Part shown: positions 1 through 39,048 of the stretch, one piece after another | Position numbering within the stretch: the stretch's first letter is position 1 | How the letters are laid out: the number at the start of each line of letters is the position of its first letter | Assembly: GCA_007117625.1 (NCBI GenBank) | Contig: SKGE01000033.1 | Span: 1 to 39,048 of the forward strand | Direction: 5' to 3' | DNA: 39,048 bases | Source of the DNA: Candidatus Izemoplasma sp. | GTDB lineage: Bacteria > Bacillota_I > Bacilli_A > Izemoplasmatales > Izemoplasmataceae | Notes under the pieces: model-generated | Database searches by the model: none | The model's input: only the letters and a program-made list of their open reading frames with translations | Told to the model about the DNA's origin: nothing | Translations under genes and position numbers: made by a program

Positions 1-1
1 C

Positions 2-1666
2 TTCTATAATATGACGTTTGAAGGCGAAGAAAACGACGAAGAAATCTCATTTACCATCAACTATACCATTCGTGGCGCACGCATTGATGGAGTCAAAACG
101 ACAGAAGTAATCGTCGAAGCCGATTTTTTAGAGCTCACGGGTATGGATGAGGATACTAGTTTTAAGATTCACTACATTATTGAAGAGTTAGACAGTTCAA
201 TGAATTTATACATCAATAATGAAACCTATGACTTAATTTTAGACGAGATGCATGCTGAAGACCGTGAAATGTTTGAAAATGCGTTAGATGCATTTTTACT
301 CAATGAAACATGGGTACGTTTCACCTTTGAAGACGATATGCAAAATATCATTGAAATCCAAATCTTAGAAGATATGCTGAAAGATTATGACTATGAAGAC
401 ATGTTAGAACCTTTATTTGGCACCAGTGATTTTGACAGTGTTTACGATGAAATGGAAGCTGCCTATGATGAAATCTACGAAAAAATCATGAAGTATACTG
501 AGTTTTCATATCTCGATGAGTTTGAGCATGGAGATGTCACCGTTGAACAAACAAGTGATAATATGATTTTAACCACGATTGAAATGCAAGGTGCTATGTT
601 AGCTGAACTGTTCGAATCCATGATAAAGGACATGTTTGAACAACTTGCAGAATATGACGAGCTATATGAAAATCCAGATGAAATCTTAGAAGATCCGAAT
701 TATATAGAATTTAAAGAAGAGCTAATGACCTTTAAGCCTGCTTTAATGGAAGTGCTTTATGACCCAGTGAACTATTCACACATGCGCATAAACATTGATG
801 CAACAGATACGATGAACGATTTCTTTGATGAAATGGATGATATTCGCCCAATGACAGAGTTCAGCTTAACTGTTGAAATTAATGATACGGCGACAATTAC
901 ACTACCAACAACATTTGGTGACGCCAATCAAGCTGCAGAAGAAGCAGGGAAACTAGCGCTCATTGAAGAGGTCCGTTGGCTGATGGATGATGCACAACGC
1001 TTTAAAGGTGAAGGAACGCATCGCTTAGATGAAATTACGAGTTACAGTTTTGCGATTTTCGACCAAGAACTCTCAACCATTACTGTTTCTCAAGACACAG
1101 TCACAGGAACATTCTATTATGTTGATGGTATTTCGGTTTTCAATGGAGCCATTCAGTATAGTGATTTTATCGATGCCTACGATAACTTCCAAGACCAACC
1201 AAATCGCGTTGATCTCTTAACAATGATTAACTTAGTTGACGATGACACCTTCAGTTTAACACGTTTTATTGCCGCGGCAATGATCGAAGAGTTAGAACAA
1301 GAGATACGTCGACAAGCACGTTTCACACTTGAAGAACAAGCGTATGAAATAGAAGATGCGGCATGGGCTTTCTGTGGTACAATCACAGCGGCGAATGAAG
1401 ACTATTGTGACTATGTCGATTGGGATCATGGTGCCCGTAAAATGATGACATATGATCAACTCTCACCGTATTTAAGTAGTGAGTTTGCAGATTTAGAATT
1501 CGCTGTTTTAAGAAATCACTTTGGAGATTTTAATATCATTATTGTCACAAAAGATTATTATGTAAGTACAAGTGGTTGGGGTGTTTGGGTCAACACAAAT
1601 TATGGATATGACTTTGATGACCTCTATGATATGGCTAACTGGGCAAATATCAAAAATCCTGAATAA
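2..1666 (+). CDS. Acidic secreted (probable lipo)protein, 5'-truncated by window edge; paralogue of the C-terminal region of the 4516-7416 product
   Basis: Reading frame is open to the left edge (TTC TAT AAT before ATG at 11). Shares LTRFI, 'YYVDG..VF' and 'RN....' blocks with ORF 4516-7416. Very rich in D/E. Confidence 0.7.
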   Translation, partial: FYNMTFEGEENDEEISFTINYTIRGARIDGVKTTEVIVEADFLELTGMDEDTSFKIHYIIEELDSSMNLYINNETYDLILDEMHAEDREMFENALDAFLLNETWVRFTFEDDMQNIIEIQILEDMLKDYDYEDMLEPLFGTSDFDSVYDEMEAAYDEIYEKIMKYTEFSYLDEFEHGDVTVEQTSDNMILTTIEMQGAMLAELFESMIKDMFEQLAEYDELYENPDEILEDPNYIEFKEELMTFKPALMEVLYDPVNYSHMRINIDATDTMNDFFDEMDDIRPMTEFSLTVEINDTATITLPTTFGDANQAAEEAGKLALIEEVRWLMDDAQRFKGEGTHRLDEITSYSFAIFDQELSTITVSQDTVTGTFYYVDGISVFNGAIQYSDFIDAYDNFQDQPNRVDLLTMINLVDDDTFSLTRFIAAAMIEELEQEIRRQARFTLEEQAYEIEDAAWAFCGTITAANEDYCDYVDWDHGARKMMTYDQLSPYLSSEFADLEFAVLRNHFGDFNIIIVTKDYYVSTSGWGVWVNTNYGYDFDDLYDMANWANIKNPE

Positions 1667-1672
1667 ATAAAG

Positions 1673-1692
1673 GGCTCTTCGGAGCCTTTTTT
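1673..1692 (+). terminator. Intrinsic terminator with UUCG loop
   Basis: ggctc-ttcg-gagcc followed by TTTTTT. Confidence 0.85.
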
Positions 1693-1745
1693 CATGCAGC
1701 TTGTGCGATAAAACATGCGATTTATAGATTAAATTCGCTTTGGCA

Positions 1746-1774
1746 TTGCAACAATACCCGATGATGGTTATAAT
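1746..1774 (+). promoter_or_regulatory. Putative sigma-A promoter
   Basis: TTGCAA (1746-1751), 17-nt spacer, TATAAT (1769-1774). Confidence 0.5.
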
Positions 1775-1819
1775 GAGATTATGCATTTTTAATGCGCTGA
1801 TTTTATAGGAGGCAATAGA

Positions 1820-4303
1820 ATGAAAAAAGCACTGTTACTAATACTATTTTTAAGCACTGCAATTGGTGTTGCTGGATGTCGTAGAGATCAAGAAGATACA
1901 CCGGATCCAATTCCAACAATCTCAAACCCAAGCAACATTTTTATGGAGCTTGACGGCATCGAAATCACCAATGAAATGCTCTATAAACATATGAAAGCAA
2001 GTGAAGGTATCACCCACTTAATCAACTATGTGGATTTTATTATTCTAAGCGATATAATAGATAACTTTGATTCTGAACGGTTAGAAAATGAACGTTTAAG
2101 AATGAAATATGGCACCACCGATCAAGAGACAATCGACCGAATTCGCGCCGATGAAGAACAATATGCAGAGGTTGAGAAAAACTATTACCACAACATGATT
2201 TTTGCTGGGTTCAACCCAGAAAATCAAGCTGAAGTAGAGCGCTTTGTAGCACTAACGTTAGCGCAGCGAGATATTACCATTGATCGCTCGATTGAAAACT
2301 ATGACCCAGAACATTTACACAGTTTAGCGCGCAATCGTTATCAATCAACCAAACAGGGAGATGTCACCGCCATCGAACTGATCTTTAGAAGCAATCAAGA
2401 GTTCACCGCCATCATGCATAAATTCAATCTCGTTCCTGACTATCAAAATGGTATTGGAGAATACTTCGGGGAAACCCCAATTGAAAACTTGCGTCGCGCA
2501 GACTTTAGTTCAAATAACACGCGCTTACTCGATGAAACAGAAGTATTTGAAGCTTTTGTAGAAATTTATAACTATTTATTCCCATATCGCGATGCCATCG
2601 ATGCATCGATGACGCTCGATCATTTAGAAGCGTTTGCATCTGATGAATTTAGATTTAATTATGACGCGATGACGAACCAACCAGCACTCGAAAGAGTCGC
2701 AAATATTTTATTTAATGAACTTGATATTGAAGACAATCGCTATACCATCGAATCAAGACGCTACCACTTAAGCGCGCCCCATTTAGAAGGGTATCGAGCG
2801 ATGTATTTCTTATTAGATCAAGACGAAGTCACGCCGTTTGATGAACTACCAAGCGATGAACAAGATAGCTATAAACGCGATTACGTAGAAAGTACCATCA
2901 ACCAACAAACTCAAATCCGTGCGATGGTTGAACAACGCACCGAAGCTAACTTTGTCATCCATGACCGCATTTTACACTTTACCTATGAAGAAATGATTAG
3001 ACAAGTCTTTCCAGACTTAATTGGAGAACACGCCAAATACGAACGTGCAGACGAAGGCATCATCGCTACGATTGGCGATGAAACTGTCACAACAGATGAT
3101 TTCTTTGCTTACATGCTAAGACGTATCGGGGCTGTTAATGTCGTAGAACTTTACAAAGAACTGTGGCTTCTAGAGAGTGATTATTTTGTAGAGGTTTATG
3201 GGGAAGAGCGCAATCTTAATGAAAGTGATCATCCATCAATCCAAGAGTACCGTAATATTATCCGTGATTTTAAAGAACAAGCCGCAGCCGATATGTCATT
3301 CGAACAAGCCTTACAAATGATCGGCTTTGCAGATGAAGATGCCGTGTTAAGATTTCTAGTCGTCGGCGAGTTGTTAAACTATTTGGTAGTTCCAAACTTA
3401 GACTTTGACCGTGCCTTAGAACATGTTCAAAAAATTTATGACAACTACATTAATCTTAACGTTGAACACATCCTAATCTATCTCGATATGGATGGAGATT
3501 TATCACCCGATGACTTTAAAACATTCCTAGAAGATTTAGAAGCACAAGGTGGCATTCCGTGGGCAACTTACTTAGACCACGTCGCTAGTTTAGAAAGCTT
3601 AATTGCAACAAGACTCAATCAAGGGTATACGATGCAAGAAGTAGTGACCGAGTATCGTAACGCTTCACGCGATGAAAGTTCAAACCCATGGGCCGTATTT
3701 AAAAATTACGGATTTAAACTGCGCTATGAAGATTTATCACCAGGTAACAACGTCATCAACGCAACCACTGTCCAACGTTTTGTCACACCGTTTAGAGACC
3801 GTCTTTACGAACTCTATGCACTTTACAAAACCGAAGCCTATGAAGATGCTGAAAGCATCCTTGATCCAAGTGGAGTATTTGCGACTGATTTCGGATTGCA
3901 CTTTGTTCGCGTATCAAAAGGCAATGAAGCTGCTTTTCTTCCACCAAGTGCTGCATTTGAAGACCCAGAAGGTGATTATGATGAACGTTGGTTAAACAAA
4001 CATGACGTTCCAACCGAAGCGCAACTTAGACTTTGGGCAGAACACGCCTTTAAGCGATCTTTTACCATCGAAGGTTCAGACATTGAGATCGATGAAGATT
4101 TAGACGAAGTATTAAGAATTTACTTTGATCAATTTTTAGGAAGACACTTCCCGTTACCACAAGAAGAGTTTGATCCATTTGGGAACACTATAATGATCAA
4201 CCGTTTTATCGAAAACGATGTAACCTTTAGTATCGAGAATGACCATTTAAAAAGCATGATGCATGCCTTACTCGATCTCTATGAAAGTATTATGTATGAC
4301 TAA
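1820..4303 (+). CDS. PrsA/SurA-like peptidyl-prolyl isomerase-type foldase lipoprotein
   Basis: Lipobox-like signal (MKKALLLILFLSTAIGVAGC); two SurA_N-like starts ('FMELDGIEITNEMLYKHM', 'IATIGDETVTTDDFFAYML'); parvulin-like edges 'VEHILIYLD' and 'FATDFGLHFVRVSKG'; RBS aggaggc. Confidence 0.6.
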   Translation: MKKALLLILFLSTAIGVAGCRRDQEDTPDPIPTISNPSNIFMELDGIEITNEMLYKHMKASEGITHLINYVDFIILSDIIDNFDSERLENERLRMKYGTTDQETIDRIRADEEQYAEVEKNYYHNMIFAGFNPENQAEVERFVALTLAQRDITIDRSIENYDPEHLHSLARNRYQSTKQGDVTAIELIFRSNQEFTAIMHKFNLVPDYQNGIGEYFGETPIENLRRADFSSNNTRLLDETEVFEAFVEIYNYLFPYRDAIDASMTLDHLEAFASDEFRFNYDAMTNQPALERVANILFNELDIEDNRYTIESRRYHLSAPHLEGYRAMYFLLDQDEVTPFDELPSDEQDSYKRDYVESTINQQTQIRAMVEQRTEANFVIHDRILHFTYEEMIRQVFPDLIGEHAKYERADEGIIATIGDETVTTDDFFAYMLRRIGAVNVVELYKELWLLESDYFVEVYGEERNLNESDHPSIQEYRNIIRDFKEQAAADMSFEQALQMIGFADEDAVLRFLVVGELLNYLVVPNLDFDRALEHVQKIYDNYINLNVEHILIYLDMDGDLSPDDFKTFLEDLEAQGGIPWATYLDHVASLESLIATRLNQGYTMQEVVTEYRNASRDESSNPWAVFKNYGFKLRYEDLSPGNNVINATTVQRFVTPFRDRLYELYALYKTEAYEDAESILDPSGVFATDFGLHFVRVSKGNEAAFLPPSAAFEDPEGDYDERWLNKHDVPTEAQLRLWAEHAFKRSFTIEGSDIEIDEDLDEVLRIYFDQFLGRHFPLPQEEFDPFGNTIMINRFIENDVTFSIENDHLKSMMHALLDLYESIMYD

Positions 4304-4305
4304 AA

Positions 4306-4327
4306 ACACACTTCGGTGTGTTTTTTT
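4306..4327 (+). terminator. Intrinsic terminator with UUCG loop
   Basis: acacac-ttcg-gtgtgt followed by a T-run. Confidence 0.85.
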
Positions 4328-4457
4328 AATATAATCTATTGACCAAACAATAAAAACGCTCAACAAATTACTGGAGCAAAAATCGTGGTTTTAGTTTAAG
4401 TTTTCGCCCTTATTGCAATAAAGCAAAAGCATTGTAAAAAGGGTTGATTGAAAAATA

Positions 4458-4485
4458 TTGCGCAAAACCCTAATAAGCATATAAT
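4458..4485 (+). promoter_or_regulatory. Putative sigma-A promoter
   Basis: TTGCGC, 16-nt spacer, TATAAT (4480-4485). Confidence 0.45.
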
Positions 4486-4515
4486 GAAAGTATAAAACTA
4501 TGTTACCAGGAGGTA

Positions 4516-7416
4516 ATGCAAATGAAGCGCATGTTTAGTCTTTTAATCCTATTTTTAGCAACGTTTGTCTTTGCAGCATGCGATTTTATTCAAACGGTTG
4601 ACATTGACCCTGACTTAGAAGTTGAATCTATCATCTTTCATGAAGGCCAGTTAGAACCGAATTATGAGGCTGGAACTTTCACAGTTACCGGACTTCAAAT
4701 CACCGTAATATTTACCGATGGCACCGAACAAAATATTAATATTACTAACGCGATGGTTTCTGGATTAAACGCCTTAGAAAACCCAGGAACGCACACAATA
4801 ACCGTGACCTATGAAGGTAACACAACAAGCTTTGATGTGGTTATTGTAGAACCTGACACACAACCACCAGTGCTCACAAGTATCCATGTTGCAAGTGATC
4901 AGCTTGCTGCTAATTACGAGATTGGTAGTTTTGATGTCACTGCTTTAAACTTAACACTTGTTTATGATGATGACTCAGAAGAAACAATTCCAATTACAAC
5001 TGCAATGGCAAGTGGCTTAGCTGCACTTACAAACCCAGGCACCCACACGATAACCATTACCTACAACAACTTGCAAACTACCTTTGATGTTGTCATCGTA
5101 GAACCAGACCCTACGAAAACTTTGACATCAATCAGTGTTAGCCCAACTCAATTATCATCAAGCTATGAGGTTGGTGCGTTTGATGTGACAACTTTAGTGC
5201 TTACGCTGATTTATAGTGACCAAACAGAAGAAACGATTCCAATTACAACCGCTATGGCAAGTGGCTTAGCTGCACTTGCAAATCCAGGCACCCACACGAT
5301 AACCATCACCTACAACAACTTGCAAACCACCTTTGATGTCGTTATCGTAGAAACAGAACCTGAGAAAACTTTGACATCAATCAGTGTGAACCCAACTCAA
5401 TTAGCATCAAGCTATGAGGTTGGTGAGTTTGATGTGACAACTTTACTGCTTACGCTGATTTATAGTGATGAATCAGAAGAAACAATTACAATTATAACAG
5501 GCATGGCAAGTGGCTTAGCTGCACTTGCAAACCCAGGCACCCACACGATAACCATTACCTATAAAAACTTACAGACAACCTTTGATGTTGTCGTTGTCGA
5601 ACCACAAACCCCGCCATCAGAAAAAGAAGCAGCTGCAGATGAAATGATTGATAACTGGGCAGGAACTGCTACGATTGTTAACGAACGTATCAATACGATG
5701 ATGAATGCAGATGCATTAACCATAACCTTAGAAAATATCACAATCATTAATGATGATGGATTTATGGAAACCATGCACCATACTGTAGAAATCACGTTCC
5801 TTTATGAAGATGGTGATGTTTATCTATGGATTGTTGAAACCATTGATCTCGGGTTTGACACCGTACATTTCGAACAACTATTTGTGTTAAAGCACGATTC
5901 CATTGATGTCTATGTAAACCTAGAATACTTACTACCGATGATTGAAGCCGAAATGGAAGAAGAAGGGTTCAATCTATTAGAACTGTTTGATGTTGAGTTT
6001 GATTGGTTTAAACTGACCATCGATGATACGATGCAAAGTATTATTGAACTCGATTTATTAGAAACCTTGTTCGAACTTTATGAACTTGATATTTATCTAG
6101 AAAATGCGCTTTCTGATATGGGCATTGACCCTGAAGAACTCGACCTTTATCTTGAAGAACTCGAAGTTCTAATTACGAGTGCCTTAGATGCGTATTTACC
6201 ACATTTAGAAACATTAACAACCTTGCTAGATGAAGAAATGCTTTTATCTATGGATAAAACAGAAGACTTCTTAGTCGTCTTGGCCATGGACATGAACCTC
6301 GAGATTTTTGCAGGGTTGATCGCCGAATTATTGATGGAAACCTATGATTTCATCATTGAACATGAGCTTGAAGATCCCGAATACATGGCATTACCACCAA
6401 ATGAAGCTCAAATACTAGAACTTATAGAGATACTACCTATGCTTGAAATGGAATGGATTTTTGATCCGCTTAATGAAGATATCATGTCAATGTACATCGA
6501 CCTTTCACCGTTTTACAACATGGTTATGGATATGGAAGGCCATACCTTGATTTTTGAAGAGGTTTCATTCAAAGTCACGTTTGAACGTACTGCGAATATT
6601 GAACTTCCAACTGAGTATAACGATGTTCACCGTATCATTACCGAATTTAGCAAACTAATGATTTTAGCAGATGTTTTTGATCCAATAGACTTTGTACTTG
6701 AATTAGGCGAAGGCGTTCATACATTACGCGAGGTTGGATTCTATGTCATGGCACCAATTTATGATTTAGACTTATCAACCTATACCATCACTGAAGATGA
6801 CGTAATCATCGAAATTTATTACATCGACGGGCGTGCGGTTTTCTCAGAAGCTGTATCGTTTGAAGCATTATCAGATATCATCGATGAAGACATGGATGGG
6901 CCGAACTTCACTCGTGAAGAATTTGAGACACTACTCGAACTATTCGATGAAGAAAATTACCATCTGACACGCTTCATTGTCCTACTCATTGCAGAAATTA
7001 TTTATAACCCTCCATTTGATGGCGGTAACGGCTATGAAGAAACCTTAGAACAGCAATTTGTTCACTATGCTTTAGAAGTCGTTTATGCCGCAGAAGTATA
7101 TTGTAACTCACTAGACTTTGAATCGCCTGAATATGCTAATTACTGTGTTTCGGATGGTTTTGACGGTGCTGCTTATTATTTAACTGAAGATGAATTATTA
7201 CCGCATCTATGGATACCACTTCCACCTGAATATAATTACGCCATATGGCGAAATGAAATGTTCGAATGGGAACTCATTGTTTATAGTGATGACTTTGAAT
7301 ATTATGGACCTGGTTGGAGCATCAATGAATGGACAATTTCACCAAGATCTGGTGCGACACTAGAAGATTTGATAGAATTTCTTGATTGGGAAAATAGATC
7401 GCGTCCAACCGAGTAA
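4516..7416 (+). CDS. Large acidic lipoprotein with four tandem bacterial Ig-like (Big_3-like) domains
   Basis: Signal/lipobox 'LLILFLATFVFAAC'; four repeats of about 80 aa ending 'NPGTHTITITYNNLQTTFDVVIVEP'; C-terminal part paralogous to the 2-1666 product. An in-frame alternative start at 4522 (MKRMF) is possible. Confidence 0.8.
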   Translation: MQMKRMFSLLILFLATFVFAACDFIQTVDIDPDLEVESIIFHEGQLEPNYEAGTFTVTGLQITVIFTDGTEQNINITNAMVSGLNALENPGTHTITVTYEGNTTSFDVVIVEPDTQPPVLTSIHVASDQLAANYEIGSFDVTALNLTLVYDDDSEETIPITTAMASGLAALTNPGTHTITITYNNLQTTFDVVIVEPDPTKTLTSISVSPTQLSSSYEVGAFDVTTLVLTLIYSDQTEETIPITTAMASGLAALANPGTHTITITYNNLQTTFDVVIVETEPEKTLTSISVNPTQLASSYEVGEFDVTTLLLTLIYSDESEETITIITGMASGLAALANPGTHTITITYKNLQTTFDVVVVEPQTPPSEKEAAADEMIDNWAGTATIVNERINTMMNADALTITLENITIINDDGFMETMHHTVEITFLYEDGDVYLWIVETIDLGFDTVHFEQLFVLKHDSIDVYVNLEYLLPMIEAEMEEEGFNLLELFDVEFDWFKLTIDDTMQSIIELDLLETLFELYELDIYLENALSDMGIDPEELDLYLEELEVLITSALDAYLPHLETLTTLLDEEMLLSMDKTEDFLVVLAMDMNLEIFAGLIAELLMETYDFIIEHELEDPEYMALPPNEAQILELIEILPMLEMEWIFDPLNEDIMSMYIDLSPFYNMVMDMEGHTLIFEEVSFKVTFERTANIELPTEYNDVHRIITEFSKLMILADVFDPIDFVLELGEGVHTLREVGFYVMAPIYDLDLSTYTITEDDVIIEIYYIDGRAVFSEAVSFEALSDIIDEDMDGPNFTREEFETLLELFDEENYHLTRFIVLLIAEIIYNPPFDGGNGYEETLEQQFVHYALEVVYAAEVYCNSLDFESPEYANYCVSDGFDGAAYYLTEDELLPHLWIPLPPEYNYAIWRNEMFEWELIVYSDDFEYYGPGWSINEWTISPRSGATLEDLIEFLDWENRSRPTE
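4621..5600 (+). repeat. Four in-frame tandem Ig-like repeats (about 249-bp period)
   Basis: 'TTGACATCAATCAGTGT' recurs at 5122 and 5371 (249 bp apart). Repeats 2-4 share long near-identical DNA such as 'GCAAGTGGCTTAGCTGCACTT..AAACCCAGGCACCCACACGATAACC'; repeat 1 is divergent. Confidence 0.9.
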
Positions 7417-7431
7417 TAAAACCGCTTTATT

Positions 7432-7459
7432 AAAGGCACATCTTGATGTGCCTTTTTCT
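7432..7459 (+). terminator. Intrinsic terminator
   Basis: aaaggcaca-tcttga-tgtgccttt then TTT. Confidence 0.85.
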
Positions 7460-7472
7460 TTGAAAAAATACG

Positions 7473-7502
7473 TTGACAACGCTTACATTTAAAGACTATA
7501 AT
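7473..7502 (+). promoter_or_regulatory. Sigma-A promoter of the lysine fermentation operon
   Basis: Perfect TTGACA (7473-7478), 18-nt spacer, perfect TATAAT (7497-7502). Confidence 0.85.
7474..7487 (+). promoter_or_regulatory. cre-like site (predicted CcpA operator) overlapping the -35
   Basis: TGACAACGCTTACA fits TGWNANCGNTNWCA fully (one mismatch to the stricter TGWAANCGNTNWCA). Confidence 0.55.
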
Positions 7503-7513
7503 GGATGTAGAAA

Positions 7514-7700
7514 GCGTTACAGAGGTGCGTTTTATTGGTATTTTATAAGGGCTTAAGAAGAGAGGCCTTCGACCTTATAAAAGAAGGAGTAAGACGCCGA
7601 AGGTTTTTATGGCCTTTCATAAAAACTTGGTGGTTGCAGGCACACTTCAACCATTGCCATTTTAAAAATGGAGAGCTGTTTATTTTAAACAGCTCTTTTA
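7514..7700 (+). ncRNA. Lysine riboswitch (L-box / LYS element) with overlapping expression platform
   Basis: Conserved AGAGGUGCG (7521-7529), ACGCCGAAGG (7594-7603) and GGAGAGCUG (7670-7678). Helices: P1 acag 7519-7522/ctgt 7676-7679; P2 gcgtttta 7527-7534/taagacgc 7590-7597; upper P2 ttataagg/ccttataa and gaag/cttc; P3 gtttttatg/cataaaaac; P4 tggttg 7631-7636/caacca 7648-7653; P5 ccattt 7657-7662/aaatgg 7666-7671. L2 (gaggc) and L3 (gcctt) loops are complementary (kissing loop). Confidence 0.93.
7673..7700 (+). terminator. Riboswitch-controlled intrinsic terminator
   Basis: gagctgttt (7673-7681)/aaacagctc (7687-7695), perfect 9 bp, followed by TTTT; 5' arm includes the P1 3' strand CUGU. 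Confidence 0.85.
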
Positions 7701-7726
7701 TATTTATAATAGTGAGGTGCAAAAAA

Positions 7727-8137
7727 ATGATTAAAACCATGCAAGTCGGAGATCAACGTTCGTACCAACGCATTATTACTAAAGAAGATGTTATCAAGTT
7801 TGGAGAAGTTACTGGAGATATGAACCCAGCACACTATGATGAAGCATATACACGGACCACGATGTTTAAAAAACCAATCGTTCACGGTATGCTCGTTGGT
7901 TCGTTGTTTTCCAAAATATTTGGAATGGAGTATCCAGGGGTTGGAACGATTTACTGTAGTCAAAGCTTGACATTCTTAAAGCCGATTTATCCAGATACTA
8001 AGCTAACCGTTAAAGTTACTATAAAAAGTATCAATGAAGAAAAAAATCGTGTCATTTTTACCACAGAAATATTCAATCATAGCGGCGACCTTGCCTTAAC
8101 CGGTGAAGCAATGTTAATGCCGAGAAAGGATGTTTGA
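7727..8137 (+). CDS. MaoC-like dehydratase / (R)-specific enoyl-CoA hydratase-like protein
   Basis: Hot-dog motif 'FGEVTGDMNPAHYDEAYTRTTMFKKPIVHGMLVGSLFS'; RBS gtgaggtgc; the 7535 alternative start would run through the riboswitch. Confidence 0.85.
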   Translation: MIKTMQVGDQRSYQRIITKEDVIKFGEVTGDMNPAHYDEAYTRTTMFKKPIVHGMLVGSLFSKIFGMEYPGVGTIYCSQSLTFLKPIYPDTKLTVKVTIKSINEEKNRVIFTTEIFNHSGDLALTGEAMLMPRKDV

Positions 8138-8138
8138 A

Positions 8139-8798
8139 ATGAAAAAGCAATTAGATAAAAAGACCTTTCTTAGCGCTTTGAAAGATGGACAATCGATTAT
8201 GGTAGGTGGCTTTATGGCAGTAGGAACGCCAGAAGTATTCATCGATTGGATCGTCGAAAGCAACGTTCAAAATTTAACGATTATTTGTAATGATGCTGGA
8301 TTTGAAGACAAAGGTGTTGGTAAGCTTATTGCCAACCATCAAGTAAAAAAATTGATTGCATCTCATATTGGTTTAAACCCAGAAGCCGGCAAACGCATGG
8401 GTGAAGGAACACTAACCGTAGAACTTGTTCCTCAAGGGACGCTTGTTGAACAAATCCGTGCTCATGGTGCTGGGCTTGGTGGCATATTGACCCCAACTGG
8501 TATTGGAACGATTGTCGAAGAAAACAAACAGAAAATTATTATCGATCAAAAAGCGTATTTACTTGAAGTTGCGCTCGGTGCTGATCTGGCTTTAATCCAA
8601 GCAAAAACAAGTGATATATACGGCAATCTTGTTTACGATAAAACGGCGCGGAATTTCAATCCGATGATGGCTTCTGCTGCAGAAACAGTGTTTGCCTATG
8701 TTGATGCTGTGATAGACCATTTAGATCCAGAAACGATTGTAACACCTCATGTTTTCATTGATGGTGTTGTTGCTAAGGAGGATACCAATGAATCCTAA
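8139..8798 (+). CDS. atoD: Acetate/butyrate-acetoacetate CoA-transferase subunit A
   Basis: CoA-transferase I alpha features ('MVGGFMAVGTPEVFIDWIV', 'TPTGIGTIVEE', 'YGNLVYDKTARNFNPMMASAA'); start set by AAAGGA RBS (8130 possible). Confidence 0.88.
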   Translation: MKKQLDKKTFLSALKDGQSIMVGGFMAVGTPEVFIDWIVESNVQNLTIICNDAGFEDKGVGKLIANHQVKKLIASHIGLNPEAGKRMGEGTLTVELVPQGTLVEQIRAHGAGLGGILTPTGIGTIVEENKQKIIIDQKAYLLEVALGADLALIQAKTSDIYGNLVYDKTARNFNPMMASAAETVFAYVDAVIDHLDPETIVTPHVFIDGVVAKEDTNES

Positions 8799-9441
8799 AG
8801 CGATTATTGCAGCACGCGTTGCAAAAGAGTTACACGACGGTGATTTAGTCAATTTAGGGATTGGTCTTCCGACCCTTGTCGCAAACTATATTCCAAACGC
8901 AATCAATGTCTTTTTACAAAGTGAAAACGGCCTTATCGGACTCGGACCTAGTCCTAGTGAAGATGAGATTGATCCTAACTTAACGAACGCCGGTGCGCAG
9001 TATGTAACGCTCAAACAAGGTGGCATGTTTTTTGATTCTGCGGTATCGTTTGGTATTATTCGTGGTGGCCATGTGGATGTCACGGTATTAGGTGCTTTAG
9101 AGGTTGATCAAGAAGGCTCACTTGCGAGTTGGATCATCCCAGGCAAACTTGTTCCAGGCATGGGAGGCGCGATGGATTTAGTCGTTGGCGCTAAAAAAGT
9201 CATCATCGCAACAACCCATACCAATAAAGGCAAACCCAAAATTAAAAAACAATGCTCACTTCCATTAACTGCCTACAAAGAAGTCGATATGATTGTGACC
9301 GAAATGGCAGTCATCGAAGTAAGGTTTGATGGTCTGCATCTCATCGAACGTCATCCAGCAGTAAGCATTGAGACAATTATCGAACATACAGATGCAGAGC
9401 TGATTATAAACGACGTAAAACTCATGGAGGTAAACGAATGA
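8788..9441 (+). CDS. atoA: Acetate/butyrate-acetoacetate CoA-transferase subunit B
   Basis: CoA-transferase I beta features ('[16 protein letters not shown]', '[10 protein letters not shown]', '[15 protein letters not shown]', 'GMGGAMDLV'); RBS aaggagg before ATG 8788. Confidence 0.9.
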
Positions 9442-9827
9442 AAGTCATACATAAAGTACGCTTATCACAAGCGGATGCACACTATGGAGGAAATCTTGTT
9501 GATGGTGCCAAAGCCTTAGCTTATTTTGGTGATGTTGCAACGGAACTACTCATCAGAAACGACGGTGACGAGGGGTTGTTTCGTGCCTACGACAGTGTCG
9601 ATTTTTTAGCCCCTATGTACGCGGGAGATATTATCGAAATTGAAGGTGAAATAACTCACATCGGTAACACTTCCCGTAAAATGACATTTGCCTGTCGTAA
9701 AGTTGCTATAGCAAGACCAGACATTAACGAAAGTGCGGCAGAGTATCTCAAAACACCGATTGTAACCACCCAAGCAACAGGCACCTGCATCGTGCCAAAA
9801 GACAAACAGAGGTTCAGTCATGGATAA
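9438..9827 (+). CDS. kal: 3-aminobutyryl-CoA ammonia-lyase
   Basis: Small hot-dog protein ('[17 protein letters not shown]', '[19 protein letters not shown]'); position between CoA-transferase and kce. Confidence 0.88.
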
Positions 9828-10662
9828 ACTGATTATAACGTGTGCGATTAGTGGTGCTGAGGTTATGAAAGAACATAACCCTTACGTCCCTTATACGATA
9901 GAAGAAATGGTTCGAGAAGCGACACTTGCCTATCAAGCCGGTGCCTCAATCATCCATCTACATGCACGCTATGACGATGGAACCCCAACCCAAGATAAAG
10001 ACCGCTATGAAGCGATTATCAAAGCGATTCGTCAAGCCTGTCCAGACGTGATTATTCAACCATCGACTGGAGGTGCGGTAGGCATGAGTAAAGAAGAGCG
10101 GATGCAAGTAACAGAGCTCCCGCTTGAGATGGCGACCCTTGATTGTGGTACGCTTAACTTTGGCGGCGATGAAATCTTTGTTAACACAGAAAATGATATT
10201 AAATACTTTGCCCGCGTCATGCATGAAAAAAACATCTACCCAGAACTTGAATGCTTTGAAAAAGGACACATTGATATGGTCTTAAGACTACATAAGAAAG
10301 GCTTCATCCACGCTCCACTTCACTTTAGTTTTGTTCTCGGTGTCAACGGTGGCATGACCGGTGAACCACGTGATTTTCACTTTTTAAGAGAAAGCATCCC
10401 AAGCGATGCCACCTATAGCGTTGCAGGGATTGGAAGGTTTGAGTTTCCACTTGCAAAACTATCCATTCAAAACGGTGGACATGTTCGCGTTGGATTAGAA
10501 GATAACATCTACATTGATAAAGGGGTTTTAGCTCAAGGAAACAAAGCCTTAGTCGAAAAGGTTGTTGAACTTGCTCGACAAGAAAACCGCTCGATTGCAA
10601 CCCCGAATGAAGCTAGAAAAATACTTAGAATGGAGACCTTTAACGATGAAAACACCCTGTAA
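9820..10662 (+). CDS. kce: 3-keto-5-aminohexanoate cleavage enzyme
   Basis: BKACE/DUF849 family motifs ('ITCAISGAE', '[10 protein letters not shown]', '[11 protein letters not shown]', '[11 protein letters not shown]'). Confidence 0.93.
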
Positions 10663-11677
10663 ATACGGAACCCACCGTGTGGTTAAACCACAAGGCGTAC
10701 TTCCTCAAGCCGCAGATACTATAGACAATACGATGGAACTTTATCCTAATGAGATTAAAATCGAAGTCGACACGTTAAACATCGATTCAGCATCGTTTCA
10801 TCAAATTAAACACGCGTGTCACAATGACGTAGAGAAAATGAAAACGATGATTTTAGAGATTGTTAATACCCGTGGTAAAATGCAAAACCCGGTCACAAAA
10901 AGTGGTGGTATGTTAATCGGAACCGTTTCTGAAATTGGCGGGGCATTTCACAACCAAAAATTAACGGTTGGCACAAAAATTGCGACGCTTGTTTCACTTT
11001 CATTAACCCCTTTAAAGATTGAAGAAATACTCGACATTAACATCAATAACGATCAAGTTAGAATTAAAGGACAAGCCGTTTTATTTGATTCAGGTATTTA
11101 TGCAGAACTTCCAAAAGATATGGATGCGCATTTAGCACTCGCAGCTTTAGATGTTGCTGGTGCACCAGCACAAGTCAAAAAGCTTGCCAAACAAGGTGAC
11201 ACAGTTCTCATCGTTGGAGCGGCAGGAAAAAGTGGCTTGCTCTGTGCCATGCAAGCTCACCAAAGCGTCGGAAAAGATGGAAAAGTGATTGGACTTGTCA
11301 ATGAAGCTTGGCAAGCTGAACTGCTTGAAAAAATGTCTTTATGCGACACCGTTTTACTCGCGGATGCAACGAATGCAGTCGCTGTTTATGAAGCCGTTCA
11401 ATCAGTCTCAAGCGAACTTGCTGATGTAAGCATAAACGTTGTTAATGTTGAAAATACAGAAATGGGAACCATCCTCGCCACCAAAGATGATGGTATTGTC
11501 TACTTTTTCTCTATGGCAACCTCATTCACTAAAGCCGCTTTAGGCGCAGAAGGTGTCGGCAAAGATGTCACGATGATTATCGGTAATGGTTACACTAAAG
11601 CCCATGCGGAAATAACGCTAGACATCGTTCGAAAAAACCCGAAACTAAAAGCACTGTTTGAAGAAAAATACGTTTAA
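10646..11677 (+). CDS. kdd: L-erythro-3,5-diaminohexanoate dehydrogenase
   Basis: '[18 protein letters not shown]' N-terminus, Rossmann 'VLIVGAAGKSGLLCAMQA'; operon context; start 10646 overlaps kce by 17 nt. Confidence 0.9.
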   Translation: MKTPCKYGTHRVVKPQGVLPQAADTIDNTMELYPNEIKIEVDTLNIDSASFHQIKHACHNDVEKMKTMILEIVNTRGKMQNPVTKSGGMLIGTVSEIGGAFHNQKLTVGTKIATLVSLSLTPLKIEEILDININNDQVRIKGQAVLFDSGIYAELPKDMDAHLALAALDVAGAPAQVKKLAKQGDTVLIVGAAGKSGLLCAMQAHQSVGKDGKVIGLVNEAWQAELLEKMSLCDTVLLADATNAVAVYEAVQSVSSELADVSINVVNVENTEMGTILATKDDGIVYFFSMATSFTKAALGAEGVGKDVTMIIGNGYTKAHAEITLDIVRKNPKLKALFEEKYV

Positions 11678-11692
11678 ACAAGGAGTGATTCG

Positions 11693-12961
11693 ATGAAACT
11701 TTCATTAAACGATAGATATCTACAACGCAAAAATAAATACTTTCCAAACGTTAGCGAAACCGATTGGAATGACTGGAAATGGCAAACACGTAACCGCGTA
11801 CGCGATGTCGAAACACTCAAACAATACATCGAGCTTACCGAACGCGAAGAAACGATTATTAACGATGTACTCGGTCGTTTTAGAATGGCCATCACTCCTT
11901 ATTACTTAACCTTGATTGATCCCACCGATCCGGAATGTCCGATGCGACTTCAAGCAATCCCTTTAGGAAACGAACTCGAAGTCGGTAAACACGATCTATT
12001 AGACCCACTTGCTGAAGACCATGACTCGCCCGTTCCAGGGTTGACGCACCGCTATCCAGATCGGGTTTTGTTTTTAATCACTGACATGTGTAGTATGTAC
12101 TGTAGACATTGTACTAGAAGACGCTTCGCAGGCATGCGTGATGCCGAGACCAGCTTAGACCAAATCAATCAAGGCATCACCTACATTAAAAATAACCCAG
12201 AAATTCGAGATGTTCTTTTAAGTGGTGGCGACGCTTTCTTAGTCAGTGATGAACGCATCGAATATATCTTAGAAAAACTTCGAGAAATTGATCACGTTGA
12301 AGTCATCCGTTTCGGTTCACGAACACCAGTTGTAATGCCACAACGCATTACCGATAAACTCGTCAATATCTTAAAGAAACATCAACCAGTATGGGTCAAC
12401 ACCCACTTCAACCATCCCGATGAGATTACCATCGAAAGCAAAGCAGCCTTAGACCGTCTTGCAAACGCTGGAATTCCACTTGGAAATCAAAGTGTTCTAT
12501 TAAGAGGTGTTAACGATTGTGTCCATATTATGCGTCGGCTCGTCACCACCCTTGTCGCTGTTAGAGTCCGTCCATACTACATTTATCAGTGTGATTTATC
12601 GATGGGAATCGAACACTTTAGAACGCCAGTCAGTAAAGGTATAGAAATCATCGAAGGTCTTCGCGGACACATCAGCGGTTTTGCGGTCCCAACCTATGTT
12701 GTCGATGCACCCGGTGGTGGCGGAAAAATCCCGGTCATGCCAAACTACATCATTTCATCTGCCCCAGGAAAAATGGTATTGAGAAACTACGAAGGTGTGA
12801 TTACGACCTATAGTGAACCAACCCACTATGTCTCAGAATGTACATGTTCCGATTGCCAAAGCACAAAAACCGATGGCGTCAGCGGCTTATTACACGGTGA
12901 GCGCATTGCCTTAGAACCGAGCGTATTAGCCCGTAACGAGCGTATTAAACGTGAAAATTAA
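11693..12961 (+). CDS. kamA: L-lysine 2,3-aminomutase
   Basis: Radical-SAM cluster 'CSMYCRHCTRRRFAG', 'DVLLSGGDAFLVSD', 'FNHPDEIT', 'VDAPGGGGKIPVMPNY'. Confidence 0.96.
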   Translation: MKLSLNDRYLQRKNKYFPNVSETDWNDWKWQTRNRVRDVETLKQYIELTEREETIINDVLGRFRMAITPYYLTLIDPTDPECPMRLQAIPLGNELEVGKHDLLDPLAEDHDSPVPGLTHRYPDRVLFLITDMCSMYCRHCTRRRFAGMRDAETSLDQINQGITYIKNNPEIRDVLLSGGDAFLVSDERIEYILEKLREIDHVEVIRFGSRTPVVMPQRITDKLVNILKKHQPVWVNTHFNHPDEITIESKAALDRLANAGIPLGNQSVLLRGVNDCVHIMRRLVTTLVAVRVRPYYIYQCDLSMGIEHFRTPVSKGIEIIEGLRGHISGFAVPTYVVDAPGGGGKIPVMPNYIISSAPGKMVLRNYEGVITTYSEPTHYVSECTCSDCQSTKTDGVSGLLHGERIALEPSVLARNERIKREN

Positions 12962-13940
12962 TCTTCAAAATTACGATGTCATCGGGATCATTGGTCTAGC
13001 TAAAAATACTGGAAAAACAACCACACTCAACGCCCTCATAAAAGATTTACCCGCAGACCAAACCGCGATTACAAGTATCGGACTCGATGGAGAAACCATC
13101 GATCAGTTAACCTATTTGCCCAAACCTAAAATATACGCCAAAAAAGGCATTATCATCGCGACCACAACAGAATGTTTAAAACAATCGTATCTCGACTATG
13201 AAACGATAGAATCAACAAACATTAAAACCGCTATTGGTCGCGTGATTATCGTAAAAATCATCTCAGAAGGCTACATCGTCGTTGCCGGACCAACGACGAA
13301 TAGCGCTTTAAAAACAATTATAAAAAAGCTCAAAAAGTATGCTAAAAAAATCCTTATTGATGGCGCTTTTAATCGCTTGACATTCGCTAACATCGACTGT
13401 ATTGGGGGGATTATTCTCGCCACAGGTGCTAGCGTGAACGCCTCGATGGAAAAAACCGTTGAATATACCCAATCCATCCTAGCAAGTTTTCACTACCCAA
13501 AAGTAAAGTACGATCTACCACTGCAAGCACCCATGATGGTGCAAACCGGAAAAGAAACCTTTTTTGTCAAGAAAAAAACCAGCCAAGCGCTCCATCAACT
13601 AAATTTCAAAGAACCACTACAAAGACTTTACATCAAAGGTGCCATTACGCCTAGTTTAATTGACGGATTTATCAAACACGACATTCGAAACTTCACCCTT
13701 ATTTTAGAGGATGCCACGAAACTTTTAATTCCTCCTAAATACTATAAACACCTAAAAACTTTAAATATTGAAATCGTCGTTAGACAAGCCATTAACCTTA
13801 TAGCAGTAACCATCAATCCAACCAGTCCAAAAGGCATAAACTATCCGAAAAAAGACTTTTTAGAAGCCATACAAGCTATCTCAACCGTACCAGTATATAA
13901 TGTTAAAGAAAGTGAGGAAGCCGATGAAACTCATCCTTGA
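12951..13940 (+). CDS. kamB: KamB-like P-loop protein (putative lysine 5,6-aminomutase reactivase subunit)
   Basis: Walker A 'GLAKNTGKTTTLN'; located between kamA and kamD as in known kam clusters. Confidence 0.75.
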   Translation: MKINLQNYDVIGIIGLAKNTGKTTTLNALIKDLPADQTAITSIGLDGETIDQLTYLPKPKIYAKKGIIIATTTECLKQSYLDYETIESTNIKTAIGRVIIVKIISEGYIVVAGPTTNSALKTIIKKLKKYAKKILIDGAFNRLTFANIDCIGGIILATGASVNASMEKTVEYTQSILASFHYPKVKYDLPLQAPMMVQTGKETFFVKKKTSQALHQLNFKEPLQRLYIKGAITPSLIDGFIKHDIRNFTLILEDATKLLIPPKYYKHLKTLNIEIVVRQAINLIAVTINPTSPKGINYPKKDFLEAIQAISTVPVYNVKESEEADETHP

Positions 13941-15474
13941 TTACAACATCGTTGAAGCCTGTCGTAAAGACGCCGAAATAATCGCGAGTCAAATTCAAAC
14001 GATGATCGACCAACACAGCACTGTCGCGGTCGAAAGAACCATCCTTAGAATGTTAGGGATCGATGGCGTTAACGAGTTTGACATTCCTTATGTCAATGTC
14101 GTTGTCGACCATATCAAATCAACCGCAGACATTCGCAAAGGGGTTGCTTACTATCTTGCAAAGGTTATAGAAAAAGAAAACCTCACCCCTCAAGCCATCG
14201 CAGAGGCTATCTCTAAAAAAACCATAAATCTAGCTGATTATGATTCACCTGAAAAGCCTAATATAGAACTCTTAACGCCACATTTAGAAACTACAGAAGC
14301 ACAAATACGCGCCCAAAAAGCAACGCGTAAGCAATGGCAAAAAGAAACACAGTTCCCAGAAAAATATGTCATCGTCGCAACTGGAAATATCTATGAAGAT
14401 ATCGAACAGGCTATTTCAGCCGCTAAAAAAGGCGCTGATATTATTGCAGTGATTCGTACAACTGGACAATCGCTGCTTGATTACGTCCCCCATGGGGCGA
14501 CCACTGAAGGCTTTGGAGGGACCTATGCGACCCAAGAAAACTTTAGACTGATGCGCAAAGCACTTGATGAAGTATCCAAAACCGAAAATCGATACATTAA
14601 GCTCGTCAACTATGCTAGCGGTTTATGCATGCCAGAAATCGCTGCCATGGGCGCGATAGAACGTCTAGATATGATGTTAAACGACTCACTATATGGCATC
14701 ATTTTCCGCGATATCAACATGAAAAGAACTTTTGTTGACCAATATTTTTCACGCGTCATTTCAGCCTACGCCGAGATCACGATTAACACCGGAGAAGATA
14801 ACTATCTCACCACGTCAGATGCTTTTGATCATGCCCACACCGTCATTGCTTCACAGTTTATCAACGAACAATTTGCTAAAAAAGCATCCATGCCAGAAAC
14901 ACTCATGGGGCTTGGACATGCTTATGAGATTGATCCAAACCTTGAAAACAGCTTTAGTTATGAAATCGCACAAGCACAACTTTCAAGACAACTCTTTCCA
15001 AACGCTCCACTCAAGTACATGCCACCGACAAAACACATGACAGGGGATATCTTTCAAGGTACCATGCAAAATACATTGTTTAATATCGCCTCAGTCATAA
15101 CCCAGCAAAACATCCATTTACTCGGCATGTTAACTGAAGCGATTCACACGCCATTTATGAGCGATCGCGCCATCGCCTTAAACAATGCCAATTATATGTA
15201 TAAAGCATTCAAAGACTTCGCCGCTACGATTGATATTAAAGAAGGAAGTCTTATTGATCAGCGCGCAAAAACCGTCTTAAATGAGGCCAAGCAATTACTC
15301 GATACGATTCGCGAAGAAGGTCTATTTAAAACATTAGAAAAGGGGACCTTTGCAGGTGTATCTCGCAAAGAAACTCAAGGAAAAGGATTAGATGGTGTCT
15401 TTAAAAAAGCAAACGTGTATCAAAACCCAGTTATCGATCGTATGCTTGCATCCTTAAAGGAGGGAACATCATGA
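13924..15474 (+). CDS. kamD: D-lysine 5,6-aminomutase alpha subunit
   Basis: 'AATGNIYEDIEQAISAAKKGADIIAVIRTTGQSLLDYVPHGATTEGFGGTYATQENF'; 516 aa; start 13924 after gtgagga RBS. Confidence 0.95.
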   Translation: MKLILDYNIVEACRKDAEIIASQIQTMIDQHSTVAVERTILRMLGIDGVNEFDIPYVNVVVDHIKSTADIRKGVAYYLAKVIEKENLTPQAIAEAISKKTINLADYDSPEKPNIELLTPHLETTEAQIRAQKATRKQWQKETQFPEKYVIVATGNIYEDIEQAISAAKKGADIIAVIRTTGQSLLDYVPHGATTEGFGGTYATQENFRLMRKALDEVSKTENRYIKLVNYASGLCMPEIAAMGAIERLDMMLNDSLYGIIFRDINMKRTFVDQYFSRVISAYAEITINTGEDNYLTTSDAFDHAHTVIASQFINEQFAKKASMPETLMGLGHAYEIDPNLENSFSYEIAQAQLSRQLFPNAPLKYMPPTKHMTGDIFQGTMQNTLFNIASVITQQNIHLLGMLTEAIHTPFMSDRAIALNNANYMYKAFKDFAATIDIKEGSLIDQRAKTVLNEAKQLLDTIREEGLFKTLEKGTFAGVSRKETQGKGLDGVFKKANVYQNPVIDRMLASLKEGTS

Positions 15475-16211
15475 GCCGGTTCATTCGCCCATACGGAGAT
15501 ACGATGAACGATGGTAAAGTTCAGTTATCCTTCACTCTCCCAGTTGAAAATAATGCCCACGGTGAAGCCTGCGCAAAAGCCTATGCTGAAACGCTGAAAA
15601 TTCACGATGTCGCTGTCGTACACGCTGAAACCTTAAGCGAAGAATACACCTTCTTTGTTGTTTATGGGACAGCTAGTGAACAACTTGATCCATCAACCAT
15701 CAAAGCTACCGAAGTCGAAAGTGATGTTATGGATAAAGCAGAGATCGAAGCTTTTATCGAAAAAAACTTTAATCGCACCCTAACGTTTATTGGTGCATCC
15801 ACAGGAACCGATGCGCATACAGTTGGTATTGATGCGATCATGAATATGAAAGGCTATAGTGGTCATTACGGTTTAGAGCGATACAAACATATCAATGCGA
15901 TAAACTTAGGATCTCAAGTTGATAACGAAGCGCTTTTAGAAGCTGCAATTGAACATCAAGCTGACGTAATTTTAATCAGCCAAACCGTAACTCAAAAAGA
16001 TGTACATATTCAAAATCTCACAGCTTTTATTGAACTTTTAGAAGCCGAAAACAAGCGTGATGATTTTATTGTCATCATTGGAGGAGCACGCATAAGCCAT
16101 CACCTCGCTAAAGAACTTGGCTATGATGCGGGCTTCGGACCAAAAAAATTCGCTTTTCATGTCGCGAGTTTTGCCGTACAAGCATTGCTCGAAAAAGAAA
16201 AGAATGTGTAA
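15471..16211 (+). CDS. kamE: D-lysine 5,6-aminomutase beta subunit (B12-binding)
   Basis: Base-off B12 motif DxHxxG in 'GTDAHTVGIDAIMNMKGYSGHYGLERY'; 'IIGGARISHHLAKELGYDAGFGP'; 4-nt overlap with kamD. Confidence 0.95.
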   Translation: MSRFIRPYGDTMNDGKVQLSFTLPVENNAHGEACAKAYAETLKIHDVAVVHAETLSEEYTFFVVYGTASEQLDPSTIKATEVESDVMDKAEIEAFIEKNFNRTLTFIGASTGTDAHTVGIDAIMNMKGYSGHYGLERYKHINAINLGSQVDNEALLEAAIEHQADVILISQTVTQKDVHIQNLTAFIELLEAENKRDDFIVIIGGARISHHLAKELGYDAGFGPKKFAFHVASFAVQALLEKEKNV

Positions 16212-16231
16212 AATATCTACACATTCTTTTT
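16200..16231. terminator. Bidirectional intrinsic terminator between convergent genes
   Basis: aagaatgtgta (16200-16210)/tacacattctt (16218-16228) with T-run on + and A-run upstream. Confidence 0.85.
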
Positions 16232-18238
16232 AAACAATTGGGATAATCGTTCACTGTGAATCGCTTCAATGCCAGCATCAATGACAGCTTTTGAAAAATG
16301 CGCACCCTCTACCCCTTTTAACTCTTCAACAATACGCTCTTTTGGATAAGAGGGTGTGTAGTTTTTACTGCTCGCCATCGTCGCAATGATTTCTGCTAAC
16401 CCTAAAATTTGTCCTCCAATCGAAATCTCGTTTTCAGTTAACCCTCGAGGATAACCTGATCCATCGATCCGTTCGTGGTGTTCATAAACAAACGTCGCTA
16501 CTGAATCGAGTACTGGGGACTGTTGTATGACTTGATAGCCATATTCAACATGTTTCTTCATCGCTTCATAATCGGCGTAACTGTATTTACCTTGTTTTTT
16601 CGCAACGTTTTCCTCAACACCTAGTTTACCAATATCATGAACAATGCCTGACCAATAAATTTGCTCTACCGTACTTGGGGCTAGCTTCATTAACTTCGCA
16701 ATCGCCTCAGCAATCATTGCCACATCGATACTGTGTCTACTTAGATATGGATCAAATAGTTCTAACGTTCTTAATAGACTTAAAATAATATCGTTCCGAA
16801 TGGTATCCGATTCAGCAGTTAAATGCTCAGACTCATAGTAACTATTAAACAATATTTGTAAAGATTCAAAAAACATTAAATCGTCACGGCTAAACGTCGC
16901 CTCAGATTTTTCATCAAAATCAAAACTCATTCCACAGTAAACACCATCACGTAAACGAATCGTTAAATGTAAACTTTCTTTAATTTTTGGGGAAATATTA
17001 GCGCAAGAAGCGTACTTGTCGCCTAAATCTTTACGAATGAAACGCTCAGCATCCTGAATTAAAACAGGTTTGTCAAGATCAAGTTTCCACCCTTCAGAAC
17101 TGAGCTGCAACGCATTTAATTGCTTGACATCATAGCCTTTCGCATCGATAAAGTGGACCCGTTTTCCAATCAACGTCACACTCGCATAATCTGATTTATC
17201 ATAAAGCGTTAATATCGTCTCAAACATTGCTTTAATTTGGCGACGTATTTTTGAACCTTCAATGTCGCGATAGTCGGTAGAAAACCGCAACAAATTATGC
17301 ATCGCTTGAACTAAGTTATCCAATCTATTTTGTGTTGAAATCATATAAGATTGGTCACTTAAAATCCGCTTTTGATACGACTTAATCAGTAAAACAATTA
17401 ACGTCATCATCGATAAGAAAATATTAATATCTAACATCAACGCGTAATGGTCTCGACCAGTATCAAACGGTTGTACAAAAGCGAGCATCAAAATAAAGAA
17501 AATAGAAAATATATAGCTCGTGCGATAAGGCGCTTTAAAACCAACATAAACCGCAAAAACACCAAAAATATACTTATGCTCATCAAAGTTAAAGAAAGGA
17601 ATCCAACCAAAGATAAACAAGATTGAAAACATCAAAAACACACCATAAAGGATTAACTCGTCCTTTTTAAACCGAATCGGCATTGCCTCATCATCATAAT
17701 GTAGCGCAAAATACAAAGGAACACTAATGATGAACACACTAAAGAAATCACCGAAAAACCAAACATACCAACTATTTTCCACATCAGAAAGCGCTAGTGC
17801 TCCAGTGCTCAAATAACTTAAATGTCCTAAAATAGTTGTCATCACAATCAATGCTAAAGTCATTAAGAAAAAGTGTGATATATTCACTAAATCTAAAGAT
17901 AGTTTAAAAGCCAATTTATCAGCTAACAATAAAACAGCATAAATCGGAATCATACTCGAAGCCACCAGTAACACCGGTTGAAAAAGTAATAGCCCAATAC
18001 TCAAATCTTCAAAAAAGATATAACTGATCAAATAACCTAAATAGTACCCAACGATCAAGACTGGAAAAATCGGCTTCTTATAATAAAGCACAAACCCAAA
18101 CGCAAAGCCTAAAGCAGGCCAAATAATGCTCGATTGTAAAGGAGCAATTGCAAACCATCGACCTAACACCACAGATGCCATAATAAAAATACCCGCAAAC
18201 AAATGTGTTTTAAGGGGATACTTTAATGAAAACTTCAT
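16217..18238 (-). CDS. Multi-TM (MASE1-like) sensor with HD-GYP phosphodiesterase domain
   Basis: HD-GYP signatures 'HDIGKLGVEENVAKK' and 'HHERIDGSGYPRGL'; about 8 N-terminal hydrophobic segments; start at MKFSLKYP with aggtgatg RBS. Confidence 0.88.
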   Translation of the reverse strand: MKFSLKYPLKTHLFAGIFIMASVVLGRWFAIAPLQSSIIWPALGFAFGFVLYYKKPIFPVLIVGYYLGYLISYIFFEDLSIGLLLFQPVLLVASSMIPIYAVLLLADKLAFKLSLDLVNISHFFLMTLALIVMTTILGHLSYLSTGALALSDVENSWYVWFFGDFFSVFIISVPLYFALHYDDEAMPIRFKKDELILYGVFLMFSILFIFGWIPFFNFDEHKYIFGVFAVYVGFKAPYRTSYIFSIFFILMLAFVQPFDTGRDHYALMLDINIFLSMMTLIVLLIKSYQKRILSDQSYMISTQNRLDNLVQAMHNLLRFSTDYRDIEGSKIRRQIKAMFETILTLYDKSDYASVTLIGKRVHFIDAKGYDVKQLNALQLSSEGWKLDLDKPVLIQDAERFIRKDLGDKYASCANISPKIKESLHLTIRLRDGVYCGMSFDFDEKSEATFSRDDLMFFESLQILFNSYYESEHLTAESDTIRNDIILSLLRTLELFDPYLSRHSIDVAMIAEAIAKLMKLAPSTVEQIYWSGIVHDIGKLGVEENVAKKQGKYSYADYEAMKKHVEYGYQVIQQSPVLDSVATFVYEHHERIDGSGYPRGLTENEISIGGQILGLAEIIATMASSKNYTPSYPKERIVEELKGVEGAHFSKAVIDAGIEAIHSERLSQLFKKNV

Positions 18239-18359
18239 GACATCACCTACACTTTCACAATTATTATAGCACATGCCAAAGACTATCAAAAAACTTACGT
18301 GCAAAAAAAACTACTTATGGTATAATACATAAGGTTAACAAGAAACGGAGGAAACTACT

Positions 18360-18998
18360 ATGGATTTTATCTTAGAAAACTTACTAGAATGGATTGGATA
18401 TCTAGCATCATTTATCATCTTAATTTCTCTCATCATGCGTTCTATCAAACGCTTGAGACTAATTAATTTATTTGGTTCCATTCTATTTACGATTTACGGA
18501 TACTTCATTGGTTCATACCCAGTTATGGTCATGAATGCAGGAATCGTCGTAATAAACTTATACTATTTAAGACAAATGGTAAAAACCGAAGACTATTTTA
18601 AAGTCATCGCGGTTGAAAAAGAAGACGAGTACTTAAAAGCCTTCATCGCGTTTTACCGGAAAGGAATCGACATTGCGATGCCATTTTCAGAAAGTGAGCT
18701 TTTATCGAGTAGCCATCGCTTCTTTATCCTAAGAAATATGGTTCCAGCAGGTCTTTTCATCGTCAAAGAACACAGCAAAGATACCTTAGAAATAACCCTA
18801 GATTATGCCACCCCAGCCTACCAAGACTTTAAAACAGGTGCCCAAGTTTTTAAACGCACCGCGGATGTTTTTAAAACGCAAGGCTATAAAAAATTTATCA
18901 CCTTCACCACCAGTGAATCTCACCAAAAATATTTATCCCATATGGCATTTACTAAAACCGAAATCGACAAAAAAACAGCCTACATTAAAGAAATCTAA
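18360..18998 (+). CDS. YgjV-like membrane segment fused to GNAT-like domain
   Basis: N-terminal hydrophobic 'WIGYLASFIILISLIMRSIKRLRLINLFGSILFTIYGYFIGSYPVMVMNAGIVVINLYYL'; C-terminal acetyltransferase-like pattern ending 'GYKKFITFTTSESHQKYLSHMAFTK'; TATAAT at 18321. Confidence 0.6.
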   Translation: MDFILENLLEWIGYLASFIILISLIMRSIKRLRLINLFGSILFTIYGYFIGSYPVMVMNAGIVVINLYYLRQMVKTEDYFKVIAVEKEDEYLKAFIAFYRKGIDIAMPFSESELLSSSHRFFILRNMVPAGLFIVKEHSKDTLEITLDYATPAYQDFKTGAQVFKRTADVFKTQGYKKFITFTTSESHQKYLSHMAFTKTEIDKKTAYIKEI

Positions 18999-19024
18999 GA
19001 CGCATCAAAAATGTGTCTTTTTTA
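18998..19024 (+). terminator. Intrinsic terminator
   Basis: agacgcat-caaaa-atgtgtct-TTTT (one G-U pair). Confidence 0.7.
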
Positions 19025-19095
19025 ATGACGTATTTTCGAAATAAATAACATTGCTATGCTATAATGAAGCTACATTTAGATCCATGAGGTGACCT

Positions 19096-21282
19096 ATGCT
19101 AAAACTTGAAGGAATCTCCAAATATTATCGTGGAGAAACCACTGTAACCCAAGCATTAAGAAGAGTTGATGCCGAGTTTAAACTCGGTGAATTTGTTGTG
19201 ATTACTGGCGAATCCGGAAGTGGTAAAAGTACCTTGCTCAACGTCTTGAGTGGTCTCGATACGTATGAAGAAGGCGAAATGTACATCCATGGTGAAGAAA
19301 CAGCTCACTATACCCCAGAAGACTGGGAACACTACCGAAGCCAATATATTGGTTTTGTTTTTCAAAGCTATAACATCATTGATTCATATACCGTGTATCA
19401 AAATGTTATGTCCGCTTTAATCATTCAAGGTTATGACAGTGCAAAACGTTCAGAACGCGCCAAAGCCTTGATTGAAGAAGTTGGACTATCGGCACAAATG
19501 CATCAGCGCTCAAGCACCTTATCAGGTGGACAAAAGCAGCGTGTCTCAATCGCGCGTGCGCTCGCCAAAGATGCACCGGTGATTGTCGCTGATGAACCTA
19601 CAGGAAATCTAGATAAAGCATCTGGTGACCAAATTATAAAACTTCTCAAAAAGATCAGTCAAGACCGTTTGGTCATTATGGTGACCCATAGTTATGTTAG
19701 CGTTAAAAATGTTGCGACCAGACATCTGCGCTTATTTGATGGTGAAGTCGTCGAAGACAAAGCCTTCGGAACGCATGAAAGCGTTGCCTCAACCGATGTT
19801 AAACCGATCTATGCAATGCCACTAAAAGATCAGTTAAAACTCGCTTTTCAAAACCTTTTTATGATGCCCAAAAGACTCATCTTAATGACTGCAATCAGCA
19901 TCGTTATTGTCGCAGCCATCGCACTTGTTTATGGAGCACGAACTGAAACGACGACATCGCGTTCAAGCAGTCCTTCGTTTTATAACTCAAGCATTCATCG
20001 CTTGATAGTTACAAAACACGATCAAACCGCGTTTACCAATGACGAGCTCAATCGATTGGGAAACCACAGACGCGTTATCAACCGAATTGATTTTGACCCA
20101 GCCTTCGAAGTTTCTATCAATCTAGCAAGTGAGTATCAAGGCTATTTTCAAGGCTACCTAACCAACGATGCCTCAGCCTTACATCAAAGACAACTCACAG
20201 CGGGCAGACTCCCTGAAAACGCCAATGAAATTGTCATCTCTACAAGCTATCAACATCAAATTGGAGATACCGTAGAAGCGCTGCTTAGTAAAAGTGAAGG
20301 CTTTGGTATCACAATGCCACGAGACGAAAACACTGACGTCTCAACCAACTATGCAAGCCTCGAAGTTGAAATTGTTGGATTTATTGATGATTGGTGGAAC
20401 ACGGCATATCTTCATCCAGATTTTTTCTTGAATCCTCTGGTGCAGTATGAAGCTGTTCGCAATCAAACCGTTATCAATTTTACGTTTGACGCGACCAATC
20501 TATATCATGCAGAGGATGTTCGCATCGATATCGATAACGGTCTTGAAAGCGGTGAAATCCGCATCTCTAATCCACTTAAAGGAGAAATATTAGATACCAC
20601 AACGCTAGAAGAAAATAACTTAATTAACAACCAACATAGCATCACATTATTCAACCATTATCTCGTGGAAAACGAAACTACTGTCACCATCTCAAGCGCT
20701 TTTGAAGACAACTATTTTGCGATCCGTATGTCACAAGAAACGCTTGAAAGCCTCATCGAAACGATTCCTTACCAAATTACCTTAACCATCGAAGATGGAC
20801 ACAGCGCAACGGTCATTCAAAATGCCGTGTCTGATGATTTTCATTTTATCCACCCAGGAAGCTATCAAAATCCAATGTTCGCTAACTTTGGTATTATGTT
20901 TCAAATCTTTAATATGATTGCTGTAGGCTCACTGCTCATCGTGATGTATTTTATCACCTACATCACCCTTAAAAACACCATGCAAGCTCGTAAAAAAGAC
21001 TATATTATCTTCCGCTCTATCGGTGCTAAAAAGACTGATTTATATAAAATGACCATCTATGAACTGATGATTGTCTTTGCGATTGCCTTTGCGATTGTCT
21101 TTAGCTTTTTACTTCTCAATCGCTATGTGTTGTTTATCATTACAGACTACATCCGTTTCTATACCTTCACAAATTACCTAACCGTATTTTTATTGCTCAT
21201 GGCACTCGCGGTTGTGACAGGTTTTAAATTTAACCAAAAAATCTTTAAAGATAGCGTCATTACAGCGCTGAGGGGAGAGTGA
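19096..21282 (+). CDS. ABC transporter, ATP-binding domain fused to FtsX/MacB-type permease (MacB-like)
   Basis: Walker A '[11 protein letters not shown]', signature 'LSGGQKQR', Walker B '[12 protein letters not shown]'; first TM after the NBD, large extracytoplasmic region, three C-terminal TMs. Confidence 0.92.
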
Positions 21283-21287
21283 TCGCG

Positions 21288-23696
21288 ATGATTAAAGTCC
21301 AAAACATCAATAAAATTTATAACAAAAACAAACGCAATGCGCTTCACGCTCTCAACAATGTAGAAGTCACTTTTCCTACCAAAGGCCTTGTCGTTTTACT
21401 CGGAGAATCTGGAAGCGGTAAAACAACCTTACTCAATGTCATTGGTGGGATGGATAAATTTGACAGCGGAAAACTACATATTGATGAGAAAACCATCGAA
21501 GGTTACGACGCAAAAATCCTCGATCAAATTCGTTCCAACCAAATCGGTATGGTGTTTCAAAACTACTATCTACTTCCGCATGAAACTGTCTATGAAAATA
21601 TCGCAATCACACTACGACTAATCGGCATCACCGAACAAGAAGAAATTGACAAGCGGATTGATTATTTGCTAGACGCTGTTGGACTTCCAAAATACAAAAA
21701 ACGCCTCGCCAATCAGCTTTCAGGTGGGGAACAACAACGCATCGCAATCGCCCGTGCACTCGCTAAAAATCCGCGTCTCTTACTCGCCGATGAACCGACA
21801 GGAAACCTCGACTCAAAAAACACCATCGCAATTATGGAAATCATCAAACAAGTCAGCGCAGAAAAACTTGTGATCATGGTGACACACGAACGCGAACTTG
21901 CCGATTTTTATGCCGATAAAATCATTGAGCTAGAAGATGGTAAAATTATTAGAGATGTTGAGAATACTTCCAATGGAAATCTTGATTACACCTCAGGTAG
22001 TGATATCTATCTCGGTGATTTAACCCATGAAACGTTGACTTCAGAACATTCAAAAATAGAGTTGTATACCGATAACAAATCTGTAAAACTCAGCCCAAGA
22101 TTGATTTATTTAAACGGAACAATGTATCTTGATTTACAAGACACCCCAGCTAAAAAGCTCGTCAATGTTAAAGACCGGCCAGACATCAACATCTATAAAG
22201 AATCTTTAGGAGAAACCGTAGAAACCAAAATAAAACCTTTTGACTTTGACAAGATAAGCAGCACCACACCCAAAGAAAAAGCCGTTGATCCGATTGATTT
22301 TAAAACCGTCTTTAAACAAACAATGACGCGATTCTTGTCCGCAACCAAAGGACAAAAGCTTCTCTTCTTTAGTTTCGCGATTGGCGCGATGATCTTAACC
22401 TATGCAATTGCGAGTATCTTTAATGTTATCACCGTTCGAGATGATGACTTCTTAGTCTTGCCAAGAGAAGCGATTAGCATTAACAAAGACAACATGACCC
22501 ATGACGATCTTGCATCATTACAAAATCATCATGCAATCGATGAAGTGCTCATGTTAAATCACATCGCGATTTTCTATGAAATTCCAAGAATCTTTTCAAC
22601 CGCATCGAGCACTCAAGAAGTTACCTCAGCAATCATTGATAGTGCACGCCTCAGTGAGGCTGACTTAACCCATGGAGACTTACCATCTACCCCCTATGAA
22701 ATTGTTATCGATGCTGGTTGGATGCGACGGCACATTATCAATCGCGATCCTTTTCATAGTCTAAACCTCACCCAGCCAGAACAGATGCTTAACTTCAAGT
22801 TAATGATGCCAGTCAACGGTGATTTTATCCCATTTGAAGTGGTTGGAATCGTTGATTTAGAAACGCCAGTTATCTACGGACACCACGCTTTAATGGTAGA
22901 ACTCGCTCAACCATTTCATGTCCTTGAGTTACACGAAGAAAACCTTGAACTTGTCTCAGGCGTCCTACCAAGTGAAACCGGTGAAATTCTCTATGCTGCT
23001 GATTATGCTGATCCAGACTTAATCGATAACTTTAGCTCATATGAGGTTACCATTTCAGGGGAAACATACCAAGTTGTCGGGCTTTATCGGCTAAAAACGA
23101 TCGACAGCTATCACCCAATCACATTAAAGGAAACGGCTGAGCACTTGCTTTTCAAACTCACTGACTTCCCATCACAAGAGCGCTTTATCATCGCAAACGA
23201 TGTAAGTAGTGCCGAAGAATACCTGCAATCACTAAGCTTTGAAGCCACCCATATCTACAGCACCACACGAAGTGAATACCTCGCTAGACAAATTCAAGAA
23301 TCACGACCAACACTCGTTTTTGCCGGCTTTATCATCGGTGCGATGGTACTATCATTTTACTTCGTTATCCGTTCTTCAATGATTCATCGTATCTATGAAA
23401 TCGGTGTATTCAGATCGCTTGGAACGAAAAAACGACACATTCTAAAACGCTTCGTTTACGAAAGTGCGATTATCACAACATTCAGTTCTTTGCTCGGATA
23501 CATTTTAATGAATTATTTGCTCATCAACACCCAAGCATTTTTTGGCGATGATTTGCGAATTGTCTACATATCGCTTCAAACCATTATCGTTGGACTCATA
23601 GTGATATATGGTATTAATATTTTATCAGGCATGATCCCAGTATATGTTTTACTGCGAAAATCGCCTGCACAAATCAATACTCAATACGATGTCTAA
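21288..23696 (+). CDS. ABC transporter, ATP-binding domain fused to FtsX/MacB-type permease (MacB-like), second half-transporter
   Basis: Walker A '[11 protein letters not shown]', signature 'LSGGEQQR', '[12 protein letters not shown]'; C-terminal FtsX-type permease; translationally coupled to previous gene (start 21279 or 21288). Confidence 0.92.
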
Positions 23697-23730
23697 AAAA
23701 AGGCGACTCAGCTATCTGAGTCGCTTTTTA
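23697..23730. terminator. Bidirectional intrinsic terminator
   Basis: gcgactcag-ctat-ctgagtcgc flanked by A- and T-runs. Confidence 0.88.
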
Positions 23731-25072
23731 CATCTTCCATCCGTTTTAAATAACGGTCCATATCATACTTTCTTTTTAGCCCTTTATCATTCATATAGCG
23801 CAACTTTCCAAAAATCTCACGACTTTGCCATGCGCGGTCATGGCGACCGAACAACCAAGCAACACTCGCATAGCTTACAGGGTCTCGTCCATCGATAAAG
23901 TAGCGGTTATTTAACTTCAAAATCATCGCATAAGCGGTTTCGTAATCTTCGCTCCATTCAATAATTTTCTTGCCCCAATACATCCGCATGGTATTATGCA
24001 TAAATCCTGTTTCAACCATTTCAATCATTGCCGCATTAAAGTAAACATCGTGCGTTTTCGCTGCGATGTAATCTTCCTCTGAGTAAAGATAGGTTCGACG
24101 ATCATCGCGATGAACCGCCATCGTCTCATAAGCCCAGCCATAAGTCATCGTTTCAAAGCGGTCAAAGCCTTCACAATACGTAACGAAGTTAAACGCAAGC
24201 TCCCGCCGTACAAGCAACTGTTCAATCAGCGCTTCCACCGCTTCGGGATAAGTATCTATATAGGTAGAGATCATTTGGTACATATCAATAGGTGAAATCT
24301 GTCCAAAATGTAAGTATGGACTCAATTTACTCGTCACATCTTTCCCAGGATCACTACTATCATGATAATCTTTTAAACAACATTCAAGATAATCATCTAA
24401 ACGCTTGTAAGCCTCAGTTTCGCCACCTTTAAAATACTTAGATGGTAAAACCGAACGATCGATATCAATCTTTTTCAACAAGGCATCAATATCAACGGGT
24501 TTAGCTTGACTAGTCCCAACATCAACCTTTGATAGGCTCGCTTCTGCTAAAAACGCATCGACCTGTTGATGCAGTTTTTTTCGTATCGTTCTCGCACTAT
24601 ACTCACATTTTTGACTGGCTTGATCAACCGGAACAATGGTATCACTAAAGACCTGAATCACAGGAACGTTTAACCCATCCGCATACGCTGTAATCTTTTT
24701 CTTTACATCGACCATAAAGGGCATGTAAGCATCATCAAGCACCAACAAAGATGCGGCGTTCAAATAATCCTTAAGCACCGCTTCAAATTCACCAACTTCA
24801 AGACAAAAGTCAATATTCAACGCTTCACACTGCGACGCCACATCTTGAACACCATCGAGCATAAAAGCGTAATGACGCAAGTTCGCATCTTTAAAATTAG
24901 GCGTTAAGACAAACAAAAGCTTTAGTGGTTTTTGTATTTTATTAGCATAAGAAATTGCAGCCTCTAAAGCAAAATTGCCACGCAATCGCTGCGTGTGTTG
25001 CATCCAATACAAAACATATGATTCATCCTTTAAACGGTGTTTGGTTTTAACGCGTATACGGTTTTTATGCAT
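23708..25072 (-). CDS. phr: Class II deoxyribodipyrimidine (CPD) photolyase
   Basis: 'VLYWMQHTQRLRGNFALEAA', 'SKLSPYLHFGQIS', 'MHNTMRMYWGKKIIEW', 'LNNRYFIDGRDPVSYASVAWLFGRHDRAWQSREIFGKLRYMN..GLKRKYD'; start at MHKNR. Confidence 0.93.
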   Translation of the reverse strand: MHKNRIRVKTKHRLKDESYVLYWMQHTQRLRGNFALEAAISYANKIQKPLKLLFVLTPNFKDANLRHYAFMLDGVQDVASQCEALNIDFCLEVGEFEAVLKDYLNAASLLVLDDAYMPFMVDVKKKITAYADGLNVPVIQVFSDTIVPVDQASQKCEYSARTIRKKLHQQVDAFLAEASLSKVDVGTSQAKPVDIDALLKKIDIDRSVLPSKYFKGGETEAYKRLDDYLECCLKDYHDSSDPGKDVTSKLSPYLHFGQISPIDMYQMISTYIDTYPEAVEALIEQLLVRRELAFNFVTYCEGFDRFETMTYGWAYETMAVHRDDRRTYLYSEEDYIAAKTHDVYFNAAMIEMVETGFMHNTMRMYWGKKIIEWSEDYETAYAMILKLNNRYFIDGRDPVSYASVAWLFGRHDRAWQSREIFGKLRYMNDKGLKRKYDMDRYLKRMEDVKSDSDS

Positions 25073-25113
25073 ATTCAAAATCCTTTCATGTATAATGGTA
25101 GTGAGGTGAGACC

Positions 25114-26271
25114 ATGATATCACATCTTTTTATCAAAAACTATCGTGCTTTTACAAAACACACGGTCGTATTCGGAAACCATACATTGTTAATCGGTTCG
25201 CATAACAGTGGAAAAACTACCGTCTTATCTGCTTTAGATGTGTTTTTTAATCATACATTAGAACGTGCGCACATCCGCAATAAACGCAAAGACGTAGTCA
25301 TCGAAATTAACATCGACAATGTAAGATACCGAAAGGTATTTTCTCCTCCAAACTATGTTTTCAATAGCCATAAAGCAATTGGCGACTTTCGGAATTTGAA
25401 ACATCTTAGGTATCTTTACTTTCCAGAACAGCCCAATCCATACGAACACTTCATCAATCAGTGCGACAACTCAAAACGCACCGCCCCAACCCAACAAACA
25501 CCCCAAGACAACGCCTTGTTTTTTTCCAACAAACATCCCTATTACCAAACCACAAAATCATACATCAATTATCGGTTAAAGCAACCTCTATCCAAGCCAG
25601 AACAACGAAACTATCAAGTGGAATATCTAGAGTCGTTAGCCCTGGAAAACATCATCATCGGAAGCGATCGCGTTTCCAATACTTTCCCTTTTAAACGCTT
25701 CACTGAAATTATTCCAAAGACCTACCAAACGATCATTTCAAGCAACCAAAAACACGTCTTAAACAATTTTAACCACCATATTGAACCCTTATACAAATCA
25801 CATATCAAAGATGAAATTGAAACAATTACCGGAACTGTCAGTAAAAACTATCGCAAAACATTTATCTTAGTCGAAGGTAAATATGATGTTCCATGGTTTG
25901 AAAAAGCCTTAATGCTTTTACATAAAATAGAAAAATATCGTGTCTTACCATGTGGAGGACACGGAAACATCCAGTTTGTGAAAAATCAACTCCAAAAGGC
26001 AGATTATAAGACCATCACGATTACTGATGGTGACCTTCCAAACATCGGGTACAGACTGCAACGTGAGATTATCGAAATGTACGCAGATATCTCGCTTTTA
26101 AACCAAAGCTTCAACGCAAACTTAAACAGCATGCCAGAAACAAAAAAAGCATTTTTCAAAGCTATTCCTCAACGCGATGACATCATTAAACAAGTACTCG
26201 CAAGCTGGGCGAGAAACCATCTAACCCTCGATAATCCATTTGTTCAAGAAATCAAATCTATCTTAGATTAA
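25114..26271 (+). CDS. Compact OLD-like protein: N-terminal AAA/SMC-type Walker A + C-terminal TOPRIM-like domain
   Basis: 'FIKNYRAF...VVFGNHTLLIGSHNSGKTTVLSALDVFF' and 'TFILVEGKYDVPWFEKAL' .. 'TITITDGDLPNIGY'; no visible LSGGE or LLDEP Walker B. Confidence 0.7.
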   Translation: MISHLFIKNYRAFTKHTVVFGNHTLLIGSHNSGKTTVLSALDVFFNHTLERAHIRNKRKDVVIEINIDNVRYRKVFSPPNYVFNSHKAIGDFRNLKHLRYLYFPEQPNPYEHFINQCDNSKRTAPTQQTPQDNALFFSNKHPYYQTTKSYINYRLKQPLSKPEQRNYQVEYLESLALENIIIGSDRVSNTFPFKRFTEIIPKTYQTIISSNQKHVLNNFNHHIEPLYKSHIKDEIETITGTVSKNYRKTFILVEGKYDVPWFEKALMLLHKIEKYRVLPCGGHGNIQFVKNQLQKADYKTITITDGDLPNIGYRLQREIIEMYADISLLNQSFNANLNSMPETKKAFFKAIPQRDDIIKQVLASWARNHLTLDNPFVQEIKSILD

Positions 26272-26337
26272 AACTATTCATTTTCAATCGCACGAAAATT
26301 TTGTATAATGTTATTATATCATTGACGGAGGTGTGTC

Positions 26338-26832
26338 ATGAAGTTTTACATAAAACCAAAACATTTTGCGCAATATCGCAGCTTCAAGATTCGAGATGAA
26401 TCGCAAGGAGAGCTGTTCAAAATAAAAGGGAAATTTTTCCTCGGAATGCGCACACTCACCATGAAAGACATGAGCAACCAAGTACTTTATACCATCGAAC
26501 GCCAATTTAACCCAAAATTTTATCGCAAGTATTCAGTGCTGAACAACCACGGCGATGAAGTTGCCAAAGTTCACCGCTCGTATGGACTGTTTAAACCACG
26601 TTATACGATATTAATGAAAGACCGAAAAATGCACTTTGAAGGGCCGATTTACCAGCATGCATTTTCTCTGCATGATGAAAATGAAAAACTCGCAAAGATT
26701 GAAAAGCGTGTCTTCTCATTTGGAGATGCTTACGAAATTGATGTCATCACCGAAAAAGATCCCCTACTTCACTTATTCTTAGTCGTAGTCATCGATCAAA
26801 TGAATCATGAGCGCAAAAAGTTTAGAAGCTAA
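26338..26832 (+). CDS. LURP-one-related family protein
   Basis: Tubby/LURP-one-like repetitive beta pattern ('MKFYIKPKHFAQYRSFKIRDESQGELFKIKGKFFLGMRTLTMKDMSNQVLYTIERQ'); RBS ggaggtgtgtc. Confidence 0.65.
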   Translation: MKFYIKPKHFAQYRSFKIRDESQGELFKIKGKFFLGMRTLTMKDMSNQVLYTIERQFNPKFYRKYSVLNNHGDEVAKVHRSYGLFKPRYTILMKDRKMHFEGPIYQHAFSLHDENEKLAKIEKRVFSFGDAYEIDVITEKDPLLHLFLVVVIDQMNHERKKFRS

Positions 26833-27490
26833 GTCCTGCATCTTATGTGGGGCTTCTGTTCGTCTACTCGAAGACACGTTAACGTATCAGGACAATCCAG
26901 TCCAATACGCAATCTGCGATCACTGTGAGTTGATCACTAAAACACCAGCTTCACACCCATCGAATAAAGCTGAAAAGGCACAGTATGAAACCCATGAAAA
27001 CGGCATGGATAACACTGGCTATATCAACTATTTATCCCGGTTTGCCGAAACAGCGGTAGACCCTTTTATTAAACAAGGGCGTGGCTTAGATTTTGGTTCA
27101 GGACCAGGGCCCGTACTCTATGAGCTACTCAAACAAAAAGGGTTTATTATGGATCACTATGATCCTTTCTACCATCCAGATAAGAGTTACCAAAACAAAC
27201 ACTTCGATCTCATCACAACAACAGAAGTGTTTGAACACTTAAAACACCCAAAAGAAACCTTTGAACATCTTATCAAACGTTTGCGACCCAAAGGTATATT
27301 GGCGATACAAACAGAGTTTCATCCAAATAACGATCAGGTATTATTAGATTGGTGGTATCGACGTGATTATACACACATCACATTTTATACCGTACAAACC
27401 TTCAACTATTTAAGCACTGTATTTCCCGTAAAAATGATTTACTCAAACGATAAAAACATCGTTGTATTTCAAAAGGAAGTGAACCCATGA
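26807..27490 (+). CDS. Class I SAM-dependent methyltransferase with N-terminal Zn-ribbon-like CxxC pair
   Basis: 'CILCG..CDHCEL', 'GLDFGSGPGPVLYELL', 'FDLITTTEVFEHLKHPKETFEHLIKRLRPKGILAIQTEF'. Confidence 0.82.
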   Translation: MSAKSLEAKSCILCGASVRLLEDTLTYQDNPVQYAICDHCELITKTPASHPSNKAEKAQYETHENGMDNTGYINYLSRFAETAVDPFIKQGRGLDFGSGPGPVLYELLKQKGFIMDHYDPFYHPDKSYQNKHFDLITTTEVFEHLKHPKETFEHLIKRLRPKGILAIQTEFHPNNDQVLLDWWYRRDYTHITFYTVQTFNYLSTVFPVKMIYSNDKNIVVFQKEVNP

Positions 27491-28401
27491 AAATTTACGT
27501 ACGTGATACATCTTACCAAACGATGATACAGGAAAAATTTCAAAACAAACTTCAACTTGTTGAGAGAAAAGAAGCCGCAGAAATCCTCATTACAGGCAAT
27601 TATCAACAAACAGATCACCATCCAAATCACAAAATTGTGATTATCCCTTATACAGGTCACGACAATATCGATATCGACCTTTTAAAAAAACATAATATAA
27701 AACTATTTAACACAACCGTACACTCAAAGTATGTTGCAGAAAAGGCTGTTCACCTCATGCAAGCCCTACTCGGCAATACCATCGACTACCACCGACGCAT
27801 GCAACAAGGCGACTGGAGCAACCGCAACAGCAAAGATCGCATCTCATGGGTGACAACCTTTGATAAAAAGATAGGGATTTTTGGTTACGGTAGAATTGGC
27901 CAATGGATACAAACGCTACTAAGGCCTTACACCAACGCATTTTATACATTAGACCGTGGCAAAGACTACCCAAACATTGAAACCGTACCAACGCTTCAAG
28001 ACCTCGTCAAAACAAGCGATATTTTGTTTGTCGCAACCCCACATACGCCGGAAACAGAAAATGCCATTGACGATTCCATCCTCCAATCATTTTCAAACGG
28101 AGTTATCGTTAATGTCGCACGCGGTAAAATCATTGATCAAAATGCTTTGTACAAGCGCTTGACCGATGGAACTTTAAGAGGCTTTGCGAGTGATGTATGG
28201 TATAACTACCCTAAAAATAACTCCATCACTTTTCCATCTGATTTACCAATCCACACATTAGAAAACGTTGTGATGAGCCCACACTGTGCGGCATTAACCG
28301 ATACTGCAAAAGAAGAAATGATAGCAAAAGTAGCGGATCATTTAAACCATATCTTAGATCATAACTTCAACGAGGTACTCGATCTGAAACGTCTCAAATA
28401 A
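27487..28401 (+). CDS. D-isomer-specific 2-hydroxyacid dehydrogenase family protein
   Basis: Rossmann 'KIGIFGYGRIGQWIQTLL', 'VNVARGKIIDQNALYKRLTDGTLRGFASDVW', 'MSPHCAALT'. Confidence 0.88.
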   Translation: MKIYVRDTSYQTMIQEKFQNKLQLVERKEAAEILITGNYQQTDHHPNHKIVIIPYTGHDNIDIDLLKKHNIKLFNTTVHSKYVAEKAVHLMQALLGNTIDYHRRMQQGDWSNRNSKDRISWVTTFDKKIGIFGYGRIGQWIQTLLRPYTNAFYTLDRGKDYPNIETVPTLQDLVKTSDILFVATPHTPETENAIDDSILQSFSNGVIVNVARGKIIDQNALYKRLTDGTLRGFASDVWYNYPKNNSITFPSDLPIHTLENVVMSPHCAALTDTAKEEMIAKVADHLNHILDHNFNEVLDLKRLK

Positions 28402-28410
28402 GGAGGCACT

Positions 28411-29502
28411 ATGAAGACTAAATACGATGAAAGAAACATCATCTTTTCAAGAGCGAGATTAAAAAAAGGCACAAAAAACTATCATGACTACTATAAAACA
28501 CATCCACAACTCAGAAAAGAAGACGATGCGATAAGAGGCATGAACATCCATGATAAGTTGAGGCGCTCAAAAACATTCAAAGAGCGCTTCTTACCAATTC
28601 ATGCGAACAATAATAGATTATTAAAAACACTGCATGATACAGTTGAACAAGCACCACTTGGCAACCGTATCGACGTCCCAGAAACTTTTAAAACTAATAT
28701 CAAAGCAATTACCAAGCACTACGGTGCCAAAGAAGTCGGTATCGTCAAACTCAAAGATGAACACTACTACAGCCACTTCGGTGGCACCAACGAAGCTTTA
28801 AATCTTGATAATTATGGAGAAAAAATAACACCATCCTATACCCACGCAATCGTTTACTTAATACCGATGGATCTTACGTATATCAACCGCGCCCCAGATT
28901 ATGAAGAACAGCTCGAAACCGAAAACATCTACCTAAACATCGCATATACTGGAGCTCGCTTGGCACTATACTTAAAAAGTTTAGGCTATCCTTCGACGTT
29001 TCAAAGCGAAGCTTTTTACCTCACACCACTTGTCCCGCTCGCCTATGATGCAGGGCTTGGTCAAATCGGCATGAGTAATCATATTGTCAACCCGACCTAT
29101 GGAGACCGCGTACGCTTAGGGGCGGTCTTAACGAATCTAGCACTACCAGAAGATAAACCAATCGACTTTGGACTTGAAAAGTTTTGCAAACGCTGTGCAC
29201 TATGTGTAATGAATTGCCCATCGCGCTCAATTAAACCCCATCAAAGAATGGTGAATGGTAGAACATTTTATAAGTTTACTGATGTCACCTGCTTTAAGCT
29301 TTGGAAAAACACAGGAACGGATTGTGGTACTTGCATTCAAAGCTGTCCTTTTACACAAGGCATCGATCAAGAAACCATCGAGAATATGTTGAATGATACA
29401 ACCCTCATGGACACGGTTATACAAAACCATATCGAAAAATATGGACGCAGAAAATACAATAAAGCACCCTTACCAATCGTACGTTTGGAGGGAACAAAAT
29501 GA
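28411..29502 (+). CDS. Two-[4Fe-4S] protein resembling reductive dehalogenase/epoxyqueuosine reductase (RdhA/QueG-like) core, no Tat signal
   Basis: 'CKRCALCVMNCPSRSI' and 'CFKLWKNTGTDCGTCIQSCPF'; 'DAGLGQIGMSNHIVNPTYGDRVRLGAVLTNL'. Confidence 0.75.
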   Translation: MKTKYDERNIIFSRARLKKGTKNYHDYYKTHPQLRKEDDAIRGMNIHDKLRRSKTFKERFLPIHANNNRLLKTLHDTVEQAPLGNRIDVPETFKTNIKAITKHYGAKEVGIVKLKDEHYYSHFGGTNEALNLDNYGEKITPSYTHAIVYLIPMDLTYINRAPDYEEQLETENIYLNIAYTGARLALYLKSLGYPSTFQSEAFYLTPLVPLAYDAGLGQIGMSNHIVNPTYGDRVRLGAVLTNLALPEDKPIDFGLEKFCKRCALCVMNCPSRSIKPHQRMVNGRTFYKFTDVTCFKLWKNTGTDCGTCIQSCPFTQGIDQETIENMLNDTTLMDTVIQNHIEKYGRRKYNKAPLPIVRLEGTK

Positions 29503-29735
29503 CTTTAGAAATCGATATCCACGATCTTACCGAACAAGAAGCGATAAAAACCTTAGAACGATTCATCGCTTCCGCCCCCAAACAATGTGAAGCGATTGTT
29601 GTGGTTCATGGATATCGCTCAGGAAATGTCTTGAAAAACATGGTTGCAAACCCCAATAAACTTCGCAGTAAAAGAATTAAAAAGCGACGCTATACAATGA
29701 ATCAAGGTGAAACGATTCTCGAACTCTATGTTTGA
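29499..29735 (+). CDS. Small stand-alone Smr-domain protein
   Basis: 'IDIHDLTEQEAIKTLERFI...AIVVVHGYRSGNVLKNMV' pattern; 4-nt overlap with upstream gene. Confidence 0.75.
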   Translation: MTLEIDIHDLTEQEAIKTLERFIASAPKQCEAIVVVHGYRSGNVLKNMVANPNKLRSKRIKKRRYTMNQGETILELYV

Positions 29736-30021
29736 AAACCGTGAGGCGAAGTTTCTCTTACTAGGTGGAATGATTACGATTGGGGTTTTATATCTACTAT
29801 CAAGATGGTACCCAAGCATCGCGCACATCATCTTTTTAATCGCGCTATTTATCTTTGCTTTTTTACTGATTATCCTTCAAATTTACTACATCATAAAACT
29901 CTTTAAACATGATAAGTTAGACCAAAAGAAGCTGATGACACCCTGTCCTGCATGCGATGCTTTAATCTATAAGACAGATTCAACGTGTCCATATTGTAAA
30001 ACGTCGATTAGAAGCAGCTAG
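29707..30021 (+). CDS. Two-TM protein with C-terminal zinc ribbon
   Basis: Two hydrophobic segments then 'CPACDALIYKTDSTCPYCKTSIRSS'; start could be MFENRE at 29728. Confidence 0.7.
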   Translation: MKRFSNSMFENREAKFLLLGGMITIGVLYLLSRWYPSIAHIIFLIALFIFAFLLIILQIYYIIKLFKHDKLDQKKLMTPCPACDALIYKTDSTCPYCKTSIRSS

Positions 30022-30030
30022 AGACAACGA

Positions 30031-30059
30031 AAAAAATCCGTGCATCGACGGATTTTTTT
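30031..30059. terminator. Intrinsic terminator
   Basis: aaaaatccgt-gcatcg-acggattttt with A/T-runs. Confidence 0.85.
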
Positions 30060-30119
30060 GTTATAATAGATATTGAGCGAAAAAGAAAGCGTTTTTATTT
30101 TTAAAAGAAGAGGTGACCA

Positions 30120-30935
30120 ATGTACAAAATCATTGAAAAGAAAGTCCTCAATAAAGATATTGACATTATGAAAATCGAAGCACCGCTTGTCGCACGCAAC
30201 GCTGAGCCAGGACACTTCGTGATCTTACGTGTCGACAAAGAAGGTGAACGCATTCCTTTAACCATCGCAGACATTGAAGGAAACAATGTTGTGATTATCT
30301 ATCAAAAAATGGGGTACTCAACACAACTTTTAGGAAAAAAAGAAGCAGGAGATACCATTGAAGATTTTGTCGGACCACTTGGACAAAAAGCCCATATCCG
30401 TGATAAAAAGCATGTTATTGGGGTGGCTGGTGGTGTTGGAAGTGCACCGATGTTACCACAGCTCAAAGCTTACCAAGAAAAAGGTGTGAAAATTTCACTA
30501 ATTCTTGGCGCGAGAAACAAAGATTATCTTATTTTAAAAGAGGAATACGAAGCGATATGCGATAACATCTACTTGGCTACAGATGATGGATCTGAAGGGA
30601 CCAAAGGGTTGGTCACCGATGTTTTAGAACCGCTTTTAAAAGAAGATGATACCATTGATCATGTGATTGCGATTGGCCCAGTTATTATGATGAAGTTTGT
30701 CACACTCCTAGCAAAAAAATACAGCCGTTCGATTGATGTCTCTTTGAACCCAATTATGATCGATGGCACAGGAATGTGTGGAAACTGTCGTGTATCCATC
30801 GGAGGAAAAACCTATTTTGGATGTATTGATGGTCCAGATTTCCCAGGAGAAGACGTTGATTTTGATGAACTCATGTCGAGACAATCTTACTACAAAGATG
30901 AAGAACATGTCTGTTACTTGAGGTTAAAACAATGA
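30120..30935 (+). CDS. nfnA: Ferredoxin-NADP+ reductase/Nfn (or sulfide dehydrogenase) small subunit
   Basis: FAD/NAD reductase fold ('PGHFVILRVDKEGERIPLTIAD', 'GVGSAPMLPQLKAY'), C-terminal 2Fe-2S 'GTGMCGNCRVSIGGKTYFGCIDGPDF'. Confidence 0.88.
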   Translation: MYKIIEKKVLNKDIDIMKIEAPLVARNAEPGHFVILRVDKEGERIPLTIADIEGNNVVIIYQKMGYSTQLLGKKEAGDTIEDFVGPLGQKAHIRDKKHVIGVAGGVGSAPMLPQLKAYQEKGVKISLILGARNKDYLILKEEYEAICDNIYLATDDGSEGTKGLVTDVLEPLLKEDDTIDHVIAIGPVIMMKFVTLLAKKYSRSIDVSLNPIMIDGTGMCGNCRVSIGGKTYFGCIDGPDFPGEDVDFDELMSRQSYYKDEEHVCYLRLKQ

Positions 30936-32320
30936 AAAATATAAAACCGCGTTTAAAAGTGAAGGAACAAGACCCACAAAAGAGAAACATGAATTTTTTA
31001 GAAGTTGCCTTAGGTTATAGTTTAGAAGAAGCTAAAGAAGAAGCTTTGCGATGCATCGATTGTAAGAACCCACGTTGCGTTCAAGCGTGTCCTGTACGTG
31101 TTAAAATACCAGAGTTTATCAAACTCTTGTTAGAAGATGCATTAGATGAAGCGTTTGATAAAATCTATGAAGACAATATTCTACCATCGATTTGCGGCCG
31201 CGTTTGCCCACAAGAAAGTCAGTGTGAAGGCGCCTGTATTTTAGGGATAAAAAGTGAGCCAGTAAACATTGGCGCACTCGAACGTTTTGTCGGAGATTAT
31301 GGCATGGAGAAAAATCTCGCAGAAGCATCAAAGCAAATTGAAAATAAGATTAAAGTTGCCGTTGTCGGAAGCGGACCTGCTGGGCTTGCTAATGCAGCTT
31401 CATTAAGAAAAAAAGGCTATGATGTGACGATTTACGAAGCGCTTCATGATTATGGGGGTGTCTTAAAATATGGTATCCCTGACTTCCGTTTACCCAAAGA
31501 TATCGTTACTCACGAAATCAACAATCTTGAAAAAATGGGTGTTAAGTTCGTTAAGAATGCCGTGATTGGAAAAAGTATCACGATTGATCAACTATTTGAA
31601 GAAGGTTACGAATCAATCTTTCTCGGCAGTGGTGCTGGATTGCCAAGTGGATTAGGGATTCCGGGAGAAAACTTAAGTGGTGTTTACTTTGCAAATGAGT
31701 TTTTAACCCGTGTTAACTTAATGAAAGCACGCGCCGTTCCAGACAGTTTAACGCCGATGAAACTCGGGGATAATGTTGCTGTTGTCGGCGGTGGAAATGT
31801 CGCGATGGATGCAGCGAGAACAGCAAAACGCCTAGGTGCAAAGAACGTCTTTATCCTCTATCGCCGCGACCGTGAAAGTTTACCCGCAAGATTCGATGAA
31901 ATTCATCATGCAGAAGAAGAAGGCATCGATTTTAGGTTATTAGAAAATCCAGTTGAATTATTCGGTGAAGACCGCGTTGTAAAAACGGTGAAAGTTGAAG
32001 CAATGAAACTCGGTGAACCAGACTCAAGTGGACGGAGAAGACCACTTCCAACAGGAAAATACAAAACCTATCCGATCGATAACATTATTATCTCGATTGG
32101 CCAAAAGCCAAACCCAATCTTAAAGGACAATACCATGGGTCTAGAAACCCAACCATGGGGAGGCATCATAACTGATGAATACCACATGACATCAATTCCT
32201 GGCGTGTTTGCAGGAGGCGATGTTGTCACCGGTGCCGCAACAGTAATTCTAGCGATGGGCGCTGGTAAAGATGCTGCACATCATATGGATGAGTACCTTC
32301 AAAACAAGCATAATGTATAA
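30932..32320 (+). CDS. nfnB: NADPH-dependent glutamate synthase-like/Nfn large subunit
   Basis: 'CIDCKNPRCVQACPV', 'CGRVCPQESQCEGACILG', 'VAVVGSGPAGLANAASLRKKGYDVTIYEA', 'VAVVGGGNVAMDAARTAKRLGA'. Confidence 0.9.
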   Translation: MKNIKPRLKVKEQDPQKRNMNFLEVALGYSLEEAKEEALRCIDCKNPRCVQACPVRVKIPEFIKLLLEDALDEAFDKIYEDNILPSICGRVCPQESQCEGACILGIKSEPVNIGALERFVGDYGMEKNLAEASKQIENKIKVAVVGSGPAGLANAASLRKKGYDVTIYEALHDYGGVLKYGIPDFRLPKDIVTHEINNLEKMGVKFVKNAVIGKSITIDQLFEEGYESIFLGSGAGLPSGLGIPGENLSGVYFANEFLTRVNLMKARAVPDSLTPMKLGDNVAVVGGGNVAMDAARTAKRLGAKNVFILYRRDRESLPARFDEIHHAEEEGIDFRLLENPVELFGEDRVVKTVKVEAMKLGEPDSSGRRRPLPTGKYKTYPIDNIIISIGQKPNPILKDNTMGLETQPWGGIITDEYHMTSIPGVFAGGDVVTGAATVILAMGAGKDAAHHMDEYLQNKHNV

Positions 32321-32344
32321 ACCCCTTAATTATGGGGTTTTTAT
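32319..32344 (+). terminator. Intrinsic terminator
   Basis: aaacccc-ttaattat-ggggttt-tt. Confidence 0.8.
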
Positions 32345-32421
32345 ATTGACAAAACCATAAAAGTACGCTAAACTTTGATAAAAGAATATTTTGATATTCA
32401 AAATAAAAAATGGAGGATTTT

Positions 32422-33276
32422 ATGAGTAAAATAGGTTTGGTCGTTTGCGGTAACTCAGGGATTGATTACTTGAAACATGACTACGATATTCGCGTAATTC
32501 GTTCAGTTTTATTGTTTGGTGAAGATGAGTATACAGACTTCGTCGACATTAAAGCAGATGAGTTTTATAAGCTTTTAGTTGAAAAACCAGAACTGCATCC
32601 ATCAACTGCACAAACTGCTACAGGTGTCATCTTAGAAACGTATGAAGAACTTAAGAAAGATGGGTATGATGAAATACTTGTCATCACCATATCATCAAAA
32701 TTAAGTGGTACCTATGAAGGTGCACGGATGGCTGCAAGCATGATTGAAGGTGTCAAAGTCACTGTTTTTGACTCGCTTTCAGTCTCTTATCCAGAAGCTC
32801 ATATGGCTTTAACCGCGGGTAAAATGATTAAGGAAGGTAAAAATATTCCTGAAATCGTTGATAAACTGGTACAAATTCGTGAACAACATGGTATATTAGT
32901 ATCTGTGGATACATTGAAATACCTTGTGCGTAACGGTCGTTTATCAGGTGCAAGTGGATTTGTCGGAAGCTTATTAAAGATTAAACCAATGCTAGCCTTA
33001 ACACGTGAAGGGCGCCTTGAACCGGTAGAGAAAATTCGTACGCGTCAAAAAGCCATCAACCGTATTATTGAGAAATTTGTTGACGAGCATGCAAATGATC
33101 AACTTGAAGTATTTATCGCACATGCGAACGCAGGAGATACCGTAGAAGAGGTACGTCAAAAACTCCTCGAAAAATTGCCAAACATTAAAACGGTTAAAGA
33201 TTATCCATTGACACCAGTCGTTGGTGCGCACGCTGGACCGAATACACTTGCAATTGGGTGGTTACCTAAATCATAA
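32422..33276 (+). CDS. DegV family fatty-acid-binding-type protein
   Basis: 'HPSTAQTATG', 'ITISSKLSGTYEGA', 'LVRNGRLSGASGFVGSLLKIKPML', 'GAHAGPNTLAIGW'; start after ggagg. Confidence 0.9.
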   Translation: MSKIGLVVCGNSGIDYLKHDYDIRVIRSVLLFGEDEYTDFVDIKADEFYKLLVEKPELHPSTAQTATGVILETYEELKKDGYDEILVITISSKLSGTYEGARMAASMIEGVKVTVFDSLSVSYPEAHMALTAGKMIKEGKNIPEIVDKLVQIREQHGILVSVDTLKYLVRNGRLSGASGFVGSLLKIKPMLALTREGRLEPVEKIRTRQKAINRIIEKFVDEHANDQLEVFIAHANAGDTVEEVRQKLLEKLPNIKTVKDYPLTPVVGAHAGPNTLAIGWLPKS

Positions 33277-33295
33277 GCAACGTTGGGGGGAAATC

Positions 33296-33739
33296 ATGAC
33301 ACAAAATTCACCAAAAAAGATTATCAATGAGTTATTAGTCGAGGTATTTAATCACATTTTAAGTATTGAACAAACCAACTTAAAAGAACGTGGTGTCAAT
33401 CTATCGATGAATGAAGTTCATGTGCTTGAGGCGATTGAAAAAACACAAGAACCAACGATGTCAAATATTGCCAAACGTTTAAGAGTCACGGTCGGCACAC
33501 TCACGACAGCCATCAATCGTTTAGTCACAAAAGGCTACTGTGAACGTGCAAGCGTTAAAGGCGATCGCAGAAAAGTTGTCGTTGAACTAACAGACAAAGC
33601 CAAGCAAGTGTTAAAAATCCACGAAGCGTTTCACAACGAAATGATTGATGCAGCGATTGAAGATTTGCGTCTAGAAGAGAATGAAGTTTTAATCGAATCC
33701 TTAGAAAATTTATCAAGCTATTTTAAAGATAAGTACTAA
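33296..33739 (+). CDS. MarR family transcriptional regulator
   Basis: wHTH 'PTMSNIAKRLRVTVGTLTTAINRLVTKGYCERASVKGDRRKVVVELTDKA'; RBS ggggggaa before ATG 33296. Confidence 0.9.
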   Translation: MTQNSPKKIINELLVEVFNHILSIEQTNLKERGVNLSMNEVHVLEAIEKTQEPTMSNIAKRLRVTVGTLTTAINRLVTKGYCERASVKGDRRKVVVELTDKAKQVLKIHEAFHNEMIDAAIEDLRLEENEVLIESLENLSSYFKDKY

Positions 33740-33814
33740 ATCCAAAACACCTTTACACGCCCCGTATAATTTGATAAAATGAGTTATGCGAAATTAGTGT
33801 GGAGGTGTTTTTTT

Positions 33815-34156
33815 ATGGCTGTAAGTTCAGATATCATTCGAGGACATCTCGATGCGATTATTTTAAAACTCATCATCGAAAAAGATCGATACGCATACGA
33901 AATATCAAATGAAATACGACAGCGCACACAAGAAGCCTTCAGCATCAAAGAAGCTACGCTTTATGCACTTGTTCAACGCTTAGAGAAGAAAGATTTAATC
34001 AGTTCATACATGGGCACAAAATCCCATGGAAGTAAACGGCGTTACTATAAAATAACAACACTAGGAAAAGCTTACTTTAAAGAAAGAATCAAAGAATGGG
34101 AAACTTTAAACACAGTCATGACACAACTTTTGGAGGTATCAAATGCGCGCGATTAA
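33815..34156 (+). CDS. PadR family transcriptional regulator
   Basis: 'IIRGHLDAIILKLIIEKDRYAYEISNEIRQRT...EATLYALVQRLEKKDLISSYMG'; RBS ggaggtg. Confidence 0.92.
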   Translation: MAVSSDIIRGHLDAIILKLIIEKDRYAYEISNEIRQRTQEAFSIKEATLYALVQRLEKKDLISSYMGTKSHGSKRRYYKITTLGKAYFKERIKEWETLNTVMTQLLEVSNARD

Positions 34157-34577
34157 AGACTTTGTTGAAGGTATGTTTAAATCAAAAAAAACCAGACAAG
34201 AAGTACAAGAAACCATCGATGTCCTTATCCAAATGTTGACTGAAAAAGCTGAAGATTTACAAGAACAAGGTATGACAGAATCTGAAGCGATTGACAAAAC
34301 GATTGCAGAGTTTGGTGATGCGGATGATTTTTATCACCCACACATGGAACGTGAGAAAAAAAGACACATCCGTAAAAAAACAGTAAAACACTACAAAAAC
34401 GATCTATTATTTGCAAGCTTAAGCACATTATTAATTATCGCCATGATGGCATTTATCAATATCGCACTAAACCATTATTTTGAGGTTTGGTTACTGTGGT
34501 TCATCATTCCATCATTAGGCATTCTATTTTGGCCGTTAAGTCTGTTATACAAACTATTAAATCGTAAGGGAGAGTAA
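34143..34577 (+). CDS. PadR-partner membrane protein (HAAS / permease-prefix-like helical domain + 2 TM)
   Basis: 'QEVQETIDVLIQMLTEKAEDLQEQGMTESEAIDKTIAEFGDADDF' plus two C-terminal TMs; overlaps padR. Confidence 0.7.
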   Translation: MRAIKDFVEGMFKSKKTRQEVQETIDVLIQMLTEKAEDLQEQGMTESEAIDKTIAEFGDADDFYHPHMEREKKRHIRKKTVKHYKNDLLFASLSTLLIIAMMAFINIALNHYFEVWLLWFIIPSLGILFWPLSLLYKLLNRKGE

Positions 34578-34578
34578 C

Positions 34579-35448
34579 ATGAAAACAGCTGTAGTCGCAA
34601 TTAGTACTGGGTGTTTAGATTACTTAGACATCAATCAAGAACACCTCTATATTCTACGCTGCAAAATTATCCTTGAAGGCAAATCTTATGAAGACTATGT
34701 CGACATCGACGCCAAGACATTTTATGAGCGCATTAAAGCAGACAAAAACATAATCCCCACTTCGAGTATGCCCAGCATCGGAGAAGTTCAAACATTGTTT
34801 GAAGCGCTTGAATCCAAAAACTATGAAAATGTTATTATCTTAACGATTTCAAGTGCTTTAAGCGGCACCTTTCAGACCATTCAAATGGCCGCAAAGCAGT
34901 TTGAAGGAACGCTGAAAATTCATCTCTTCGATACCAAGAATGCTGCAATCAGCGAAGGATTTTTAACGCTACATACACTAGAACTTTTAAAACAAGATAA
35001 ATCTGTCGACGATATCATACAAGTTTTACAAAAATTATCACTGAGTCGAAAACAATATTTTATGGTTGATTCGTTACGTTTGCTTGTAAAGAATGGTCGC
35101 TTATCAGGCGCAAGTGGATTTTTAGGAAGTGTCTTGAAGATCAAACCTATTTTAGAAGTGAATGATGAAGGAAAAATAGTCCCGTTTGAAAAAGTCAGAA
35201 CCCAAAAAAAAGCGCTAGAAAATATGGTTAACCATGTATTGCAAGATTTAGAAACCATTAACGATTTTGTAATTACATATAACACCAGCGACAACTTAGA
35301 AGGCTATGAATATGTAAAAAGTCGTATCGAAGCTGTTTATCCGAATGTAAAAAGTTATGCAGCACCAATAACCCCAGTTATTGGTTGCCATACCGGTCAT
35401 GGGACGGTAGGTATTGCTTACTTTAATATGGATAGCCTAAAAGACTAA
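34579..35448 (+). CDS. DegV family protein (second copy)
   Basis: 'TSSMPSIGEV', 'ILTISSALSGTFQTIQMAA', 'LVKNGRLSGASGFLGSVLKIKPIL', 'GCHTGHGTVGIAY'. Confidence 0.9.
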   Translation: MKTAVVAISTGCLDYLDINQEHLYILRCKIILEGKSYEDYVDIDAKTFYERIKADKNIIPTSSMPSIGEVQTLFEALESKNYENVIILTISSALSGTFQTIQMAAKQFEGTLKIHLFDTKNAAISEGFLTLHTLELLKQDKSVDDIIQVLQKLSLSRKQYFMVDSLRLLVKNGRLSGASGFLGSVLKIKPILEVNDEGKIVPFEKVRTQKKALENMVNHVLQDLETINDFVITYNTSDNLEGYEYVKSRIEAVYPNVKSYAAPITPVIGCHTGHGTVGIAYFNMDSLKD

Positions 35449-35521
35449 TATCATACCGTGTACAAACTATGTATTGTATGCGGTATTTTTCTTTTACCAA
35501 TAAAAAGGGTGGTGAATGAGC

Positions 35522-37137
35522 GTGCCAAATAAAAGCTATAAAGGTTAGTCTAAAGAGGGAATCATTGAATCCTTACGCAATGCAAAACAATCGTAACGAG
35601 TAATCATTTTCATTGCGCTAGTTCTTTTAGCTGGGTTAATTACTTTACTTGTTTACCTCACAGGTGGTATTAAGTATGTCTATTCACACGGCATGTATTT
35701 GCCAATCATAGTAGCAAGTTTGTTCTATGGTTGGAAAGGCGGGCTTGCTTTTGCAGTGCTTGGTGGCTTTTTACTAGGACCCTTGATGCCGATAGATGTT
35801 GCTGGAAATATTATGCAAGAACCTATAAACTGGCTGTATCGCATGGTATTTTTTGTTATGATTGGAGTAATTGTTGGACTTGCATCAAATACCTTAAAGC
35901 GATATCTTATAATGCAAATCGAGTTTTATATCAAAGACCCAGAAACACATGTACCACTCATCACACAGCTCGTGGGAAAACCTGGCACGCACCCATTAAG
36001 AGATAACATTAAAGGGGCTTTATTGATTCAAGTACGGTTTACCAATCAGTATGATGTGATTGATTTAATCGGGAATGAATCATACATTGAACTGATTAAA
36101 ATCCTTGGAGATCGTATTAAATCAGTTATCAAGGAAAATGGAATCCTCTATCAAACATATCGCTGAATCCTTATGGTATTTCTACAACACGGAAACAAGG
36201 ATCAATTATTTAACATATTGAATAAAAGCTTCAAGAACCCTGCTACTTGAATACCATTCCTATTAATTTAAATTGTGCCTTAGGCATCACAACCGTTAAA
36301 ACCTCACTAAGAGAAAGTATTAACCGGAGCACCTTTGCATCACGTTTTGCCGAAAAAGCCTCATTAGACTACGCGTATTTTAAAGATAAATCTAAGCCGA
36401 GTACCAACGACTTAATCATACTTGGAAACTTTCAAGAGGCATTATACAATGATGAACTATACCTTGTTTATCAACCGCAAATAGATACAGCAACTAAAAA
36501 GGTAATTGGTGTCGAAGCATTGGTACGGTGGGATAGTAAAGTATTAGGAACACTAAAGCCACGTAACTTTGTTCCTTTAGTAGAACAAGCGCACCTTATT
36601 TTTGAGTTAACCGCAGCGGTTATAAAAACAGCCTTTGAGACACAACACATGCTGTTGCAAAATTATGTCTCTATAAAAATGTCGATAAACATATCGGTTA
36701 AAAACCTACTTTCACAACACTTCTTTATAGACTTAAGTAACTGGTTAAAAACTTATAATATCCCATCGAAATCGATTGAGTTTGAAATCACTGAACACGG
36801 AATCATGTCCGATTCAGAAAGATCAATGGATACTTTCGACAAAATGGACAAAGAACAGATTAAAATCTCTATTGATGATTTTGGAACTGGATATTCCTCA
36901 CTGTCACACCTTCAAACCCTTCCGATAAAAACGTTAAAAATAGACAAATATTTCATTAACATTGAACCGCTTGCGGAATGTGTCGAAACCACCGCACAAG
37001 TAGAACTGTTAAAATCGCTAAACTGTAATCTCATGCAAGGCTATTCCTTTGCCGAACCAATGCGGCTTAAGCACTCAAAGTATGGCTTCAAAAAGATGAA
37101 AATAATGTCACTTAAAACCGATTGTTTTATGGTTTAA
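35522..37137 (+). pseudogene. Decayed membrane (5TM-5TMR-like) - GGDEF-remnant - EAL protein
   Basis: From GTG 35522 two in-frame stops (TAG, TAA) before ORF 35693-36166, then TGA 36164-36166 and a frame change before EAL segment 36247-37137 ('VGVEALVRWD'-type, 'IDDFGTGYSSLSHLQTLPIKTLKIDKYF', 'AECVETTAQVELLKSLNCNLMQGYSFAEP'). Confidence 0.8.
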
Positions 37138-37186
37138 TCATTGCGTCTATCAAGCTGAAGTGATACAATAATCAAGTGGTGATATT

Positions 37187-37729
37187 ATGGAAACAAAACG
37201 CTTAACATTGTTATCGATCTTACTTGCATTAAGTATTGTTATAAACTTGGTTGAACGCATAGTAATGCAAACCATAACGGGGAGTATTCCTTTTTTACTC
37301 CCATTGCTCGGTGCTGGTGGATTACGGATTGGACTTGCAAATACCGTCGTCTTATTGGTGCTTTATACCTATAACACAAAAGACGCTTTCGCACTATTAT
37401 TTATTCGTGTATTCATCGTTGCCTTAGCAACAGGAACATTACTAGCAGTCCCATTTTATACTGGACTGATTGGTGGATTGTTCGCCTTTACAATGATGAT
37501 GACATTCAAAAAGTTGAAAGTGTTCTCACTGATGAGTGTCAGTGTGATGGGTGCGATTGGCCATGTCATTGGTCAGATTGCAGTCGCAATGTTTATCGTA
37601 GATGTATCCGTTATCTTTTATTTTCCGTTTATCTTTTTGTTCAGTATTCCTGCAGGATTCTTAGTCGGATCAATCACCATCAAGCTTATCGGCTACTTAC
37701 AACCGTTAACGCAAACCCAACAATACTAA
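37187..37729 (+). CDS. Gx transporter family (Hpre_diP_synt_I-like) membrane protein
   Basis: 'LTLLSILLALSIVINLVERI...SIPFLLPLLGAGGLRIGLANTVVLLVLY..KDAFALLFIRVFIVALATGTL'. Confidence 0.85.
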   Translation: METKRLTLLSILLALSIVINLVERIVMQTITGSIPFLLPLLGAGGLRIGLANTVVLLVLYTYNTKDAFALLFIRVFIVALATGTLLAVPFYTGLIGGLFAFTMMMTFKKLKVFSLMSVSVMGAIGHVIGQIAVAMFIVDVSVIFYFPFIFLFSIPAGFLVGSITIKLIGYLQPLTQTQQY

Positions 37730-37769
37730 AAAAGCTTCCACTACACCAAATGTAGTAGAAGCTTTTTTT
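37729..37769. terminator. Bidirectional intrinsic terminator
   Basis: aaaagcttccactaca-ccaaa-tgtagtagaagctttt (one mismatch) with A/T flanks. Confidence 0.85.
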
Positions 37770-38859
37770 ATTCATCCAACAAAATTTCGTTTAAAAATCT
37801 TTCTTCCATGTTTGCACTCATATGAATGTTGCGGTCTGCATCTAACCAAATTGCCTCTACATCTTCTAAACTATCAATAAATGCAATGGCATCCTCGATT
37901 TCTAGCAAAAACGCAATAGTTGCATATAAATCTCCAAGCGTTGGGTCTTGTGCTACTACTGTAACACTGCGGATATGCCAAACAGGCATTAAAGTGTTTG
38001 GATTGATTAAGTGGTGATAATCTTTATCATCACCCTCAACAGTATAAAAACGCTCGTAATCCCCACTAGACATAGCGTTCCATCCAGACTCTAATGAAAT
38101 TCTAGCATAGGCTTCAGTTGCATCATCTGGGTCTCTAAGACCGATTGACCAATAATCTCTATGCGGACTTGGATTTATCCCAGATACCTCAATATTGGAG
38201 CTACCTGCATCAACCAAAAAAGTGTCAATCCCGACTTCTCTCAAATAATCTCCAACCAGTTCCGCTCCATAGCCTTTGGCAATCCCACCGAGGTCTAACA
38301 TCATCCCTTGCGGAATACGTACGGTCTCGTTATCGTAATCAATTTCAATTAGGTTGGGGTTGCTCATTGTGTTGGCAGCTTCAAGTGTTTCGAGACTCGG
38401 TACTTCACATATCCCATCATCTAAACATTGGCTACGGTACGTTGACCAAACATCTAAAACACTACCGAGTGAAATATTAAACATACCTTGACTTAATGGA
38501 TAATTGTAAATTTCAACACTCATATCAATCATTTCAATCAGCATCGGATCAACCTCAATGACCGTATCAGGGTTATTGTTAATGTAGTAAACGTTGTTGA
38601 CGCCTAGGATTGAATCATACTTAGTTGAGTGATGATGGACTTCCCAAAGCATGTCGTGAATATGGTTCAAAATATCTGTGACCTCATCACTATTCTTATC
38701 GGTCCAAACAATTACTCCAACAGAAGAATCAAATACATTAAGGTATTGTCGCGAGTATCTTGTTAAGCCGTTTTCATCATCATTTTTATTATCGGTGCCA
38801 TTACACGCAGCAAGCGTAATGGCACTTAAAAACATCAGTATAAAAAGTATTTTTTTCAT
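37768..38859 (-). CDS. apbE: FAD:protein FMN transferase lipoprotein (ApbE)
   Basis: Lipobox 'LSAITLAACNG'; 'MLDLGGIAKGYGAELVGDYLREVGIDTFLVDAGSSNIEVSG', 'YHHLINPNTLMPV'; start MKKILFIL at 38859. Confidence 0.9.
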   Translation of the reverse strand: MKKILFILMFLSAITLAACNGTDNKNDDENGLTRYSRQYLNVFDSSVGVIVWTDKNSDEVTDILNHIHDMLWEVHHHSTKYDSILGVNNVYYINNNPDTVIEVDPMLIEMIDMSVEIYNYPLSQGMFNISLGSVLDVWSTYRSQCLDDGICEVPSLETLEAANTMSNPNLIEIDYDNETVRIPQGMMLDLGGIAKGYGAELVGDYLREVGIDTFLVDAGSSNIEVSGINPSPHRDYWSIGLRDPDDATEAYARISLESGWNAMSSGDYERFYTVEGDDKDYHHLINPNTLMPVWHIRSVTVVAQDPTLGDLYATIAFLLEIEDAIAFIDSLEDVEAIWLDADRNIHMSANMEERFLNEILLDE

Positions 38860-38941
38860 GTTTCCACCTCTCACGAAAGACATTATAACACAATTTCATG
38901 CAAATTGCTTAATGCGTAAGTAAAATACAAAAAAGTCATGC

Positions 38942-38947
38942 TATAAT
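38942..38947 (+). promoter_or_regulatory. -10 element of a promoter for the right-edge gene
   Basis: TATAAT 31 nt upstream of ATG 38978, with aaggggtg RBS. Confidence 0.45.
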
Positions 38948-38977
38948 ATAGTTTACAGGTAAAAAAGGGGTGATTCT

Positions 38978-39048
38978 ATGATTTCTACATTTAAAAATTT
39001 CAATCAGCCAAAACGGGTGATGATCCCGGTAAAGGATATAAAAACAAC
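38978..39048 (+). CDS. N-terminus of a CDS truncated by the window edge (product unknown)
   Basis: RBS AAAGGGGTG, ATG, open frame 'MISTFKNFNQPKRVMIPVKDIKT'. Confidence 0.5.
   Translation, partial: MISTFKNFNQPKRVMIPVKDIKT

What the first reader, a model, noticed from the sequence alone, without database searches (positions are those of the whole stretch)
7514..7726. Lysine riboswitch in front of a lysine-degrading operon, wired as a predicted ON switch
Seen: a full five-helix lysine aptamer, including an L2/L3 kissing complement. The 3' strand of P1 (CUGU 7676-7679, pairing ACAG 7519-7522) lies inside the 5' arm of the only terminator (gagctgttt 7673-7681 / aaacagctc 7687-7695 + U-tract). P1 and the terminator cannot coexist. 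Established: ligand binding stabilises P1, and most lysine riboswitches repress biosynthesis or transport genes. Inference: bound lysine keeps P1 closed, blocks the terminator and turns the fermentation genes on, the opposite polarity to classical lysC switches. I recall comparative-genomics mentions of LYS elements near lysine catabolic genes in a few anaerobes, so the association may not be wholly new. A P1-as-anti-terminator with no separate antiterminator hairpin deserves testing. Visible P1 is short (4 bp).
Basis: partly seen in the sequence, partly recalled or inferred. Interest (0 to 1): 0.9.

Follow-up and report, generated by a model that had tools for sequence, protein, structure and literature searches.

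The report
Lysine ON riboswitch, lysine-fermentation operon
A lysine-sensing RNA switch sits in front of the genes a small anaerobic bacterium uses to ferment lysine, and its layout, conserved in dozens of relatives, predicts that lysine turns those genes on; this is a well-supported new example of an already predicted kind of switch.

Summary
Rfam RF00168 matches window 7512-7686 over its full length (79 bits, E 3.3e-19). The 4-bp P1 (7519-7522/7676-7679) shares its 3' strand with the 5' arm of the only terminator (7671-7682/7686-7697). The operon is an NCBIfam-verified lysine-fermentation pathway (kal, kce, kdd, kamA, kamB, kamD, kamE).

The ON reading is well supported comparatively. Before this operon, the terminator takes the P1 3' strand in 48 of 51 leaders with a scored terminator. 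In 42 of 42 lysine riboswitches before biosynthesis or uptake genes of the same order it does not. The shared CUGU strand is frozen while its terminator partner drifts through G-U pairs.

Lysine response itself is untested. The terminator is about 9 kcal/mol more stable than the P1 state, so switching must be kinetic (inference).

The kind is not new: ON-logic lysine riboswitches and lysine riboswitches on kal/kce are in the literature (PMC2258182, PMC5584792). Newer here: kam-linked aptamers from Izemoplasmatales, Clostridia and a fusobacterium form one lineage apart from OFF aptamers, and a conserved cre-like box overlaps the -35.

The parts
7473..7502 (+). sigma-70 promoter, TTGACA - 18 nt - TATAAT; transcript would start near 7509-7511, just before the aptamer
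   Evidence: 12 of 12 consensus matches; conserved in the kam-linked homologues
7474..7487 (+). cre-like box TGACAACGCTTACA overlapping the -35
   Evidence: 11 of the 12 scored positions of the cre core; same register in nearly all Izemoplasmatales kam promoters (10 or 11), in none of 42 other lysine-riboswitch promoters at 11
7512..7686 (+). lysine riboswitch aptamer, RF00168
   Evidence: 79.0 bits, E 3.3e-19, model 1-182 of 182
7519..7522 (+). P1 5' strand ACAG
7560..7567 (+). L2 segment GAGAGGCC of the L2/L3 kissing interaction
7611..7618 (+). L3 segment GGCCUUUC of the L2/L3 kissing interaction
7676..7679 (+). P1 3' strand CUGU, shared with the terminator 5' arm
7671..7697 (+). intrinsic terminator hairpin (12 bp, 7671-7682/7686-7697), U tract to about 7699
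7727..8137 (+). MaoC-like hydratase, first gene of the operon (ATG 7727, SD GAGGTG 7714-7719)
   Evidence: PF01575 1.5e-19
8130..8798 (+). CoA-transferase subunit A
   Evidence: TIGR02429 above cut-off
8773..9441 (+). CoA-transferase subunit B (start uncertain)
   Evidence: TIGR02428 above cut-off
9438..9827 (+). kal, 3-aminobutyryl-CoA ammonia lyase
   Evidence: NF052388 above cut-off
9820..10662 (+). kce, 3-keto-5-aminohexanoate cleavage enzyme
   Evidence: NF052387 above cut-off
10643..11677 (+). kdd, 3,5-diaminohexanoate dehydrogenase
   Evidence: NF052381 above cut-off
11693..12961 (+). kamA, lysine 2,3-aminomutase
   Evidence: TIGR03820 above cut-off
12951..13940 (+). kamB, lysine 5,6-aminomutase reactivase subunit
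   Evidence: NF052386 above cut-off
13915..15474 (+). kamD, lysine 5,6-aminomutase alpha (start uncertain)
   Evidence: NF052384 above cut-off
15471..16211 (+). kamE, lysine 5,6-aminomutase beta, last gene of the operon
   Evidence: NF052385 above cut-off

Best explanation
A lysine riboswitch of class RF00168 with a direct transcription-ON platform. Without lysine, the 3' strand of the 4-bp P1 (CUGU, with the adjacent core nucleotides GAG) is captured by the emerging 3' arm AAACAGCUC, the terminator forms and transcription stops before the lysine-fermentation operon. With lysine, the closed aptamer holds P1 long enough for RNA polymerase to pass the U tract, so the operon is transcribed. Because the terminator is about 9 kcal/mol more stable than the P1 state, the choice must be made during transcription (kinetic control), not at equilibrium. 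Shown: aptamer, shared strand, mutual exclusion, operon identity, conservation. Inferred: lysine binding, kinetic control, polarity in the cell.
For: Full-length RF00168 hit. Operon of NCBIfam equivalogs for lysine fermentation. The same leader-operon association in 31 of 61 genomes searched in the order and upstream of 22 of 80 kdd loci. Terminator 5' arm overlaps the P1 3' strand in 48 of 51 kam-linked leaders with a scored terminator and in 0 of 42 others. P1 and terminator mutually exclusive in 47 of 50 kam-linked, compatible in 41 of 41 others. In 42 distinct leaders CUGU is invariant but for one base in one leader, its terminator partner varies only through G-U pairs, and terminator pairs beyond P1 show two-sided compensatory changes. 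The others precede lysA, an M20 deacetylase or an amino-acid ABC binding protein, i.e. biosynthesis and uptake. Precedent for ON logic: PMC2258182, PMC5584792.
Against: No binding, transcription or expression data. The U tract here is short (CUCUUUUAUAUUU). Energies put the terminator about 9 kcal/mol below the P1 state, so lysine could not hold it off at equilibrium; the kinetic argument is inferred. Two Clostridium leaders use a different platform and the Psychrilyobacter platform is unresolved. The leaders compared are related, so their counts are not independent.
Confidence: 0.9

Rival explanations
1. A classical OFF switch: lysine closes P1 and thereby promotes termination, as in lysC leaders.
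For: Most lysine riboswitches work this way, and the 42 non-kam ones of this order have P1-compatible terminators.
Against: It needs a terminator compatible with P1 and an antiterminator using the P1 3' strand. Here the only terminator uses the P1 3' strand itself, no other hairpin with a U tract lies before the start codon, and this is conserved. It would also shut off lysine degradation when lysine is abundant.
Confidence: 0.04
2. The aptamer binds lysine but the hairpin acts mainly as a constitutive attenuator or on RNA stability, with regulation at the promoter (for example by the CcpA-like protein).
For: The terminator is much more stable than P1; a cre-like box is conserved on the promoter; the genome has a CcpA-like protein and HPr kinase.
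Against: The exact 4-nt sharing of P1 and terminator is conserved while neighbouring sequence changes, which a constitutive attenuator would not need.
Confidence: 0.04
3. The aptamer has drifted to another ligand of the pathway, for example beta-lysine, so that a product induces the operon.
For: Kam-linked aptamers form a lineage apart from OFF aptamers.
Against: The conserved RF00168 core elements are present at a full-length 79-bit match; no change of the binding pocket was identified here.
Confidence: 0.02

Closest known systems
Lysine riboswitches before kal/kce in Clostridium sticklandii, Fusobacterium nucleatum and Thermoanaerobacter (PMC5584792)
   Same: Same aptamer class before lysine-fermentation genes, described as positively regulated.
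   Different: Here the operon is maoC-led, in Izemoplasmatales, with a direct P1/terminator overlap traced over many genomes and contrasted with OFF-type switches of the same genomes.
ON-logic transcriptional riboswitches that bury part of a terminator on ligand binding (certain glycine, adenine and lysine riboswitches; PMC2258182)
   Same: Same logic: the ligand-stabilised helix takes a strand of the terminator, no separate antiterminator.
   Different: Lysine aptamer with a P1 of only 4 bp.
L-box OFF switches of lysC and lysA leaders
   Same: Same aptamer family and ligand class.
   Different: OFF leaders have a P1-compatible terminator and, typically, an antiterminator that pairs the P1 3' strand with the terminator 5' arm.

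Membership tests
Lysine riboswitch (RF00168) | Full-length match to the covariance model above the gathering score | tested here: met
   79.0 bits against 30, model 1-182
Lysine riboswitch (RF00168) | Five-helix junction with L2/L3 kissing loops | tested here: met
   Helices and 8-nt L2/L3 complement
Lysine riboswitch (RF00168) | Selective binding of L-lysine | not testable with these tools
   Needs in-line probing or calorimetry
Transcriptional ON riboswitch (direct P1/terminator exclusion) | Terminator 5' arm contains the P1 3' strand | tested here: met
   All 4 nt; conserved
Transcriptional ON riboswitch (direct P1/terminator exclusion) | No separate antiterminator between aptamer and gene | tested here: met
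   Only one + strand hairpin with a U tract between aptamer and start codon, and folding of 7510-7726 shows no alternative hairpin that would spare P1
Transcriptional ON riboswitch (direct P1/terminator exclusion) | Ligand increases read-through | not testable with these tools
   Needs single-round transcription
Classical OFF L-box | Terminator compatible with P1 | tested here: not met
   Mutually exclusive here; compatible in 41 of 41 non-kam leaders
Lysine-fermentation (kam) operon | kamA, kamD, kamE, kdd, kce, kal together | tested here: met
   All above NCBIfam cut-offs

The most novel reading that the evidence does not exclude
Catabolic ON-type lysine riboswitches are one lineage of aptamers that has travelled with the lysine-fermentation operon between bacterial phyla, distinct from the OFF lysine riboswitches of the same genomes, with the expression platform re-engineered (direct in Izemoplasmatales, relay in some Clostridia). 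In Izemoplasmatales it is joined to a catabolite-repression box, giving a gate that needs lysine and no preferred sugar.
Probability: 0.4. Interest if true: 0.55.

Novelty: new member of a known kind. Interest (0 to 1): 0.42.

Why it matters
It turns a passing prediction (a few lysine riboswitches with ON logic on degradation genes) into a pattern seen in dozens of genomes with an internal control: the same order uses OFF-type layouts for lysine synthesis and uptake and ON layouts for lysine fermentation. It supplies compact natural lysine-ON switches with a 4-bp P1, useful for testing how a short P1 can beat a far more stable terminator kinetically, and as lysine-inducible parts. I found no experimental test of a natural lysine ON switch in the papers searched, but most subscription papers were not available.

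Tried and rejected
Rodionov 2003 (PMC290268) and the Serganov and Patel 2009 review (PMC3744886) are not held, so the primary statement on ON lysine riboswitches was taken from papers that cite or survey it. The idea that a 4-bp P1 is special to ON switches was rejected: OFF-type switches in the order often have 3-5 bp too, and Clostridium kam switches have 10-11 bp. A strict regular expression for aptamers missed some loci and was replaced by a covariance model. The automatic terminator finder missed the hairpins of L030 and L045 (added) and picked a wrong hairpin in L096 (corrected by folding).

Full report
What is there. The window is a contig of a 1.42-Mb genome. Rfam RF00168 matches 7512-7686 on the + strand over the whole model with 79.0 bits and E 3.3e-19. 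It is the only lysine riboswitch in the genome. A perfect sigma-70 promoter lies directly upstream (7473-7502) and the previous gene has its own terminator at 7432-7455, so the leader starts its own transcript.

The genes. The ten genes from 7727 to 16211 are a MaoC-like hydratase, two CoA-transferase subunits, kal, kce, kdd, kamA, kamB, kamD and kamE. Every gene of the pathway proper passes its NCBIfam equivalog cut-off (Pfam). This is the classical fermentation of lysine to butyrate and acetate (established knowledge), i.e. lysine degradation, not synthesis.

The platform. P1 is 7519-7522/7676-7679 (4 bp). The terminator is 7671-7682/7686-7697 (-14.4 kcal/mol) and contains the whole P1 3' strand plus the G-A-G of the core joining strand. 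Forcing P1 gives -52.9 kcal/mol for 7510-7699, and the best terminator state gives -62.0. In folds ending at 7686 and 7690 the P1 fold is the minimum; from 7695 the terminator fold is. The terminator 3' arm therefore decides within about 15 nt of transcription. Lysine at physiological concentration cannot repay 9 kcal/mol at equilibrium (inference from typical binding constants), so the switch must work kinetically, as is accepted for other transcriptional riboswitches of this layout.

Comparative test. RF00168 was searched in 61 genomes of the order: 51 have it, many with two copies. Window proteins were mapped on the fetched loci: 31 genomes have the riboswitch before the kam operon, nearly always maoC first. 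A scan with kdd found 80 loci with names, 22 of them with a lysine riboswitch upstream, including three Clostridium species, Vallitalea and Psychrilyobacter. In total 53 kam-linked and 42 other aptamers were compared; a few kam-linked records are duplicates from two collections, and 42 distinct Izemoplasmatales-type leaders remain.

Result of the test. The terminator 5' arm overlaps the P1 3' strand in 48 of 51 kam-linked leaders with a scored terminator (44 by all four nucleotides) and in 0 of 42 others. L030 and L045, missed by the U-tract filter, have the same hairpin. P1 and terminator are mutually exclusive in 47 of 50 kam-linked leaders and compatible in 41 of 41 others. The others precede diaminopimelate decarboxylase, M20-family deacetylases or amino-acid ABC binding proteins (names from reading the sequences, not from a profile search). 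Many of them show the classical antiterminator, for example GGCGCU of the P1 3' side with AGCGUC of the terminator 5' arm. Eighteen genomes carry both kinds, so the polarity follows the gene, not the genome.

Covariation. In the 42 distinct leaders CUGU is invariant except for one base in one leader (L075). Its terminator partner changes only by wobble (second position UA 20, UG 19), whereas the terminator pairs beyond P1 change on both sides (UA/CG/GC, AU/UA). That is the footprint of a strand that must serve two helices. The tally used the predicted hairpin of each sequence, so it leans towards pairing; the frozen-versus-free contrast does not depend on that.

Exceptions. Clostridium KNHs214 (L096) has a direct ON hairpin with a long P1. 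In L110 and L091 the P1 3' strand pairs into a first hairpin, the true terminator lies downstream, and the strand released when P1 forms is complementary to the terminator 5' arm, by inspection. In Vallitalea (L087) folding without the P1 strand gives the long antiterminator directly. These are read as ON by relay. Psychrilyobacter (L123) is unresolved and might even be OFF.

Lineage. A tree of aptamers without P1 and platform puts 50 of 51 kam-linked aptamers, including those from Clostridium, Vallitalea and Psychrilyobacter, on one branch (99/98), apart from the other lysine aptamers of the same Clostridium genomes. A smaller set gave 100/97. Caveats: 164-169 columns, long branches, bootstrap not fully settled, and convergence of ON aptamers is not excluded.

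A second input. The -35 overlaps TGACAACGCTTACA, which fits the cre consensus at all but one scored position. The box is kept in nearly all Izemoplasmatales kam promoters and absent at that score from all 42 other promoters. The genome has a LacI-family protein nearest to CcpA (293 bits, below the 442 cut-off) and an HPr kinase above cut-off. Two other intergenic sites lie between a tryptophanase-like gene and butyrate kinase, and before pyruvate phosphate dikinase (gene names from reading the N-termini). Catabolite repression is therefore a reasonable but untested second input.

Known and new. A 2007 survey states that certain lysine riboswitches with ON logic bury pieces of terminator stems (PMC2258182). 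A 2017 survey lists lysine riboswitches before kal/kce and calls them positively regulated (PMC5584792). The finding is thus a new member of a known kind. The new content is the breadth, the within-genome contrast, the frozen shared strand, the apparent single lineage and the cre-like box.

Noticed in passing
window 7474-7487: Cre-like box TGACAACGCTTACA over the -35 of the kam promoter, conserved in the order; CcpA-like protein (G000:C3) and HPr kinase (G000:C28) in the genome.
   Followed up: partly
L188 1501-1514; L189 1501-1514: Two more intergenic cre-like sites in the own genome, before a pyruvate phosphate dikinase-like gene and between a tryptophanase-like gene and butyrate kinase.
   Followed up: partly
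L110, L091, L087 (downstream of the aptamer): Clostridium and Vallitalea kam leaders look like relay ON switches: P1 3' strand in a first hairpin whose other strand can act as antiterminator for a second hairpin.
   Followed up: partly
L123 6595-6900: Psychrilyobacter kam leader has a lysine aptamer whose platform does not show the ON layout; polarity unclear.
   Followed up: no
all kam-linked aptamers: Kam-linked lysine aptamers form a separate lineage across phyla.
   Followed up: partly
L062 1631-1776 and 3063-3209; L065 3001-3146 and 4432-4582: Two lysine riboswitches about 1.4 kb apart, one before an M20 deacetylase-like gene and one before lysA.
   Followed up: no
L026, L027, L036, L039, L064, L066, L067: A third group of lysine riboswitches with a P1 of 12-13 bp, before M20-family deacetylase-like genes.
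   Followed up: partly
L014, L047, L054: In some relatives a short-chain dehydrogenase-like gene is inserted between the riboswitch and maoC.
   Followed up: no
window 4516-7416: 966-aa protein with a bacterial Ig-like domain upstream of the riboswitch; the two large ORFs before it (11-1666, 1820-4303) have no Pfam match.
   Followed up: no
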